Part shown: positions 1-64,000 of the stretch, piece after piece
Layout: each line of letters starts with the position of its first letter
How positions within the stretch are numbered: position 1 is the first letter of the stretch
From: Bacteroidota bacterium
Lineage (GTDB): Bacteria > Bacteroidota > Bacteroidia > Flavobacteriales_D > Crocinitomicaceae
DNA: 64,000 bases
Direction of reading: 5' to 3'
Assembly: GCA_006226425.1 (NCBI GenBank)
Contig: SBGX01000010.1
Span: 62,001 to 126,000 of the forward strand
Made by a program: the position numbers and the translations under genes
Notes under the pieces: model-generated
The model's input: the letters and a program-made list of their open reading frames with translations, nothing else
The model's database searches: none
What the model was told of the DNA's origin: nothing

Positions 1-2
1 GC

Positions 3-1181
3 GATCACCGTATTCAGCGAACACAAGCACTTGAAGAGCTGAAACAATTACTCAATGACGCTATCCGAATCAGAATTCCGAAGTCTGGAAAATGCACCGC
101 TCATGTCAGTGGAGGCCTGGATTCATCGTATCTGGCAGCCCACTTATCCAAATTTCAGCCTCAAATCGATCGGCAATTCTATTCCTGGTCTCCCGACTAC
201 TCCATCATTCCCAAGCAAGAACACGATGAACGCGAACTCATTGAGGCCTTCGAGACGCACACAGAACAAAAGGTAACGCTCCTGGACAGTGATCCTCAAG
301 ATTCCTCCCTACTTGAAAGTGCCTACTTTCCCGGGCTTAGTTCCTTCGAAGAAGAAAGAACACTGGCCGCCGCCAAAGAAGCAGGTTACCAGATTCTGTT
401 CAGTGGTTGGGGAGGAGATGAATTTCTTGGTATGACCGATCCTCCGATCATCCAGGACGTATTCCGCTCTTTTCGATGGCTGCGTGCCTGGAAGGGAATC
501 AAAAAAGAGGGAATCCGAAGGAAAGTCGGGTATTTTTGGTATCAGCTTCTGCTGCCCTCCCTGGGATTCATTCATCCAAGCATCAAAGAAACGCTTCGAA
601 AAGAAGTCTACTATCTAAAAAAGGGGGAGGACATGATCGATTGGGAGCAACAAAAAAAAATCTATTGTTACCGGTCTCGCAGACATCGAATGATTCAACA
701 GCTTTCGGCCTACCGAATAGCTGAGCGCACTGACATCAGTTATGCCCTTTCATATCTCTACAATATTGAATATAAATACCCCCTACTCGACAAACGAATC
801 ATCGAGTATCTGTTTCAGATTCCCTCCAACTTAGTTTTTTCCGAACGAGAAAACCGGAGTCTGATGCGGCAACTCAGTCGTGAACTTTTACCTCCAAAAA
901 TATCCGAAAACCAACGCAAACGAGACCCTGCATTGGATCAATTATCCGAAATATTTTACAGTGAGTGCACCTGGCGTTTTTCAAAGAGAATCCCAGAAAT
1001 ACAAAACGAGTCAATTTTAAGTATCTTTAAGCTTCCTTCCATTCAGGAGGACCTTTCGAAATTTGGCAAAGAGGAGATTGGTGAGGAAGAAAAAGAAATT
1101 TTGATGAGTTTCGTTTATAATTTGGAAATGTTCGTCCAATTTTGCGAAAAATACGACCATGAAAAAATATGCTCAAAATAA
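3..1181 (+). CDS. Asparagine synthase-like ATP-dependent amide ligase (5' end outside window)
   Basis: The reading frame is open from the window edge, so the start and any N-terminal glutaminase domain are missing; 392 residues are visible. The PP-loop SGGLDSS (visible residues 36-42, about nt 108-128) and the later FSGWGGDE motif (around nt 400-423) are signatures of the asparagine synthase C-terminal domain. This domain adenylates a carboxylate and forms an amide. The final 23 nt overlap a PqqD-like gene, so the two are translationally linked. That pairing is known from lasso-peptide cyclase loci and from asparagine-synthase/PqqD genes in exopolysaccharide clusters. The fold assignment is firm, whereas the substrate is unknown: housekeeping AsnB is less likely given the neighbours. 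No precursor peptide is visible because the locus continues to the left. Confidence 0.85.
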   Translation, partial: DHRIQRTQALEELKQLLNDAIRIRIPKSGKCTAHVSGGLDSSYLAAHLSKFQPQIDRQFYSWSPDYSIIPKQEHDERELIEAFETHTEQKVTLLDSDPQDSSLLESAYFPGLSSFEEERTLAAAKEAGYQILFSGWGGDEFLGMTDPPIIQDVFRSFRWLRAWKGIKKEGIRRKVGYFWYQLLLPSLGFIHPSIKETLRKEVYYLKKGEDMIDWEQQKKIYCYRSRRHRMIQQLSAYRIAERTDISYALSYLYNIEYKYPLLDKRIIEYLFQIPSNLVFSERENRSLMRQLSRELLPPKISENQRKRDPALDQLSEIFYSECTWRFSKRIPEIQNESILSIFKLPSIQEDLSKFGKEEIGEEEKEILMSFVYNLEMFVQFCEKYDHEKICSK

Positions 1182-1422
1182 AGATTTGATCAGTACCAAA
1201 CTGGATGAAGAACTGATTATGCTCGATATCGATCAGGGAAAATACTTCGGACTCAACCCCGTGGCTGTGCGAATTTGGGAACTGATTGAATCTCCAAAGA
1301 GCCTGGATGAATTATGTGAAGCCTTACTTCAAGAATATGAAGTTTCCCCAGCGCTTTGTCAGCAAGACACCGCAGTTCATCTCGAAGAAATGATTCGCAT
1401 GAACCTAATCTCTCAGGTTTAA
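1159..1422 (+). CDS. PqqD-like small protein (RiPP recognition element type)
   Basis: This 87-residue protein has the PqqD pattern: a short beta part ending in LDIDQGKYFGLN (about residues 22-33), then AVRIWELIE and a helical tail with LCEALLQEYEVSP. PqqD-family proteins are winged-helix peptide-binding modules (RREs) that deliver precursor peptides to modifying enzymes; in lasso loci the protein is called B1. The gene starts inside the upstream asparagine-synthase gene (23 nt overlap) and ends 4 nt before the next gene, so the three are co-transcribed. No transglutaminase-like leader peptidase (lasso B2) is seen in the window. In polysaccharide loci the same family occurs without a known peptide partner, so the role here is an inference. 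Confidence 0.85.
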   Translation: MKKYAQNKDLISTKLDEELIMLDIDQGKYFGLNPVAVRIWELIESPKSLDELCEALLQEYEVSPALCQQDTAVHLEEMIRMNLISQV

Positions 1423-1426
1423 TTTC

Positions 1427-2458
1427 ATGAAACTGGCGGAAAAAATACCGCTTCTGTATCACCGATTCCTGGATGACTTGATCGGGATCACCGTTCCGGA
1501 AGAAGAGATTGCCCGCTGCTCAAGCTGTGGACTGTGTCAGCATCCAAAGAGTCCGTATCAGGAAACCAAATGTTGTAATTACCAACCCTTTCAGGCGAAT
1601 TTTCTGGTTGGGGCGATCTTAAGTGATTCATCCGATCAAATGAAAACTGGAAAACGTCTCACGGAAGAGCTAATCCAACAACGAAAAGGATTAACCGCAT
1701 TTGGGCTCATTCCGGATCGGAAGTACCAACAAAACCAACATCAAATACTCACTCTTCCTAAAAGTTTTCACAACCAGGAAGAAATCATTTCCCAACGCTG
1801 TTCTTTTCTGCATGAAGGACATTGCAGTATCTGGGCCTATCGGGAACACTTATGCATCACCTATTTTTGCAGTTCCGTTGGTGCTTCCACGGGGCAACAA
1901 TTTTGGTCTGAGCTCAATGAAATGATGAAACATATAGAGTATCAACTAGCCCAGCATTTTGCTCAGAAATTAGGAATTACATGGCCGGAGAATTTCACCG
2001 AGGCGTTTTATGAAGATCATTTTGAACTTTCCGACATCGAACACTGGGGACCATGGCACGGAAAAGAAGATGCTTTTTTCAAAGAATGTTTTACTTTATT
2101 ACAGGAACTGGATCAGAAAAATTTTCAGGAAATCTGTTTCGGGAAATCGGAAAGTTCACTTGAAGAACTCAAACAACTAGCACTGAATTTTGAACAAGCC
2201 GCATTCCCTAAATTCCTCAGATTAGATGAAAATATCCGGTTCGAAAATGCCAATCCAGGAAACATCAAACTTTGCCTAAATAGTCGGGAAGCAACAGTCC
2301 CTGCTCTTATTTTACCATTCCTTAGAAAATTTGACGGTACCCAAACGACTTCTGATCTATTTCAACTGGCATACACCGTTCTATACGACCTGAATGCACA
2401 TGTAGAGGAACTCCTGGAAAAAAAAATGTTGCTTAATTGCTACGCGCCAGATCAGTAA
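1427..2458 (+). CDS. Cysteine-cluster protein with KCC motif, function unknown
   Basis: A 343-residue protein. Its N-terminus has a dense cysteine array: C31, C34, C37, C49 and C50, with a KCC doublet followed by an NFLVG-type segment. A second cysteine group follows in the stretch RCSFLHEGHC ... LCITYFC (about residues 125-150). The spacing suggests an Fe-S cluster or zinc site, as in YkgJ-type cysteine-cluster proteins. I do not recognise a characterised homologue. The last 60 residues (FLRKFDGTQTTSDLF, then helices) look like a PqqD-like winged helix, which would be a second peptide-binding module; this is a weak resemblance by eye. The gene starts 4 nt after the pqqD-like gene. Its last 26 nt overlap the end of the convergent gene. 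It is probably an accessory maturation protein of this cluster. Confidence 0.7.
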   Translation: MKLAEKIPLLYHRFLDDLIGITVPEEEIARCSSCGLCQHPKSPYQETKCCNYQPFQANFLVGAILSDSSDQMKTGKRLTEELIQQRKGLTAFGLIPDRKYQQNQHQILTLPKSFHNQEEIISQRCSFLHEGHCSIWAYREHLCITYFCSSVGASTGQQFWSELNEMMKHIEYQLAQHFAQKLGITWPENFTEAFYEDHFELSDIEHWGPWHGKEDAFFKECFTLLQELDQKNFQEICFGKSESSLEELKQLALNFEQAAFPKFLRLDENIRFENANPGNIKLCLNSREATVPALILPFLRKFDGTQTTSDLFQLAYTVLYDLNAHVEELLEKKMLLNCYAPDQ

Positions 2459-3242
2459 CTAACTCGCTCAATTCGGGAATCGAAAAATGCTTTGCCCAGC
2501 GTTTCGGATAAACCAGACTGTAGCTTCCTTTTGGGATAAAATGAAAAAAGATCAAATGGCAAAAATGATCCCGGTCTCCCTTGCCTGAAATCCGATCCCG
2601 ATAATGCCACTGTGAACTTCCACAGAACAAAAGGGCATCTCCCTCATTCAGACTATGCTTTTTGTACATCATGTTCTCCACATGCTGTTTGCGAATATCT
2701 CCTTCCGGCCAGTCCACTGATTCACTCACGTAAATTGGCCAGACATCCGACTGTTCAATGCAACAATCCAGTGTCCACTTCGCCAATGGAGCATCCAAAT
2801 GCGTAGGAAGTACCGCCAAATTATTATATAGACTCAAAAAATTATAGCTGCTTTCCACTTCTTCCCCCACCCACTCCGAAACAAGTGGCTCCAGACTTTT
2901 CTGAAACTCAACGAAAGGTTCGTGATCATGTACGATTAGACGACCATGCTCAAACAATTCATGTCGTTCAAGATGTTCCTTCTTAATTTCCTGTAATTGC
3001 TGTTTCAACAGATTTCGTTGCTCCTCAGACAAAAACTGAGGAAAAAATCTGGATGTAAAGCCTTTTGTAGGTTCCAATATTTTAAACTCTGTCTCAAAAT
3101 CATTCAAGACAGTAGGATGATATTCTCTCAGATAATGTCTGACGATGTTATATGAATAGAGCCAATAGCTATCGTACCAATCAGGTTGATACTTTTCACG
3201 ATATTCTTCTATAAATTTCTGGATCAGGACTTGATCGTACAT
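2433..3242 (-). CDS. Putative 2OG-Fe(II) oxygenase-like protein
   Basis: This 269-residue protein carries an HxD pair (H148-L-D150) in LPTHLDAP and, about 60 residues later, GDALLFCG followed by a histidine (H213) and arginine (R215) in WHYRD. This order fits the jelly-roll core of 2-oxoglutarate/Fe(II) dioxygenases: two metal ligands, a distal histidine and a 2OG-binding basic residue. The basic residue is not certain. Such enzymes hydroxylate amino acids, peptides or small molecules, and the context next to a PqqD-like protein makes peptide or sugar modification plausible. The gene is convergent with the cysteine-cluster gene (26 nt overlap) and divergent from the nucleotidyltransferase gene, with 63 nt between starts. 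There is no signal peptide, so it is cytoplasmic. Confidence 0.6.
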   Translation of the reverse strand: MYDQVLIQKFIEEYREKYQPDWYDSYWLYSYNIVRHYLREYHPTVLNDFETEFKILEPTKGFTSRFFPQFLSEEQRNLLKQQLQEIKKEHLERHELFEHGRLIVHDHEPFVEFQKSLEPLVSEWVGEEVESSYNFLSLYNNLAVLPTHLDAPLAKWTLDCCIEQSDVWPIYVSESVDWPEGDIRKQHVENMMYKKHSLNEGDALLFCGSSQWHYRDRISGKGDRDHFCHLIFFHFIPKGSYSLVYPKRWAKHFSIPELSELVTDLARSN

Positions 3243-3305
3243 GTAGGTATTTTCAGGTTGGATGCTAAGTTAATTAATATAAATTTCCTATGAAAGCTTA
3301 ACTTT

Positions 3306-4475
3306 ATGCAAAGTTCGGAAACCATGAACGATCAGAATGGAAATAGTATGTCAACGAGTTGTTTTGAAAAAGAATTTCATGCGCTCTTACATTTCTTTTT
3401 TGACGAAAAGTCGGGAGATGAATTTCCGAATCTGAGATCCGAAAAACTGCTTCCACTTCTCCAGGAACATCGCCTAAGCAGTTTTTACACTTCTCAAGCC
3501 CTTGCAAAAGGACATTCGATCGACTCACCCATCCTTGATGAAGCAGCAAGCGAACAAAACCGATTGTTCCTGCAATTCGCCGAATTAGGGAGAATCGGCC
3601 TCCTGTTTCAGGAGGCCGAAATAGACTTTATTCCGCTCAAAGGACCTTTTCTATCACATCGCATCTCAGGTAATTATTATATCCGCAACTCCCAGGACCT
3701 CGATCTGCTCATTCATGACCTGGACTTACCCGAAGTCATTGAAATTCTCCAAAAACAGCATTACCAAAGCGAATTGCAACTTCCCAAAACGCAAAAGCAA
3801 TTGGCAGCTTTGTTGAGGTCTAAACACCATCTTACTTTTTATGAGAATGATACGGATACCCGCATAGAAATCCATTGGCGGCTGTTGGCTCCCAATTACA
3901 TGGACCGATGGGATAATGAGCATATTTGGTCCAGATCATCCATAGAGAACCATGGAAAGCTAAAGATCAGGACGCTCTCCAAAATCGATGAAATCCTTTA
4001 CCTGTGCATTCATGGAACCAGACATCACTGGGGACGACTTTTCTGGCTCAATGATTTGCGACTCCTCCTTCAGCAAATGAAGCCTGAAGACTATCAGAAA
4101 CTTGAGAAGGCAGCACAAGAATTTGATCTGACAAAATACCTGGAAAACAGCCGTTCACTGATTAAGAACCTATCGGAAGGAGATTTTGAAAACATCCCGA
4201 ACGAAACACGGGAAATCTGGCAGGCACTTGAAAAAGGAAATAACACGGCATTCCAATCCAGTCAAAAGGGATTTAGATCGGGAAATTACATCAGACATTA
4301 TCGAATGGTCTTAAAATATGAAGGCTGGAGAGGAGTTTGGCGTGAAAATAAACAGCGAAGAACTAAACCTGAAAACTGGAATTATTTCGTCTTCCCAGAT
4401 CGGTATTTTTGCTTCAATCAGTATTTTTCCAGAATCATTTGGCTGCTCAGAAGGATGCTACCACAAAGAAGCTAA
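3306..4475 (+). CDS. Nucleotidyltransferase family protein (NTP_transf_5 type)
   Basis: A 389-residue protein with the NTP_transf_5 core: PLKG (K112) then Y...R..DLDLLI (D131 and D133), the two acidic residues that hold metal in pol-beta-type nucleotidyltransferases. The family occurs next to asparagine synthase, PqqD and HPr-kinase-like genes in lasso-peptide and exopolysaccharide loci, which supports membership of this cluster. The substrate is unknown. Three in-frame ATGs (3306, 3324, 3348) precede the conserved part; 3306 gives the longest product. A TAACTTTA stretch directly in front of 3306 looks like a promoter box, and if it is one, 3324 would be the real start. The stop lies 2 nt from the end of the convergent sugar-transferase gene. 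Confidence 0.75.
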   Translation: MQSSETMNDQNGNSMSTSCFEKEFHALLHFFFDEKSGDEFPNLRSEKLLPLLQEHRLSSFYTSQALAKGHSIDSPILDEAASEQNRLFLQFAELGRIGLLFQEAEIDFIPLKGPFLSHRISGNYYIRNSQDLDLLIHDLDLPEVIEILQKQHYQSELQLPKTQKQLAALLRSKHHLTFYENDTDTRIEIHWRLLAPNYMDRWDNEHIWSRSSIENHGKLKIRTLSKIDEILYLCIHGTRHHWGRLFWLNDLRLLLQQMKPEDYQKLEKAAQEFDLTKYLENSRSLIKNLSEGDFENIPNETREIWQALEKGNNTAFQSSQKGFRSGNYIRHYRMVLKYEGWRGVWRENKQRRTKPENWNYFVFPDRYFCFNQYFSRIIWLLRRMLPQRS

Positions 4476-4477
4476 AA

Positions 4478-5494
4478 TTACTTGCTTCGCATACGCTTGA
4501 AAACGATGTTGTAAAGTGCCCAGAATGCGTACTTGAAATCTGTTCTAATTCCTTTTTGCTTTCTTTCCTCCAAATAGATGCGCTCAGCCTTCAACACATT
4601 TTTTAAGCTCGGTTCATAACCCAGTGACAAATAGGGTGGAATACATCCCGGTTTACTTTGGTCCCGCAACTGCCTGAGGTCTTCCGGCAATCGTTTATAA
4701 TAAGATTCACTAACTGGTCTGGCACCAACCAGGCTCATATCTCCAGTAAGAACGTTGATCAATTGAGGAAGCTCGTCTATCCAGTACTTTCTTAAAAATT
4801 TCCCCCAGGGAGTCAGACGAAAATCATCCTGAATTTTTCCACTTGCTGAAAAACCGTGTTTCTCAATCATATACTCGTGTAAGAACTCAGAGAAAGGATG
4901 CATCGTTCTCATCTTTCGAACCCCAAAGAGTTTTCGACCTTTCCCAACGCGCGTCAAGCGAAAGAACAGACCATAATTGCTATTTTCAACAAACTTTGGT
5001 TCCGCAACTTTATGGGCCAGAAAATAAGTCTTTCCATTTTTTGACTCAACCTCATCAATTTCAAAACCACAACACACCAAACGGCCCATCACTTCCGCCT
5101 TGGACAACAACCTATTTTCACAGGAGCTAATCGCAAAATAAAGTCGGTTCAATCCTTTGATTTTGGGCCAAACCCGCTTTGTCAAAAATTCATAACCAAA
5201 ATAAACTTCCCGCAACACAGGAATACGATTGATCTTCATTCTTGACCTCCTGGCCGAAAATGTTTCAAAATAACCCGCAATCGTTTCATTCAATTCCAAG
5301 CTACTGTTTACCCCTTCAAAATACCGATTGATATACGGCATATTGTTCACCTGCTTACGACAAAGCAAATCTACCTTTCGATTGGCGACAAATTCCTTTA
5401 ATCCAGGTTCAACTGAAAGTACTGCCTCAATATGAATATCCTTTCGTCCTCTCAGGGCAGGTGCCCTCTTCAGTATCCCAACATTTGATTCCAT
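4478..5494 (-). CDS. Bacterial sugar transferase family protein, divergent and without N-terminal membrane hairpin
   Basis: The C-terminal two thirds of this 338-residue protein match the phosphoglycosyltransferase family (WcaJ/EpsL-type): RVGKGRKLFGVRKMRTM, then LTPWGKFLRK, WIDELPQLINVLTGDMSLVG and ARPV, followed by a C-terminal GC[IV]PP-like segment. Members transfer a sugar-1-phosphate to undecaprenyl phosphate and start a glycan. The usual KR..D membrane-entry helix before the catalytic core is not visible: about 180 residues of soluble, charged sequence take its place. It may be a variant whose N-terminus acts differently, or an enzyme with another acceptor. A -7 box and two 13-mer direct repeats lie just upstream (5514-5567). 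It closes the accessory cluster and is the only glycan gene seen there. Confidence 0.7.
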   Translation of the reverse strand: MESNVGILKRAPALRGRKDIHIEAVLSVEPGLKEFVANRKVDLLCRKQVNNMPYINRYFEGVNSSLELNETIAGYFETFSARRSRMKINRIPVLREVYFGYEFLTKRVWPKIKGLNRLYFAISSCENRLLSKAEVMGRLVCCGFEIDEVESKNGKTYFLAHKVAEPKFVENSNYGLFFRLTRVGKGRKLFGVRKMRTMHPFSEFLHEYMIEKHGFSASGKIQDDFRLTPWGKFLRKYWIDELPQLINVLTGDMSLVGARPVSESYYKRLPEDLRQLRDQSKPGCIPPYLSLGYEPSLKNVLKAERIYLEERKQKGIRTDFKYAFWALYNIVFKRMRSK

Positions 5495-5513
5495 AACAAC
5501 CCTTTTTACTAAA

Positions 5514-5567
5514 ACGTATTAGTACCTGATTTTGTTTTTCAGTTACGTAATAGTACTAGCAAAAATA
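5514..5567 (-). promoter_or_regulatory. Promoter with paired 13-mer direct repeats before the sugar transferase
   Basis: On the minus strand TATTTTTG (5567-5560) matches the Bacteroidota -7 box TAnnTTTG. Downstream of it, within the presumed 5' leader, lie two related 13-mers (plus-strand ACGTATTAGTACC at 5514 and ACGTAATAGTACT at 5545) with 11 of 13 bases equal and starts 31 bp apart, about three helical turns. This is the layout expected for a repressor operator pair. No -33 TTG at ideal spacing was seen. Confidence 0.4.
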
Positions 5568-5673
5568 CGAAATTACACGGAATTTATTGCGCATCAATCA
5601 GGATTAAGCCTGATTTAAATAGTTAAAAATGAGGTGATTATACAGCAGTTAGCTCGCCTGTTTAAAATGCTTC

Positions 5674-7044
5674 TCAGTTATTGTTCTTGGTTTTCAAAAG
5701 TGACTCTGCCAACTTCTCATACAGTAAACCGTCAAAATTTCCGGAACTCATCATCAATAAAACACAACCTGGTTCATAGACGCTATGAATAAATTCGAGT
5801 ACTGCGGTACTTGAACTCACCACCTCAATTTCAGTACCAAAGGCTTCCCTGATCGTCTCTGCATTTAATTCGGGTAATCGTTTGTGCTTAACGACTTCTG
5901 GATTAAAGTAAACCATAGCGACGTCTGCCTGTTCCATGCTCCCATGATAAAGCGGAAGAAAATCCTTACTAAGCGAAGAAAAAGTATGCAACTCCATACA
6001 TGCAATCAGCTTCCTGGATCGATACTGCTCTTTCACTGCACTGGTAGTCGCTTTCAGTTTCGAAGGAGAATGCGCAAAATCTTTGAACATGGTCAGAGCC
6101 GGTACATCCATTATTTTCTCGAGGCGTTTTCCTGCTCCCTCAAAATTCTCCATCGCCTTTAAGAACTCTGCTTCCTCAAGTCCCATTGCCTGACACAAAG
6201 CCATGGCCCCCATTAAATTCTGCATGTTATGTGCTCCAAAGATGAGCAGGGGATATTTCTTTCCTTGAAATTCTACCTCGCTTCCTCCTTCAAGTACACG
6301 ATAATCAGGTTTTCCGTATGGTTGGCTTTCAAGCCTCTTCGAATGTTTTTCTCCCAGACCAGCAACCACTGGGTCCCCTACATTATAAATGAACTTTCCT
6401 CCGGGCTCGATGCTCTGACAAAACACATCAAACTGTTCGACATAATTTTCAAAGCTTGGGAAGACATTCATGTGGTCCCAGGCTATCCCACTGATCAAAG
6501 CCACATGCGGACGATACAAATGAAATTTTGGACGCGGATCAATTGGGGAACTTAAATACTCGTCCCCTTCCAGCACAATAAACTCTGATTCATCCGTCAA
6601 TCGTACCATACAATCGTAGCCTTCCAGTTGCGCTCCCACCATATAATCGACTTCCCGGCCACATACTTTCATGGCGTGCAAAACCATCGAGGTAATGGTT
6701 GTTTTCCCATGGCTTCCGCCGATCACGATCCTTTTCTTCTTTTTGCTTTGTTCGTAGAGATATTCAGGGTATGAAAAAATAGGAATAGACAATTCTTTCG
6801 CGCGTCTCAATTCCGGATTATCTTCTCGGGCATGCATTCCCAAAATGATTGCATCCAAATCCTCCGTTATTCTTGATTCGTCCCAACCGATCGTCTCCGG
6901 CAAAATTCCATCTCGCTCCAATCTGGATCGGGAAGGTTCGAAAATCTCGTCGTCTGAACCGGTGACATTCTCTCCTTTTCGCTTCAGTGCTATGGCCAAA
7001 TTGTGCATGGCGCTCCCGCCAATTGCTATAAAGTGTACATTCAT
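5674..7044 (-). CDS. mpl: Mpl-type murein peptide ligase (Mur ligase family)
   Basis: A 456-residue Mur ligase. The N-terminus FIAIGGSAMHNLAIAL is the MurC/Mpl Rossmann segment, and GGSHGKTT (109-116) is the ATP-binding loop. The segment EGDEYLSS with DPRPKF, then SGIAWDHMNVFP, is characteristic of Mpl rather than MurC. Mpl attaches the recycled tripeptide L-Ala-gamma-D-Glu-meso-DAP to UDP-MurNAc in the cytoplasm during cell-wall recycling. Its start overlaps the upstream small membrane-protein gene by 4 nt (7041-7044), so they form one operon. The length is normal for the family. Bacteroidota genomes often label this gene a peptidoglycan synthetase. Its exact substrate is inferred from the family. 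Confidence 0.8.
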   Translation of the reverse strand: MNVHFIAIGGSAMHNLAIALKRKGENVTGSDDEIFEPSRSRLERDGILPETIGWDESRITEDLDAIILGMHAREDNPELRRAKELSIPIFSYPEYLYEQSKKKKRIVIGGSHGKTTITSMVLHAMKVCGREVDYMVGAQLEGYDCMVRLTDESEFIVLEGDEYLSSPIDPRPKFHLYRPHVALISGIAWDHMNVFPSFENYVEQFDVFCQSIEPGGKFIYNVGDPVVAGLGEKHSKRLESQPYGKPDYRVLEGGSEVEFQGKKYPLLIFGAHNMQNLMGAMALCQAMGLEEAEFLKAMENFEGAGKRLEKIMDVPALTMFKDFAHSPSKLKATTSAVKEQYRSRKLIACMELHTFSSLSKDFLPLYHGSMEQADVAMVYFNPEVVKHKRLPELNAETIREAFGTEIEVVSSSTAVLEFIHSVYEPGCVLLMMSSGNFDGLLYEKLAESLLKTKNNN

Positions 7045-7406
7045 TCTTCCTTATCTTTTATGGCTGCCCAAAGTGAAAGTAGTGGTGGGATAATAAGAAA
7101 AAACACTCCCAACCGACTCATCAACAAGCGCTCTTCCTCCCAGGAAACATCTTTGAACAAAAGCGGTAGAAGCACCGCAAACAGCCCCAAATAATACAAG
7201 GTATTCCACCAGCGGCTCGGGGTCAAAAAACTCTTTCTCAAAAATTCGATGGTGATATAAGCCGAACACAATACCAAAACGGAAATAGATAGTTGGCTAT
7301 CCTGTGCTGCGCGATTCCACCAGAAATCTACGGCGATCACAGCACCGATCAAGATGTTGACTAACAAAGCTATTTTTCCCAGTAATGCTTTTCGCGCTTT
7401 TCCCAT
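7041..7406 (-). CDS. Small four-helix membrane protein, unknown function
   Basis: This 121-residue hydrophobic protein has about four transmembrane segments: roughly residues 10-28, 40-57, 68-85 and 98-115. It starts with MGKARKALLGK, a positively charged N-terminus. I recognise no family motif. The start of mpl overlaps its stop by 4 nt, so it is the first gene of a two-gene operon with the murein ligase. That context suggests, without proving, an envelope role. A TACCTTTA stretch about 20 nt upstream on the minus strand is a near match to the -7 box. Confidence 0.7.
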   Translation of the reverse strand: MGKARKALLGKIALLVNILIGAVIAVDFWWNRAAQDSQLSISVLVLCSAYITIEFLRKSFLTPSRWWNTLYYLGLFAVLLPLLFKDVSWEEERLLMSRLGVFFLIIPPLLSLWAAIKDKEE

Positions 7407-7509
7407 TTTTTCATTTTGGGATCATCTAAAGGTAACTGATTTCAAGACTGAGGACTCAGGATTGGACGATAGTTACAAACAACTTTCTGAAGAAAACCGA
7501 AAAAAGCAA

Positions 7510-10500
7510 TTAATAATTCTTGGTCAAAGCCGCATCATTGGTCTCTCGCTGCCAAACATATTCGCTAGACGGAGAACCATTTTTCTGATAAGTGATTCCT
7601 GTCAACGACTGGGTTCTGACATAAATCTGTCCGTGTCCGTTTTTCACTACGACTCTTCTGGTCACCACTGACACCAACAAACCATCCTCATCTGTCTTAT
7701 TGAACGTTTCCTGAGAAACCCCCTCCGGATAAGTTTTCCCCAATTCGTTCGCTACTTTGTCATCAAATTGCATTTGCTTGGAAGAAATCTTGTCAAGCAT
7801 CAATCGGGCATTCGTTAGTTTTTCCTGTTTCCCAAGACTTTCATCATAAGCATGATCCTCTATTCGGCCGGAAACAATTTTCATTGATTCGGTGTTTTCT
7901 TCCGTTTTTTTAATGTCTTCCGTCTGCTTGGTCGAATACTCCTCGGACATTGTGCTAATGCCTGTTTTGGTTCTCAGTCGTTCTTCCTCATCACTCTGCA
8001 CCGCATTCACATCTCTGATACTGATATCCTTGTTCAACTGCACCACCTGGTCTACAATCACATCCTGATTGGCCTTTTCATTTTTGGTGATGACATCTGT
8101 TTTGCGCTTGATTGCCGCCAATTCTCCCTGATCCTCAATGTTCTTGACGAGGTTTTCCTGGAACTCCCGACGATTTACATCATCAATCTTTTTAGCGCCA
8201 ACTTTCAGTTGCTCTGTATTCTCCACCCGAATTTGATCCTGTTCTGTCGTCAGGCCATCAAACTTTTTCTTTTTCTCACTCAGGGTATTATCCGAAGACA
8301 AACTTTCCTCCAGGGCTCTCTCTCCGGAATGAATATCATTCTCTACCAGTTTTTTCTCCGTGATCTTCAATTCTTCCTTATTTCCGGTAGCTAACTTTGC
8401 GTCTTCCTGGAATTTAGCGGATTTTAATTTGGATTCATTTTCGAGACGGGCATTTGTCAATGCAATATTCTCATACTCTTCGTTGATCCGCTTGTTTTCA
8501 TCCACTTCAATTCTGGCCACAGTCGATCGGATTTTTTCCTCGATCTCTTTTCTCGAATCAAAATCTTCCAGTTGCTCGTCCTCATACTTGACTTTGACCT
8601 CGCTCAATCTTCCCTGATTGTCTATATCTTTCAAATAATCTTCATTGGAAGACTTTCTGACGGCATTTTCAACATTCAGATTGTAGGTCTTGACACTGGC
8701 TGTATTGTCTAAATATACCTGATCTGACTCATGATAATCTGCAGAGCGCTCACTCTCCACATTACTCAAAATCTCGCGGGCGTTCAGGTTTTCATTATAC
8801 TTCATCCCGATCGCCATACGTCGCTCGTTCTCTATTCCATGATTTACTTCTACCAGCTTTCCTTCGTACTTTCTTCTGTTCTCAATTCCCTTTTCACTAT
8901 TGTCTTCCCGGTCTTTTTCGTAGCCTTCTATGGTCATCCTGGAATCATAAATCGACTCCATCTTTTGAGTACCCGTTTCAGCCACTGAATTCTCGATACC
9001 TTCGCGTCTGGAATCCATTTTCAAACGTCTTCGGTTCTTCCGCTCGCGTTCTGCTCGTTCCAAAGCAGCCAGCACATCTTTTGGATCTTCGCTGGTTGGT
9101 AATCCTAAATTCGGCAATCCCTGAGGATTGGAAGATACAACTGGTTTCGGGTTGAGGATTTGCTCAATCTCATTCAGTTTCTTTTGCGGATAAGGATCAT
9201 TTGATTTCAAGGTCAGGGCCCTGTTATACAATTCTTTGGCTTTATTATAGTTGGATGAATTGAAATAATCATCTGCCTTTGAGATCAACTTATTATACTG
9301 TTTTTGCTCATCCGGCTTGGCCTGCAGATTCTTGATACATTTGTCCACCTGTCTCCGGGCATAAGCATCACTGGAAATAATTCCCAGAGCTTCTTCATAC
9401 TTTTGTCTGGCTTTGCTCCAATCAGATGCTTTAAAGAGATTATCCCCCTCTTTCACCAGTAGGTCAAAGCGCTTCTTTTGATCCGCTTCGTTCTTTTTGT
9501 TATTCGCTTCATCAATCAGACGTTCCACCTGTTTGATCTTGGAAATAGCCATCGGATCATTGTCTTTCACCGTCAGGGCATTCCGATAATCTGACAATGC
9601 TTTCTGATAATCTTTGGCATCTAGTGCCTGATCCCCACTCGTCATGTACTTTTGATACATGGCGTCGCGTTTCTCTCCTTCCAATTCCTTATTCAGAAGA
9701 ATTTTCAACTCTTTGATTCTTCGCGGAGGAGTCGCTTCGGTCGGCTTTAATTTTTTTGCTTCTTCAAAATAGTTAATTGCCTCCTGATAATTCTGTCCCG
9801 CTGCTGACGCCTCAGCCTTTTTTATTTTTTCTTTATAGGCTTCCTCTAGCTGTTCTGATTCCTGTTCTTCTTTGCGGAGTCTTTCAACTTCCTTCAACTT
9901 ATTCTTGGGAATCTGATCATTCGGCTTGAGTTTGGATGCCCGGTTATACATGTCCATGGCCTTATCCCAGTTCTTCTCATCAATTGCCTTTTGTCCTACT
10001 TTCAGGATTTTCAAATAGGCTTCATTCTCCTGCTTATCAGAATTCTCCTTCTCCAATCGCTCTGCTTCGGCTGCTCTGTCCACCGGCTCTTTTTCCTTCG
10101 GCTTAAGCATACCTGCCTCGTTGTACCATTTGATTGCTTCGGTATAATTTTTAGCGACGAAAGCTGTATTTCCCTTCTTCATCGCATCCTGGTACTTTCG
10201 ATCGATTTCCGCCTGATTCTTGCGTTCTTCTTTGATCCGTTTCAAATCGGCAATTTTATTCTTCACGGCACCATCATTCGGACGCTGATTTAATGCTGTC
10301 TGATACTTGGCGATTGCTCCATCGATATTTGATCTTTCCAATGCCTCTGCTTCCCGAAGTATTCTTTGATAGGCAGCTTCCTCCTGAATCTTTTTATCGA
10401 TTTCGACCAGTTTCTGCTCTATCTCAGGATCGAGTTTGATCTTTTTAGCTTGTGTCAGACTACTTTTTGCTTTTTCCCAATCTTCTGAATTATAGGCCGA

Positions 10501-11940
10501 AAGTCCTTCCGATTTCAAACGTTGAAATTCCTTTTCCTGCTGCTCTCTCAACTGCTCGGCACGAATGTTCTTTTCAATTTCCGCTAACTTGGCTTTCGCC
10601 ACCGGATTACTCGGCTGAAGTTTCAACACCGCCTCGTACTTTCCTTTGGCTCCTTCCCAATCCTTATTGCCAAACAAGCTATTACCTTCAATGAGTAATG
10701 CTTCGATCTTTTTCTTTTGTTTCTCAGCTTCAATTATTTCCAGATCAATTTTCTTGATCTGATCTTTGGGATAAGACTCCGTATTATCAAGTAATGAGGC
10801 CTGCTCATAGGCTTTTTTGGCCTCCGGAAGTTTTCCCGTTTTATACAGCTGATCCGCGAAGCGTATTTTTTCGTCGTACTGCTTTTTCTTGGCAGCCTGG
10901 GAAGCCGCCTCCTTCAGTTTCTGATCAATATCAGCTATACGCTGCTTAGGATGTACTTCCGAGGGCTTCAAGGAAGATGCATTCTTGTAACTTACCTTAG
11001 CCTGGGCGTACTTCTGTTGATCATATAGATCATCAGCTTCTTTAATCAAAGCAGTATACTTAGCTTCCGATTCTCTTTTTTGTTTTTCCGCGGCCACAAT
11101 TTGTTGAATCGAACTGATCTGACTCTTCGGATACTGCTCATTTTTCAACTTAACAGCTTGCTCATACTTGGCTATTGCCTGCTCATATTTCTTCTGGTCT
11201 CTTAACGCATCAGCCTCTTTGATCGTCTTATTATAGAGATCATCATTCTGTTTTTCGACCAGTTCATTTTGCTTCATTGCTTTCAGAAGCCCATCCAACT
11301 CCTTCACTCGTTCGGCCGGATACTTTTCTTTGGGCTTCAACAACAAGGCCTCTTCATACTTGGCCAATGCCTGCTCATACTTTTTTTGCTTGTACCAGGA
11401 GTCTCCTGCTTCAATGGCTTTTTGGTACTTAATATCCGTTTGACTTTCCTTTTTATCAGCCTCTGCCATCAGCGCTTCAATTTTCTTGCGCATTCGCTCG
11501 GCAATGATCTGATCATAAACTAAGTCTGGGCTTCCCTCATAATAAAATTCGGTAAACGGATTCTTTAAGACGTAGGAATAATCAATATTTGGCTGCTCAT
11601 CAAAAAGTGATACCTGAACAACCATTTTCGCATCTTTTCCCCCTAAGCGAGCTTCATCAATATCCTTCGCATCCAGGTTTAGAAAACGATTTACTTTTCC
11701 TGGCTTGGAGAATACAAACTTGTACTTTTTTCCTGCCGGAATACTAAACTTGATATTTCCATTTGAAGGAGAAGTTGCTGTTTTTACGGTCGTGGCTCCG
11801 TCCAATACGGTTAATGTGGCTCCGGATAGTTTTTTCCCAGTTTCATAATGAGCCATTTTCACATCGATGTTCACCATCACCTGTGAAAGCCCCACCATGT
11901 GGATCAACCCAATCGCAACAAATAACAGCCACTTCATCAT
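7510..11940 (-). CDS. Very large secreted TPR-repeat protein with charged coiled-coil region
   Basis: A 1476-residue protein. A signal peptide (about residues 1-20, ending GLSQ) precedes a small beta domain of the carboxypeptidase-regulatory/CNA-B kind (about 22-115). Then come at least 13 TPR-like units of about 60 residues from about 160 to 940, each with the pattern W/Y..A...Y..A..LKP..., followed by a proline and a lysine-rich linker helix. Residues about 960-1390 are highly charged and probably coiled coil. The last 75 residues (from KTYPEGVSQETF, with VTRRVVVKNG) form a compact domain that I recall ending other Bacteroidota envelope proteins. No lipobox cysteine and no T9SS sorting domain are seen, so it is probably periplasmic. 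It stands between mpl and a gingipain gene in the same direction but with its own spacing. A scaffold role is a guess. Confidence 0.8.
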   Translation of the reverse strand: MMKWLLFVAIGLIHMVGLSQVMVNIDVKMAHYETGKKLSGATLTVLDGATTVKTATSPSNGNIKFSIPAGKKYKFVFSKPGKVNRFLNLDAKDIDEARLGGKDAKMVVQVSLFDEQPNIDYSYVLKNPFTEFYYEGSPDLVYDQIIAERMRKKIEALMAEADKKESQTDIKYQKAIEAGDSWYKQKKYEQALAKYEEALLLKPKEKYPAERVKELDGLLKAMKQNELVEKQNDDLYNKTIKEADALRDQKKYEQAIAKYEQAVKLKNEQYPKSQISSIQQIVAAEKQKRESEAKYTALIKEADDLYDQQKYAQAKVSYKNASSLKPSEVHPKQRIADIDQKLKEAASQAAKKKQYDEKIRFADQLYKTGKLPEAKKAYEQASLLDNTESYPKDQIKKIDLEIIEAEKQKKKIEALLIEGNSLFGNKDWEGAKGKYEAVLKLQPSNPVAKAKLAEIEKNIRAEQLREQQEKEFQRLKSEGLSAYNSEDWEKAKSSLTQAKKIKLDPEIEQKLVEIDKKIQEEAAYQRILREAEALERSNIDGAIAKYQTALNQRPNDGAVKNKIADLKRIKEERKNQAEIDRKYQDAMKKGNTAFVAKNYTEAIKWYNEAGMLKPKEKEPVDRAAEAERLEKENSDKQENEAYLKILKVGQKAIDEKNWDKAMDMYNRASKLKPNDQIPKNKLKEVERLRKEEQESEQLEEAYKEKIKKAEASAAGQNYQEAINYFEEAKKLKPTEATPPRRIKELKILLNKELEGEKRDAMYQKYMTSGDQALDAKDYQKALSDYRNALTVKDNDPMAISKIKQVERLIDEANNKKNEADQKKRFDLLVKEGDNLFKASDWSKARQKYEEALGIISSDAYARRQVDKCIKNLQAKPDEQKQYNKLISKADDYFNSSNYNKAKELYNRALTLKSNDPYPQKKLNEIEQILNPKPVVSSNPQGLPNLGLPTSEDPKDVLAALERAERERKNRRRLKMDSRREGIENSVAETGTQKMESIYDSRMTIEGYEKDREDNSEKGIENRRKYEGKLVEVNHGIENERRMAIGMKYNENLNAREILSNVESERSADYHESDQVYLDNTASVKTYNLNVENAVRKSSNEDYLKDIDNQGRLSEVKVKYEDEQLEDFDSRKEIEEKIRSTVARIEVDENKRINEEYENIALTNARLENESKLKSAKFQEDAKLATGNKEELKITEKKLVENDIHSGERALEESLSSDNTLSEKKKKFDGLTTEQDQIRVENTEQLKVGAKKIDDVNRREFQENLVKNIEDQGELAAIKRKTDVITKNEKANQDVIVDQVVQLNKDISIRDVNAVQSDEEERLRTKTGISTMSEEYSTKQTEDIKKTEENTESMKIVSGRIEDHAYDESLGKQEKLTNARLMLDKISSKQMQFDDKVANELGKTYPEGVSQETFNKTDEDGLLVSVVTRRVVVKNGHGQIYVRTQSLTGITYQKNGSPSSEYVWQRETNDAALTKNY

Positions 11941-12095
11941 ATTTCCCTCTATTAAACGATTATCTGTACAACTTGTTACAAGAATCGTTCAATTCCTTAT
12001 TCGGAATAGGAGACAAATATCGCAAAAAGAACTGAATTGGGTGCTATGCCGATCGTTCACTGGGGAATCAAAAAGGGAGTTATGCCCGACAAACT

Positions 12096-14345
12096 TTAAG
12101 GACGCATGAATTTTTCTACCCTCCCCTGCGATCCGTCTTTCAAGCGGAGAACATACATCCCATGTCCCAATGCTCCCAGCGAGACAAGGACTGGCTGATG
12201 ATTTTGAGCAGCGAATTCTTTGGAAATCACTAATCTTCCGCGAACATCATGAACCGACAACTCGACAAAATCACTTTTGGGCAGGTAATACACATACCAC
12301 TCATCTCCAAACTGATACATCATCAACGATTCACTGTCTTCCGACTCTTCACAATCCGACTGTCCAACTTTGATTTGCCCGAAATACGGAATGCTTTTGT
12401 CCTTGGTGACGATTACTTCCAAATCTCCGGAGACCGCACTTAGTTCAAACACGCACTGCCCATTTTCAATTTTTCCCTGACGAATCACCTGGCCATCCTG
12501 CCAAATAACGACTGATGCCCCTTCTTCATTCGCCGACACAAAATACTGTGGCTGACCAAACTCGGGCAAACATTGCTGATGTTGAACTTCTAATGCTTTT
12601 GGAACTTCATTTCGATAAGCTATTTCAGGGTCTCCGAAAAAGATCCAGGTTTGCATGACTTCCACCCCTTTTCCAGGATATTTCTCCAACATGCTTAACT
12701 GCGCATTATAGAATAGTGCCCCCATCGAGTATGGATTATAGTCTGCCTTCTCCAGGATCAACCGGGTCATTTCATCCTGCGTTTCCATCGGTGGGGCCCA
12801 GGACATTAAAATGGACGACCCACAAGCTGCAATCGCACCCGTTGGATCACCAGTCAAATCATCACTAGCTCTCAACCAATTCTCTCCAATACAGGTTTGT
12901 CCTACAAAGCCTCCATTATTACAGGCTACAGAAACCACCATCGGGTACTTCCCGGTATTCACCAACTTTGAAACATTATTGGAAGAAAAACCCCCAGAGA
13001 AACAAGTATTCAGATCTCCGTGCCCCGTATAATTATACAATCCCACACCATCATTTACTGCCTCTTCAATACTCATTGAATTCGGATTTCCCGGAGCATC
13101 ATCACCTCCTCTGGAACCATCGTAAAATTCATAAACCTTAGTGTATCCGGCATCCAGCAATTCGTTTCTGAGTCCTCTCATGTGCTGCCAATCGGCCTGT
13201 CCGTCATCACCATAACCCGCTCCCTCACTAGAAGCAACGCCAATGGCTTTTTGATAAGAATCTCCTCCTTTCGGCTCCCGTTCATACTCCAGAATTCGGG
13301 TCGACATCAATGCTACTTCTTCTGTGGTTCCTGATAAACGTCCCACAAACAATTCCGGATAAAAATCGGAACCTTCCAATTGACCGTAGTAAGTATCACT
13401 GTACAACTCTTCCCAGCTACTTGTCTGACCGTACGTATACCCTGGAATCTGCTCGTGATCTCCCACCAGCATCAAATACCTGATCGATGGATTCAGTTCA
13501 TAGCGAGACCGAATACTATCATGCAGCTGCTCTGGTGATAGTTGATCCATATCCCCAAACTTCATAAGCTCCACTTTCAGTCCCTTTTTCTGTTTCCATT
13601 GTACTAACTCGCCCAAAGCATCAGAATATGAATCCCTGCATACGATCAGGACATCCCCTTCTTCATCAATCGGTTTGTACTTATCAACCGGTGCTGTTTG
13701 TTTCGCAAACAAGGATTTGAAAATCTCCTGATCTGCTCTGGATACTTGCTCGGCTCGTGGCTCGTTCACTCCACTGAGTAAGGGATCAACAGTGATGCGA
13801 ATTAATAAATCAGTATAGACCCTTAAATGTTTTTGAACCGGATTATAACGATATGGAGTCAGGTGTACAACCTGTCCACGAACACTTCGCATCACGAAAG
13901 GAGTCAATTCACTAATCACAGAAGCCGGATAAGCGGCATCTTGCTGGTAAGTCTCTGAAAAATGATAAGGAATGCTTTCCGGGTTGACATTTCTGGATAA
14001 ATTCCCCTTCGAAGGTGCAACCTGAACACCAGTAAAATCCTGGTACAACTCTTTTTCTATAGTGACAGTCACCTTCCCGCGATTGGCGATACGAAAACTT
14101 TCTCCGAATACCGGCAACTGGGGCTCTCCTTCATCCAGGCTGACCCAACGATGGCTTTGTGCAAAATTGATATACTGTCCACCTTCGATTTCAGTATACT
14201 GAAACCCGGAAACAGATTGATGAAAACGGATCAGGTATTCATTTTCGCTCTGCTCAAGTACTTCAAAATGGGACTGGGCCCGAACGGAAATTCCGATCAG
14301 GAGAAAAACTCCCCACAACAGTCGATTCATGCTCATTCTCTGCAT
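12096..14345 (-). CDS. Gingipain-family cysteine protease (peptidase C25) with T9SS sorting domain
   Basis: A 749-residue secreted protease. After a signal peptide (LLWGVFLLIGISVRAQ) comes a propeptide-like region, then the C25 catalytic domain. H442 in NYTGHGD and C475 in VACNNGGF are 33 residues apart, the same spacing as His211 and Cys244 of gingipain RgpB. The C-terminal 80 residues (SDFVELSVHDVRGRLV ... GMYVLRLKDG) are a type A T9SS sorting domain, so the protein should be exported through T9SS and anchored or released at the cell surface. This separates it from PorU, the C25 sortase, which is larger and lacks such a domain. Three in-frame ATGs (14345, 14336, 14330) are possible. It is divergent from mdh, and the shared intergenic region has an inverted repeat. 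Confidence 0.92.
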   Translation of the reverse strand: MQRMSMNRLLWGVFLLIGISVRAQSHFEVLEQSENEYLIRFHQSVSGFQYTEIEGGQYINFAQSHRWVSLDEGEPQLPVFGESFRIANRGKVTVTIEKELYQDFTGVQVAPSKGNLSRNVNPESIPYHFSETYQQDAAYPASVISELTPFVMRSVRGQVVHLTPYRYNPVQKHLRVYTDLLIRITVDPLLSGVNEPRAEQVSRADQEIFKSLFAKQTAPVDKYKPIDEEGDVLIVCRDSYSDALGELVQWKQKKGLKVELMKFGDMDQLSPEQLHDSIRSRYELNPSIRYLMLVGDHEQIPGYTYGQTSSWEELYSDTYYGQLEGSDFYPELFVGRLSGTTEEVALMSTRILEYEREPKGGDSYQKAIGVASSEGAGYGDDGQADWQHMRGLRNELLDAGYTKVYEFYDGSRGGDDAPGNPNSMSIEEAVNDGVGLYNYTGHGDLNTCFSGGFSSNNVSKLVNTGKYPMVVSVACNNGGFVGQTCIGENWLRASDDLTGDPTGAIAACGSSILMSWAPPMETQDEMTRLILEKADYNPYSMGALFYNAQLSMLEKYPGKGVEVMQTWIFFGDPEIAYRNEVPKALEVQHQQCLPEFGQPQYFVSANEEGASVVIWQDGQVIRQGKIENGQCVFELSAVSGDLEVIVTKDKSIPYFGQIKVGQSDCEESEDSESLMMYQFGDEWYVYYLPKSDFVELSVHDVRGRLVISKEFAAQNHQPVLVSLGALGHGMYVLRLKDGSQGRVEKFMRP

Positions 14346-14354
14346 CCGAATGAA

Positions 14355-14538
14355 CTAAATTACAACTTTATGCCTGATATCACATTCAAAAGCTGTTAAA
14401 AATGATCTCATGGTATAAATTATTGAGTTTTCTGTTGCGGATCCTCCCCTCAAATTCCTGCCGCCTTCAAAAAACTTTCGATCAGGCATAAATAATCTGA
14501 CCTGGACTTCCTTATTCATCTAAAAAAGTGTAATTTAG
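14355..14538. promoter_or_regulatory. Divergent gingipain/mdh promoter region with perfect 12-bp inverted repeat
   Basis: TTTATGCCTGAT at 14367-14378 is the exact reverse complement of ATCAGGCATAAA at 14481-14492, with 102 nt between. Read toward each gene, both arms have the same orientation, ATCAGGCATAAA. Each arm is followed by the same -7-like 8-mer TAATTTAG: at 14362-14355 on the minus strand for the protease, 4 nt after the arm, and at 14531-14538 on the plus strand for mdh, 38 nt after it. One regulator could bind both arms. A chance 12-bp repeat somewhere in a window this size is not unlikely. Confidence 0.35.
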
Positions 14539-14564
14539 CGGCAAATTTTTCAAAAAAACTAAAA

Positions 14565-15503
14565 ATGAAAGTAACTGTTGTAGGTGCTGGTAACGTTGGA
14601 GCGACTTGTGCAGACGTTTTGGCTCACAAAGAAATTGCAAATGAAATCATTTTGCTTGACATTAAAGAAGGATTTGCAGAGGGGAAAGCCCTGGATATGT
14701 GGCAAACTGCTCCTATCAACCTTTATGATTCCAGAACGATCGGATCGACAAATGACTATGCTAAAACAGCTGGATCTGATGTCGTGGTAATTACTTCAGG
14801 ACTTCCAAGAAAACCTGGAATGTCTCGTGATGACCTGATCGCTACGAACGCAGGAATCGTTAAGACAGTTACGGATAACATTATGAAGCATTCTCCGGAT
14901 GCTATCCTGATCGTTGTATCCAACCCATTGGATGTCATGACTTACTGTGCTTACCTGAATGCTAACGTTGATTCAAAACGCGTATTCGGTATGGCTGGAA
15001 TCCTGGACACGGCAAGATACCGCGCATTCCTGGCAAGCGAATTGAATGTTTCTCCAAAAGATATCCAGGCAGTATTGATGGGTGGACACGGAGACACGAT
15101 GGTTCCACTTCCTCGATATACCACCGTAGGAGGTATTCCTGTGACTGAATTGATCGACGAAGAAAAACTGGATGCTATTATTGAGCGTACGAAGTTCGGA
15201 GGTGGAGAAATCGTTAAACTTCTTGGTACTTCTGCATGGTACGCACCAGGAGCTGCTGCTGCCCAGATGGTTGAGGCAGTTGTACGCGACCAAAAAAGAG
15301 TGTTCCCGGTTTGTACGATGTTGAACGGAGAATACGGAATGAAGAATATTTACCTGGGTGTACCAGTAATCCTTGGTAAAAACGGAATTGAAAAAGTAAT
15401 CGAACTTCAATTGAACGATTCCGAGAAAGCCATGCTAAATGAATCTGCAGAAGCGGTTCGAGGTGTGATGGCTGTTTTAGATAACATGAACATCAACGCA
15501 TAA
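14565..15503 (+). CDS. mdh: Malate dehydrogenase
   Basis: A 312-residue NAD-dependent malate dehydrogenase of the LDH-like type. The N-terminus VVGAGNVGATCA is the NAD-binding GxGxxG turn. The substrate loop GLPRKPGMSR has arginine where lactate dehydrogenases have glutamine, which selects malate/oxaloacetate. GGHGDTMVPL carries the catalytic histidine, and VSNPLDVMTY is the conserved central segment. It catalyses the last step of the TCA cycle in the cytoplasm. The length is typical. It is a single-gene unit with its own terminator at 15530 and a divergent promoter region shared with the protease gene. The start ATG follows an A-rich stretch without a Shine-Dalgarno sequence. Confidence 0.96.
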   Translation: MKVTVVGAGNVGATCADVLAHKEIANEIILLDIKEGFAEGKALDMWQTAPINLYDSRTIGSTNDYAKTAGSDVVVITSGLPRKPGMSRDDLIATNAGIVKTVTDNIMKHSPDAILIVVSNPLDVMTYCAYLNANVDSKRVFGMAGILDTARYRAFLASELNVSPKDIQAVLMGGHGDTMVPLPRYTTVGGIPVTELIDEEKLDAIIERTKFGGGEIVKLLGTSAWYAPGAAAAQMVEAVVRDQKRVFPVCTMLNGEYGMKNIYLGVPVILGKNGIEKVIELQLNDSEKAMLNESAEAVRGVMAVLDNMNINA

Positions 15504-15529
15504 GCGTTACTTCCATTTTTATATTGATG

Positions 15530-15559
15530 AAAGGCTCCATTTTGGGGCCTTTCTCTTTT
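15530..15559 (+). terminator. Rho-independent terminator of mdh
   Basis: AAAGGCTCC (15530-15538) pairs with GGGGCCTTT (15544-15552), with one G-T wobble, over a 5-nt loop, and is followed by a pyrimidine/T-rich tract. It lies 27 nt after the mdh stop. Confidence 0.8.
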
Positions 15560-15687
15560 AAACAGAACTACCATATCAAACAAGCCAGACCGGTACAGCA
15601 ATTTAAGATAAATTAGTAATTCCCTTTCAGATATATTTATAAATTCGCAGATCGGTATTTGATTTTAACCTCGATTCCAATTAAGCT

Positions 15688-18600
15688 ATGGATTACAAAA
15701 AGTTGAACACTTACGTCGGATGGTTGGTCTTTTTGATCGCAACCACCGTTTATTTTATTACCATTGAGGACACTGTGAGCCTCTGGGACTGTGGGGAATA
15801 CATCACGGCGGCATACAAACTGGAAGTAGGTCACCCTCCGGGTGCTCCACTCTTTATGTTGCTTGGACGTCTGTTCTCCTTTTTCGCGGCTCCTGAAAAC
15901 GTTGCTGTTTGGATTAACCGGATGTCCGCTTTAAGTAGTTCTGCGACGATCCTATTCATGTTCTGGTCCATTACCATTCTGACCAAAAAAATGGCTTTCA
16001 AGAATGGAAGAACCCTTAGTCGGGGAAGTCAAATCGCTATTATAGGAAGTGGTTTTGTCGGTGCCATGGCATATACCTTTACCGATTCATTTTGGTTCTC
16101 CGCTGTTGAAGGGGAAGTTTACGCCATGTCATCCCTGTTTACCGCATTGATTTTCTGGGCTACCATGAAATGGGATGAAGAAATGGATGCCATCAAGCAT
16201 GGAGAGCTGGAAGGGGATCATGAACCTATGCGCTGGATGATCCTGATCATGTTCTTGTTTGGTCTCGCCATTGGGGTCCACTTACTCGGTTTGTTGGTAA
16301 TCCCTGCGATTGGTTATGTCATCTACTTCAACCAGTGGAAAGAAATCTCCAAAAAAGGATTCTTCATTACCGGAATCTTATCCATTTTCGTCCTTGGCTT
16401 TATCCAGGAAGGAATCATTCCAGGAACCATTTCCCTGGCCTCCAAATTTGAAGTGTTTTTCAAGAACAGCATGGGACTTCCTTTCTACTCTGGAAGTGTC
16501 TTCTTTTTCATTTTACTGGTCGGGCTGTGTGTATATTTCCTTCGTTGGAGCAAAAAGAAAAATCGCCCGATCGTCAATGCTGCATTTCTGGGACTCATCG
16601 TCTTCCTCATTGGATACGGATCATTTGCAGTGATCGTTATTCGATCCAACGCGAATACCCCTTTGGATGAAAACGATCCGGAAAACCTGGTTACGTTACA
16701 CGCCTACCTGAAAAGGGAGCAATATGGTAGCTGGCCAATTCTTTACGGACCATACTGGAATTCTGATTACCCACGAAATGAACGGGGTGACATCGATAAT
16801 TCGGATTTTGGTGACCGTTCACGTTTTTACGCCCGTCGTTTTGTCGTTTCCAAACTGGATCAGGATGTCAAAGCCTATCGTAGTGAAGCCAAAGCACAGG
16901 CTTATGCCAAGAAACTAGGTAGCGGTTACGAGGTCAAGGAGAAGTACTATGTGACCAACGAGGAATCGCGCAAAAAGCAGGAACCTGTCTATGCCCAAAA
17001 TACATTCTTCCCAAGGATGTACTGGAGCCAGGACTCCAAAAAGACCAATGGATATAAATACTGGTCGGGCTACAATGCCAATGACGCAGATGCTGACACG
17101 GAACTTGGAGCCGATGGAAAAAGACTTCCAACTTTTGGAGAAAATCTCCGTTACTTCGGACACTATCAAATTAACTGGATGTACTGGCGCTACTTTATGT
17201 GGAACTTTGCCGGTCGACAAAATGATATTCAGGGCCATGGCGATGTGATGCGCGGAAACTGGATCAGTGGAATTTCGATGATCGATAATATGCGTCTTGG
17301 AGATCAATCCGAAGCACCGCTCTACACCCGGGAGAATCCTTCCAACAATCGATTCTTCTTGCTTCCTTTGATCCTGGGAATCATTGGAATGATCTTCCAT
17401 TTCTACAGAGCTCCGAAGGATGCATTCATTGTTCTATTGACTTTCATTTTTACCGGACTCGCCATTGTCATTTATCTGAATCAAAAGCCATTCGAGCCTC
17501 GTGAACGAGATTATGCATACGCTGCCTCTTTCTACGCCTTTGCCATGTGGATCGGTATTTCTGTATATGCCCTCTACGAGGCCTTTAAGAAGTTCGAACG
17601 CAAAGAATATATGGGATTGGCCAAGGTAATCGGAGGAGGATTCCTGCTTTGTCTCCTATTGGACGCCATTTTCTCAGACAACCTGATCGCCACCTTCATG
17701 TGGTTAATCATCAGTCTGATCGGCGCTGCTTTGATTCTTATTGTGAACCTGTTAGGAAAACAACTTAAAAGTGAAACCAGTGGTGCTTACCTGGCGGTAA
17801 TCGTTGCCCTGCTTGCTCCTGTTGTTCTAGCCGTCCAGGGATGGGATGATCATGACCGAAGTGATAAGACCTCGGCACATGATCTTGCCAATAACTACCT
17901 GGAATCCTGCGCTCCGAATAGTATTCTATTCACAAATGGAGATAATGATACCTTCCCACTTTGGTATCTCCAGGAAGTAGAAGAAAAAAGAACCGATGTA
18001 CGGGTTTGTAACCTGTCACTGATGCAAACAGACTGGTACACCGAACAAATGATGCGCAAAGCATACGATTCGGACCCTCTTCCAATCAAATTCGAAGAAG
18101 ATCAGATCATGATGTATGCCGGAAATACGGACGTTGTTTACTTCAGTTCCCTCCTGGATCTGGTAAGTAGCAGTCTGGCACCGGAACAACTGAAAAAGAT
18201 CATCAATAGCAAGATCAAATACAACCAGGATAGCTTCCGCGCTTCGTATGAAGGATTCAAAGGGGGCACCGGAGAAATCGCTGCCCTCATTAAAGCGAAC
18301 GATCCTTCTGTCCAAACGCGAGTAAATGAAATCCGACAATCCTTGAGTATGCCGGTGACCGATCCAAACGCGGACGACGTGATCAAATTACTGACAAATT
18401 GTATCGAAATCATCACAGCTTACTCTCAGGGAATGATCGAAATTCCGACCGAAGCCATCAAACAGTTCCAGGAGTCGCTTCGCGCCTGGGAGGCCCCATG
18501 GGATTACCTTCCATTAGCAGAAGCCATGGAGTTTGTTCGCGACGACCACAACATGATCAGTGGAAACATTGGAGAACTTCGCATGTTCCCAAGCCGTGGA

Positions 18601-19824
18601 TTTATCCTGCCTGTCAATAAAGACAATGTACTGAAAACCGGCCTGGTTCAAAAAGAAGATCTTTCCAAAGTGGAGAAGGAACTTCGATTCAAAATTGAGA
18701 AATCCGGAATTCAACGTGAGCAAGTTATGATGCTTGACATCATGGCCAACAACGATTGGGAACGTAACCTTTACTTCTCTTCTCCAGGTGGTTCGGATGT
18801 TTCTATGGCTCTTTACACCAGAGGGTACCTGAAACAAAACGGAATGGTATTCGAAGTTTCTCCGATTGCCGATCGGGAAATCGTCTCCAAAGACCACATG
18901 TATAAGAACCTCATGGAAACGTATGCCTACGGAAAAATGAATCAGCCGGGCGTCTTGACCGATTACTACACCAGAAGACATACCGGACCTTATCGTGATC
19001 ACTTCTCTAGATTGGCAGATTCTTACTTGCGCGATGCCTATTACGAAGAGTTGAACAAGCGCAGAATTGAATCACAAATCAAATCAGCCAAAGAAATGGA
19101 TCAGCCGGAAGTTGCTGATTCACTTCAAAAAGAGCTTGGCAAAATCAAGGATCGCGTTGCTGAAGCAAATGGACGAGCCATCAAATTAATTAAACGTTCT
19201 GTTTCCCTGATGCCAGTGAATCTGGTGATCGATTACGGGGAGCCTATCGACCTCAGAGATGAATACGAAGGAAATGATGGAGGGAAGTACGGTAAGTACT
19301 CTGATGGAGCATTGCATGAATACGTTGGTATTCTGTATCGCGCTGGCGATAAAAAGGCTGCTGAAGCACTTGGTATGAGTGTGGCAGATCGCATTGAGAG
19401 CATCATCAACTATTTTGATCACAACAATGCCGAAATCGCTGCCCTGAATACCCGTGACTTTGTTTCTGCCCTGCACAATTACTTGCAGTTAGCATCCTAT
19501 GCTGCAGATCCTGACAACGGAGCGCCGAAAGGAAAGTTATCTCTTAGAACGCGTCACTACGCGAATAAAATCTTCCAGGAAATGCTTCCTCGTATGTACA
19601 GCGAACTGAAAGAGCAAGCGCTGGATGAAGGAGATAATGTCAACATCGGTGGAGAAACTGGAGTGTACGGACAACGATACATTGATTTCAAAGGACATAC
19701 CGAAGCTGTCGGTGTCGAGTTTGGATTCATCAAGAAAAAGGAAGCTCCCAGCACTGATCCAGCTGCTGCGGGAAGCAAACTTTCTCCGGAACAATTGAGA
19801 AAATTGATTGAAGCGCAGCAGTAA
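15688..19824 (+). CDS. DUF2723 family membrane glycosyltransferase
   Basis: This 1378-residue protein begins with the DUF2723 signature: membrane helix, then DTVSLWDCGEYI, then LEVGHPPGAPLFMLLGR. These are the acidic and HPPG motifs of GT-C-type glycosyltransferases related to human TMEM260, an O-mannosyltransferase. About 12 or more transmembrane helices lie in two blocks (about 10-330 and 545-720), separated by a large extracytoplasmic loop. The last 600 residues are soluble. The probable role is transfer of a lipid-linked sugar to secreted proteins in the periplasm, where Bacteroidota have general O-glycosylation; this follows from the family, not from the sequence. The stop codon sits in the loop of a perfect stem-loop (19812-19833) just before the deacetylase gene. 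Confidence 0.9.
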   Translation: MDYKKLNTYVGWLVFLIATTVYFITIEDTVSLWDCGEYITAAYKLEVGHPPGAPLFMLLGRLFSFFAAPENVAVWINRMSALSSSATILFMFWSITILTKKMAFKNGRTLSRGSQIAIIGSGFVGAMAYTFTDSFWFSAVEGEVYAMSSLFTALIFWATMKWDEEMDAIKHGELEGDHEPMRWMILIMFLFGLAIGVHLLGLLVIPAIGYVIYFNQWKEISKKGFFITGILSIFVLGFIQEGIIPGTISLASKFEVFFKNSMGLPFYSGSVFFFILLVGLCVYFLRWSKKKNRPIVNAAFLGLIVFLIGYGSFAVIVIRSNANTPLDENDPENLVTLHAYLKREQYGSWPILYGPYWNSDYPRNERGDIDNSDFGDRSRFYARRFVVSKLDQDVKAYRSEAKAQAYAKKLGSGYEVKEKYYVTNEESRKKQEPVYAQNTFFPRMYWSQDSKKTNGYKYWSGYNANDADADTELGADGKRLPTFGENLRYFGHYQINWMYWRYFMWNFAGRQNDIQGHGDVMRGNWISGISMIDNMRLGDQSEAPLYTRENPSNNRFFLLPLILGIIGMIFHFYRAPKDAFIVLLTFIFTGLAIVIYLNQKPFEPRERDYAYAASFYAFAMWIGISVYALYEAFKKFERKEYMGLAKVIGGGFLLCLLLDAIFSDNLIATFMWLIISLIGAALILIVNLLGKQLKSETSGAYLAVIVALLAPVVLAVQGWDDHDRSDKTSAHDLANNYLESCAPNSILFTNGDNDTFPLWYLQEVEEKRTDVRVCNLSLMQTDWYTEQMMRKAYDSDPLPIKFEEDQIMMYAGNTDVVYFSSLLDLVSSSLAPEQLKKIINSKIKYNQDSFRASYEGFKGGTGEIAALIKANDPSVQTRVNEIRQSLSMPVTDPNADDVIKLLTNCIEIITAYSQGMIEIPTEAIKQFQESLRAWEAPWDYLPLAEAMEFVRDDHNMISGNIGELRMFPSRGFILPVNKDNVLKTGLVQKEDLSKVEKELRFKIEKSGIQREQVMMLDIMANNDWERNLYFSSPGGSDVSMALYTRGYLKQNGMVFEVSPIADREIVSKDHMYKNLMETYAYGKMNQPGVLTDYYTRRHTGPYRDHFSRLADSYLRDAYYEELNKRRIESQIKSAKEMDQPEVADSLQKELGKIKDRVAEANGRAIKLIKRSVSLMPVNLVIDYGEPIDLRDEYEGNDGGKYGKYSDGALHEYVGILYRAGDKKAAEALGMSVADRIESIINYFDHNNAEIAALNTRDFVSALHNYLQLASYAADPDNGAPKGKLSLRTRHYANKIFQEMLPRMYSELKEQALDEGDNVNIGGETGVYGQRYIDFKGHTEAVGVEFGFIKKKEAPSTDPAAAGSKLSPEQLRKLIEAQQ

Positions 19825-19833
19825 TGCTGCGCT
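19812..19833 (+). promoter_or_regulatory. Perfect 9-bp stem-loop enclosing the DUF2723 stop codon
   Basis: AGCGCAGCA (19812-19820) and TGCTGCGCT (19825-19833) are exact reverse complements around the loop GTAA, a GNRA-type tetraloop that contains the TAA stop codon. No T-tract follows, so it is not an ordinary intrinsic terminator. The downstream gene starts 8 nt later at 19841. It may affect translation termination/re-initiation or protect the mRNA 3' end after processing. Confidence 0.5.
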
Positions 19834-19840
19834 GACTTCA

Positions 19841-20470
19841 ATGCTGAAGTTTAGATTATATCGTCCCCCGAAAATCATTCGTTTAATTTATTATCGAAGA
19901 ACCTGGGGACTTTCCCCTTCCGGGAACACCATTTATCTGAGTTTCGACGACGGACCCGACCCGGAGATCACTCCCTGGGTACTGGACCAATTGAAAGAAC
20001 GGAGTATCCGTGCCACTTTCTTCTGTGTCGGAGAAAATATTGACCAATATCCTGACATCTATCAGCGAATTCTCCACGAGGGACATGTGGTGGGAAATCA
20101 TACCCAAAAGCACCTAAAAGCCGGAAGCGTTTCTTCCAGGGAATACCTTGAAAACATCCAGGAAGCTCAACAAGCCATTCCGGGAATGCTCTTTCGCCCT
20201 CCTTATGGAAGACTTTCCCCAAGAGCATCCAGAAAGATCAGTAAACAACATCAGATCATTATGTGGAGCTGGCTGTCTTATGATTTTGACCTGGAAGTCC
20301 CCACAGAAACAATTCTAAAACAGGCCGCCAGACAAATTCGGGCCGGTGACATCATTGTTTTACATGATAATCGCAAGATTGCTGAACGTCAAAAGGAACT
20401 ACTTCCCCAATTGTTAGATCAGTTAGAGGAAGCCGGATTCCAATTCGGCGTCATTAAGTCTGAGCTTTAG
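19841..20470 (+). CDS. Polysaccharide deacetylase (NodB domain)
   Basis: With the start at 19841 the protein has 209 residues. It shows the NodB motifs in order: SFDDGPDPE (D36 and D37), GNHTQKH (H87 and H91, metal ligands), RPPYGR, and IIVLHD near the end. The family removes acetyl groups from N-acetylglucosamine in peptidoglycan, chitin or poly-GlcNAc. There is no clear signal peptide, only a basic N-terminus, which is common for Bacteroidota members. A longer start at 19808 would overlap the DUF2723 gene and the hairpin, so the ATG after the hairpin is preferred. It is probably co-transcribed with DUF2723. The last 17 nt overlap the convergent DUF2480 gene. Confidence 0.9.
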   Translation: MLKFRLYRPPKIIRLIYYRRTWGLSPSGNTIYLSFDDGPDPEITPWVLDQLKERSIRATFFCVGENIDQYPDIYQRILHEGHVVGNHTQKHLKAGSVSSREYLENIQEAQQAIPGMLFRPPYGRLSPRASRKISKQHQIIMWSWLSYDFDLEVPTETILKQAARQIRAGDIIVLHDNRKIAERQKELLPQLLDQLEEAGFQFGVIKSEL

Positions 20471-20975
20471 CCCTTTTGTAAATCGGTACAGTGGAACAGG
20501 GCTCTCCATACATAATACTTTTGGCCAAAGGCTGGAGAAACTTAAGCAACTCAGTCATCGCAAATTCCGGAGCGGTAATATCGGAACAGCCTTTAATAAT
20601 GATTCTTCCATCTTGATAATCCATTGGGTTAAGCGCCCCAATTTTTTCACGGATCATCCATTTTTCCAAATCCATTTGCCCCCCAATCAAATGCTGAACT
20701 CCCGCTTCACTCAGGTAACTGGAAACCAGCATAAAAGCCCAGGTAGGAACAATCGCATCCGCCGAACAATGTACAAAAACGGATTTTCCTTCAAATTGAT
20801 TCCAATCAAACTCTTTCAAGCGCGCGCGAAAGTCCTTTTCTTTTAGAACCAGTTCCTGCCACAAAAAGTCTTTCAGATCAAAGCCGATCAAACGCATTCG
20901 ATTTGGTTTAAAGTCTGCCAAATCCATGTTAATCAATCCACTTTCCTGTACTTTGTTTCGAATCATCTCCGTCAT
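20454..20975 (-). CDS. DUF2480 family protein
   Basis: A 173-residue soluble protein that matches the Bacteroidota family DUF2480: the N-terminus IRNKVQESGLINMDLADF, the middle VFVHCSADAIVPTWAFMLV, and the end KGCSDITAPEFAMTEL with C-terminal TVPIYKR. The function is not known. The cysteine in VFVHCSADA and the one in KGCSD are conserved in my recollection of the family. The start ATG is 4 nt downstream of a perfect -7 box (TAACTTTG), so the mRNA may lack a 5' leader. The stop overlaps that of the convergent deacetylase gene by 17 nt. It is a single-gene unit. Confidence 0.85.
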   Translation of the reverse strand: MTEMIRNKVQESGLINMDLADFKPNRMRLIGFDLKDFLWQELVLKEKDFRARLKEFDWNQFEGKSVFVHCSADAIVPTWAFMLVSSYLSEAGVQHLIGGQMDLEKWMIREKIGALNPMDYQDGRIIIKGCSDITAPEFAMTELLKFLQPLAKSIMYGEPCSTVPIYKRAKAQT

Positions 20976-20979
20976 AAGA

Positions 20980-20987
20980 CAAAGTTA
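20980..20987 (-). promoter_or_regulatory. -7 promoter box of the DUF2480 gene, 4 nt from the start codon
   Basis: On the minus strand TAACTTTG (20987-20980) matches TAnnTTTG exactly. Four nucleotides (TCTT) separate it from the ATG at 20975. Transcription should begin at or beside the start codon, which implies a leaderless mRNA. Confidence 0.55.
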
Positions 20988-21046
20988 CGAAGTTTCTCAG
21001 AAAAATTATTATGATTAACTTGCATCGATCAACGTTATACTGCCAC

Positions 21047-21475
21047 ATGAAAAAATATAGTTTATTACTCCTTCTCCCCCTTCTAATTTTCGCAAGTTCC
21101 TGTAGCAACAAAAATAAATTGATTGGTGCCTGGAAACTGGAAGAAATGAACATTGAGAAAGCACTAATCAACGTTCCGGACAATCAAAAAGCCATGGCCA
21201 TGGGGCTCATGGAGAAACTCCTCGAACGATTGAAAGGAAAAATGATCATTCATTTTAATGAAGATCAGAGCTTTGTGGTGGAAACCCCAGGAAAAGATGG
21301 GGAGTCAAAACAAGATAAAGGAACCTGGAAAATTTCAAAAGATCAAAAAGAGATCACAACGGTAGTCGATGGAAAACAGGATAAATTGCACGTCCGTTCT
21401 CTCAGTCAGAATCGTCTTGTCATTGGCATGGATCTGACAGGAACCGGGGAGGTTGATATTTCGTTTACCCGTTAG
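21047..21475 (+). CDS. Lipocalin-like lipoprotein
   Basis: From the ATG at 21047 the product has 142 residues and starts with a lipoprotein signal (MKKYSLLLLLPLLIFASSC; lipobox cysteine at residue 19). A longer start at 21011 would add residues in front of the signal peptide and is rejected. The mature part reads LIGAWKLEEMNIEK, a beta-rich middle with FNEDQSFVVETPGKDG, then GTWKISKDQKEI and RLVIGMD. This is the eight-strand pattern of small Bacteroidota lipocalin-like proteins. It is expected in the outer or inner membrane leaflet facing the periplasm. The ligand is unknown. It is divergent from DUF2480, and a stem-loop at 21485 follows the stop. Confidence 0.75.
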   Translation: MKKYSLLLLLPLLIFASSCSNKNKLIGAWKLEEMNIEKALINVPDNQKAMAMGLMEKLLERLKGKMIIHFNEDQSFVVETPGKDGESKQDKGTWKISKDQKEITTVVDGKQDKLHVRSLSQNRLVIGMDLTGTGEVDISFTR

Positions 21476-21484
21476 TAGAAGCCT

Positions 21485-21510
21485 ATCCTGTCAAGCTCTT
21501 GTGACAGGAT
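21485..21510 (+). terminator. Perfect 9-bp stem-loop after the lipoprotein gene
   Basis: ATCCTGTCA (21485-21493) and TGACAGGAT (21502-21510) are exact reverse complements around an 8-nt loop, 9 nt after the stop codon. A short TTTT comes only 8 nt later, so it may be a weak terminator or an mRNA-stabilising hairpin. Confidence 0.5.
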
Positions 21511-21553
21511 GTCAGCATTTTGGCTCTGGAATGATCTTTGGGCAACGTGAGGC

Positions 21554-22345
21554 ATGCGAGTCATTACCAACAGACAATTCGGAAGCAGCCTGGAAGCCAT
21601 TCTTTATCCAGTCATGCTACTTGCCGTACTTTGGAGCATTTACCTTGTTGAATCCTTTCATGCCGAAGGCTTCGTCAGACTCGGAATTCTTCCCAAAACA
21701 GTAGAAGGAATCAAAGGTATTTTCTTTTCCCCCCTGATTCATGCTCCCCGGGATATCTCTCACATTCTAAACAACAGTTTACCCGCAGCAGTCCTCTTCG
21801 GAAGCCTCGTCTATTTTTACCGGCGCATTGCCTTCCAAATTTTTTTCCTATCCTGGATCATTTCCGGAATACTCGTCTGGATCTTTGCGCAGAATGATGG
21901 ACATTATCACATTGGCTTCAGTGGGGTCATTTATGCCCTGGCCGGATTCCTGTTTACCAGTGGCGGCATCCGAAAATACCGCCCTTTACAAGCTATTTCA
22001 CTTTTCGTCCTCTTTGTATACGGAAGCATGGTTTGGGGAATTTTCCCCATGAAAGAAGGTGTCTCCTGGGAAGGACATTTGACTGGATTGTGCACCGGGG
22101 TTGCCCTGGCCTATCTATATCGAAAAAAAGGACCGCAGGCTCCAAAGTATCAGTATGAAATAGAACGGGATTTAGGCATCGAACCACCCGATTTCGAGGG
22201 AATTTGGAAGGAACAGCTTCGAATTGCCAGGGAACGTGAGGAAGTCGAAAAACAAGAAAATTCACCTCATCGGATCATCTATCACTACCGCCCTGAGAAA
22301 CCAGTTGAAGCTACACCTCCGGGCGATAAGACCGACGAATCGTAG
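21554..22345 (+). CDS. Rhomboid family intramembrane serine protease
   Basis: A 263-residue protein with about six transmembrane helices. It carries the rhomboid catalytic serine in HIGFSGVIYA (GxSG, S123), the catalytic histidine in SWEGHLTGL (H175), and the upstream SHILNNSLP segment (H70, N73/N74) that forms the oxyanion site. Rhomboids cut other membrane proteins within or near a transmembrane helix. A hydrophilic tail of about 65 residues follows the last helix and contains many charged residues and IEPPDFEGIWK. The substrate is unknown. The 3' end overlaps the convergent sixA-like gene by 35 nt, the largest convergent overlap in the window. Confidence 0.9.
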   Translation: MRVITNRQFGSSLEAILYPVMLLAVLWSIYLVESFHAEGFVRLGILPKTVEGIKGIFFSPLIHAPRDISHILNNSLPAAVLFGSLVYFYRRIAFQIFFLSWIISGILVWIFAQNDGHYHIGFSGVIYALAGFLFTSGGIRKYRPLQAISLFVLFVYGSMVWGIFPMKEGVSWEGHLTGLCTGVALAYLYRKKGPQAPKYQYEIERDLGIEPPDFEGIWKEQLRIAREREEVEKQENSPHRIIYHYRPEKPVEATPPGDKTDES

Positions 22346-22778
22346 CCGTTCCGGAAGAAAGCATCTCCCAGGAATCCAATGGCACATCCAGACAAAGATA
22401 CGCACAGGTTTTCATGGCCTGATAACTTTCTGTGAGCATTTCCGCCAGGTCCGAAATTCCATTATTATGTCCGATGAGGAGGATGGGTTCTGATCCGCCC
22501 TGCTCATTCAGATAAGCCAGTAACTCCCGTCCGCTCGCCAGGTACAGTTCATCCTGAAAACAAACGGATTTAAACTTCCTGGAAGCCGCCAGTAACTCGA
22601 AACTTTGACGGGTTCTTTTGCTCGACGAACAATGCACATTTACCAGGTCCATGTCAGGTAAGTGCTTCTGTAAATCATCCAGTTGTCTGAGGCCTTTGGG
22701 AAGCAATTGACGGTCGAAATCGCGTTCCCCGAAAACAGCCTGTTTCGTCTTGGCATGTCTCAATAGATGTAGTTCCAT
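22311..22778 (-). CDS. SixA-like histidine phosphatase
   Basis: A 155-residue protein of the histidine phosphatase (phosphoglycerate mutase-like) superfamily. The catalytic RHAK motif (R7, H8) stands at the N-terminus, an RTRQSFELL helix follows, and the second histidine lies in LLIGHNNGISDLA. The short length and the RHAK start fit SixA, which dephosphorylates phosphohistidine in phosphorelay or phosphotransfer proteins. The true substrate here is unknown. Convergent overlap with the rhomboid gene is 35 nt. A TACATTTTTG sequence ends 4 nt before the ATG, a lengthened variant of the -7 box spacing seen at other genes of this window. Confidence 0.85.
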   Translation of the reverse strand: MELHLLRHAKTKQAVFGERDFDRQLLPKGLRQLDDLQKHLPDMDLVNVHCSSSKRTRQSFELLAASRKFKSVCFQDELYLASGRELLAYLNEQGGSEPILLIGHNNGISDLAEMLTESYQAMKTCAYLCLDVPLDSWEMLSSGTATIRRSYRPEV

Positions 22779-22928
22779 AACACAAAAATGTACATTTCAA
22801 GTGAAATCTTCCAACCCATTGCCCCGAAAAATCGTTATTGATTAAAAGGTAGCTCTTGAAGAGTAAACGGTTTGAAATCAACAAAATAATATTGTAACTT
22901 GCGCATACTGTCCCTACATAGAAGTGGA

Positions 22929-23504
22929 ATGAACGTTGACAGATCGGTATTGGAAGCGTGCCTAACGGATGACCGAAAAGCACACAAGGACCTGTATGCA
23001 TACTGCTATCAGGCTTTCATTCCCCTATGTTACAAGTACCACTCTCAGGACGAAGATGCCCGTTTCGCTTTCAATCATGCTTTTATGAAGATTTTAAGTG
23101 GTCTGAAAGACGTGAACCTGGACGACCTAAATTTTCATGCCTGGGCAAAGCGAATTACTCGTAACTCGCTCATTGACGATTATCGGAAGAACAAACTACA
23201 CCGAAGTCATTTTACCACACGTGAATCGGACTGGGAACTGGAAATTCACAGCCAGGGATCTCAAAATGAAGCCGAAAGTCAATTTGCTTATCAGAACATC
23301 CTTCAAATGATCGATGAAATACCTCAAAATCACGCATTGGTATTCAGATTATACGTGATTGAAGGGTACAGCCATAAAGAAATCGCTGAGCAACTTGATT
23401 TAACGGTAGGCACCTCCAAATGGCATCTATCCATTGCCCGAAAGTTACTACGAGAGAAAATAAATAAACTGAATGCTTTAACCGAAACAAGACTGGTCGT
23501 ATGA
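22929..23504 (+). CDS. ECF-type RNA polymerase sigma factor
   Basis: The ATG at 22929 gives 191 residues. Region 2 includes the conserved helix with FHAWAKRITRNSLIDDYRK (DNA melting and -10 recognition). Region 4 is a helix-turn-helix with YSHKEIAEQLDLTVGTSKWHLSIARK. The linker is short and there is no region 3, as in extracytoplasmic-function sigma factors. A longer start at 22899 lies inside the likely promoter (TAACTTGC near 22894), so 22929 is preferred. The stop overlaps the next gene by 4 nt (ATGA), which couples sigma-factor synthesis to its membrane partner. The expected role is to activate a small regulon when released by that partner; the signal is unknown. Confidence 0.9.
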   Translation: MNVDRSVLEACLTDDRKAHKDLYAYCYQAFIPLCYKYHSQDEDARFAFNHAFMKILSGLKDVNLDDLNFHAWAKRITRNSLIDDYRKNKLHRSHFTTRESDWELEIHSQGSQNEAESQFAYQNILQMIDEIPQNHALVFRLYVIEGYSHKEIAEQLDLTVGTSKWHLSIARKLLREKINKLNALTETRLVV

Positions 23505-24724
23505 GTTGGAGAGATGATGATATCGACGAATTGTTTCGTGAGGCTTCCAAAGAGGTCCAGATTCCGGCCTTTGAGGATCGTTTTTTCGAGGAATTCGAAC
23601 AAATGAAACACAAACAGGAAAGAGAGCGAAAATCTGCTTTTCCGTGGTTTGGTGGAACGGTTACCTTTTTGATCTTCTCACTGGGAGCCGTTTTCCTGTA
23701 TTGGATGAGTGACCGACAGGAAAGTTATCAGGATTTCTATGTGCCACTTGGAGGTACTCACTTTGATAAAGCCATTGAGACGCCTCTGCAGCAGCTAAGT
23801 ACTCCTCCGGCGAATAAATTGAATGCTTCCAAAACAAGAATCGGGAATCAAAATGAAAAAGTACAGGCTCCCCCACCCAACTCGACAAAGAACAGAGCAA
23901 GTAATCATTCTTTCACTGTGCGAAATAATGCCGAAAATGTCGGATCACCTCTTTCAGCTGACCTGGAAATTGGAAAGGACATATCAGGTCATTCGGAAAA
24001 TCCCAATCCAGAGGTCAAGCAGTCTTTCGAAAAAATGTTCCTTCCAAACAGAGCCTTTGATCGAAAACTTTTAGACATCCAACTCAGTGACAGACGAATT
24101 GGGAAACAAGTTATAATGAAATCCGGCAAGCAACTTAAAAATTACTTACTTGTTGCAATCGGAGCCGAAGAAGCCTTGCTAAAAGGGAATCAACAAACTC
24201 CAACTGCCGTCGGGCAATTTGAAATCGGACGAAAATTCGGAAAAGGAAAATGGCAAGCCGAAGTCGGACTCAGATGGCGAACGGCCTGGTACAAAGACCT
24301 CCGAATTAGCAAAGAATCTAATATTTACGGTTTAGGACTCAAACACTTCCAACAGGAAATCAACTATAGATCGTTGAATAGCATCGAACTACCTCTCCGT
24401 CTCAACCGAACACATCGTTCACATTCGATTGGTCTTGGAGTTGCACTGGGTTACAACCTCGGAAGTCGCATCGATCTCCAACAGTATGAGGATGGTCAAA
24501 AGCAACGAGATGACAGATATTATTTCAATGACCATGGGATCAAAAAGATCGTTGTTCGCCCTGAGGTATCCTACCGTGTTCAATTAGGTGGTGGTTATGA
24601 ACTAGGAGCTTCTCTTAGTGGAAACCTGTTCAACCCGATTGATCAGCAAATTTTCAATCAGCAAACAAAAAATCTTCCTTTACAAGGACAAATCCAACTC
24701 AAAAAATCATTCCGCTTTAAATGA
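23501..24724 (+). CDS. Membrane-anchored putative anti-sigma factor with C-terminal outer-membrane beta-barrel-like domain
   Basis: A 407-residue protein with unusual layout. Residues 1-48 are acidic and cytoplasmic (MSWRDDDIDELFREAS...), suited to binding the sigma factor encoded just upstream. One transmembrane helix lies at about 52-69 (VTFLIFSLGAVFLYW). Residues 70-210 are a proline/asparagine-rich linker. Residues about 215-407 alternate in beta-strands with aromatic ends and glycine turns (GQFEIGRKFGKGKWQAEVGLRWR, VSYRVQLGGGYELGASLSG) and end in SFRFK, like a small outer-membrane barrel. The 4-nt overlaps on both sides place it in one operon with the sigma factor and a lipoprotein. The anti-sigma role comes from context; I see no zinc-binding HxxxCxxC motif. 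Confidence 0.65.
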   Translation: MSWRDDDIDELFREASKEVQIPAFEDRFFEEFEQMKHKQERERKSAFPWFGGTVTFLIFSLGAVFLYWMSDRQESYQDFYVPLGGTHFDKAIETPLQQLSTPPANKLNASKTRIGNQNEKVQAPPPNSTKNRASNHSFTVRNNAENVGSPLSADLEIGKDISGHSENPNPEVKQSFEKMFLPNRAFDRKLLDIQLSDRRIGKQVIMKSGKQLKNYLLVAIGAEEALLKGNQQTPTAVGQFEIGRKFGKGKWQAEVGLRWRTAWYKDLRISKESNIYGLGLKHFQQEINYRSLNSIELPLRLNRTHRSHSIGLGVALGYNLGSRIDLQQYEDGQKQRDDRYYFNDHGIKKIVVRPEVSYRVQLGGGYELGASLSGNLFNPIDQQIFNQQTKNLPLQGQIQLKKSFRFK

Positions 24725-25785
24725 CCAAACTTCACCACTATATAAGTATTCTGATCCTTGGATTATCACTAATCGCCTGCAACAAGGAAATCCCCACACT
24801 TCCTTCTTCAAACAATTCTGTCTTCCAGGTCACTGGAATGATTGGCAGCGACTCTGTATCCTGGACAGCTGGAGTTGACGGAACGATGAAACCTGAGATT
24901 CGCCAGGTGAATGGAGTCCCTTATTATTCCGGAAAGTTAAAAATGGCTGGTCAGGAGTTTGAAATCGGATTTTTCTCAGGAAACCTGGATCGCAATATCC
25001 CTCTTTTGAACATGATCTCTGAACTTGATGAGCTCAAATATGTCAAAAAGAACCTGGAACCATTGCTTAAGGTCTCCAAAAATACCTTCGAAGGAATTGA
25101 AGACCTGGAACAAATTGACTGGTATATCAACGGTGAATTTTTTGCCAAAAACCTGCTTGAGATCTTTGAACCTGGAGTATACGATGTCTGTGGTGAATTT
25201 CTGTTCAAAGACGGGGAACTGCAGCGCGTTTGCAACCGCATGATCATCGGCTATAAGAAGGATAAAATATTCAATTTACAACGACTTATTATTCCTAACA
25301 CTGAATTATATCTTTGGGTAGACGGGATGACTGAAAGTATTGATTTTGTTAATTGGAAAAGAAATGGAGACTCCATTGGAACTGGGACTAACGTCAGCTT
25401 GACGCCGGCAAAAGGATTTAATGAAATTGAGGCCCGAATAAAGTACATTAACGGGACCGAAAGAACTCGAAAAATTGCCGTACACAACGAGTATCCTGGC
25501 AGATACATCCTGGATTTTGGAATTCTGGAAAACTACTCCCCTTACGCCCAGGACCACAAGGCAAGGGTTGTTTTTAAGAGTGGCAACAGCATTTATTCGA
25601 GTGAACTGGCAGACAATGAACAAAACCGGATTTACTTCGATGACATCAGCTACTATTCTCAGAACGTTTCCGGAGAAAATCTTTACAAGATCAAAGGACG
25701 TTTAAATGGCCAACTGAGATCTAAAACCAGCAATGAGACGCTCAAGGTTGATTTAGCGTTTGACTGGGCCTTCCCAATCCATTAA
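24721..25785 (+). CDS. Lipoprotein of the sigma-factor operon, unknown function
   Basis: A 354-residue protein with a lipoprotein signal: hydrophobic stretch ILILGLSLIAC with the lipobox cysteine at residue 20. The mature part is beta-rich, and around residues 180-260 it reads like a PKD/Ig-type segment (LWVDGMTESIDFVNWKRNGD, then GFNEIEARIKYINGTER). I recognise no catalytic motif. The start overlaps the stop of the barrel-like protein by 4 nt, so it is translated with the sigma factor and its partner. It probably acts at the periplasmic face of the outer membrane in the same signalling unit. The gene ends 30 nt before the next start, and two -7 boxes for the following gene begin inside or just after its end. 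Confidence 0.7.
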   Translation: MTKLHHYISILILGLSLIACNKEIPTLPSSNNSVFQVTGMIGSDSVSWTAGVDGTMKPEIRQVNGVPYYSGKLKMAGQEFEIGFFSGNLDRNIPLLNMISELDELKYVKKNLEPLLKVSKNTFEGIEDLEQIDWYINGEFFAKNLLEIFEPGVYDVCGEFLFKDGELQRVCNRMIIGYKKDKIFNLQRLIIPNTELYLWVDGMTESIDFVNWKRNGDSIGTGTNVSLTPAKGFNEIEARIKYINGTERTRKIAVHNEYPGRYILDFGILENYSPYAQDHKARVVFKSGNSIYSSELADNEQNRIYFDDISYYSQNVSGENLYKIKGRLNGQLRSKTSNETLKVDLAFDWAFPIH

Positions 25786-25798
25786 TTTTGTAACTTTG
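25759..25798 (+). promoter_or_regulatory. Tandem promoter boxes before a T9SS cargo gene
   Basis: TAATTTTG (25783-25790) and TAACTTTG (25791-25798) both match TAnnTTTG and abut. A TTTG at 25759-25762 lies 20 nt before the first, at the spacing expected for a -33 element. They drive the gene starting at 25816. The -33 element lies in the coding end of the preceding lipoprotein. Confidence 0.6.
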
Positions 25799-25815
25799 CC
25801 GCTAAAATTTGGCGA

Positions 25816-26916
25816 ATGAAAAAAGTATTACTTTCCCTGCTGTTGGCATCCCCGATGTTAAATGCGCAGATCACTATCAACTCTATTGATCTGGCAAATC
25901 TGGGGGATACCGTACGCCTGAGTATTGCTCCTGCCGATCAGCTTGATTTTCTGAGTACCGGGCCGGACATGAATTGGGACTTTAGCCAATTGGGACTAGA
26001 CTCTCAGGTAGTGAATGATTACCGTCCTGTCAGTGAGACCAATGCCTTCTTCATTCAGCCCTATTTCGGTGCTTCTGCCGATGAAGCACACCAGGCTAGT
26101 TATTATCGACGCATTGAAGGACTTGGTGGTCTTGACACCGGGACTGGAATCAGTATCGATCAATTGTCTATGTTTTCAAAACTGACCAATGATGCTCAAA
26201 CCACCGTTGGTTATTCGGCTTCATTTAGCGGGATTCCAGTAGCTATTCCTTCGGATTCAATCGAAACGGTGTATGACCTTCCATTGAGTTATGAAAAATC
26301 ATGGTCCGGAAAAGGTTTCAGTCAATTGGACCTTTCTGCCTTCAACTTTGCTTTCAAGCAATTCAGAACCAGAGAATCTGTTGTTGATGGTTGGGGAAAT
26401 ATCACCACCCCTTATGGATCATTTGAAGTCTTGCGTGTCAAGCACATCATTACTGAAATTGATTCTGTATTGGTTGAATTGGACAGTATAACAGGACCAC
26501 AATGGTATGGATTTGAGACTCCTCTTACGCGCGAGTATGAGTGGATTGCCAAAACAGAAAAAGAACCCATTCTGAAAATCATTACGTCAGAGTTCGTTAT
26601 GGGGGTGGAATCCGTAAGTGCCATTTCCTATCGCGACACAGCCAGAGAAACTCCACAAGTGGGGCTAAAAGAAAATGCAATTAGTGCTAACGCCCTCATC
26701 TACCCCAATCCGAATCAAGGTAAGTTGCATATCGAATCGCCAATCAACTTTAAACAGTTTGAAGTCTACTCCCTTCAAGGGAAAAAACTGATTTCGGGTT
26801 CATTGGATGGATCCTTTCAGGAGATCATCACAGAGAAACTTTCTGAAGGAAGTTATGTACTCAAATTGATCGACAGAAATACAGTATTTCAAAAAACATT
26901 TATCAAGAAGGACTGA
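25816..26916 (+). CDS. Secreted protein with T9SS C-terminal sorting domain
   Basis: A 366-residue protein with an N-terminal signal peptide (MKKVLLSLLLASPMLNAQ). The body (20-285) is beta-rich and of a kind seen in many Flavobacteriales secreted proteins, without recognisable catalytic residues. After residue 285 the type A sorting domain begins with IYPNPNQGKLHIE and continues with FEVYSLQGKKLISGSL and SEGSYVLKLIDRNTV. It should be exported by T9SS and displayed on or released from the surface. It has its own promoter (boxes at 25783-25798). There is no sign of operon linkage with the following fbp gene, 48 nt away, although no terminator is visible. Confidence 0.85.
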   Translation: MKKVLLSLLLASPMLNAQITINSIDLANLGDTVRLSIAPADQLDFLSTGPDMNWDFSQLGLDSQVVNDYRPVSETNAFFIQPYFGASADEAHQASYYRRIEGLGGLDTGTGISIDQLSMFSKLTNDAQTTVGYSASFSGIPVAIPSDSIETVYDLPLSYEKSWSGKGFSQLDLSAFNFAFKQFRTRESVVDGWGNITTPYGSFEVLRVKHIITEIDSVLVELDSITGPQWYGFETPLTREYEWIAKTEKEPILKIITSEFVMGVESVSAISYRDTARETPQVGLKENAISANALIYPNPNQGKLHIESPINFKQFEVYSLQGKKLISGSLDGSFQEIITEKLSEGSYVLKLIDRNTVFQKTFIKKD

Positions 26917-26964
26917 TCTGAGAAGTTAACATCACTCTAAAATCATATTAAACGTCATTAGAAC

Positions 26965-27990
26965 ATGTCTAAAGTTACGACCCTCCACGAATTTATTATG
27001 AACAGACAGGCCGAGTTCCCCTTTGCAACGGGTGAACTTTCACGCCTTTTAAATGATATTTCAACGGCCTCCAAAATTGTTTCCAGAGATGTCCGAAGAG
27101 CAGGGCTTTTCGAAGATATTATCGGAGCCGAAGGAGGTGTTAATGTCCAGGGAGAAGAACAACAAAAACTGGATGTGATCGCTGATGAATTATTCATCAA
27201 AATGTTCCAATACGGAGGAGAAGTTTGTGGGATTGGTTCGGAAGAGAATGATGATTACCTTCCTTTTGATAACGAACAGTCCAAAAAAGGGAAATACGTC
27301 GTCCTGTTCGACCCCCTCGATGGTTCTTCAAACATTGACGTTAACGTTTCGATCGGGACTATTTTCTCAATCTTCCGAAGAAAATCTGATGCCGGATCAA
27401 CTGCCACTATGGAAGACATGCTTCAAAAAGGGAGTGAACAAGTAGCAGCAGGATATGTACTCTATGGTTCCTCAACGATGTTAGTATATACCACCGGGCA
27501 TGGAGTCAATGGGTTTACACTTGATCCTTCCATTGGGGAGTTCTGTTTGTCTCATCCAGACATGAAAATGCCTGAAAAAAGCAGACTATACTCCATGAAC
27601 GAGGGAAACATTGATGTCTGTCATCCGGGAATCCAGAATTATGTCAAATACTGCCAGGAAACAGATCCTTCTACCGGAAGACCATATTCGGGAAGATACA
27701 TCGGTTCCCTGGTAGCCGATTTTCACCGAAGCCTGATCAAAGGTGGTATTTATATTTACCCGGGAACCGAGCAAAATCCAAATGGAAAGTTGCGCCTGAT
27801 GTATGAATGTAATCCACTTGCTTTCATCGCCGAACAGTCAGGAGGAATTGCCACGAATGGGAAGGAGCGAATCATGGACATTTCACCAAGTTCACTTCAC
27901 CAGCGGGTTCCGTACATCGTTGGCTCGAAAGAACAGGTTGAACAATTAATGAACTGCATTCAGGAAGCTGACGCACAGCACGTAGGTTAA
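26965..27990 (+). CDS. fbp: Fructose-1,6-bisphosphatase class 1
   Basis: A 341-residue class 1 fructose-bisphosphatase. It shows the metal-site motif [18 protein letters not shown] upstream of it, [13 protein letters not shown], and the C-terminal [20 protein letters not shown] with the catalytic lysine/arginine region. It hydrolyses fructose-1,6-bisphosphate to fructose-6-phosphate, the committed step of gluconeogenesis, in the cytoplasm. pckA lies 11 kb away in the same window, which fits growth on peptides or organic acids. mfd begins 2 nt after the stop, so the two are probably transcribed together, with no functional link implied. The length is typical for the family. Confidence 0.96.
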
Positions 27991-27992
27991 AC

Positions 27993-30900
27993 ATGGAGCT
28001 AAAAGCTTTCAGGTCTCTATTCGGCGAACTGGAACTGGTTGAACAAAGTGCCCAACACCTGGCTCAGGAGGGGACACGGATCAATTGGAAAAAAATACAC
28101 CATTCGGTCAAAAGTATCTGTGCTGCAGAAACAGCATGCCAGGTTCCGGGACATCACCTTTTTGTTCTGGAAGACAAAGAAGAAGCTGCCTATTTTCTGA
28201 ATGACCTACAGTCACTTTATCCGGATGAAAAAAGAATCTTCTTTTACCCGGAGTCCTATCGATCTCCCTATCAATTCGAAGAGACAGACAATGCAAACGT
28301 TGTTTCCAGGGCCGAAGTGCTTGAAAAAGTAAGTTCCGGAAGCAATGCCTGGATTGTTAGTTATCCGAAAGCGCTCTTCGAGAAGGTTCCTGGGAAAAAA
28401 GTCCTGAAGAAGAACACCCTCAAAATCAAAAAAGGGGAAAGTTATTCCCTCGATTTTATCAATGAATTGCTTTTTGAGTACGGTTTTGAACGCGTTGATT
28501 TTGTTTACGAACCGGGACAATTTGCCATCCGTGGCGGTTTGGTTGACGTCTTTTCTTATTCCAACGACCTCCCTTACCGGATGGAGTTTTTTGGAGACGA
28601 AGTAGATTCGATCCGTTCCTTTGACCCCAGCGATCAGCTCTCTGAACAAAAGCATCAGTTTTTTACCATTGTTCCTAATGTTCAGGGAGTACATCTACGA
28701 GAAGACATGGTCAGTTTGCCCGAATGCCTGGGAAGCAAAAGTTGTATTTGGCTTTCTTCTCATCAAATGGTCAAGGCAGTCCTAAGCAGTGATTATGAAA
28801 AAGCTGTCCGCATTTACAGCGAATCGAACAGCGAACTTTCATTGAGTGAACCGGAAAAACTATATATGAGTTCGGAAGAATGGGAAAAAGTCATCCAGGG
28901 ACGAAAACTGGTTCAATGGGGGCCCGACTTTTCCCTGGAAGCCAGCCTGGAATATGAACTCAAATTACTTCCTCAACCCAGTTTCAACAAAAATTTCGAG
29001 TTGTTTCGCGATCAATTGATTGAGAATAAGGAAAAAGGAATCCAAAGTCTCTTCTTTTCAGCACAACCCAAGCAAATTGAACGACTCTACCGCATCCTGG
29101 AGGATATCGGGGCCGAAGCACAATTTATTTCCATGCCTTTCGCTTTGCACGAAGGTTTTCTTTTCCCGGATCTGAAATTGGCCTGCTACACAGATCACCA
29201 ACTGTTCGAACGCTACCATCGTTTCCGTCTCAAAGAGGGTTTTCGACAAGCCAAACAAGCCTTAACGCTCAAGGAAATTTACAACCTACAAAAAGGAGAT
29301 TATGTTACCCACATTGATCACGGTGTCGGACAGTTCTCCGGCTTACAGACCATCGATGTCAACGGTAAGCCGCAGGAAGCCATCCGACTGATCTACAAAG
29401 ATGGTGATGTGCTGTATGTCAGCATCCACTCCCTACATCGAATTTCGAAATTTACCGGTAAGGATGGAGCGGTTCCCAAGATGAATAAGTTGGGGACTCA
29501 GGCCTGGAGCAATCTGAAGAAAAAAACCAAAAAGAAGATCAAGGAACTTGCCTTTGATCTGATTCAGGTATACGCCAAACGGAAAAGTCAACCTGGTTAC
29601 GCCTTTTCGCCAGACAACTTTCTACAAACGGAACTGGAAGCTTCGTTTATCTACGAGGACACGCCGGATCAATTAAAAACGACCCAGGCAATTAAAGAAG
29701 ATATGGAGTCCCCCACCCCGATGGATCGATTGATCTGTGGAGATGTTGGATTTGGAAAAACAGAATTGGCTATTCGAGCTGCCTTTAAAGCCGTTTGCGA
29801 CAGCAAGCAAGTGGCCGTCCTGGTACCAACCACAATTTTATGTCACCAGCACTTCCGAAGTTTTAGCGAACGCCTGAAAGATTTTCCGGCCAAAGTTGAT
29901 TACATCAATCGCTTTAAATCGGCCAAGCAGATTACGGAAACACTCAAAAAAGTAAAATCCGGAGAAATAGACATTCTGATCGGAACGCACAAAATTGTGG
30001 GAGACCGGGTCAAATTCAAGGATCTTGGACTCATGATTATCGACGAGGAACAAAAGTTTGGGGTCGCCGTTAAAGACAAACTGAAAACCCTGAAAGTATC
30101 CATCGATACGCTCACGCTCACTGCCACTCCAATTCCAAGAACGCTACAATTTTCCCTGATGGGTGCCCGTGATCTCAGTATCATCAATACCCCGCCGGCA
30201 AACAGACAACCAGTTTTGACCGAAATCATACGCTTGCAGGAAGAACAAATTCGAGATGCCATTGCTTACGAAGTTAGTAGGGGCGGACAGGTCTATTTCG
30301 TGCACAATCGACTTCAGAACATCAAAGAAGTAGCAGGAATGATCCAACGTCTTTGTCCCGGCGTGCGCATCGCTATCGGACACGGGCAAATGGAAGGAAG
30401 CAAGCTCGAAAAAATCATGATGGACTTCATCCAGGGAGAATACGATGTCTTGCTTGCCACAACCATCATCGAATCCGGGATAGATATTCCCAATGCCAAT
30501 ACGATCATCATTAACCACGCCAATAACTTTGGACTTAGCGATCTGCACCAGTTAAGAGGGCGTGTCGGAAGATCCAACAAGAAGGCCTTTTGTTACCTCA
30601 TTGCCCCGCAAACACATGAGCTCACCAGCGATGCCCGCAAAAGACTCGAAGCACTGGTTCAGTTCTCCGATTTAGGTTCCGGCTTCAACATTGCCATGAA
30701 GGACTTGGACATCCGGGGAGCAGGGAACTTACTTGGAGGAGAACAGAGCGGATTCATCAACGATATTGGTTTCGAGATGTATCAGAAGATCCTACAGGAA
30801 GCAATGGAGGAACTGAAGGAAAACGAATTTAAAGAACTTTACGCTGAACGAAATACCGATCAACCCGGAAATTACGTCAGAGACTGTGTCATTGAAACCG

Positions 30901-31337
30901 ACCTCGAATTGCGCATTCCCGAAGACTACGTGAATAACGTGGCAGAACGTCTGAATCTATACCAGGAACTGGATCACTTGAAAGATGAGCAGGACCTCGA
31001 GCGTTTTGCCGCCGAATTAACAGATCGCTTCGGACCTATCCCGGAAACTGTGTATGCACTTTTTCAATCTTTTGAGCTTCGCTGGAAGGCACAAGCCATT
31101 GGAATCGAAAAACTCGTCATTAAAAATGAGAAAATGGTTTGCTATTTCCTTAGCAATCCGCAATCCGCTTATTACGAATCGCAGCAATTCCAGAACCTGC
31201 TGAATTACATACAAAGTCAGCCAACCAACTGCCGTTTGAGTGAGAAAAATGACAAGTTGAGATTGATCTATCAGCAAGTGGTCAGCATCCAACACGCCTT
31301 GAAAAGGCTTTCAGAAATCCAAATTTCAGAAATTTAA
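27993..31337 (+). CDS. mfd: Transcription-repair coupling factor Mfd
   Basis: A 1114-residue protein with the full Mfd domain order: a UvrB-like N-terminal region (about 1-330), the RNA-polymerase-interacting domain beginning GDYVTHIDHGVGQF (about 430), and RecG-like helicase motifs. Walker A is in CGDVGFGKTELAIRAA, the DEEQ box in MIIDEEQKFG, then LTATPIPRTL, and GRVGRSN for motif VI. The C-terminal TRCF domain follows. It pushes stalled RNA polymerase off damaged DNA and recruits UvrA. It is slightly shorter than the 1148 residues of E. coli Mfd, which is usual for Bacteroidota. It follows fbp after 2 nt. Confidence 0.97.
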   Translation: MELKAFRSLFGELELVEQSAQHLAQEGTRINWKKIHHSVKSICAAETACQVPGHHLFVLEDKEEAAYFLNDLQSLYPDEKRIFFYPESYRSPYQFEETDNANVVSRAEVLEKVSSGSNAWIVSYPKALFEKVPGKKVLKKNTLKIKKGESYSLDFINELLFEYGFERVDFVYEPGQFAIRGGLVDVFSYSNDLPYRMEFFGDEVDSIRSFDPSDQLSEQKHQFFTIVPNVQGVHLREDMVSLPECLGSKSCIWLSSHQMVKAVLSSDYEKAVRIYSESNSELSLSEPEKLYMSSEEWEKVIQGRKLVQWGPDFSLEASLEYELKLLPQPSFNKNFELFRDQLIENKEKGIQSLFFSAQPKQIERLYRILEDIGAEAQFISMPFALHEGFLFPDLKLACYTDHQLFERYHRFRLKEGFRQAKQALTLKEIYNLQKGDYVTHIDHGVGQFSGLQTIDVNGKPQEAIRLIYKDGDVLYVSIHSLHRISKFTGKDGAVPKMNKLGTQAWSNLKKKTKKKIKELAFDLIQVYAKRKSQPGYAFSPDNFLQTELEASFIYEDTPDQLKTTQAIKEDMESPTPMDRLICGDVGFGKTELAIRAAFKAVCDSKQVAVLVPTTILCHQHFRSFSERLKDFPAKVDYINRFKSAKQITETLKKVKSGEIDILIGTHKIVGDRVKFKDLGLMIIDEEQKFGVAVKDKLKTLKVSIDTLTLTATPIPRTLQFSLMGARDLSIINTPPANRQPVLTEIIRLQEEQIRDAIAYEVSRGGQVYFVHNRLQNIKEVAGMIQRLCPGVRIAIGHGQMEGSKLEKIMMDFIQGEYDVLLATTIIESGIDIPNANTIIINHANNFGLSDLHQLRGRVGRSNKKAFCYLIAPQTHELTSDARKRLEALVQFSDLGSGFNIAMKDLDIRGAGNLLGGEQSGFINDIGFEMYQKILQEAMEELKENEFKELYAERNTDQPGNYVRDCVIETDLELRIPEDYVNNVAERLNLYQELDHLKDEQDLERFAAELTDRFGPIPETVYALFQSFELRWKAQAIGIEKLVIKNEKMVCYFLSNPQSAYYESQQFQNLLNYIQSQPTNCRLSEKNDKLRLIYQQVVSIQHALKRLSEIQISEI

Positions 31338-31392
31338 GTGCTTGTGTAACCAAATGGCGGAAGACTGTTTATACTTCCAAAAAACACCACGC

Positions 31393-32541
31393 ATGAAAAC
31401 TTATTTTCTCCCTTTGTTACTTAGTATCTTTGTTTCCCTTTCAATGTCGGCTCAAACGAATAACACCCTTGTGTACGACGAATTTTCGAACACCTATCAT
31501 CACTATTTTTCGCCGGCTGGTTACATTGATTATATCAAAGACAATCAGTACCAGAAGTACCTACGCAAAAACAAGATTCAATCTATTCAGGAAGAGTCCA
31601 GTTACTACAACAAACGAGGAAAAAAGGATTCGTTTCAAAAAACAAGCACCTTTAACCGACTTGGAAAGACCTTGCAAATCAAGCGAGAGAAATCCCTGTT
31701 GGAATATCAATATGAAAACGATAGTCTGCCCATCTACATCTGCAATCAATGGAAAAAACGCAAAATTGAGACCAAAATCACCTACAATCGAAACCATCCG
31801 GTCCTGATCGAGAAATACGCCAAGGGAAAGTTAAGCAGTTCTATTCTACGCTCTTTTAACGAACACGGAAAATTACTTTACAGCATTTGGATCGATGGAC
31901 GCATGACCCGAGAAGTTCGTTACACCTATGACGAAAGCGGTCGTAAGACGAGAACTCTGCAATTCCGTAATGGGAAACTCAAGAAAAGCTGGATTCATGA
32001 ATGTAAGGAAGAAGGAGAACTGGCCAGCAACAAAAAGGAACTTTTGTCCAGTGTTTGTGAGTACCGGGAAGAAAGTGCCGATGGTTCCTTCACCATTTTC
32101 CAACGAAGCATCCGAAACGGAAAATCCTTTTTATTGAAACAACATTTCAATCGCGACACGGTTAAGCTGTCTTCCGAATATTTCGTGCACGATACCGTAC
32201 TGATCTCTTCGAACCACTACAACATCGAAACGAGAACCTGGACAAACCAAAATTTCAAAAAAGGGAAACTAACCCAAAAGGGAATTGTGGTCCGGGATGA
32301 AAAGAATCGTATCATCAAGAGCGAATGGTACAACGGGAAAAATGAACTATTTCGACGTGAAAGCAATGAATGGAGTGAAGACAACCGCATTGGAATTCGC
32401 ATCGTAGAATCTGGAAAAAAACTCAAGCACAAAAAACGCACGGAGAACAAATTCAACGAACAGGGAATCATCGTTCAGTCCAGTACTTTCCAAAACGATC
32501 GCTTGACAAGGGAACACAAGTACAATTACAGTTTCTTCTGA
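31393..32541 (+). CDS. Secreted protein with YD/MORN-like imperfect repeats, unknown function
   Basis: The ATG at 31393 gives 382 residues that begin with a signal peptide (MKTYFLPLLLSIFVSLSMSAQ). The start at 31342 would put 17 extra residues before the signal and is rejected. The body is lysine-rich and made of short repeats of the kind YDESGRKTRTLQFRNGKLKKSW and FNEHGKLLYSIWIDGR, similar to YD/RHS or YwqK-type beta-hairpin repeats. No T9SS sorting domain and no lipobox are present, so it is probably periplasmic. It stands between mfd and the PTPS/folE genes. I do not recognise a characterised family. Confidence 0.7.
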   Translation: MKTYFLPLLLSIFVSLSMSAQTNNTLVYDEFSNTYHHYFSPAGYIDYIKDNQYQKYLRKNKIQSIQEESSYYNKRGKKDSFQKTSTFNRLGKTLQIKREKSLLEYQYENDSLPIYICNQWKKRKIETKITYNRNHPVLIEKYAKGKLSSSILRSFNEHGKLLYSIWIDGRMTREVRYTYDESGRKTRTLQFRNGKLKKSWIHECKEEGELASNKKELLSSVCEYREESADGSFTIFQRSIRNGKSFLLKQHFNRDTVKLSSEYFVHDTVLISSNHYNIETRTWTNQNFKKGKLTQKGIVVRDEKNRIIKSEWYNGKNELFRRESNEWSEDNRIGIRIVESGKKLKHKKRTENKFNEQGIIVQSSTFQNDRLTREHKYNYSFF

Positions 32542-32578
32542 TTCCTTTCGATCCGCCCGCGGACCATCGTACTTATGC

Positions 32579-32608
32579 TTGTCAACTGGTATAAAATAGC
32601 TAATTTTG
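32579..32608 (+). promoter_or_regulatory. Promoter of the PTPS/folE genes
   Basis: TTG at 32579-32581, a 19-nt spacer and TAATTTTG at 32601-32608 form a nearly ideal Bacteroidota promoter. It gives a short leader before the ATG at 32630. Confidence 0.7.
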
Positions 32609-32629
32609 TCCCAGGTTATTGGAAGAACA

Positions 32630-33061
32630 ATGGACAACATTTATATTACCAGGAGAGAACATTTTAACGCTGCGCATAAATTGTGGCAGGACAAATGGTC
32701 TGATGAGAAAAATGAGGCTGTCTTCGGAAGGTGTAGCAACAAAAACTGGCACGGCCATAATTACGATCTTTTTGTCACAGTCAAAGGAATTCCTCAAGAG
32801 GAGACTGGCTTTGTCATTGATTTGAAATTGTTGAGCCAGATCATCAAAGAAAAAGTCATTGATCACCTTGACCATCGAAATCTGAACCTGGATGTGCCAT
32901 TCATGAAAGACATCATGGCATCGACTGAAAATGTCGCTATCAAAATCTGGCAACAGATTGATGGACCGATCCGCGAAGCCGGTGGCGAACTGGTAAAAAT
33001 CAAGTTGCAGGAAACCGAAAATAATTACGTCGAATATTTTGGGGGTCGTGAACCTTTTTAG
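32630..33061 (+). CDS. 6-pyruvoyl-tetrahydropterin synthase / QueD family enzyme
   Basis: A 143-residue member of the PTPS/QueD superfamily. Zinc ligands are H16 in NAAH and H41, H43 in HGHN, and the catalytic cysteine is C35 in GRCSNKNWHGHN. The six-residue step from cysteine to HGH matches animal-type PTPS (CNNPNGHGHNY) more than E. coli QueD (CGRLHGH). The substrate is 7,8-dihydroneopterin triphosphate, and products range from 6-pyruvoyl-tetrahydropterin to carboxy-tetrahydropterin (queuosine precursor). The GTP cyclohydrolase gene folE follows 36 nt later and supplies the substrate; queE lies 12.5 kb away. Either queuosine or pterin synthesis is possible, so I give no symbol. A TTG start at 32606 is rejected because it falls within the promoter box. 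Confidence 0.85.
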   Translation: MDNIYITRREHFNAAHKLWQDKWSDEKNEAVFGRCSNKNWHGHNYDLFVTVKGIPQEETGFVIDLKLLSQIIKEKVIDHLDHRNLNLDVPFMKDIMASTENVAIKIWQQIDGPIREAGGELVKIKLQETENNYVEYFGGREPF

Positions 33062-33097
33062 AATTGGCACGTTATTGCTACCATAGAAAGTGATTGC

Positions 33098-33688
33098 ATG
33101 AAAAAATTTGAATACGACGAACAGAAAACCAATACGATTGCTGATGCCTACAAAGGGATCATTGATCAATTGGGAGAAGACACTGCCCGGGAAGGATTGC
33201 AAAAAACACCAGAACGGGTTGCCAAGTCCCTGCAATTCCTCACGAAGGGATATGATCAGGATCCAAAAAAAATCCTGGAAAGCGCTCTTTTTCACGAAGA
33301 GTATTCAGAGATGGTTCTGGTCAAGGATATTGAAGTCTATTCACTTTGCGAACATCACATGCTTCCTTTCTTCGGTAAGGCACACATCGCCTACATTCCT
33401 GGAGGAACCATTGTCGGTCTGAGTAAAATTCCCCGGGTGGTTGATGCCTTTGCCCGTCGATTGCAAGTTCAGGAACGCCTGACCATTGAAATCAGAGATT
33501 GTATCCAGGAGACCTTAAAACCAAAAGGAGTGGCCGTCGTGATCGAGTGCGCGCACATGTGTATGCAAATGAGGGGAGTTCAGAAACAAAATTCTGTGAC
33601 GACTTCCAGTGCTTTCACAGGAGCCTTTTTGAACAATGATTCCACAAGAAAAGAATTCATTAATTTAGTACAAGCAAAACTTCACTAA
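33098..33688 (+). CDS. folE: GTP cyclohydrolase I
   Basis: A 196-residue type I GTP cyclohydrolase. Zinc-binding cysteine/histidine motif [20 protein letters not shown] is followed by [24 protein letters not shown] and by [11 protein letters not shown] with the second zinc cysteine. It converts GTP to 7,8-dihydroneopterin triphosphate, the first step of tetrahydrofolate, pterin and queuosine synthesis. It follows the PTPS/QueD-like gene by 36 nt and starts an arrangement in which the Bax-inhibitor gene begins 1 nt after its stop. The length is normal. Confidence 0.97.
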
Positions 33689-33689
33689 T

Positions 33690-34418
33690 ATGTTAGATAA
33701 CATTTTCAATCAAAAACAATACGGACCGGAGGCCAAAGCTATGAGCAGTGAGTTCTTCGTTAGCGTGTATACTTATATGTTCCTGGCACTAGGAATTTCA
33801 GGAACCATTGCCTACTGGTTTGGGACCGAAGGTTACGTTTTTGAATACATGATCCGCATTGAATACGGTGCTGTATCTCCAACTCCATTATTTTATATTG
33901 TAGCCTTTGCGCCGGTCTTACTCGGCTTGGGAATTCAGTTCCTGTACAATCGGCTTTCCATGCCACTACTCTTGCTTTTGTTTGGACTGTACTCGGTACT
34001 CATGGGCTTGAGCTTAAGCACCATTTTCATTGCTTACGATCTCGGATCAATCATGACGACCTTCTTTGTTACAGCCGGAGGTTTTGGTGCAATGGCTTTC
34101 CTGGGATATATTACCAAAACAGACTTAACCAAGATGGGGAGCCTGCTTTACATGCTTTTCATCGGGATTTTCATTGCTGCGATCGTTAACTTTTTCTTTC
34201 ATAGTGAAATGATTTCCTACCTTATTTCGATCCTTGGAGTGGTGGTATTCACAGGTTTAACAGCCTATCAGATGCAACAGCTCAAGTACATCGGAGAAGA
34301 CCCCAATCTGGGAAATTTGGAACGCAAAAAGCTTTCCTTAATCGGAGGGTTGATGCTTTACATCCTCTTCATTAATCTTTTCCTTTCATTGCTCAGACTG
34401 TTGGGGAACCGCGAATAA
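33690..34418 (+). CDS. Bax inhibitor-1/YccA family membrane protein
   Basis: A 242-residue protein with seven transmembrane helices, the pattern of the Bax inhibitor-1 (TMBIM/YetJ) family: MSSEFFVSVYTYMFLALGISG at the start, FVTAGGFGAMAFLGYITKTDLTKMG in the middle, and YQMQQLKY near the end with acidic residues for the pH-sensitive calcium path. Family members act as calcium leak channels or quality-control partners in the inner membrane. It starts 1 nt after folE and is followed 10 nt later by a TerB-like gene; the order is probably one operon without a clear shared function. Confidence 0.9.
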   Translation: MLDNIFNQKQYGPEAKAMSSEFFVSVYTYMFLALGISGTIAYWFGTEGYVFEYMIRIEYGAVSPTPLFYIVAFAPVLLGLGIQFLYNRLSMPLLLLLFGLYSVLMGLSLSTIFIAYDLGSIMTTFFVTAGGFGAMAFLGYITKTDLTKMGSLLYMLFIGIFIAAIVNFFFHSEMISYLISILGVVVFTGLTAYQMQQLKYIGEDPNLGNLERKKLSLIGGLMLYILFINLFLSLLRLLGNRE

Positions 34419-34428
34419 TTTGTTTTGA

Positions 34429-34833
34429 ATGGACGAGAAAAAAAAGGAAACCCTTAGCCTGCTGACCGAACTGATCAAGTTTGCCAAGGCAGATCAGGAA
34501 TACCGGGATAGTGAACATCGATTTTTACTGGCCATTGCCCACCAATTGGGTGTGAGCGATCAGGAATTTGAGCAATTGTTCAAAGAATACATTGAATTTA
34601 CACCTCCCAAAATTGAGATCGAACGCATTGTTCAGTTCCAACGGATCATCCTGCTCATGAATATTGATCAAGATGTGGACACTCAAGAATTGAATCAGGC
34701 AAGAGATTTAGGTGTGCGGATGGGGCTTAGACCACAGGCCATTGAACAGGTCCTGTTAGAAATGAAAAAACACGAAAATTCATTGATCCCACCGGAGATC
34801 CTAATCAACATTTTCAAAGTGCATCACAACTAA
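34429..34833 (+). CDS. TerB-like helical protein
   Basis: A 134-residue all-helical soluble protein. The N-terminal half has LLTELIKFAKADQEYRDSEHRFLLAIAHQLGVSDQEF, which resembles the TerB/DjlA-type helical domain with its acidic turn, followed by a second similar half (LLMNIDQDVDTQELNQARDLGVRMGL). Such domains often bind metal through the acidic loops, and are linked to membrane or stress complexes. The function here is unknown. It lies 10 nt after the Bax-inhibitor gene and 10 nt from the convergent lipoprotein gene. Confidence 0.65.
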   Translation: MDEKKKETLSLLTELIKFAKADQEYRDSEHRFLLAIAHQLGVSDQEFEQLFKEYIEFTPPKIEIERIVQFQRIILLMNIDQDVDTQELNQARDLGVRMGLRPQAIEQVLLEMKKHENSLIPPEILINIFKVHHN

Positions 34834-34843
34834 ACTCCGGCCA

Positions 34844-35428
34844 TTAATCGCGGAAAATCACAAACCACTTCCAGTCCGTTTTTGGAACGGGATCGCCATT
34901 CGGACGGAACAGGAACAAACCGATCTTGGAATCTGGTCTTTTTTGCCGGTATTGCTCTACGATCTGCAATCGGGCAATGTTCTTCCAAATGGAATCATAA
35001 GGAATACTCTCCGGTTCATAGTCATTGAAGACTAACTGAAAATTGGATGAATCGGGACGATCCAGCCCTTTTTCATTGTAATAATAGAAAATGTGATTAT
35101 CCATGTAGGCCGGATAAATCCGTTTCCCTCCTCCCTGGTCAATTTGGGTTCCGTCAAAAATGGTATCCTTGGCATCCCCATATAACATGGTGATCCGTTT
35201 TGATGAGATTGAAGTCTGAATGATCGTATCCACTGGCAATTCCGTACCGGAAGACTGATCTATGAAATAGGAAAATTCCTTCCCACTATTGAACTTATAG
35301 TCATGATAATCTACTTGTAACAAAACAACTTTCTTCTTTTGCTCCGGATCCAGATTCTGTTTCTCCTTTTCTTCACAGGAAAGAATCCCCAGGCAAAACA
35401 CACACAATACTCCCCAATAAAACTTCAT
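34844..35428 (-). CDS. Lipoprotein, unknown function
   Basis: From the ATG at 35428 the protein has 194 residues with a clear lipoprotein signal: MKFYWGVLCVFCLGILSC, lipobox cysteine at about residue 18. An ATG two codons upstream (35434) is also possible. The mature part is beta-rich with paired hydrophobic strands (VVLLQVDYHDYKFNSGKEF, ITMLYGDAKDTIFDG) and an aspartate-rich middle. I recognise no family motif. It is a single-gene unit, convergent with the TerB-like gene. Confidence 0.7.
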   Translation of the reverse strand: MKFYWGVLCVFCLGILSCEEKEKQNLDPEQKKKVVLLQVDYHDYKFNSGKEFSYFIDQSSGTELPVDTIIQTSISSKRITMLYGDAKDTIFDGTQIDQGGGKRIYPAYMDNHIFYYYNEKGLDRPDSSNFQLVFNDYEPESIPYDSIWKNIARLQIVEQYRQKRPDSKIGLFLFRPNGDPVPKTDWKWFVIFRD

Positions 35429-35583
35429 ACTCATGGCCTAATCATACGAAGATAAGATATTCCACTGAAAAAAAGAAAAATTTAACGTTCCGGATATTAC
35501 AGTATATTGGAGGGCTGATCCCTTTCATTCAGTGCCTATATTTACTACTTTTAAACTCTTTAAACCGCACAAAATCGAAACTT

Positions 35584-36381
35584 ATGACTATTCCAAACTA
35601 CCAACAAATCAACCGTGAATCATGGAATCAACGCACGAAGTATCACCTGGATTCCGAATTTTATCAAATGCCCGCCTTCCTGGAAGGTAAAACTTCCCTG
35701 AATGAGATTGAACTCGGACTACTCGGGGACATCAAGGGACTCAAAATTCTGCACCTCCAATGTCACTTTGGTCAGGATAGTGTTTCACTGGCCAGAATGG
35801 GTGCCCAGGTTACCGGGGTGGACCTCTCTGATGCGTCCATTTCACAAGCGCGGGAACTTGCTCAAAAATGCGGACAGGAAGTCTCTTTCATTTGCTGCGA
35901 CCTGTATGACCTCCCTGAGCACCTGGACGAGCAATTTGACCTTGTTTTCACCAGCTACGGGACCATCGGTTGGTTGCCCGATCTTCGTCCCTGGGCGCAA
36001 ATCGTATCCCGTTATCTGAAACCAGCCGGGCGCTTCGTTTTTGTGGAATTTCACCCCGTTGTCTGGATGTTTGACAATGAACTCAAGGAAATCTCCTTCG
36101 ATTACTTCAATACCGGACCAATCGTAGAAGAAGAAAGTGGTACCTATGCAGAAAAAGAGGCCCCGATCACACTCAAAACGGTGACCTGGAATCATGAACT
36201 TTCCGATGTGGTAAATAAGCTGATCCGGGAAGGACTGGAAATTCGATCCCTGGACGAGTTCGACTATTCTCCCTACAATTGCTTCAATAGCATGACCGAA
36301 GAAGAACATGGCAAATTTCGGATCAGCCATTTGAAGCACAAAATTCCCATGGTTTACAGCCTGGAAGCGCTAAAAAAGTAA
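35584..36381 (+). CDS. Class I SAM-dependent methyltransferase
   Basis: A 265-residue protein with the Rossmann-type methyltransferase core: motif I LKILHLQCHFGQDSVSLARMG (SAM-binding glycine-like turn with CHFGQD), acidic strand-2 end in VTGVDLSD, then FICCDLYDLP and FDLVFTSYGTIGWLPD. The substrate is unknown. The first motif uses CHFGQ where the usual form is GxGxG; this variant is common in Flavobacteriales homologues I know. It is monocistronic, with its own upstream region and a gap of 92 nt before the SpoIIE-domain gene. Confidence 0.85.
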   Translation: MTIPNYQQINRESWNQRTKYHLDSEFYQMPAFLEGKTSLNEIELGLLGDIKGLKILHLQCHFGQDSVSLARMGAQVTGVDLSDASISQARELAQKCGQEVSFICCDLYDLPEHLDEQFDLVFTSYGTIGWLPDLRPWAQIVSRYLKPAGRFVFVEFHPVVWMFDNELKEISFDYFNTGPIVEEESGTYAEKEAPITLKTVTWNHELSDVVNKLIREGLEIRSLDEFDYSPYNCFNSMTEEEHGKFRISHLKHKIPMVYSLEALKK

Positions 36382-36473
36382 AATAGAACAAGCTTTGAGG
36401 CGATTTTATTTCCCTCGCATTGTCAATTCTTTTTTCTAACTTTAAGCCTATTTAGCTGCTTAATCACTTATCC

Positions 36474-37973
36474 ATGAGTTCTTTACTCAGAAGAATACTT
36501 GTTAACCAAACAACCAGATTGATCTTGATGATCTTTCTGTTTGTGATACTCATTGTAGTATTCTTCCTGGCTTACAGCTATTTCAATCAGATTCGACTGT
36601 ACGAACAGATTCAGTACGACCGGATGCTGGCCATTACCAAAACACTTTCTGCCGAAATAGACGGGGACGAACACCAGCGAATCACCCTGAAATATCAAGA
36701 GAAAGACGAGCTAAAAACATACGAACAGGACAGCAGTTTTTACCGCATCCATCGTTACCTGAAGGACGCACAACAAATGAATAAGACAGGGAGCGCGATT
36801 TACACCCTCGTCTACGATCCGATTCGAAGACAGTTCTTCTACGGGGCTTCTTCTTCCGAAACCCCATATTATCGACATCAGTACAAACAGTTCCCAGACA
36901 AACTCAAACAGGATTACCTAAGAGGCGGAATCATCCCTCGTTATTCTTCTGAGAATGGAACCTGGATCTCCGCATTTTGGCCGATCAAAAACAGCCGGGG
37001 ACAAACCGTAGCCGTTGTGGAAGCCGATGTTAAATTCAATGAGTTTATCCAAATGGCCAGAAAACAAGTTCTTTTCAGGCTGGGAATGGCACTCATTGTC
37101 ATCGTGGTAATTTCCCTGTTCCTCTATCGTTCCGTCAAAAAAATTCTTCTGAAAGAAGAGGAACTCAAAAGACAGTTGCTGGAACAAAAACACCTGATCG
37201 AAGACAAAAACAAAGATATCACGGACAGTATCAATTACGCCAAGCGAATCCAGGATGCCATCCTTCCTCCTAAACGGGAAATTGCCTCCGGATTGAGAGA
37301 TTTCTTTGTGCTATATGAACCGCGAGACATTGTTTCCGGAGACTTTTACTGGTACCATCAGTTTGAGGATGGCGGACAGGTCCTGGCCGTAGCTGATTGT
37401 ACGGGACATGGAATTCCCGGTGCGCTGGTAAGCGTGATCGGAAGCTCCCTGCTCAACGAGATTGTCAAGCAACGTGAAATCACTTCTCCGGCGGAGATCT
37501 TGCGTCAGCTCGACAAGGGGGTACATACAGGTTTTGGAAGTTCCAGAGGAATTGAAGGACAGCGGGATGGAATGGATATTTCGATCTGCTATATTCCACC
37601 AGCGAAGAATGAACTGATTTATGGTGGAGCACTCCGTCCGCTGCTTTGCCTCAGACAGGGAGAAATTCTGGAATTCAAAGGAGATCGTTTCCCGATTGGG
37701 GGCGGTGACCTCTACGAAAAGACTGCTTTTGAAGAACAAAAGGTTCCTATCCAACAAGGCGATGTCTTTTACATGTTTTCAGATGGCTTCCCGGATCAGT
37801 TTGGAGGACCTAAGGGTAAAAAGATGATGACCGGAAAGTTCAAAAAGCACCTCTTGCAACATGCACACCTTAGTTTTGAAGAGCAATGTAAAAAACTGGT
37901 TCTTCTCATTGAAGAGTGGCAAGGTGATTTGGACCGGGTGGATGATGTCCTGGTCATGGGATTTTCTGTCTAG
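36474..37973 (+). CDS. Membrane-bound SpoIIE-type PP2C serine phosphatase
   Basis: A 499-residue signalling protein. Two transmembrane helices (about 14-34 and 202-216) enclose a periplasmic sensor region (about 35-200) that has a Cache/PAS-like character. A short coiled coil (LLKEEELKRQLLEQKHLIEDK, about 223-243) leads to the PP2C-type phosphatase domain: FVLYEPRDIVSGDFYW, AVADCTGHGIPGALVS, MDISICYI, and MFSDGFPDQFGG, with acidic metal ligands conserved. Such proteins relay an envelope signal by dephosphorylating an anti-anti-sigma-like partner or another phosphoprotein; no such partner gene is adjacent. The 3' end overlaps the convergent DCC-family gene by 4 nt. Confidence 0.88.
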   Translation: MSSLLRRILVNQTTRLILMIFLFVILIVVFFLAYSYFNQIRLYEQIQYDRMLAITKTLSAEIDGDEHQRITLKYQEKDELKTYEQDSSFYRIHRYLKDAQQMNKTGSAIYTLVYDPIRRQFFYGASSSETPYYRHQYKQFPDKLKQDYLRGGIIPRYSSENGTWISAFWPIKNSRGQTVAVVEADVKFNEFIQMARKQVLFRLGMALIVIVVISLFLYRSVKKILLKEEELKRQLLEQKHLIEDKNKDITDSINYAKRIQDAILPPKREIASGLRDFFVLYEPRDIVSGDFYWYHQFEDGGQVLAVADCTGHGIPGALVSVIGSSLLNEIVKQREITSPAEILRQLDKGVHTGFGSSRGIEGQRDGMDISICYIPPAKNELIYGGALRPLLCLRQGEILEFKGDRFPIGGGDLYEKTAFEEQKVPIQQGDVFYMFSDGFPDQFGGPKGKKMMTGKFKKHLLQHAHLSFEEQCKKLVLLIEEWQGDLDRVDDVLVMGFSV

Positions 37974-38392
37974 ACTTCCTGGTCGTCCCGCACAAAACGT
38001 CTTTGTTGTTCCGGAGTCGGAAGTACGCAAAAACCCTTCATTAAACGATGTCTCCTGGCAGCCACCCAATCGTAAACACCATCGCGCATAAAACGGGGAA
38101 TCACCTGAAAAATGACCAATATACTCCACGGAAAACGCATCTCCCGACACAAGCTCAGGGCCCCACCGGATTTGCTTTTCATGGTCTTTCCGTTCCAGAA
38201 GTAAAACGTACTCAAATCAGGGGTGGGAAGTCCTTTCTCTTCAAAAAAAGATCGGGCTTTGTTTGTCTGCAGAGCACAAAAGGAAATCTCCGGCTGCTTT
38301 TCTTTTTCCAGCACGAATTGAACTGAACGATTACAAAATCCACAGTCCCCATCGTAAAACACCAGCTTCTTCCCTTCCCAGGTCTTTTCCAT
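37970..38392 (-). CDS. DCC-family thiol-disulfide oxidoreductase (DUF393)
   Basis: A 140-residue protein named for its DGDCGFCNRSVQFVL motif, the DCC signature (DxxCxxC, residues about 16-24). Later residues match the family: FCALQTNKARSFFEEKGL, then FYFWNGKTMKSKSGGAL and a C-terminal YDWVAARRHRL. DCC proteins have a thioredoxin-like fold and are assumed to act as thiol-disulfide oxidoreductases, but no physiological substrate is established. It is cytoplasmic. The stop codon overlaps that of the SpoIIE gene by 4 nt. Confidence 0.88.
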   Translation of the reverse strand: MEKTWEGKKLVFYDGDCGFCNRSVQFVLEKEKQPEISFCALQTNKARSFFEEKGLPTPDLSTFYFWNGKTMKSKSGGALSLCREMRFPWSILVIFQVIPRFMRDGVYDWVAARRHRLMKGFCVLPTPEQQRRFVRDDQEV

Positions 38393-38442
38393 GACTTAAA
38401 ATTAAATTAAAATTCCTACTTTAAAGCCAAAAATTGCGATTC

Positions 38443-39120
38443 ATGAAAATAGGAGTTCTTTTATCAGGTTGTGGAGTTTATGACGGATCAGAAATTCAGG
38501 AAGCCGTGCTCAGTATGCTGGCCATTGAACAGGCCGGACATCAATACCAATGTATCAGTCTGAATGAAGATCAATATCATGTAGTGAATCACACGAATGG
38601 AGAGGAAATGCCTGAAACGCGAAACATGTTGATTGAAGCCGCCCGAATCGCGCGAGGCAATATTCAGGAAGTTGGTGATGTCCAGCTAAATGAACTCAGC
38701 GCCCTCTTGATTCCTGGTGGATTCGGAAGTGCCAAAAACTTCTCCAATTGGGCCTTTGAAGGACCGGACGGAAGCATTCATCCCAAAATCAAAAAACTAA
38801 TTCAGGATTTTCACGAGCATCAGAAGCCAATTATCGCACTGTGTGTAAGTCCGGTGCTACTTGCAAAAGCCTTTGAAGGAACAGGAATTCACTGTTCACT
38901 GACCCTTGGAACGAGCGAAGAAGCAAGTCCTTATGACATCCGTGAAATGCACGCTGGCATGGAGAAATTGGATGTTCAAACAGAGTTAAAAAGTAGCCGG
39001 GAAATTCTGGTGGATCGGAAAAACAAATTGATCTGTGCACCTTGTTACATGATGGATGTCAACATCAGCCAGATCTACGAAAATGTTCGCCAGGCCCTGT
39101 CCGGACTTTCGGATCTGTGA
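38443..39120 (+). CDS. elbB: ElbB-like glyoxalase/DJ-1 superfamily protein
   Basis: The ATG at 38443 gives 225 residues; the upstream TTG at 38434 is not needed. The N-terminus KIGVLLSGCGVYDGSEIQEAV and the middle LLIPGGFGSAKNFSNWAFEG, followed by PIIALCVSPVLLAKAF (nucleophile cysteine in the elbow) and TLGTSEEASPYDIREMHAGME, are strong ElbB signatures. ElbB of E. coli has weak glyoxalase III activity and was linked to isoprenoid synthesis by genetics; the true role is open. It is followed by the pckA promoter region and has no visible terminator. Confidence 0.92.
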   Translation: MKIGVLLSGCGVYDGSEIQEAVLSMLAIEQAGHQYQCISLNEDQYHVVNHTNGEEMPETRNMLIEAARIARGNIQEVGDVQLNELSALLIPGGFGSAKNFSNWAFEGPDGSIHPKIKKLIQDFHEHQKPIIALCVSPVLLAKAFEGTGIHCSLTLGTSEEASPYDIREMHAGMEKLDVQTELKSSREILVDRKNKLICAPCYMMDVNISQIYENVRQALSGLSDL

Positions 39121-39249
39121 AAAGTCCATTTTTCTTAAACAAGATTTTTCCTCATTTTATTCGCTTTTTTTTCAACAAATACAGGCCATCAGCCCCCTAA
39201 TTGTTGAAAATAAATGGTTTTTCTCATTTCCCGAACGAGCGAAAAGTTG

Positions 39250-39257
39250 TAGCTTTG
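39250..39257 (+). promoter_or_regulatory. -7 promoter box of pckA
   Basis: TAGCTTTG matches TAnnTTTG exactly and lies 37 nt before the pckA ATG, leaving a short A/T-rich leader. No clear -33 TTG is seen at the usual distance. Confidence 0.55.
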
Positions 39258-39294
39258 TAGGCTCAATCAAAGCAACAGCTTATAAACTTAAAAT

Positions 39295-40905
39295 ATGAAC
39301 GAATTTGGTAAGAAAGGCAAAAATGCTGATTTGAACGCCTCTATCGGATTAGACAATTTGGGAAATGTATTTTGGAACCTGACTCCTGCGGAATTGGTTG
39401 AGGATACAATCATCAACGGACAGGGAATCTTGACCGATACCGGGGCAATTGCCATCGAAACCGGGGAATTCACAGGCCGATCTCCTAAAGATCGTTTCGT
39501 GGTTTGTGACGAAAAAACGGAAAACAGCGTTTGGTGGGGAGATATCAACATCAAGTTTTCTCCGGAAAAATTCGAGTCGCTTTATCAGCGTATGAAAGCT
39601 TACCTGATGGAGAAAGATGTTTACGTTCGGGACGCTTATGCCTGTGCAGATGACAACTACCGACTGAATCTACGAGTGGTTACCGAGTTCCCATGGTCGA
39701 ATATGTTTGCTTATAACATGTTCCTTCGTCCGAACGATCAGGAAATTGAAAACTTTGCGGCTGACTGGCACATTGTATGTGCTCCTGGCTTCAAAGCTGA
39801 TCCTGAAATCGACGGGACGCGTCAACACAACTTTGCCATCCTGAACTTCACACGTAAGATGATCATTATCGGAGGTACAGGATATACGGGTGAAATCAAA
39901 AAAGGAATTTTCTCTGTATTGAATTACATTCTTCCACATGAGAAAAACACGCTTTCTATGCACTGTTCAGCCAATATTGGTGAGGGTGGTGATACAGCCG
40001 TTTTCTTCGGTTTGTCCGGAACAGGTAAAACAACCCTTTCTTCTGACCCGAACCGTCACCTGATCGGAGACGACGAGCACGGATGGTCTGAGAATACAGT
40101 GTTCAACTTCGAAGGAGGATGTTACGCAAAAACAATCGATCTTTCTGAGGAAAAAGAACCACAGATTTTCAATGCAGTCAAATTTGGGGCGATCCTGGAG
40201 AACATTGGCTTCCAGGAAGGAACGTCCACTCCGGATTACACAGACGGTACGATCACTGAAAACACACGTGTTTCTTACCCAATTAACCACATTGACAATG
40301 TAGCTGTTCCTTCTATTGGAGGAGCTCCTAAAAATATTTTCTTCCTGACCGCAGATGCTTTTGGAGTACTTCCTCCAATCTCTAAACTGACGAAAGAGCA
40401 GGCGATGTACCACTTCATGTCCGGTTACACGGCCAAAGTAGCTGGTACGGAAATGGGAATTACCGAGCCAAAAACAACTTTCTCAGCTTGTTTTGGTGCC
40501 GCTTTCTTGCCATTGCACCCTGCGAAATACGCTCAGTTGCTAGGTGAAAAACTGGACGGGACAGATATCAATGTTTGGTTGGTAAACACTGGATGGTCTG
40601 GTGGTGCCTACGGAGTCGGAAGCCGCATGAAGCTTTCCTACACTCGTGCCATGATTACTGCTGCATTGACAGGAAAATTGGACAACGTGGAATATCAAAA
40701 GCTTCCGGTATTTGACTTGGAAATGCCAGCGAGCTGTGAAGGAGTTCCTTCCGAAATTTTGAACCCACGTGAAACATGGGCTGACAAAACAGCTTACGAT
40801 GAAGCAGCCAACAATCTGGCTTCTCAATTCGTGAAAAACTTTGAGCAATTTGCCGCTGAAACGAGCGAGGAAATTCTTTCCGCTGCTCCTAAGGTGATGG
40901 CTTAA
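39295..40905 (+). CDS. pckA: Phosphoenolpyruvate carboxykinase (ATP)
   Basis: A 536-residue ATP-type PEP carboxykinase. The kinase loop FFGLSGTGKTTLSSDPNR, the metal segment LIGDDEHGW and substrate motifs FTGRSPKDRFVV and YAKTIDLS are all present. It converts oxaloacetate and ATP to PEP, the entry to gluconeogenesis. mdh (15 kb), fbp (27 kb) and pckA in this window together cover key steps from malate to hexose. Codon use is that of a highly expressed gene, richer in GGT/ACG/GTA-type codons than neighbours (by eye). It has a promoter at 39250 and a strong terminator at 40928. Confidence 0.97.
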   Translation: MNEFGKKGKNADLNASIGLDNLGNVFWNLTPAELVEDTIINGQGILTDTGAIAIETGEFTGRSPKDRFVVCDEKTENSVWWGDINIKFSPEKFESLYQRMKAYLMEKDVYVRDAYACADDNYRLNLRVVTEFPWSNMFAYNMFLRPNDQEIENFAADWHIVCAPGFKADPEIDGTRQHNFAILNFTRKMIIIGGTGYTGEIKKGIFSVLNYILPHEKNTLSMHCSANIGEGGDTAVFFGLSGTGKTTLSSDPNRHLIGDDEHGWSENTVFNFEGGCYAKTIDLSEEKEPQIFNAVKFGAILENIGFQEGTSTPDYTDGTITENTRVSYPINHIDNVAVPSIGGAPKNIFFLTADAFGVLPPISKLTKEQAMYHFMSGYTAKVAGTEMGITEPKTTFSACFGAAFLPLHPAKYAQLLGEKLDGTDINVWLVNTGWSGGAYGVGSRMKLSYTRAMITAALTGKLDNVEYQKLPVFDLEMPASCEGVPSEILNPRETWADKTAYDEAANNLASQFVKNFEQFAAETSEEILSAAPKVMA

Positions 40906-40927
40906 ATTCATTCATACTCTTTTCGAA

Positions 40928-40956
40928 AGCCGGGATCAATGATTCCGGCTTTTTTG
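40928..40956 (+). terminator. Rho-independent terminator of pckA
   Basis: AGCCGGGATC (40928-40937) pairs with GATTCCGGCT (40941-40950) over a 3-nt loop, with one G-T wobble, and a run of T residues follows. It lies 22 nt after the stop. Confidence 0.9.
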
Positions 40957-41144
40957 TTTTCCTAACTCACAAATCAGGTAGAAATACCCCGTCTAAAGCC
41001 AGTGTTTTTGGGCTAATATGCCCCCATACGGTTCCTCCTATTATTTTTTTCTCTACATTTCTAAGCGAACTGAAACTCTAATACCACACCCCTTTATAGT
41101 CCAGTTCAGGTTAATTAAGATATTCTGAAAAACTTAGTTTATAA

Positions 41145-42266
41145 ATGGAAAATATTACTCGTAGCGATCTTGAATTGGTTAATCAACTTTGCCAAAGAAC
41201 ATATTCGGGAAATCGATTATTGTCCAATGCAAATACGGAAGAACATTCCCAATTAACTTCCATTAAACGAAAACTAAGGGTTATTGCCGATTTTTTCGCA
41301 ACCAAATACGGTCTAGATTTTGGGCCATTCACAACTGGCATTTCTTCTGGAAATCCTATCGCAATAGGTGGAACCAGATTCAATAATATTTGGTCTGGAC
41401 TATTCAAAGGTGCGGAAAACAAACAATATTCAGCTCAAATAAGTTTTGTAATGGATAGGCTGGAGCCATGTTTAAATGTTGGTTTCTATTTTGGCGCCGC
41501 CTCGGCACATAATTTTTCCGCAGATGAACGCCAAATACTGGAAACAAGACTTTCTGATCTGGGCAATAATCTATCAAACTATTTGATAAATTACCCTGAA
41601 GCAAGAATTAACTATAAAAACTTGTTTGATAATGGATTTCAAGCTATTAGCTCCGGTGACAGAATACTTCCTGAACAATGGATAAAAAATATTGCCAAAA
41701 ATACTGCCGGATCTCGTCTAATTGCCAAGATACACCCCAATGATTTGGGATACATAGAGAACTCCATAATTGATTCATTTGTAGCACAGGTAATGTTTCT
41801 TATGACAGGTGTAGAAAACAATGATCAAGTAAATCCAACCTACCTAAGTAAACCCCTGACACCAGAGCAAAGAGCTAAACAAGCGGAACAAAGAGCAATC
41901 ATAGGTCTAAATGGAGAATTATTCGTAATGCAAATGGAAAAACAAAAATTAGTGACTTTAGGGATTGAAATGGAGGAATACCCCAGACACGTCGCCTTAG
42001 AATCAGCGAGTTATGGATACGATATCCTTTCATTGGATGAAGATGGAAGTCAAATATTAATAGAAGTTAAAACAACTATCAGAACACCAAATGATCCAGA
42101 TTCAAAAAAATTCTTTATCTCGACAAACGAAGTAGAAACTTTAAAAAAAAATAAAATAGCATATAAAATTTACAGAGTTTATGACATTAATGATAAGCCT
42201 AGTTGTGAGATTGTGGATTTTGAAAATGGACAATTAAGCCCTGACGGGTATATTTTGAAGTATTAG
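41145..42266 (+). CDS. MrcB-like N-terminal / DUF3883 nuclease-like protein, candidate restriction or defence gene
   Basis: A 373-residue protein. The N-terminal part (about 35-160: ADFFATKYGLDFGPFTTGIS, FNNIWSGLFKG) resembles the MrcB-like (DUF3578) domain that binds DNA in McrBC-type and related restriction proteins. The C-terminal part (about 252-373) is DUF3883: GLNGELFVM (E258), GYDILSLDED (D293) and ILIEVKTT (E307, K309), a PD-(D/E)xK-type nuclease core. The gene is visibly richer in A/T (many AAA/ATA/TTA codons) than its neighbours, stands alone after the pckA terminator, and has no methyltransferase or motor gene beside it. This suggests horizontal gain. The N-terminal assignment is by eye and less certain than the C-terminal one. 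Confidence 0.7.
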   Translation: MENITRSDLELVNQLCQRTYSGNRLLSNANTEEHSQLTSIKRKLRVIADFFATKYGLDFGPFTTGISSGNPIAIGGTRFNNIWSGLFKGAENKQYSAQISFVMDRLEPCLNVGFYFGAASAHNFSADERQILETRLSDLGNNLSNYLINYPEARINYKNLFDNGFQAISSGDRILPEQWIKNIAKNTAGSRLIAKIHPNDLGYIENSIIDSFVAQVMFLMTGVENNDQVNPTYLSKPLTPEQRAKQAEQRAIIGLNGELFVMQMEKQKLVTLGIEMEEYPRHVALESASYGYDILSLDEDGSQILIEVKTTIRTPNDPDSKKFFISTNEVETLKKNKIAYKIYRVYDINDKPSCEIVDFENGQLSPDGYILKY

Positions 42267-42321
42267 AGAATTATAGTACTGCTAATAAGTAGTAATTTAG
42301 CCAAACACTAACTATTATTTA

Positions 42322-42522
42322 ATGCCCACAGACCTCCTCATCCTTCTCCTCTCCCTCCCCATTTTATACTTCACGATTCGAGGAGTGGTCAAAAGGTATA
42401 AGGACCATGGGACCTATAAAAAGCAAAAACTTTATTATGCCGATCTCCTGGGAATGTTGATCGGGATCGCTTTGCTTGTGATCAGCCTATTGCGCCTGTT
42501 GGGTTTTGATGTTCCCTGGTAG
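42322..42522 (+). CDS. Small two-helix membrane protein
   Basis: A 66-residue protein with two hydrophobic segments (about 4-20 and 42-60) joined by a basic stretch (KRYKDHGTYKKQ). The base composition returns to the level of the surrounding genome, unlike the gene just upstream. A TAATTTAG box lies about 30 nt before the start, similar to the boxes near mdh. The stop is 4 nt from the end of the convergent ubiA-family gene. I recognise no family; it is counted as real from its composition, its clean start and its fit between genes. Confidence 0.55.
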   Translation: MPTDLLILLLSLPILYFTIRGVVKRYKDHGTYKKQKLYYADLLGMLIGIALLVISLLRLLGFDVPW

Positions 42523-42526
42523 GAAA

Positions 42527-43507
42527 CTATAGCAACAGTCCCAAAAAAGGCAACAGGACCCCTAAGAGCATTAAAATTTTTAAGGTGAAATCGATCAATT
42601 GAAACTGGGGTTCTTCCAGCTGACGGAACAGTAGGACGCCCAGCCCCAGACAGGAGATCAAGATGAAAACGAGGGGCAAAAAATAGAATAAATCGAGGAG
42701 ATAGGGTTCCCGCACCGCAAAGTACAATGCGATCACACTTAAAGGAAAGACGATCAAAATACTTCCGGCAATTCGGGATGCTCCGCGCAGACCGTATTTC
42801 ATCGGCAGGGTTTTGGCAAACAACTTCTCGTCTCCGGCCACATCCTGAATATCTTTGATGATCTCCCGGGCAAGGTTTAATATGAACGCAAAAGAGGCCA
42901 TCGCAAAAATGATGCGTCCGTCCCGGGCCAGGAACAAGATCCAATCCAGGGCGTGTGCATTGGCTTGTTGCTCCGACATAAAATAATAAGTCTCATCCAG
43001 ATAGGCTGTCAAGTGAAAATGGATTCCGCAAAGGAGTGGTACCAGGGCCGCCAACAAAGAGACGATCACATTTCCGATCAGTACCTTCCGCTTGAAATAA
43101 AGCGAATAGAACCAGAGTGCATTGATGGAGATCAGATGCACAAACACGTACCAAAAAGTATGATAGCGGATACTCAAATAGATGGCAATCGAAAAGGCTA
43201 TTCCGTTCAATAACCAGTGACTAATGATCGCCCAGCGACGTTTGATGTGTTTACTAATGATCAGACGTTCTGGACGATTGATGCGATCTGCCTTGACATC
43301 AAAGTAATCGTTGATGATGTTTCCGGCTGCTGCGATAAGTACCGTTGAAAAGACCAACAAGGCAAAATCAAGTCGTTCATGCCAGGCTGCTCCACCGATT
43401 CGATAGCGAAGGTGCGCCAGGTCGAAATAAAAATAGCGCATCGCATACATGGTCAGTGCTATGATGACCAGGTTAATCGGACGAATCAGTCTGAAAAAGT
43501 GAATCAT
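42527..43507 (-). CDS. UbiA-family prenyltransferase
   Basis: A 326-residue integral membrane protein with eight or nine helices. The first aspartate-rich motif is clear: NIINDYFDVKADRINRPER (the NDxxDxxxD motif for Mg and prenyl diphosphate). The second is reduced to AREIIKDIQDVAGDEK (DxxxD), also typical. The family attaches prenyl chains to aromatic or glycerol acceptors. Bacteroidota homologues are often labelled geranylgeranylglycerol-phosphate geranylgeranyltransferase, but the acceptor cannot be told from sequence. Its start overlaps the stop of the OmpA/PD40 protein gene by 4 nt, so it is the third gene of the queE operon. Confidence 0.85.
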   Translation of the reverse strand: MIHFFRLIRPINLVIIALTMYAMRYFYFDLAHLRYRIGGAAWHERLDFALLVFSTVLIAAAGNIINDYFDVKADRINRPERLIISKHIKRRWAIISHWLLNGIAFSIAIYLSIRYHTFWYVFVHLISINALWFYSLYFKRKVLIGNVIVSLLAALVPLLCGIHFHLTAYLDETYYFMSEQQANAHALDWILFLARDGRIIFAMASFAFILNLAREIIKDIQDVAGDEKLFAKTLPMKYGLRGASRIAGSILIVFPLSVIALYFAVREPYLLDLFYFLPLVFILISCLGLGVLLFRQLEEPQFQLIDFTLKILMLLGVLLPFLGLLL

Positions 43508-45525
43508 TTTCCAATGATTTTATACTCTGTTCTTCGGTTTTTCTGGTGCGCTGCCTCCTTCTCTTTCGTACTGGTCATTTTCTCAATCGCTTCATCCGAA
43601 ATGACCGGCTGACTCTCTCCATAGCCCTTGGCCGTCAAACGCTCTTTGGCAATGCCTTGTTCGATCAGGTACTGCATCACGGAATGAGCCCGACCATCGG
43701 ATAGTTTTTGGTTGTCGTTGGCATCTCCACGCGTATCCGTATGCCCTCCTAATTCAATGCGAATCTTCGGATGTGCTTCCAGGAATTCCCTCAGTTTGTT
43801 CAGTTCCACGTACGATTCCTTTCGCAAAGTCGTTTTGTTCAGGTCGAAAAAGACATTCGCCAGCACCACCGGATCCGGTTCTCCTACCGGGATCATCGGA
43901 ACATCCATGTGAACGGATTCCAATCCTTCCGGATTCGTCATATTAAAGTTCTGTGAGAAAAAGTTATATCCCGGATACGATACGTTCAGGGCGTACTCCC
44001 GGTTCAGAGGTAATGACACCATGAATTCTCCGGTCACCTTATCTGACTCTGAGCGAATAATCTCTTTCCCCGTCTTCACATCGATCAACTGGAACTTTCC
44101 GGCCAAGGGAGCACGGGTCTTTGCATCATAGACCAGACCATCAAAATACAAAGTTTTCGTCGGACGCAAATGCTCGGGCAATTCAAAGTAATAAATGTCC
44201 AAATCACCATATCCTCCATCCCGATCCGAAGCAAAAAAGGCAATCTCTCCATCCGGGCTGACCATCAAGGAATTTTCATCGTATTTGGTATTGATCGGAT
44301 AACCCAAATTTTCCGGTTTCGACCAGTTTCCATCGTCATCCATGCGGGTCACAAACAAATCGGAACCTCCCAAGCCAATGTGTCCTCTGGAAGCAAAATA
44401 AAGCGTTCGCCCGTCCGGGTGAATCAGCACAGACTCTTCCTGATCTGGCGTGTTAATATGATCTGGTAAGCGTTCTGGAGTTCCCCAGGTACCATCCTCC
44501 TGAAGGGTTGCCGTATAAATGTCTGAACTCTTGCTTCCCGATCTTCCACGAATTCCACGAATGAAGTAGATGGTTTTTCCATCCGAAGACAGGGACGGTT
44601 GCGTTTCCCAGTGCATGGAATTGATCCTTCCAGGAAGGTTTTTCGGGTTCTGCCAACGGGAACCGATTCGCTTGGTGATGAAGAGGTCACAACTTCCTCT
44701 TCCGGTACGATCTGAACCGTAATCCGTACCTGATGCATCCGGACAACCGACAAAGATCAAGGTCCGTCCGTCCGCAGCAATCGTAGGCGCTCCTTCATTA
44801 TTCACTGTATTGATATTGGTAGGCATGGCCTCTGCTGTCATCCAGGAATTTTTATCACTTAAATGTGAGATGTAAAAATCTTCCTGCTCTTTGAAATTCC
44901 CCGGCACTCGATTGTCACTGATCCGGCGGGTAAACAGAATGGTCTTTCCATCCACCGTGATCGTCGGAAAATACTCTGGATCAGCCGTATTGATTCCCGG
45001 TCCGACATTGATCGGGTTAAAGGCCATTGGATTTTTCATGGCTTGTACTGCAAAATCACAGGAAGCCAGGATTTGCCTTCCCTTGGCGACCATCTTCGGG
45101 TTCGCATTCCTGTTCGACATGTACTTTCTAAGTTCCTGACTGGCTCCTTCATAATCTCCTTCGACATACTTTAAATTCCCCAGGAAAAAATAGGTGCTCC
45201 CCGTCGGACTATGATTCGGATTGATTCGAATCGCTTCTTCGTAATGCTTGATGGCCTCCGCATTTTTCCCGGAATACTCTGAAAACTCTCCGGCTAGCAG
45301 GTGCGCCTCCCAAAAGTTAGGATCTTTCGCCAGGGCCTTTTCCATATACTGAATTCCAGCTGCATAATCCGGAAGCCCAGTTCGGGGATTGATGTTTTTA
45401 TTTGGAATCCGTTGCCCTTCCTCAAACAGGGAGATGGCTTTTTTACTTTTTGTCGAATAGCGCTGTTGTGCCGTTCCGCAAGCTGCATGGCCGATCAATA
45501 GGATGGCGACTAATAGATATCTCAT
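43504..45525 (-). CDS. OmpA-family protein with TPR and PD40 propeller (PorE-like architecture)
   Basis: A 673-residue envelope protein. A signal sequence with a possible lipobox cysteine (HAAC, C16) is followed by TPR repeats (about 50-165), a PD40 beta-propeller (about 185-450, with repeated FxSxxDGGYGDxDIY and LxFxSxRGHIGxGGSDLF blades), a carboxypeptidase-like regulatory domain (about 455-540), and a C-terminal OmpA peptidoglycan-binding domain (LGGHTDTRGDANDNQKLSDGRA). This order is that of PorE, which ties the T9SS core to peptidoglycan, although Bacteroidota carry several paralogues of this design. PorX in this window shows that T9SS is present. It lies 3 nt after queE and overlaps the UbiA-family gene by 4 nt. 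Confidence 0.88.
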   Translation of the reverse strand: MRYLLVAILLIGHAACGTAQQRYSTKSKKAISLFEEGQRIPNKNINPRTGLPDYAAGIQYMEKALAKDPNFWEAHLLAGEFSEYSGKNAEAIKHYEEAIRINPNHSPTGSTYFFLGNLKYVEGDYEGASQELRKYMSNRNANPKMVAKGRQILASCDFAVQAMKNPMAFNPINVGPGINTADPEYFPTITVDGKTILFTRRISDNRVPGNFKEQEDFYISHLSDKNSWMTAEAMPTNINTVNNEGAPTIAADGRTLIFVGCPDASGTDYGSDRTGRGSCDLFITKRIGSRWQNPKNLPGRINSMHWETQPSLSSDGKTIYFIRGIRGRSGSKSSDIYTATLQEDGTWGTPERLPDHINTPDQEESVLIHPDGRTLYFASRGHIGLGGSDLFVTRMDDDGNWSKPENLGYPINTKYDENSLMVSPDGEIAFFASDRDGGYGDLDIYYFELPEHLRPTKTLYFDGLVYDAKTRAPLAGKFQLIDVKTGKEIIRSESDKVTGEFMVSLPLNREYALNVSYPGYNFFSQNFNMTNPEGLESVHMDVPMIPVGEPDPVVLANVFFDLNKTTLRKESYVELNKLREFLEAHPKIRIELGGHTDTRGDANDNQKLSDGRAHSVMQYLIEQGIAKERLTAKGYGESQPVISDEAIEKMTSTKEKEAAHQKNRRTEYKIIGK

Positions 45526-45528
45526 TTC

Positions 45529-46152
45529 TTAAGGTATATTCAAATATTTATGTGTCTGCAAGGACAGTTTCCACCGGGGATGTTCCTTGACATAATCAAT
45601 CAGAAGGGGCAAAATTCGTTCCGCTTTTGACCACTCTGGCTGTAAAAAACATAAAGCCTTTGGATTCAGCTTCTTAGCGTGATCCTCGGCCCATTTTAAA
45701 TCAGAAGGGTGAAATACAACTACTTTCAGTTCATTGGCATGTTCATAAGCTTCCGGAAGCGGATCTTTGAACTTTTTCGGAGAGAAACAATACCAATCCA
45801 ACTCGCCTTTCAGAGCATAGCATCCGGAAGTTTCCAGAGCCACCTCACAGCCTTGCTCCTTCAATTGTTCACAAAGCACTGTCAGATCGTACATGCAAGG
45901 CTCTCCACCGGTAATGACCACAAAATCGCTTCCCGAATCACGAACTGCTTGAAGCAATGAATTGATGGATACTATTTCATGTGCACCGGCATCCCAACTC
46001 TCTTTCACATCACACCAGACACAGCCGACATCACATCCAGCCAAACGAATAAAATAAGCAGCTCTTCCCGTATGAAAACCTTCTCCCTGAAGCGTATAAA
46101 AATGCTCCATCACAGGTAGATTCTCGTGGGGATTAAAATCCGTTTGATTCAT
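45529..46152 (-). CDS. queE: 7-carboxy-7-deazaguanine synthase QueE
   Basis: A 207-residue radical SAM enzyme. The [4Fe-4S] motif is C40, C44, C47 in AGCDVGCVWC, and FYTLQGEGFHTGR precedes it, with ITGGEPC and LETSGC downstream. QueE turns 6-carboxy-tetrahydropterin into 7-carboxy-7-deazaguanine for queuosine tRNA modification. The partner enzyme QueD may be the PTPS-family protein at 32630. The start ATG is 4 nt after a perfect -7 box. It heads a three-gene operon with the OmpA/PD40 protein (3 nt gap) and the UbiA-family protein, which have no evident link to queuosine. Confidence 0.93.
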   Translation of the reverse strand: MNQTDFNPHENLPVMEHFYTLQGEGFHTGRAAYFIRLAGCDVGCVWCDVKESWDAGAHEIVSINSLLQAVRDSGSDFVVITGGEPCMYDLTVLCEQLKEQGCEVALETSGCYALKGELDWYCFSPKKFKDPLPEAYEHANELKVVVFHPSDLKWAEDHAKKLNPKALCFLQPEWSKAERILPLLIDYVKEHPRWKLSLQTHKYLNIP

Positions 46153-46156
46153 GCCT

Positions 46157-46187
46157 CAAAAGTACAAAACTATTCCAGCGCAAGCAA
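46157..46187 (-). promoter_or_regulatory. Tandem -7 boxes before queE
   Basis: On the minus strand TAGTTTTG (46172-46165) and TACTTTTG (46164-46157) abut and both match TAnnTTTG. A TTG at 46187-46185 is 20 nt before the second box. The second box ends 4 nt before the queE ATG, so a leaderless transcript is expected. Confidence 0.6.
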
Positions 46188-46320
46188 GTAGCTCATCCGA
46201 TCGGATAAGGCTTCAAAACATACTCCAGATCGATCACAATAAAATCAACTCCTTTCTCCAAAAGATCTTCTCTGGAAAAGAAATATTCTATCCAAATTTT
46301 CCCGAATGATTCCGGTACTA

Positions 46321-46354
46321 AAATAAAAAAAGGAAATACCGAAGCACTTCCTTT
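46321..46354 (-). terminator. Terminator with UUCG tetraloop, after the T9SS cargo gene
   Basis: Read on the minus strand, AAAGGAAGTGC pairs with GTATTTCCTTT (two G-T wobbles) around TTCG closed by C-G, the very stable C(UUCG)G tetraloop, followed by a T-rich tract (plus-strand A's at 46321-46330). It ends the transcript of the gene at 46379-47386. Confidence 0.85.
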
Positions 46355-46378
46355 CATTGGTTTATGATTAGGTAATTC

Positions 46379-47386
46379 TTAGCGAATCATAAGTTTTTTT
46401 CTGATTCCATCTATTTCGATCAGGTAGCTTCCGGATGACAGTTTGCTCACATCCAGACCTTCTTTATGAACTTCACCCCTTAACACCAATTCACCCAAAA
46501 TTGAGTAGATAAAAAATTGGCTCGTATGGATCTCTCCGCTAAATTTCAGCATTCCCTGACCTGGATTCGGATAAATGCTCCAATCATTATTCGAAGTGAC
46601 TTCATCCACTCCCAAAGGAGGTGTGCAGTTTTCATTGAATTTATACTGAACATTGTTGCTTTGCGTAAACTGGACGGTGTGCATCGAATTATTTTGTGTA
46701 ACGCTGGTCGTTCCGCTGGCAACTAGGCCTGATCCCTGATTTTCGAATTGTTCGATGGAAGTAAGCACCCCGGAACTATAATTGTACTTCTGAAGTCCCC
46801 ACAACTGAATGGATCCCTGATATAGTTGATACATTTTGATAGAATCCAGTTGATTTCCACTGTAGACAAGCTCACTGTAACGTGTACTTCCAGCATTGTG
46901 AATTCTTTGCAAGCGATCTCCGACATATTCATAATAATTGCTGTCCACGGAAGTAATTTGTCCGCTGAGTGCGTCAAATTGACTGACGATGATCAATGTA
47001 TCCAAAAAGCTGCTCTGATCAACGTAAAAACGCTCCGTCCGAACGGTACTAAAGCTATTGATGCCATTGTTAGGATCGCGCATTTCGATGGTGTAAGTAA
47101 TTTCATTTCCGGAAAAGCTGGATTGTGTGCGTTCTTCTTTATCTTCCAAAGCTGGATTGTTAAGCGCATAGATATCCGTAATTTTATTGTTTGCATCACG
47201 CGTAACGGAAACACTAACATAATCAAAACCCGAGGCCTTGATATTGATGCAGTCAATAAAGCTGGTTAGATAAGTTTTTTCTAAGCCGAGTATAGCGCTG
47301 GGCGAAAAACCTTGTGCCTGAAGGCCTCCATTAGTCAAGAAAACGGATAACGAAAGCCCGAGCATGCGGAGTAATGAGTGTTTCAT
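46379..47386 (-). CDS. Secreted protein with T9SS C-terminal sorting domain
   Basis: A 335-residue protein with an N-terminal signal peptide (LGLSLSVFLTNGGLQAQ). The body is rich in threonine, serine and asparagine and forms short beta repeats (ITDIYALNNPAL, ITYTIEMRDPNNG, LQRIHNAGSTRYSELVYSGNQLDSIKMY), similar to YD-type repeats in wall-associated proteins. From residue about 265 the type A sorting domain begins: WSIYPNPGQGMLKFSG ... FFIYSILGELVLRGEV ... LSSGSYLIEIDG. It should leave the cell through T9SS. The function is unknown. It has its own promoter (box at 47412) and terminator (46321). Confidence 0.85.
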   Translation of the reverse strand: MKHSLLRMLGLSLSVFLTNGGLQAQGFSPSAILGLEKTYLTSFIDCINIKASGFDYVSVSVTRDANNKITDIYALNNPALEDKEERTQSSFSGNEITYTIEMRDPNNGINSFSTVRTERFYVDQSSFLDTLIIVSQFDALSGQITSVDSNYYEYVGDRLQRIHNAGSTRYSELVYSGNQLDSIKMYQLYQGSIQLWGLQKYNYSSGVLTSIEQFENQGSGLVASGTTSVTQNNSMHTVQFTQSNNVQYKFNENCTPPLGVDEVTSNNDWSIYPNPGQGMLKFSGEIHTSQFFIYSILGELVLRGEVHKEGLDVSKLSSGSYLIEIDGIRKKLMIR

Positions 47387-47411
47387 CGTTGGATTTTTAT
47401 TAATTATGCAA

Positions 47412-47419
47412 CAAAATTA
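47412..47419 (-). promoter_or_regulatory. -7 box of the T9SS cargo gene
   Basis: TAATTTTG on the minus strand (47419-47412) matches TAnnTTTG exactly, 25 nt before the ATG at 47386. Confidence 0.5.
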
Positions 47420-47531
47420 GATCACCTGCGCACAGCAGAACTCCGTAATTTTACTGAAAATCAAAAATACTTGGCAGCAAAGAGAATTTTCACGGAATCA
47501 AAATCCAATGATCAGTCTTCCTGATATAAAA

Positions 47532-48446
47532 CTAATCCAATGGGAGCAAGTCATCTATGCGATCCACATGCAGTTCGATCTGCCCTTCGTCATTGATCCC
47601 AAAGTTTCGATCAAAACGCACTCCATCCTTCCATTGATCACCGGCATAAGAGTATTTCTGCAGCACCGTCTGTCCATATGTCTCATCAAAAGCTTCCACC
47701 AATAACACCAACTCGGCATTGCGATACTTTAACTCTCCGACCCCCATGTCCCAAAAGGGAGAATCCTCGTCAATCGGATGGACCAGGGTCCAGGTCAATG
47801 GGAAAAAATAGACTTCATTGTTCTCCAACTTCACTTCGTAATATTCTTTATTGAACGAGTTGTCCGCCCCTCCTTTGTCGAGAATCAAAATAGCGTTTAC
47901 CCGAGTTTTCAACAAGACATTCTTCCGCTGATTGACCATTTTAAACATTACTGCCTCACCTCCCTGATAGGGCGTCAGGATGACGTTTTTCGAAAAGGCG
48001 ATCCGAACCACCGGCTTGGAGAAGCGTCCATAAAGCAAGCCCGTGGCCAATGCAAAAGATAAAAGTCCACAGAACGCTTCTACCGTTGCGACTAACTGAC
48101 TAAAGAGTCCGTGAGGATAAATTGCTCCATAACCAACAGTCGTAAAGGTTTGCACTGAGAAGAAAAAAGCAGTCATAAAATCCTGCTCCTCCATTGTTGC
48201 ACCTTTCAATTGATCGACTCCCGCAATCAGGTACAGAACGGAAAAGAAAAGATTGACAATCAGATAGAACAACCCCGAATACAGAAAAAAGTAACCCCAG
48301 GACATATCGATCAGGTGCTTGTACACATCCTGGATTCGGTTCAATCCTCCGATTCGCCGAATATTGTAGCTGCCATCCGAATTGAGCAGCCTGTTTACAG
48401 GTTTCTGAAATTTGATCCCCAGGCCGGGGTCAATGCGTTGATCCAT
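47532..48446 (-). CDS. Inward-rectifier-type potassium channel (KirBac-like)
   Basis: A 304-residue channel protein. Two transmembrane helices (about 54-76 and 116-140) enclose the pore loop with the potassium selectivity filter TVGYG (103-107). After the second helix comes the cytoplasmic Ig-like Kir domain (RFSKPVVRIAFSKNVILTPYQGG to about 290). This is the KirBac/Kir plan: an amphipathic slide helix region, two helices and a large C-terminal domain that gates the pore. It conducts potassium through the inner membrane. It is a single gene, with 23 nt to the next gene on the same strand, so a joint transcript is possible. Confidence 0.93.
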   Translation of the reverse strand: MDQRIDPGLGIKFQKPVNRLLNSDGSYNIRRIGGLNRIQDVYKHLIDMSWGYFFLYSGLFYLIVNLFFSVLYLIAGVDQLKGATMEEQDFMTAFFFSVQTFTTVGYGAIYPHGLFSQLVATVEAFCGLLSFALATGLLYGRFSKPVVRIAFSKNVILTPYQGGEAVMFKMVNQRKNVLLKTRVNAILILDKGGADNSFNKEYYEVKLENNEVYFFPLTWTLVHPIDEDSPFWDMGVGELKYRNAELVLLVEAFDETYGQTVLQKYSYAGDQWKDGVRFDRNFGINDEGQIELHVDRIDDLLPLD

Positions 48447-48469
48447 GCCGTGAATTTACGACACTGCTA

Positions 48470-48850
48470 TCAATTGGCCTGAATCCTGTCCCAGTTTTTT
48501 TTCAGAAACTCATACTCGTCCAGAAAGCGATCCAGCGCCTCCCGTTTTTCTTCATTCGTACACTGATTGTTCTGAATGGTAAAATAGGCATGTTGAATGT
48601 AGTCCAGAATATCAGAATTCAGAAGGCTTTTAGAGGTGCTAACATCGAATTTATAAGTATCGAAAACCAGGTTGATCTTCATAATACTCTGTTGATGTTC
48701 TTCACTTTGATCCTCAACTGTATTCAGTTCATAATACAGGGGCAACAATTTTCTGTTCAGTTCAAAAAAGTGTTTCATGACCAGGATGCCGTGATTCAAC
48801 TGACCGATGAGGGTCAGATTCAGGTCTGTGTGATGGTGATTGCTTCTCAT
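48470..48850 (-). CDS. Small helical protein, unknown function
   Basis: From the ATG at 48850 the product has 126 residues, largely helical (LTLIGQLNHGILVMKHFFELNRKLLPLYYEL, then a charged middle and EKREALDRFLDEYEFLKKNWDRIQ). The frame is open up to 48991, but that longer version would start with a cysteine-rich, unlikely N-terminus, so the inner start is preferred. No family is recognised. It lies upstream of the Kir channel on the same strand (23 nt gap), so it could be co-expressed with the channel. Confidence 0.55.
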   Translation of the reverse strand: MRSNHHHTDLNLTLIGQLNHGILVMKHFFELNRKLLPLYYELNTVEDQSEEHQQSIMKINLVFDTYKFDVSTSKSLLNSDILDYIQHAYFTIQNNQCTNEEKREALDRFLDEYEFLKKNWDRIQAN

Positions 48851-49045
48851 ATTAGGTTCGGTGTTGGTTCTACTATGACAGACGTTACATGATAAGCATT
48901 CGTTGCCTGACTCCCAGGGTGGAATGAACAAAAAGCAGCTTTCATTGAGCAAAGTGTAGCTTGAAAAGAGCAGGCGACTTCTACCATTCATCCCATTTTC
49001 TCCAAAATAAATCCACCCAGCCGCACGATTTTTCGCTTTTTAGTT

Positions 49046-49053
49046 TATATTTG
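49046..49053 (+). promoter_or_regulatory. -7 box before the DksA-like gene
   Basis: TATATTTG matches TAnnTTTG exactly and lies 38 nt before the ATG at 49092. It probably serves both the DksA-like gene and lspA. Confidence 0.5.
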
Positions 49054-49091
49054 CCTGTTTTCGAAAAAGAACAACATTAACTTTTTTGGTC

Positions 49092-49472
49092 ATGGCAAAC
49101 GAAAAGACAAGATATTCCGATAGTGAGCTTCAGGAATTCAAGCAATTGATCCTGGAAAAGATTAATGAGGCGAATGAGGACCTTAAATTGTTAAAGGGAA
49201 CCCTTTCCTTAAGTGATGACCACGGAACAGACGACACCGGACGTACTTTCAACATGATGGAAGATGGTTCTGAAACGCTATCCAGAGAAGAAGTTGCCCA
49301 ATTGGCGGCCCGACAGGAAAAATTCATTCAAAGCTTGCACAATGCCCTGCTTCGGATCGAAAACAAAACCTACGGAATTTGCCGGGTTACAGGGAAACTC
49401 ATCAAGAAAGAGCGTCTCAAACTCGTTCCGCACGCCACACTCAGCATTGAAGCCAAGAATGCTCAAAAATAA
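49092..49472 (+). CDS. TraR/DksA family protein with degenerate zinc finger
   Basis: A 126-residue protein: an N-terminal coiled coil (residues about 8-85, FKQLILEKINEANEDLKLLKG ... LAARQEKFIQSLHNALLRIE) followed by the DksA/TraR finger region YGICRVTGKLIKKERLKLVPHATLSIEAK. Only the first of the four zinc cysteines is kept; the second position is threonine, and the last pair is replaced by serine and alanine. DksA-family proteins enter the secondary channel of RNA polymerase with the coiled-coil tip, here marked by DDHGTDDTG. This form without zinc is the one I recall as usual in Bacteroidota. lspA begins 4 nt after its stop. The ATG at 49092 is preferred over a TTG two codons upstream. Confidence 0.87.
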   Translation: MANEKTRYSDSELQEFKQLILEKINEANEDLKLLKGTLSLSDDHGTDDTGRTFNMMEDGSETLSREEVAQLAARQEKFIQSLHNALLRIENKTYGICRVTGKLIKKERLKLVPHATLSIEAKNAQK

Positions 49473-49475
49473 GAG

Positions 49476-50159
49476 GTGAAAAAAAAACTCTTCATTGTTC
49501 TTGCTCTTGTAATTCTCATTCTGACAGCTGATCAGATCATTAAGATTTGGGTCAAAAGCAATTTGACGGTTTATGATGAAGCCATTCCACTTATTGGTTC
49601 CTGGTTTCGCATGATCTATATTGAAAATCAGGGAATGGCCTTCGGAACCACTTTTGGCGGAGGTTCCTGGACCAAACTTGCTCTCAGCATTTTCCGGATC
49701 ATCGCTATCCTGGGAATTGCCTACTACTGGCTGAAACAAGCCCGGGCCGGGATGAAACTGGAATTCCTCATTGCCCTCGGATTGATCTTTGCCGGTGCGA
49801 CCGGAAACCTGATTGACTCAATGTTCTATGACTTCATTTTCGCCGACAGCTACGATCCCTGTTTGTCCTTCAACTTACGAGAGGGCTCCGGGATTGAGTG
49901 TGACTGTGGAATCTTTGGACTCAAAGAAACCCGACCAACCGGTTTCCTCTATGGAAATGTGGTGGATATGTTTCAGTTTCACGGAAACTGGCCCGAATGG
50001 GTTCCCGGACTAGGCGGTAAGGAGATTTTCCCAGCGATCTGGAATATGGCCGATGCCTCCATTAGTTGTGGAGTAGTCATGATTCTTTTCAGACAGCGCA
50101 ACTATTTCCCACGAAATAAAAAGAAAAAGCAAGCAGACCCGACCGAGTCTAACGTTTAA
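49476..50159 (+). CDS. lspA: Lipoprotein signal peptidase (signal peptidase II)
   Basis: A 227-residue LspA that starts with GTG. It has four transmembrane helices with the conserved N and D motifs: NQGMAFG (about 53-59), GNLIDSMFY (first catalytic aspartate) and NMADASISCG (second aspartate). A region of about 40 residues between the third helix and the second aspartate carries extra cysteines (DPC, ECDCG); this insert is common in Bacteroidota LspA. The enzyme cuts the signal peptide of prolipoproteins in the inner membrane. Several lipoprotein genes are present in the window. It lies 3 nt after the DksA-like gene. Confidence 0.93.
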   Translation: MKKKLFIVLALVILILTADQIIKIWVKSNLTVYDEAIPLIGSWFRMIYIENQGMAFGTTFGGGSWTKLALSIFRIIAILGIAYYWLKQARAGMKLEFLIALGLIFAGATGNLIDSMFYDFIFADSYDPCLSFNLREGSGIECDCGIFGLKETRPTGFLYGNVVDMFQFHGNWPEWVPGLGGKEIFPAIWNMADASISCGVVMILFRQRNYFPRNKKKKQADPTESNV

Positions 50160-50619
50160 AGAAAGAAGCGAGAAGCTCCAATAAATTAGGGGTTCTGATC
50201 TCTGTTTCTTCCACCGAAATCATTTTTTCTGACAGGCTAGATTTTTTGGAACCTGAATCATCTGTTGCCACCAAAGGCTCCCGATCCATTCTAATTTCCT
50301 GAATGCGAATTTCCATTTCGCGCCCTTTCAACAATAAGCGCTGTACCTCATCCGACTGAATCTCCGACTCATCCATGGCCAAACTGAGATCGTAATTATT
50401 TTCCGAATCAAAACGAACCCAGGAAATTCCTTCCACTGCCAATAAATCTGCTTCGATTTTTTTGATTAAATCTGATGAAAGCGTTCCATTGACGTCAATG
50501 AACATCCGAGTCTCCGTCAGCTCTTCTCCATGTCCCTCCGAAGGGCTTGAATCCCGCTGACAAGCCACCATGGCTCCCATAAGAGAAAGTGCAAAAAATG
50601 CATATTTGAGACGGCCCAT
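50149..50619 (-). CDS. Lipoprotein, unknown function
   Basis: The frame is open far upstream, but the ATG at 50619 starts a proper lipoprotein signal: MGRLKYAFFALSLMGAMVAC, lipobox cysteine at residue 20, giving 156 residues. The mature part has an alternating alpha/beta stretch of about 70 residues (MFIDVNGTLSSDLIKKIEAD, then WVRFDSENNYDLSLAMDE) that has the look of a heavy-metal-associated-like fold without the metal cysteines. A serine/lysine-rich tail follows. No known family is recognised. A perfect -7 box lies 5 nt before the start codon. Convergent overlap with lspA is 11 nt. Confidence 0.65.
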   Translation of the reverse strand: MGRLKYAFFALSLMGAMVACQRDSSPSEGHGEELTETRMFIDVNGTLSSDLIKKIEADLLAVEGISWVRFDSENNYDLSLAMDESEIQSDEVQRLLLKGREMEIRIQEIRMDREPLVATDDSGSKKSSLSEKMISVEETEIRTPNLLELLASFFKR

Positions 50620-50620
50620 G

Positions 50621-50638
50621 GTAACAAATGTAACAAAT
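50621..50638 (-). promoter_or_regulatory. Tandem 9-mer repeat containing the -7 box of the lipoprotein gene
   Basis: The plus-strand 9-mer GTAACAAAT occurs twice in a row (50621-50629 and 50630-50638). On the minus strand the second half and first half together form TACATTTG (50632-50625), a perfect -7 box, 5 nt before the ATG at 50619. The repeat could be an operator that overlaps the promoter. Confidence 0.45.
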
Positions 50639-50687
50639 CTCACCATTGCGTTGTCTAAACAAATGTTAAATATTATCTTCATCCTCC

Positions 50688-53105
50688 ATGACCAAAAGCT
50701 TCTCCCTGCTGATTGCACTATTCGCGTTGTCGCTTTATGCACCGACTACTTCTTTGGCGCAGGTGTTCCAGGTGGTTGATCTTCGAAATGGTGATCCGGT
50801 GTCTTTTGCCAAGGTCATTCCGGGGCATGAAAAAGGGAAAATTGCAGACATTGACGGTTATTTCAAATTGGATAGTGTTCCTCAAAAGGGTCGCATCCTC
50901 GTCCGGGCTGCAAATTATGCGGATAGTAGCTTTCAATTAAGTGACAGCAGTCATTTGTTTCATCTCCGTCCACTGATCCAACAAATCCAGGAAGTCGAAG
51001 TTCGGCCTGGAGCTAATCCAGCAGAACGCATCATGCGGGAAGCGATCAAAAACAGGAAAGCGAATAATGTCTCTGAGAATCATGCTTTTCAGTATGAATC
51101 GTACAGCAAGTTGTTGCTAACTATCGATGATGAAGCGCTTCGTAAAGCACATTCTGACTCCCTGGATTCTACAATGATTGAAATCAAAGAATTCACGGAC
51201 CGTATGAATTTGTTTCAGGTCGAAAGTGTTGCGGAACGTAAATTCAAACCTCCCTATCGAAATAAAGAGGTGATCAAATCGTACAAGGTTTCCGGTTTTT
51301 CCGACCCGGCTTTCTCTACCATCTTCAACGAGATGCAGTCGTACAATTTCTATGAAAATCAATTCAAGCTGTTGGGAAAACCCTACATCAATCCCCTGGC
51401 CTTTGGAGGCATCAGAAGGTATCTCTTCATTTTGAGAGACACAACCATTAATCAACGAGACACGACCTATACCATTGATTTTAGACCGCGAAAGGGAAAG
51501 AACTTTGATGGACTGAGCGGACAACTATTCATCAACACGAATGGTTTTGCCGTTGAAAAGGTAATTGCGGAGCCCTATCAACCCGATTCTTCGATCATGA
51601 TCAAGATCATTCAGGAGTATGAATTCCTCGAAAACAAAAGCTGGCTTCCGGTCAAACTGAGCACAGAAATGAAATTGCACGGTCTAAATATTTCGGCCGA
51701 TTCCGTTCAATTGGATCTGATCGGAAAAGGAAACACCTACTTACACGATATTGTTCTAGACCCGGAATTGAAACGTAGGGACTTCGACAAAATCGACCTA
51801 CAAACAGAAGTGGGTGCCGGTGATCGAAGTGAAGAAGAATGGGATAGTCTTCGCCTCCACCCCCTCAGCGAAAAAGAACGCAATACCTATCACATCATCG
51901 ACTCGGTTTCCAAAGCAGAAAATTTCGAGAAATATATGCGAATCATCAAGATTCTGAGTACCGGAAAAATCCCCATGAATAGATTCAACCTACTTCTTCC
52001 CTACCTATACAGGTACAATGAATTCGAAGGACATCGCCTGGGATTGGGCCTCGAAACTTCCGACAAACTGATGAAGCGAATTCAAATTGGCGGATACGGT
52101 GCTTATGGTTTTAAGGATAAAAAATTTAAGTATGGGGGCTTTGCAGAATTCAACGTCGTCCCAAAAAAATTGATCCTACTCAACCTAAATTATCACTACG
52201 ATGTCTCCGAGCGAGGCTTCTCCCCCTATTTGATCAACCCCTATAATCTGGGCTCCAGTGATTATATGCGACAATTGGCAACAACAAATTACGATTACGA
52301 ACAACGTGCCCAGATACTCATCAAAGCTTATCTGAATCCACGGATTCCCATTCGTCTTTTTGGAAATTACCGACGAATCACAACCCCAGATAATTACCGC
52401 TTCACTCCTTCAGATACTTCCCTGGCCCTTTCGGGGCCAAGCTACGATCTCGCAGAACTCGGAGCTGAGTTTTCCTGGAGATTTCAAGATCGGATCATTC
52501 AGATGGGCTACCGACGAATTTCCACCGGATCACGTTTCCCATTGGTCAATTTTCAGATCACCAAAGGAATCAAAAACCTGTTCGATTCACGCTATGATTA
52601 CCTGCGCATGAATCTCAGAATCACCCACGACATTGATTTTCGGGGAGCGGGACGCTTGAGCTGGCGACTAGAGGGTGGCTATACAGATGGACAGGTTCCT
52701 CTCCAACTCTTGCTTGGTGCCCCCGGAACAAATTCTAAACTCAGGGTATCGGTTCCGAATAGTTTTGAAACCATGATCCCATCCCGTTTTTATGCCCGTA
52801 AACAGGCCCAATTGTTCACCAGATACAGGCTGCGGGAATGGAAAACCAAGGTGGACTTTTTCCAGCCTCAGTTAAGCTTTCACCACGCGGTCGGAATTGC
52901 AGATTTCCAGGAGATCAATGCACATGTCATCGACATCCAGATGGCTAATAAGACTTACCTGGAGGCAGGTATTATTCTGGACAAAATTTACATTAGTCAA
53001 TTCAGTGGTCTTGGCGTTGGTGTATTTTCCAGTTACGGACATTTCTCCATGCCCCAATTCGAAAAGAACCTGGTGTACAAACTAAGCTTTACTTTCACGT
53101 TGTAG
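50688..53105 (+). CDS. DUF5686 family outer-membrane protein with carboxypeptidase-like regulatory domain
   Basis: An 805-residue outer-membrane protein. A signal peptide (SLLIALFALSLYAPTTSLAQ) precedes a carboxypeptidase-like regulatory domain (about 28-105: VVDLRNGDPVSFAKVIPG, IADIDGYFKL). The DUF5686 segment follows, starting near EVRPGANPAERIMREAIKNRKANN. From about 420 to the end, the sequence shows alternating amphipathic strands of a beta-barrel and closes with VYKLSFTFTL, a beta-signal for the BAM complex. The role of the family is unknown. A degenerate second copy of the last codons lies 836 bp downstream, beyond the alpha/beta hydrolase gene. It is divergent from the lipoprotein gene with 68 nt between the starts. 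Confidence 0.9.
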   Translation: MTKSFSLLIALFALSLYAPTTSLAQVFQVVDLRNGDPVSFAKVIPGHEKGKIADIDGYFKLDSVPQKGRILVRAANYADSSFQLSDSSHLFHLRPLIQQIQEVEVRPGANPAERIMREAIKNRKANNVSENHAFQYESYSKLLLTIDDEALRKAHSDSLDSTMIEIKEFTDRMNLFQVESVAERKFKPPYRNKEVIKSYKVSGFSDPAFSTIFNEMQSYNFYENQFKLLGKPYINPLAFGGIRRYLFILRDTTINQRDTTYTIDFRPRKGKNFDGLSGQLFINTNGFAVEKVIAEPYQPDSSIMIKIIQEYEFLENKSWLPVKLSTEMKLHGLNISADSVQLDLIGKGNTYLHDIVLDPELKRRDFDKIDLQTEVGAGDRSEEEWDSLRLHPLSEKERNTYHIIDSVSKAENFEKYMRIIKILSTGKIPMNRFNLLLPYLYRYNEFEGHRLGLGLETSDKLMKRIQIGGYGAYGFKDKKFKYGGFAEFNVVPKKLILLNLNYHYDVSERGFSPYLINPYNLGSSDYMRQLATTNYDYEQRAQILIKAYLNPRIPIRLFGNYRRITTPDNYRFTPSDTSLALSGPSYDLAELGAEFSWRFQDRIIQMGYRRISTGSRFPLVNFQITKGIKNLFDSRYDYLRMNLRITHDIDFRGAGRLSWRLEGGYTDGQVPLQLLLGAPGTNSKLRVSVPNSFETMIPSRFYARKQAQLFTRYRLREWKTKVDFFQPQLSFHHAVGIADFQEINAHVIDIQMANKTYLEAGIILDKIYISQFSGLGVGVFSSYGHFSMPQFEKNLVYKLSFTFTL

Positions 53106-53932
53106 ATAACCATCAAATAATGAGATGTTTACTTGTTACCATAGCGATTCTTTTATTCATTAATTTGTCTGGACAAACAACCACGACAGTATATTGCTTT
53201 CCCGGACAAGGCTCAGATAAACGTATTTTCGACTCTCTTGAACTTGATACAAAATATAAAATTAAAGTGATTGAATATGGGACGCCAGACAAGCACATGA
53301 ATATGAATTCATTTGCCCAACGACTTTCGGGACATATAGACACTACGCAAGACTTTATCTTAATTGGCGTTTCACTGGGAGGGATGATCTGCGTTGAACT
53401 CAATGAAATATTAAATCCTAAAAAGACAATAATAATTTCTAGTGCTAAAAACAGAAATGAGCTTCCTGCACGGTATAAATTTCAAAAAGCTATACCAATA
53501 TACAGACTATTTCCCGGTGGTATCTTACTAGCAGGAGCAAAAATGCTTCAACCAATTGTTGAACCAGACAGAAACAAATGTGAAGACACTTTTAAAAGTA
53601 TGCTCAGCAAAAAAAACGCTGTCTACATGAAACGAACTGTTAACCTAATCATTAATTGGGACAGAGAAATAAACACGAAACCAATTTACCATATTCATGG
53701 AACAAACGACCATACCTTGCCAATTAAAAAAATAAAGCTGTTATCATACACTTTAGACAAAGGTTCTCACATGATGACATTGACGAGAGCAAAGGAAATC
53801 AACAATATTTTAAACGCGATTCTAAACGATAAATAACTAAGAATTTGTTTTTGAAACTGGAGCATTTATTAGCGACAGACGTTTCTCTGTCCAGTTAAAA
53901 AAAAACGATTGCACAAATTAGGCTTTACTTTC
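53086..53932 (+). repeat. Direct repeats flanking the AT-rich hydrolase gene
   Basis: The 11-mer GCTTTACTTTC occurs at 53086-53096 (in the end of the DUF5686 gene) and at 53922-53932 (just before the convergent HD gene's stop), 836 bp apart. Similarity extends to both sides: AAAYTARGCTTTACTTTCRCG covers 21 positions with four differences, all transitions and three at third codon positions. The repeats bracket the alpha/beta hydrolase gene and could be the ends of an inserted unit. Confidence 0.55.
53120..53836 (+). CDS. Alpha/beta hydrolase, AT-rich, probably acquired
   Basis: A 238-residue secreted or periplasmic protein: a signal peptide (MRCLLVTIAILLFINLSGQ), then the alpha/beta hydrolase pattern VYCFPGQGSDKRIF, FILIGVSLGGMICVEL (nucleophile serine in GVSLGG), GTNDHTLPI (acid aspartate) and GSHMMTL (histidine). 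The substrate is unknown. The gene is much richer in A/T (many AAA, ATA, AAT codons) than its neighbours. It sits 14 nt after the DUF5686 stop, between that gene and a degenerate copy of its 3' end. These facts point to gain by horizontal transfer into the end of the DUF5686 gene. No integrase or transposase is visible. Confidence 0.8.
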   Translation: MRCLLVTIAILLFINLSGQTTTTVYCFPGQGSDKRIFDSLELDTKYKIKVIEYGTPDKHMNMNSFAQRLSGHIDTTQDFILIGVSLGGMICVELNEILNPKKTIIISSAKNRNELPARYKFQKAIPIYRLFPGGILLAGAKMLQPIVEPDRNKCEDTFKSMLSKKNAVYMKRTVNLIINWDREINTKPIYHIHGTNDHTLPIKKIKLLSYTLDKGSHMMTLTRAKEINNILNAILNDK

Positions 53933-53941
53933 GCGCTTTAA
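53873..53941 (+). pseudogene. Displaced remnant of the DUF5686 gene's 3' end
   Basis: In one frame the segment encodes a C-terminus ending HKLGFTFAL and TAA (53939-53941), beside the genuine YKLSFTFTL and TAG of the DUF5686 gene 836 bp upstream. The in-frame alignment holds for the last 10 or so codons, with differences mainly at third positions and conservative changes; further upstream it fades. It overlaps the stop of the convergent HD gene by 3 nt, as if DUF5686 once ended here. It is best read as the old 3' end cut off by an insertion, or as the end of a lost tandem paralogue. Confidence 0.5.
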
Positions 53942-55179
53942 AGGACGGGGTAGCAGAGAAAGAATTTCTCTACCGGTTTGGCCAGGGCTGAAATATTCAG
54001 GTTATCTGAAGCCTTTGAAACATCCATGATCTCTCCATTTTTCAAGAGAAGATTAATGTTTTGAAGATGCTGATTATAGGCGTTATTTGTCAGACGCTCA
54101 GAGAATACAAAGTACTCCATTTCTTCCTGGGTGAGTCCGAGCTTTTTGGAAATCAACTCCTTTTCAACCAGTACACGCTCGTCAGCAAAACGCGTCGAAG
54201 AAACCTCTACTTTGAAGAGTTCCCGATTAATCAGTTTTCTAGACAACATCGACAAAGCGCGATCATCCGCATCCTGCCATACCTTGATGGCTCCGGTAAT
54301 GTCAAAGTCATCCAGACGTGAAAAGTTTTCCAATACTTCCGGATTGGACTTGAATTCTTCCCATTCAATATTCCTTTTCAGGAAATAGCTCAGTGCGGGG
54401 GAAGCAAACAATTCTGTCCCGTTTTGCATCAAATACTTGGCTCGTCTCAGGATATGGATCAGCATGAATTCGGCAGCAACAACGGTCTTATGCAAATACA
54501 CCTGCCAGTACATAAATCGTCTGGCCACCAGGAATTTCTCTACCGAATAAATCGCCTTTTCCTCCACGACCAGATTTCCGTTAACGACATTGAGCATTTC
54601 AATGATTCGATCAGATCCAATCTGTCCTTCGGCAACTCCTGTAAAAAAGCTGTCCCGATTCAGGTAGTCCATTCGATCCATATCGATTTGGCTACTCACC
54701 AACTGATGGAGGAAGGGTTTTTTATACTTGTTCTTGAAAATAAGCAGCGCCAGGTCTAGTTTTCCGTCGAACTCCTTGCTCAGTTTTTCCATGAAAAAGG
54801 CAGAAATGTCTTCATGGCTGATCTTATGGGCCAAATCATATTCCAACGCATGACTAAAAGGTCCATGCCCGATGTCGTGCAACAAAATAGCACACAATAC
54901 AGCGCGTTCTTCTTCAGCAGTGATCTCATGCCCCTTTCTACGAATCGTTGCAACCGCTTGCAGCATCAAATGCATCGCTCCCAACACATGGTGAAAGCGC
55001 GTATGCAGTGCGCCTGGATATACCAGATGCGTCAAGCCCAATTGACTGATCCGTCGGAGTCGTTGCACATAAGGATGTTCAATCAGATCAAAAATGAATT
55101 CGTCCGGAATGGTAATAAAACCATAAACAGGATCGTTGATCAGCTTCTTTTTGTTATTTGTATTCGGGGCCACAGACAT
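53938..55179 (-). CDS. HD-domain phosphohydrolase (dNTPase-like)
   Basis: A 413-residue protein from the ATG at 55179 (422 from 55206). The HD metal motif is complete: HTRFHHVLGAMHL (H), CAILLHDIGHGPFSHALE (HD and H), and a downstream aspartate in QIDMDRMDYLNRDS, the pattern of the dGTPase/SAMHD1-like branch. The start KKKLINDPVYGFITIPDE is typical for the Bacteroidota family members. The substrate (dNTP or other nucleotide) is not shown. The inner start lies 5 nt after a perfect -7 box, and for that reason it is preferred; the outer ATG at 55206 cannot be excluded. It is divergent from porX, which is a common neighbour in Flavobacteriales. Confidence 0.88.
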   Translation of the reverse strand: MSVAPNTNNKKKLINDPVYGFITIPDEFIFDLIEHPYVQRLRRISQLGLTHLVYPGALHTRFHHVLGAMHLMLQAVATIRRKGHEITAEEERAVLCAILLHDIGHGPFSHALEYDLAHKISHEDISAFFMEKLSKEFDGKLDLALLIFKNKYKKPFLHQLVSSQIDMDRMDYLNRDSFFTGVAEGQIGSDRIIEMLNVVNGNLVVEEKAIYSVEKFLVARRFMYWQVYLHKTVVAAEFMLIHILRRAKYLMQNGTELFASPALSYFLKRNIEWEEFKSNPEVLENFSRLDDFDITGAIKVWQDADDRALSMLSRKLINRELFKVEVSSTRFADERVLVEKELISKKLGLTQEEMEYFVFSERLTNNAYNQHLQNINLLLKNGEIMDVSKASDNLNISALAKPVEKFFLCYPVL

Positions 55180-55184
55180 GCGCA

Positions 55185-55192
55185 CAAAAATA
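55185..55192 (-). promoter_or_regulatory. -7 box of the HD-domain gene, 5 nt from the start codon
   Basis: TATTTTTG on the minus strand (55192-55185) matches TAnnTTTG. The ATG at 55179 follows after 5 nt (TGCGC). If this promoter is used, the upstream ATG at 55206 is not transcribed. Confidence 0.45.
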
Positions 55193-55293
55193 TTAATTTT
55201 ATCCATACCCCGGAATAAGGGACCTTTCGTGCATTGCTTCCCTTTTTCATAAAATAAATTCCATACTTTTACGTACTTACTTTAAAACACTTT

Positions 55294-56838
55294 ATGCAGG
55301 CGAAAATCTTATGGGCAGACGATGAAATTGATCTGTTAAAACCACACATCCTCTTTCTGGAGTCCAAAGGGTATGAGGTACATACAGTCAACAACGGGGA
55401 TGAGGCGATTGATATTAGCCTGGAAAACCATTTTGATATTATTTTTCTGGATGAGAACATGCCTGGAATTTCTGGTTTGGAGGCACTGAGTAGAATCAAA
55501 GAAGAACGACCGCAGGTCCCCATCGTTATGATTACCAAAAGTGAAGAGGAATCCATCATGGAAGAAGCCATTGGTGGCAAGATTGCAGACTACCTGATCA
55601 AACCGGTCAACCCGAACCAATTGCTCCTATGCCTGAAAAAGAACCTGGATCACAAAAAACTGATCTCGCAGAAAACGAATTCCAACTATCAGCAGGAGTT
55701 CCGAAATCTGGGGCTTCAAATGAGCAATCACCTGGATGCTCAAGAATGGATGGAACTCTATCGTAAACTCGTGTATTGGGAACTGGAACTGGATCAAATT
55801 GAGGACCAGGGAATGAAGGAGGTACTCAGTATGCAGAAGAAGGAAGCCAATTCGCTCTTCTCCAAATTCATCGAGCAAAACTACCTCGACTGGCTCAATG
55901 GGACGGAAGAGGCTCCGCCGATGCTTCATCAGTGTTTCCGCAAAAAGGTCGTCCCGGAAATGGATGATCAAAAGGTCTTTTTAATGGTCATTGACAACCT
56001 CCGCTTTGATCAATGGAAAGTTATTCATCCAATCATTTCCAACTACTTCAAACTGGAATCTGAAGAACTTATTTTCAGTATTCTTCCGACGGCTACTCAA
56101 TATGCCAGGAACGCTTTTTTCGCTGGCTTACTCCCTTCTGAGATTCAAAAGAAATATCCGAAGTGGTGGGTCAATGAAGAACAGGAAGGAGGTAAAAATA
56201 ATTTTGAACAGGAATTGCTGGAGAGTAATCTGAAACGACTTGGCAAGTCAGGCAAATGGAGTTATCATAAGATCACTAACCTGGAAGCTGGCAAAAAGTT
56301 CCTGGACCAATTCAATCAGATTAAAGACAATCAATTAACGGCTGTGGTGTACAATTTTGTGGACATGCTCTCCCACGCCCGAACAGAAATGGAAGTCATC
56401 CGGGAACTGGCCGATGATGAATCCGCCTATCGCTCCATCACCGTGTCCTGGTTAGAACACTCTCCATTACACGACATTCTCAGGAAAGTGGCGGATGCCG
56501 GCATGAAATTACTCATCACCACCGATCACGGTACTATTCGGGTCAATAGCCCAGTCAAAATCGTCGGAGATCGGAACACGAACACCAACCTGCGCTATAA
56601 AACAGGGAAGAATTTAAGCTACAATTCCAAAGAAGTTTTCACGGTGCGCGATCCGGAAGAGGCCTTTTTGCCCAAAAGCAATTTGTCCAGTGAATATGTT
56701 TTTGCCCGACCCAATGATTTCTTTGTCTACCCAAACAATTACAATCATTTCGTCAATTATTACGGGAATACCTTTCAGCACGGGGGAATCTCACTGGAAG
56801 AAATGCTTATCCCTTTTATTCGCTACAAAGCCAAATAA
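55294..56838 (+). CDS. porX: PorX: response regulator with PglZ phosphodiesterase domain
   Basis: A 514-residue protein. Residues 1-120 are a CheY-like receiver with D9/D10, phospho-acceptor D53 in FLDENMPG, T81 and K103. A helical linker (about 125-200) leads to the PglZ-type alkaline-phosphatase-fold domain (about 210-514) with VIDNLRFDQW (nucleophile region), FVDMLSHAR, LLITTDHGTIRV and GNTFQHGGISLEEM as metal and active-site segments. This pairing is unique to PorX, the T9SS regulator that works with the kinase PorY and sigma factor SigP and hydrolyses oligoribonucleotides. tsaE begins 5 nt after the stop. T9SS cargo genes are present elsewhere in the window. The assignment is firm. Confidence 0.96.
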   Translation: MQAKILWADDEIDLLKPHILFLESKGYEVHTVNNGDEAIDISLENHFDIIFLDENMPGISGLEALSRIKEERPQVPIVMITKSEEESIMEEAIGGKIADYLIKPVNPNQLLLCLKKNLDHKKLISQKTNSNYQQEFRNLGLQMSNHLDAQEWMELYRKLVYWELELDQIEDQGMKEVLSMQKKEANSLFSKFIEQNYLDWLNGTEEAPPMLHQCFRKKVVPEMDDQKVFLMVIDNLRFDQWKVIHPIISNYFKLESEELIFSILPTATQYARNAFFAGLLPSEIQKKYPKWWVNEEQEGGKNNFEQELLESNLKRLGKSGKWSYHKITNLEAGKKFLDQFNQIKDNQLTAVVYNFVDMLSHARTEMEVIRELADDESAYRSITVSWLEHSPLHDILRKVADAGMKLLITTDHGTIRVNSPVKIVGDRNTNTNLRYKTGKNLSYNSKEVFTVRDPEEAFLPKSNLSSEYVFARPNDFFVYPNNYNHFVNYYGNTFQHGGISLEEMLIPFIRYKAK

Positions 56839-56843
56839 ACCAA

Positions 56844-57272
56844 ATGGAGATCAAGTGCCCGAATCTGGAACAATTGCCTGTCGCGGTGGAGCGGTTTCTA
56901 CCCTTTCTGAAAGAGTATCGACAGATTCTCTTTTACGGGGAGATGGGAAGTGGAAAGACCAGTTTCATCGGAGAATTATTCAAGCAGATTGGTGTCGCGG
57001 ATTTCAATGGTTCGCCCACCTATTCCCTGGTCAATGAATATGACACACCCTTAGGAACGTTCCATCATCTGGATTTATATCGGGTAGAGCGAGAAGAAGA
57101 ACTTTTTGACATCGGATTGATCGAACAACTGGAAAGCTCCGATTTTTTTCTAATCGAATGGCCGCAATTGGTAGAAGACTATGTGGACGAAAAACACCTA
57201 AGTCTGTATTTCTCACTCGATGCTGAAATGGGACGAATCATCAGCTTGAAAGAAGCCGGGAAAGAGTTATGA
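56844..57272 (+). CDS. tsaE: tRNA threonylcarbamoyladenosine biosynthesis ATPase TsaE
   Basis: A 142-residue P-loop ATPase. Walker A is FYGEMGSGKTSFIGELF (about 32-48); SPTYSLVNEY and HHLDLYRVE follow, with IEWPQLVEDY near the end. TsaE drives the TsaB/TsaD complex that makes the t6A37 modification of ANN-decoding tRNAs, an essential reaction. It starts 5 nt after porX and its stop overlaps the start of a 54-residue membrane-protein gene (ATGA). The length is usual. Confidence 0.95.
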   Translation: MEIKCPNLEQLPVAVERFLPFLKEYRQILFYGEMGSGKTSFIGELFKQIGVADFNGSPTYSLVNEYDTPLGTFHHLDLYRVEREEELFDIGLIEQLESSDFFLIEWPQLVEDYVDEKHLSLYFSLDAEMGRIISLKEAGKEL

Positions 57273-57433
57273 ACGAAATCTGGTTGGCCGTCATACTCTC
57301 CCTCATTTTAGGAAGCCTGAACGGATATTACTGGTCCAGGAGAGGTTATCGTGGCTGGCATCTATACTTCATCGGCACCATTGCCATCTTCGGTCTGATC
57401 GTCCTCATCCTAAAAACACTGAAGGGTCACTAG
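57269..57433 (+). CDS. 54-residue membrane protein at the end of the porX-tsaE operon
   Basis: The ATG at 57269 overlaps the tsaE stop by 4 nt and the frame runs to TAG at 57431-57433. The product has two hydrophobic segments (about residues 4-18 and 32-48) joined by a short basic loop (WSRRGYRGWH) and ends KTLKGH. The tight overlap makes it a real, translationally coupled gene. I recognise no family. It may be a small inner-membrane protein linked to envelope function through its place after porX. Confidence 0.6.
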   Translation: MNEIWLAVILSLILGSLNGYYWSRRGYRGWHLYFIGTIAIFGLIVLILKTLKGH

Positions 57434-57487
57434 ACCTTTATCCAAGTTTTTCCGTTATATTTAGAAATAGATACCGCAATCTTCTGC

Positions 57488-59728
57488 ATGAGAAAGAAGT
57501 TTAACATATTTCGCTTCATCCGAGCTTTTTTTCCCTTGCAGCTAATCTTTGGGCACTTCAAATACAACCTGTTCTCGCTTTTTTTCTGGTTGATCCTGTT
57601 TGGCATTGCCGGGGATTCCCTGGGCGCTGCCTTTGGCTTGCCTTACCTGTTCTATTCTCCGGAATACCAGGGTGAGATGGGTCTGACATCCTTTTTCCTC
57701 ATCGGTTTTTCGCTAGGAGGTTTTACCATGTCCTTTCATACCTACAGCTATATCCGTCTTTCCAAACGCTACCCTTTTATTCTAACCGTTTCCAGGCCTT
57801 TCATTAAGTTCTGCCTCAACAACTCCGTTATTCCACTATTCTTTCTGGGATTCTTTCTGTATAAGCTCATTAATTTTCACCTAAATGAAGAATTCGCTTC
57901 TTCTGGAAGAATTGCCTCATACATCGCTATGTTACTGGTCGGATATGCCTTATTTATCTCCTTTGCGTTCTTTTATTTCTTTCCACGCAACAAACACATT
58001 TTTCGGAAGATCGGTCTCACACCAAGTGATCAGGAAGAAAGTGAGGCCATTCATTCTTTTTTGCATCGACAGTCCAAATGGCAGGATTACTTTATGTACG
58101 ACAAACACCGTCGATATGTGTACATGTCCACCCCCATTCGCTGGAGAGTTAGTCGCTCAGTTAAACATTACGACCAGGAAAATTTCAAGCGGCTCTTGCG
58201 TCTTTCGAGAATTAACTCTTCCCTTTTTGAAGTCGTCACCGTAGTCAGTTTTCTTGCCCTGGGACTTTTCCGTGAGCACCCCGTGCTCGATCTCCCTGCC
58301 GGAATGAGCATCATCATGCTTCTGGCTATTATCCTGATGATTTTTAGCGCCTTTCAATCGTGGTTCAAGTACTGGACCTACCCGGTGATCATCCTTATGA
58401 TCATCAGTATGAATCAACTGAGTAAGAAAACATCATTGTTTCAATATCGAAGCTATGCCTTTGGCTTATCCTACGAGAAAAAGGACCTCATCCCCTACAC
58501 TGTTGAAAATATTTTCAGCCAGACAACCGAAATTGTCCGAATCAATCAGAGTCGCCGGAATTTCCAGGAAAGCATGCTTGCCTGGAAGCAACGAACGGGA
58601 AAGCGAAAACCGAAAATGATGATCATATTGACTTCCGGAGGTGGTTCACGGAGTGCGATGTGGACCTTTGCGACCATGAATTACCTGGACAGCCTGATGC
58701 AAGGAAAGCTAATGGAACACACTCAAATGATCACAGGAGCTTCCGGAGGGATGATCGGAGCTGCGTACTACCGTTCATTATACCTCAATAAATTGCTCGG
58801 GCAAAAGCCACAGATCAACTCCAAAAAAGTCAATAACATCTCCAGTGATTTGCTCAATAAACTTTCCGTCGCTGCCTATTCCAGTGATCTCTTTTTCCGT
58901 TTTCAGGAATTTCATCTGGGCGATCATCACTACACCAAAGACCGGGGTTACGCTTTTGAAGAAAATTTGAATGAAAACACAGAAAGTGTGCTGGATCAAA
59001 AGCTCAGTTATTTTAACACCTATGAAAAACAGGGAATGATCCCCTCCATGCTATTTACCCCAACCATCGTTAACGACGGAAGGCGCATGATCATATCGGC
59101 CCAACCAATGACTTTTTTGTGCAGTTCAGGGCATAGTCCTTCCTTTTTAAATAACATGTATGAGTATATTGACTTCCAGACCATGTTTGAAAAGAACAAT
59201 GATCTGCGTTTCCTGAGTGTCCTGCGTATGAACGCCACATTCCCACTGGTGCTTCCCATGGTTTCTTTACCGACCAAACCGGAAATGCATGTGATGGATG
59301 CTGGAATCAGGGACAATTACGGCGGTAAAATGATGATGAACTACCTTTTCAGCCTGAAAGACTGGATCGACGAAAACACTTCCGGAGTGGTCATCGTCAA
59401 AATCAGAGATACCAAGAGTATTTTGAAAGGAGAACGGATTCAGACGGTATCCATGCTCGATAAACTGGTTCTCCCTTTTGGGAACATGTACAAGAACTTC
59501 ACACGGACCCAGGATTTCGATCAGGATGAATTATTAAAGATCGGTGCACACGGTTTTGATTTCCCGATTGATATGGTCGTTTTTAATTTACGTGAGAAAA
59601 CGAAAGATCGCATCTCCCTTTCCTGGCATTTAACCTCCCAGGAAAAACAAAAGATCAACAAGGCTATTTACAGCAAGGGAAATCAACATTCTGTGCGACA
59701 ATTGTTGAAACTGCTGGGAGAAAATTAA
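57488..59728 (+). CDS. Patatin-like phospholipase with N-terminal membrane domain
   Basis: A 746-residue protein. The N-terminal 330 residues hold about seven transmembrane helices. The C-terminal half is a patatin-type lipid hydrolase: SGGGSRSAMW (residues 383-392, oxyanion hole), the nucleophile elbow GASGG with S419, and the dyad aspartate D604 in DAGIRDNYGG. Patatins hydrolyse acyl chains from lipids. Fusion to a multi-helix membrane domain fits action on membrane lipids from the inside. The substrate is unknown. Its own start is 54 nt after the small membrane-protein gene. It overlaps the convergent recR gene by 4 nt. Confidence 0.85.
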   Translation: MRKKFNIFRFIRAFFPLQLIFGHFKYNLFSLFFWLILFGIAGDSLGAAFGLPYLFYSPEYQGEMGLTSFFLIGFSLGGFTMSFHTYSYIRLSKRYPFILTVSRPFIKFCLNNSVIPLFFLGFFLYKLINFHLNEEFASSGRIASYIAMLLVGYALFISFAFFYFFPRNKHIFRKIGLTPSDQEESEAIHSFLHRQSKWQDYFMYDKHRRYVYMSTPIRWRVSRSVKHYDQENFKRLLRLSRINSSLFEVVTVVSFLALGLFREHPVLDLPAGMSIIMLLAIILMIFSAFQSWFKYWTYPVIILMIISMNQLSKKTSLFQYRSYAFGLSYEKKDLIPYTVENIFSQTTEIVRINQSRRNFQESMLAWKQRTGKRKPKMMIILTSGGGSRSAMWTFATMNYLDSLMQGKLMEHTQMITGASGGMIGAAYYRSLYLNKLLGQKPQINSKKVNNISSDLLNKLSVAAYSSDLFFRFQEFHLGDHHYTKDRGYAFEENLNENTESVLDQKLSYFNTYEKQGMIPSMLFTPTIVNDGRRMIISAQPMTFLCSSGHSPSFLNNMYEYIDFQTMFEKNNDLRFLSVLRMNATFPLVLPMVSLPTKPEMHVMDAGIRDNYGGKMMMNYLFSLKDWIDENTSGVVIVKIRDTKSILKGERIQTVSMLDKLVLPFGNMYKNFTRTQDFDQDELLKIGAHGFDFPIDMVVFNLREKTKDRISLSWHLTSQEKQKINKAIYSKGNQHSVRQLLKLLGEN

Positions 59729-60336
59729 TGGGAGACTTTGAAGGGCATCCGATTCAGGATGGATCGTCCCAGAGTAATTCCATCCGCATAATGCAGTTCG
59801 GCACCCACTGACACTCCTCTGGATAAAGTAGTTACTTTGATGTTATAGGGCTTTAACTTTTTGTACAGATAAAAGTTAGTCGTATCCCCCTCCATAGTAG
59901 CACTGAGTGCGAAGATCACTTCATTCACTTTCCCAGATTCCATTTTTTGAAGGAGACTCTCCACATTCAAATCCTGTGGCCCGATACCATCCATTGGAGA
60001 GATAATACCTCCGAGAACCTGATACACTCCTTTAAAGGAAGACGTTTCCTCAATGGCCATCACATCCCGAACATCCTCCACAACACAAATCATGCTTTGA
60101 TCCCGATTCGGATCTGCACAAATACCACAGTAATCCAAATCTGAAACATTCCCACACGATTTGCACTTTTTGAGATGATCCTTCAATTCCAAAAAGGCCT
60201 GCGCAAAACGCTCGATTTCATCCGGACTCTTCTTCAAAATTTGAAGTGCCAGACGAAGTGCAGTCCGCTTACCAACCCCGGGCAAAATTGCCAGCTGATC
60301 CACGACTTGTTCCAGGTACTTTGAAGGAATTTTCAC
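59725..60336 (-). CDS. recR: Recombination mediator RecR
   Basis: A 203-residue RecR that starts with GTG. N-terminal helix-hairpin-helix LAILPGVGKRTALRLALQIL, C4 zinc finger CKSCGNVSDLDYCGIC, and the Toprim domain with ICVVEDVRDVMAIEE and YQVLGGIISPMDGIGP are all present. With RecO and RecF it loads RecA at gaps during DNA repair. The GTG is anchored because the family's normal N-terminus begins exactly there (KIPSKYLEQVVDQL). It lies 4 nt after a perfect -7 box (TAACTTTG), which suggests a leaderless mRNA with a GTG start. Confidence 0.96.
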   Translation of the reverse strand: MKIPSKYLEQVVDQLAILPGVGKRTALRLALQILKKSPDEIERFAQAFLELKDHLKKCKSCGNVSDLDYCGICADPNRDQSMICVVEDVRDVMAIEETSSFKGVYQVLGGIISPMDGIGPQDLNVESLLQKMESGKVNEVIFALSATMEGDTTNFYLYKKLKPYNIKVTTLSRGVSVGAELHYADGITLGRSILNRMPFKVSH

Positions 60337-60340
60337 AGCA

Positions 60341-60348
60341 CAAAGTTA
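60341..60348 (-). promoter_or_regulatory. -7 box of recR, 4 nt from the GTG start
   Basis: TAACTTTG on the minus strand (60348-60341), four nucleotides (TGCT), then the GTG at 60336. It is a perfect TAnnTTTG box. Confidence 0.6.
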
Positions 60349-60398
60349 GCCATTTTCGGAGTGCCAAAAAGGAAATCAATCAAGTTTCAATAATTCAC

Positions 60399-60406
60399 TA
60401 CCTTTG
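60399..60406 (+). promoter_or_regulatory. -7 box of the membrane-protein gene at 60411
   Basis: TACCTTTG followed by CCCC and the GTG at 60411. It faces away from the recR promoter 50 bp away. Confidence 0.55.
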
Positions 60407-60410
60407 CCCC

Positions 60411-61100
60411 GTGAAAAGCCCCTTTGAGATCATTCCTTTTTCTATTGGAGGCCTGAGTTTACAGGAACCCATGGCCGTGGTCACCAACTGGATGATTGCC
60501 AGTTTTTGTGTCTATGCCTTTTGGCAAATTGGGCCTTCCAAAAATTATCCAATCAAGAAATTCAGGTTGTTTTTTCTTTTCCTGGCTCTTTCTACTTTTT
60601 TCGGTGGACTCGGACACGCTTTTTTCCAATACACTGGTCTTCCCGGAAAGTTCCCATCCTGGATTTTCGTCACGCTGGCAAGTTATCAAATCGGGAGGGG
60701 AATTCTTTTCTACTGGAAGGAACAGGCATCCTACCAGTTTTTAAACTATTTCCTTTGGATCAAATCTGCCATCCTGCTACTGAGCAGTCTGACCACTCAA
60801 AAATTCATTTTTATTGCCGTCGATTCTATTTTTACCTATATCGTATATGCCGGATTTCTCTGCTGGAAGATCAGTTCGAAAAGCAGAAGTGAAATGCGCT
60901 ATTTTACCTGGGGAGTATTCGTACTTTTCCCTTCCGTTTTCATCTTTCTGCTGAACATTAACTTTCACCGTTGGCTGAATCGGGATGACGTGAGCCACCT
61001 ACTCATTTTAGGCTGTATTTCATTCTTCTTTTTAGGAGTTCGGGAGCTTCAGAACAAGTCACTTGTTGTGAGTCCGGCGAGCAGCGAGTCCATTGGCTAA
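60411..61100 (+). CDS. Multi-pass membrane protein, unknown function
   Basis: The GTG at 60411 gives 229 residues: MKSPFEIIPFSIGG, then about seven transmembrane helices, with FLALSTFFGGLGHAFFQ and FLLNINFHRWLN as the most distinctive stretches. The open frame begins at 60246, but that part would overlap recR and its promoter, so the GTG just after a perfect -7 box is the likely start. The conserved glycine/histidine helix (FFGGLGHAFF) reminds me of integral-membrane hydrolases of the ceramidase-like kind, but the resemblance is weak. It ends 42 nt before guaA and may or may not share its transcript; guaA has its own box. Confidence 0.65.
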   Translation: MKSPFEIIPFSIGGLSLQEPMAVVTNWMIASFCVYAFWQIGPSKNYPIKKFRLFFLFLALSTFFGGLGHAFFQYTGLPGKFPSWIFVTLASYQIGRGILFYWKEQASYQFLNYFLWIKSAILLLSSLTTQKFIFIAVDSIFTYIVYAGFLCWKISSKSRSEMRYFTWGVFVLFPSVFIFLLNINFHRWLNRDDVSHLLILGCISFFFLGVRELQNKSLVVSPASSESIG

Positions 61101-61130
61101 AAAATCAAGCCTCAATCCATTATTTCGTTT

Positions 61131-61138
61131 TATCTTTG
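61131..61138 (+). promoter_or_regulatory. -7 box of guaA, 4 nt from the start codon
   Basis: TATCTTTG matches TAnnTTTG and is followed by CAGC and the ATG at 61143. A leaderless or nearly leaderless transcript is expected. Confidence 0.55.
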
Positions 61139-61142
61139 CAGC

Positions 61143-62675
61143 ATGCAGGACATGATTGTTATTTTGGATTTCGGTTCGCAATACACGCAGTTGATTGCCC
61201 GAAGGATTAGAGAAATCAATGTTTATTGTGAAATCCATCCCTGGAATAAAATCCCTGAGCTGGGGTCGCATGTTAAGGGAGTGATTCTTTCAGGAAGTCC
61301 ATTCTCAACGAGGGATCCAAAAGCACCACAACCTGATTTAAGTAAAATCAAAGGGAAAATTCCTTTATTGGGAATTTGTTTCGGTGCCCAATACATGGCT
61401 CAGCATTTTGGAGGAGAAGTCCTCCCATCTACGATCCGGGAATATGGTCGTGCCATGCTTAGTTCAGTAGATCATCAACATCCGCTTACGCAAGGTATGA
61501 ATGCCAATACGCAAGTGTGGATGTCCCATGGAGATACGATCAAAGTAGTTCCTGCGAATTACCGCATTTTGGCAAGCACCAAAGATGTCGAAGTAGCAGC
61601 CTATCATATCGAAGGAGAAGATAGTTTTGGAGTACAGTTTCATCCAGAAGTTTATCATTCCACTGAAGGGAGTCGCCTAATCTCTAATTTTGTGATTAAC
61701 ATCGCTGGTTGCGCTCCGAACTGGACTCCGGATTCTTTTGTGGAAAGCACGGTCAAGCAACTTCAGGAAAAACTGGGCAATGATAAAGTTATCCTGGGAC
61801 TGAGTGGAGGAGTTGATTCTTCCGTGGCAGCCCTACTCTTACACAAAGCGATTGCCAAGAATTTATATTGCATCTTCGTTGATAACGGATTGCTCCGAAA
61901 AAATGAATTTGATTCTGTCCTCGATTCTTATCGGGAAATGGGACTTCAGGTCAAAGGAGTCCGGGCTGCTCAGCAATTTTATGCAGCCCTGAAGGGGAAA
62001 ACTGATCCGGAAGAAAAACGCAAAGCAATTGGAAAAGTTTTCATCGACGTCTTCGACGCAGAATCACACCTAATTGAAGATGCCAACTGGTTGGCCCAGG
62101 GAACCATCTACCCGGATGTGATTGAATCAGTTTCTGTAGATGGAGGCCCTTCCCAAACGATTAAATCCCACCACAATGTGGGTGGACTCCCGGACTATAT
62201 GAAACTGAAAATCGTTGAACCCTTGAGACTTTTATTCAAAGACGAGGTAAGAAGAGTCGGGCGATCCATGAACATGCCGGAAAATATCTTGAACAGACAT
62301 CCCTTTCCGGGACCAGGTCTTGGAATCCGAATATTAGGTGAGGTTACGGAGGAAAAAGTACGTACCCTGCAAGAAGTAGATGCCATTTTTATTGACGGAC
62401 TCAAAGAACACGGCCATTATGACGAGGTTTGGCAAGCTGGAGCAATCTTACTTCCCGTGCAATCCGTTGGTGTTATGGGAGACGAACGTACCTATGAAAA
62501 TGCGGTGGCCCTGCGCGCGGTGAGCTCGACGGATGGAATGACTGCAGACTGGTGTCATCTACCTTACGATTTCCTGGCAAACACATCTAGCAAGATCATT
62601 AACCAGGTCAAGGGAGTCAACCGAGTCACTTACGATATCAGCTCGAAACCACCCGCTACGATCGAGTGGGAATAA
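61143..62675 (+). CDS. guaA: GMP synthase (glutamine-hydrolysing)
   Basis: A 510-residue two-domain enzyme. The class I glutaminase domain (1-190) has [11 protein letters not shown] with the catalytic cysteine and [10 protein letters not shown] with the catalytic histidine and glutamate. The ATP pyrophosphatase domain has the PP-loop [18 protein letters not shown], then the dimerisation domain with [14 protein letters not shown]. It converts XMP to GMP in the cytoplasm. The family's usual start [19 protein letters not shown] fits the ATG at 61143 (or the second ATG at 61152). The length is normal. A -7 box lies 4 nt upstream of the first ATG. Confidence 0.97.
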
Positions 62676-62710
62676 TTTCTGGCATGGCACTTGTGACACA
62701 ACTAAAGCGT

Positions 62711-64000
62711 ATGAAAAAAGAAAACATTCTGATCTTTCTGTTTTGCCTTTTAGGGAGCTGGGGACTGGCACAACCGGAAAACCCGACAACAGAAGTCATT
62801 AACGGAAAAAAATACTATGTACATATTGTCCAGGGAGGAAATACACTCTATGGTCTGAGTCGTGTATACAAAACGGATGCAGCAAAGATCGTTGAAGCAA
62901 ATCCCTTTGTGGAACAAGGATTGAAAATTGGCCAGAAGGTACTCATCCCTTTCATGGAAGAAGGAGAAAACATTTCCAAGACTCAAAAGCCCAAAGACAG
63001 TATTATCCGAAAAGATGTACCAATGGGTGATACCGTGCACGTGGTACAAAAATCTGAAACACTGTACGGCATTTCCCGAATGTATGGCTTAAAAATGGAA
63101 GACCTCGTTCGAGTCAACCCGGGAATTGAAAATGGAATTCAGATCGGGCAACAACTCAAATTGCCAAAGACCGCGAGGAAAAGTGACTCTTTGGGAGAAC
63201 CTAAAATTAAAACAGAGGTCAGCTTCTCGGACAGTGTCATCCAGCATGAGGTATTACCACATGAAACACTCTACAGCATCTCGAAACGCTTCATGGTTCC
63301 CATCGAAGAAATCCGAGAGCTGAATGAGATGAGGAATAATAGGATTCGTAAAGGTGACCTGATCAAAATTCCCGTCAAGAAAGAGACAATCAAGAAAATA
63401 GAAGTCCGTCAAATCGTAGAAAATCCCTTTAGCACCGGACAAGCCGACAGTCTGGACAGCATTCAACCTGTTCGGGTCAAAGACGTCTACGAAATTCTCT
63501 ATTTGCTCCCTTTCCAGTTAGAGGGAAGGAGCAATGTCCTCAGCGATATTTCAACAGATTTCTTCATGGGTTCCAGACTAGCCCTGGACTCGCTCGAAAA
63601 ATTAGGCTTAAAAGCCAGGGTCCGGGTAATTGACGCGACCATCAATGGTGCGGAGCTTCAAAAATTACTCGACAGCGATACCTTAATTTCTACAGACCTG
63701 GTCATCGGACCTTTCCTGGGTACAAATGTCGAACTAGTGGCTAACTGGTGTAAACAAAAAGGGGTCAGAATGGTTTCTCCTCTTTTCTCTTCGACGGAGA
63801 TTCTCAAGAAGAACCCTTATGTTTACAATGCGGTTAACTCTGATATTTCTTTGATCGAAGACTTGGCGGAACACCTGTCAGCTAATAAAGAAGTCAAACG
63901 AGTAATTCTCGTCAAAGTCGGTGAAAAGGACAATGATCTGTATCAGGCATTCCGACAAAAATTCATCGAAAAAAGCAGCTCCAAACCCGGTTTGTCGCTT
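62711..64000 (+). CDS. LysM-domain protein with periplasmic-binding-like region (3' end outside window)
   Basis: The frame is open to the right edge; 430 codons are visible. From the ATG at 62711 the protein starts with a signal peptide (ENILIFLFCLLGSWGLAQ). An in-frame ATG at 62684 would add 9 residues and is less likely. Three LysM peptidoglycan-binding modules follow (about residues 36-80, 108-152 and 175-220), each with the pattern HxVxxxETLYxISRxYxxxxEDLxxxNP. After about residue 240 comes a region (VYEILYLLPFQLEG ... DLVIGPFLGTNVELVANWC) typical of receptor/amino-acid-binding type periplasmic folds. This LysM plus binding-protein plan is frequent in Bacteroidota and probably acts in the periplasm at peptidoglycan. 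It is 35 nt after guaA. Confidence 0.85.
   Translation, partial: MKKENILIFLFCLLGSWGLAQPENPTTEVINGKKYYVHIVQGGNTLYGLSRVYKTDAAKIVEANPFVEQGLKIGQKVLIPFMEEGENISKTQKPKDSIIRKDVPMGDTVHVVQKSETLYGISRMYGLKMEDLVRVNPGIENGIQIGQQLKLPKTARKSDSLGEPKIKTEVSFSDSVIQHEVLPHETLYSISKRFMVPIEEIRELNEMRNNRIRKGDLIKIPVKKETIKKIEVRQIVENPFSTGQADSLDSIQPVRVKDVYEILYLLPFQLEGRSNVLSDISTDFFMGSRLALDSLEKLGLKARVRVIDATINGAELQKLLDSDTLISTDLVIGPFLGTNVELVANWCKQKGVRMVSPLFSSTEILKKNPYVYNAVNSDISLIEDLAEHLSANKEVKRVILVKVGEKDNDLYQAFRQKFIEKSSSKPGLSL

Follow-up and report, generated by a model that had tools for sequence, protein, structure and literature searches.

Can a single polypeptide chain carry the state of the outer membrane to a sigma factor in the cytoplasm? 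The question is raised by a locus in a 64,000-nt stretch of DNA (hereafter the window) from a Bacteroidota bacterium of the Crocinitomicaceae (GCA_006226425.1, contig SBGX01000010.1, positions 62,001-126,000, forward strand). Here an ECF sigma factor, a middle protein with a possible outer-membrane domain and a lipoprotein are encoded in succession. The first-pass annotation had described the three genes as joined by 4-nt overlaps, and both overlaps are ATGA, with the open reading frames as annotated. The features of the locus are as follows.

22811-22836, + strand: ECF-type promoter CCAACC-N16-CGTT, likely autoregulatory (conserved motif and spacing)
22895-22902, + strand: TAACTTGC box, a possible but weak second promoter element (TAnnTTGC; enrichment)
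22929-23504, + strand: ECF sigma factor, 191 aa (Pfam Sigma70_r2 and Sigma70_r4_2, TIGR02937)
23501-24724, + strand: middle (Dma-type) protein, 407 aa
23501-23635, + strand: putative sigma-binding cytoplasmic head, residues 1-45, two helices (AF2; binding inferred)
23639-23710, + strand: inner-membrane helix, residues 47-70 (AF2 helix, hydropathy)
23711-24124, + strand: disordered periplasmic tether, residues 71-208 (AF2, sequence)
24125-24721, + strand: predicted outer-membrane beta-barrel, residues 209-407 (AF2, fold comparison, homologs)
24721-25785, + strand: partner lipoprotein, 354 aa, with an Ig/PKD-like domain at residues 181-258
25816-26916, + strand: type IX secretion system (T9SS) cargo protein, probable fourth operon gene (TIGR04183, 42.5 bits; PF18962)

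The sigma gene starts at the ATG at 22929, and an alternative upstream TTG at 22899 is possible. The T9SS cargo gene begins 30 nt downstream of the lipoprotein gene, and 10 of 13 relatives have a homolog beside the operon, two of these matches being weak. A SixA-like phosphatase gene (22311-22778) also lies beside the operon and is kept there in most of the 13 relatives.

The middle protein begins with the acidic cytoplasmic head that had been read from its sequence: residues 1-38 include 12 acidic and 6 basic residues, and AlphaFold2 (AF2; 51 aligned sequences) places helices at residues 5-18 and 26-45. D9, F12, E31 and L36 are among its conserved positions. The single transmembrane (TM) helix of the annotation appears at residues 47-70 in the AF2 model, with the hydropathy peak at residue 49 and basic residues on the cytoplasmic side. 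It is followed by 138 residues (71-208) modeled without secondary structure at a pLDDT of about 50, in keeping with the proposed flexible linker of about 140 residues. The tether sequence is unconserved across homologs and rich in Ser, Asn, Pro and Lys. The strands of the C-terminal domain span residues 211-404, with block mean pLDDT values of 84-98. The annotation had proposed an 8-stranded outer-membrane-type barrel at residues 215-407; the barrel itself stands, and its start shifts slightly earlier, to about residues 209-211. When residues 209-404 were compared with solved 8-stranded barrels using VIA-align 2, the predicted fold matched NspA (Z 16.2, rmsd 3.0, 154 aligned), OprF (Z 16.1, rmsd 2.6, 131 aligned) and OmpA (Z 15.6, rmsd 3.4, 156 aligned). 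Foldseek concurs, aligning the same residues with 8-stranded outer-membrane barrels.

If the C-terminal domain were instead a soluble periplasmic beta-barrel or beta-sandwich, the protein would be an anti-sigma factor of the ordinary, single-membrane kind. Soluble barrels, PsbO among them, do match the domain, and no Pfam outer-membrane barrel model matched the window middle protein alone. However, the soluble barrels reach only Z 10-11, well below the Z 14-16 of the outer-membrane barrels NspA, OprF, OmpA and OmpW, and several homologs match the OMP_b-brl models PF13505 or PF13568, as does a protein of the dma2 gene order described below (PF13505). Since the outer-membrane barrel matches, Foldseek and the homologs agree, the soluble sandwich, set beforehand as the contrary outcome, is not what the comparison found, and we consider it very improbable. 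A solved-structure sequence search with the Dma profile gave no match; the barrel assignment of the window protein rests on the AF2 model together with the homologs, and its localization is predicted. Structure prediction, fold comparison and conservation all speak for the predicted anatomy of cytoplasmic head, TM helix, flexible tether and outer-membrane barrel. No FecR domain was found in the middle protein or its 13 homologs, and no TonB-dependent receptor gene among the open reading frames read beside the operon, so the protein lacks the marks of a FecR-type surface-signaling anti-sigma factor.

Upstream of the operon lies a rhomboid protease gene (21554-22345), which is a neighbor in 6 of the 13 relatives, across several genera. 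Its product could be the protease that releases the sigma factor, which we note as a lead. The presence of this gene beside the operon in several genera, together with the length and disorder of the tether, would also suit an arrangement in which the tether is cut in normal growth, so that barrel and head act apart or the barrel serves only as an assembly reporter. On the other hand, the fused head-barrel architecture is kept in complete relatives, and we regard routine cutting of the tether as unlikely.

The whole layout recurs in homologs of the middle protein from 13 related genomes, at 15-23% identity to the window protein. In a linkage survey, genomes were searched with the sigma alignment alone, which returned 80 loci, 75 of them long enough to judge. 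The downstream partner stood directly behind the sigma gene in 75 of 75, and the head was detected in 74. The sigma orthologs are 40-59% identical, and the sigma relatives come from the Crocinitomicaceae and other Flavobacteriales (Fluviicola, Brumimicrobium, Lishizhenia, Crocinitomix). Since the layout is kept in the 13 relatives and the partner follows the sigma gene at every judgeable locus, the architecture is not a product of chance.

Dma proteins were reportedly first described in 2024, and their functions are said to be known in gut Bacteroides. In the published plan, a head, a TM helix, a disordered tether and a C-terminal barrel are encoded beside an ECF21 sigma factor (PMC13088901); the pairs Dma1/Das1 and Dma2/Das2 belong to Bacteroides thetaiotaomicron (PMC13088901 and its ref. 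16). The statement of the first-pass annotation that no characterized system is built this way is thus overturned by Dma1 and Dma2, as well as by a pair of Phocaeicola vulgatus, all of which share the plan. The window protein has in common with Dma1 and Dma2 the anti-sigma head, TM helix, disordered tether and C-terminal barrel, the neighboring ECF sigma factor, the multi-gene operon and a homologous head. The head homology was traced with DUF4943, a gene of the published dma2 operon, which was used to locate the dma2 gene order (sigma-X-DUF4943-DUF4858) in genomes. Locus L163 carries sigma, Dma, DUF4943 and DUF4858 in this order, and the head of its Dma protein, which was recognized by operon order and not by the Dma2 sequence itself, aligns with the window-family head over 52 columns (hhalign E 6.8e-7, Prob 91.9; BLASTP E 4e-5). 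The window sigma factor is 26% identical to the sigma factor at the das2 position. More widely, 121 of 392 sampled Bacteroidota genomes contain proteins that match the Dma profile, some of these matches being partial or compositional.

The genome of the window holds a second sigma/Dma-like pair (L153:4038-5664; G000:C13, same contig), in which a 383-aa protein repeats the order head, TM helix, linker and barrel; its barrel matches PF13505/PF13568 weakly. A candidate third paralog (G000:C31) was rejected, as a reading of its matches showed that it resembles an HU/SPOR-type protein. Given the head homology, the profile matches and the second pair in the genome, we assign the window operon, by sequence relationship, to a divergent Dma-type sigma/anti-sigma pair of the Crocinitomicaceae.

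One departure from the Dma2 operon is the third gene, which encodes the 354-aa Ig/PKD-like lipoprotein here and DUF4943 there. The lipobox Cys20 is invariant in 54 homologs of the lipoprotein. Its AF2 model is all-beta (pLDDT 92.6), and residues 181-258 give PKD/Ig structure matches with Z up to 9.0; a sequence search of solved structures returned weak, mixed matches only. In 51 of the 54, a Lys stands at position +3 relative to the lipobox Cys (residues 20-25, window 24778-24795), partly resembling the Bacteroidota surface-export signal, but the strict signal C-X-K-(D/E)2 fits only 7 of the 54, so the lipoprotein may face either side of the membrane. The gene is tightly linked to the pair, being present in 61 of about 75 loci, and its Ig/PKD-like domain may bind a ligand. 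Both points would agree with a division of roles in which the lipoprotein is the sensor and the barrel a passive outer-membrane anchor. Fluviicola-type loci nevertheless keep the sigma and Dma genes with a T9SS cargo gene in place of the lipoprotein gene. We consider a lipoprotein sensor possible, though on balance doubtful.

Another departure from Dma1 and Dma2 is that relatives of the window protein may carry tandem heads. About a third of the relatives (L043, L044, L049, L055, L057, L037, L100, L105, L109, L113 and the Crocinitomix group L089-L106) have two to five head-like segments ahead of the TM helix, the repeated unit being roughly 38 aa long. Clear cases have 2-4 copies, the L043 type having four heads, against a single copy in the window protein; copy numbers are uncertain for the Crocinitomix-type repeats, which are degenerate. 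This repetition suggests that a single chain is able to bind several sigma molecules. A narrow literature search found no description of tandem heads.

Which genes, then, would the sigma factor read? In 71 of 81 loci, the sequence ahead of the sigma gene holds CCAACC (or CCAACT) and, exactly 16 nt further on, a CGT box, which reads CGTT in most of the 71; a loose form of the motif occurs in 4 of 710 control windows. An AAC/CGT pair at this spacing is the usual form of an ECF promoter. The site at 22811-22836 is the sole CCAACC-N16-CGT match in the window, where 0.10 would be expected. Since the motif has the usual ECF form and spacing, the sigma operon is likely autoregulated from this site. 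A TAnnTTGC box is also found upstream of the sigma gene in 26 of 81 loci (2.1 in shuffles), and it resembles the SM5 promoter box TAnnTTGY of Flavobacterium psychrophilum (PMC9723704). A housekeeping TTG/TAnnTTTG promoter was considered as well and rejected (0 of 77 loci, 0.9 expected). CCAACC-N16-CGT was not seen upstream of the sigma gene in dma2-type operons or in the paralog pair of the window's genome (L153), and it is thus not universal to Dma systems.

We searched the exact motif CCAACC-N16-CGTY in the window's genome and 13 further carriers of the pair. Of 97 sites read in these 14 genomes, 51 are intergenic and stand directly before a correctly oriented open reading frame, whereas none of 30 sites read in eight same-family non-carriers stands before a gene (Fisher p 1.1e-8). 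The non-carriers lack both the Dma protein and the sigma factor (best 139 bits versus 311 or more in carriers). They still hold other ECF sigma factors and 50-150 T9SS tails each, so loss of the T9SS does not account for their missing promoter sites.

Sigma-factor genes make up 11 of the 51 targets; identified by reading, they comprise the own sigma gene, a second ECF sigma gene (four genomes) and one primary-type sigma gene. Among the 40 non-sigma targets, the T9SS type A tail TIGR04183 is found in 28 and TIGR04131 in 2, with possible overlap, and PF18962 matches 27. The background of T9SS tails is estimated at about 4% of genes, from 133 PF18962 matches in the window's 3.41-Mb genome and an assumed total of about 3,000 genes. 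These tail models were used in place of a crude signal-peptide scorer, which was dropped after scoring 49% of background open reading frames as positive. Sites are few, about 4 per genome, and some paralogous targets are non-independent (three lie on G009 contig 6). In the window's genome, the four sites before genes belong to the Dma operon, to the second ECF sigma gene and to the genes of a T9SS-tailed protein and a 528-aa lipoprotein. This lipoprotein belongs to no recognized family; two copies of 528-530 aa (L308:50-1633 and L314:6333-7922) are 40% identical, and the motif stands 11-14 nt before the start in two genera. In front of the second ECF sigma gene (roughly 199 aa), the motif lies 146-167 nt upstream in four genomes (G000:C36:23115-23140, L245, L247 and L262), which suggests a sigma cascade.

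The co-occurrence of motif and sigma factor is correlative, and another ECF sigma factor, for instance the 199-aa one, might read CCAACC-N16-CGTY, with the Dma operon merely one of its targets. The second sigma gene likewise bears the motif in its four genomes, and promoter sharing among ECF sigma factors is possible, as is stated for the SM6 motif of F. psychrophilum (PMC9723704). But genomes without the window-type sigma factor and Dma protein have other ECF sigma factors and many T9SS genes, and still show no site before a gene; in addition, the position of the motif is most constant at the Dma operon. We judge recognition by another sigma factor to be rather improbable. From the operon promoter, the contrast between carriers and non-carriers and the T9SS-tailed targets, the most likely role of the sigma/Dma pair is control of its own operon and of surface cargo.

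The gene order, conservation, predicted fold, promoter motif and motif-sigma co-occurrence computed here can be joined in one mechanism, for which we infer that the head binds the sigma factor, that the chain inserts in both membranes and that the sigma factor recognizes the promoters directly, along with the signal and the release step. We consider it probable that a Dma-type anti-sigma factor holds the ECF sigma factor, spans the envelope and frees the sigma factor for CCAACC-N16-CGTY promoters, including those of T9SS cargo genes. The two-helix head would retain the sigma factor at the inner membrane, in which the TM helix would anchor the chain. The 138-residue tether would cross the periplasm, with an estimated reach of at most about 45 nm at full extension (3.3 angstrom per residue), and the 8-stranded barrel would insert in the outer membrane, where it probably acts together with the operon lipoprotein. 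The sigma factor would be freed, perhaps through proteolysis, by some change at the cell surface or outer membrane, such as barrel assembly, binding of a ligand or of the lipoprotein, or secretion load. Once freed, it would read its own operon, which would be amplified, and in some genomes the second ECF sigma gene, its main targets being the T9SS cargo genes.

Own-operon control would be shared with Dma2, whose main targets include its own operon; the T9SS cargo targets predicted here differ from the effects of Dma1 and Dma2 on vesicles and polysaccharide loci. The P. vulgatus pair M0N98_03761/03760 likewise has an anti-sigma factor that, by prediction, reaches across the periplasm and ends in a C-terminal outer-membrane barrel. 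As described in the accessible part of that study, the pair is induced by the toxin BcpT, is likened to the B. fragilis EcfO pair and answers envelope damage; its active sigma factor goes with longer O-antigen and toxin protection, and no T9SS link was found in that part (PMC9308784). An ECF sigma factor has been tied to the T9SS before, in the PorXY-SigP system of Porphyromonas gingivalis, where SigP controls the T9SS and is influenced from the surface via PorA (PMC4800418, PMC7712824). That system differs in being a two-component system rather than a trans-envelope anti-sigma factor, and its described targets are T9SS component genes (PMC4800418, PMC7712824). A similar tie is suggested in F. 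psychrophilum, where, in the portion of the report available, SM6 promoters with an ECF-like CGT box are common to an ECF/anti-sigma pair and T9SS genes; the T9SS targets listed there are machinery genes, the responsible sigma factor is left unsettled, and no discussion of the anti-sigma architecture was found in that portion (PMC9723704).

While the plan was already known from Dma proteins, the regulon is apparently new, and the tie between a Dma-type anti-sigma factor and T9SS cargo looks new, as no earlier report of it was found in the literature searched. The Dma plan thus extends, as a conserved operon, to a distant flavobacterial family, for which a promoter and a regulon are now predicted. 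Should the cargo link prove true, it would provide a trans-envelope route that matches the production of T9SS proteins to the state of the cell surface. The compactness of the regulon makes the question of what a Dma barrel senses testable in cultured Brumimicrobium, Fluviicola, Lishizhenia and Crocinitomix.
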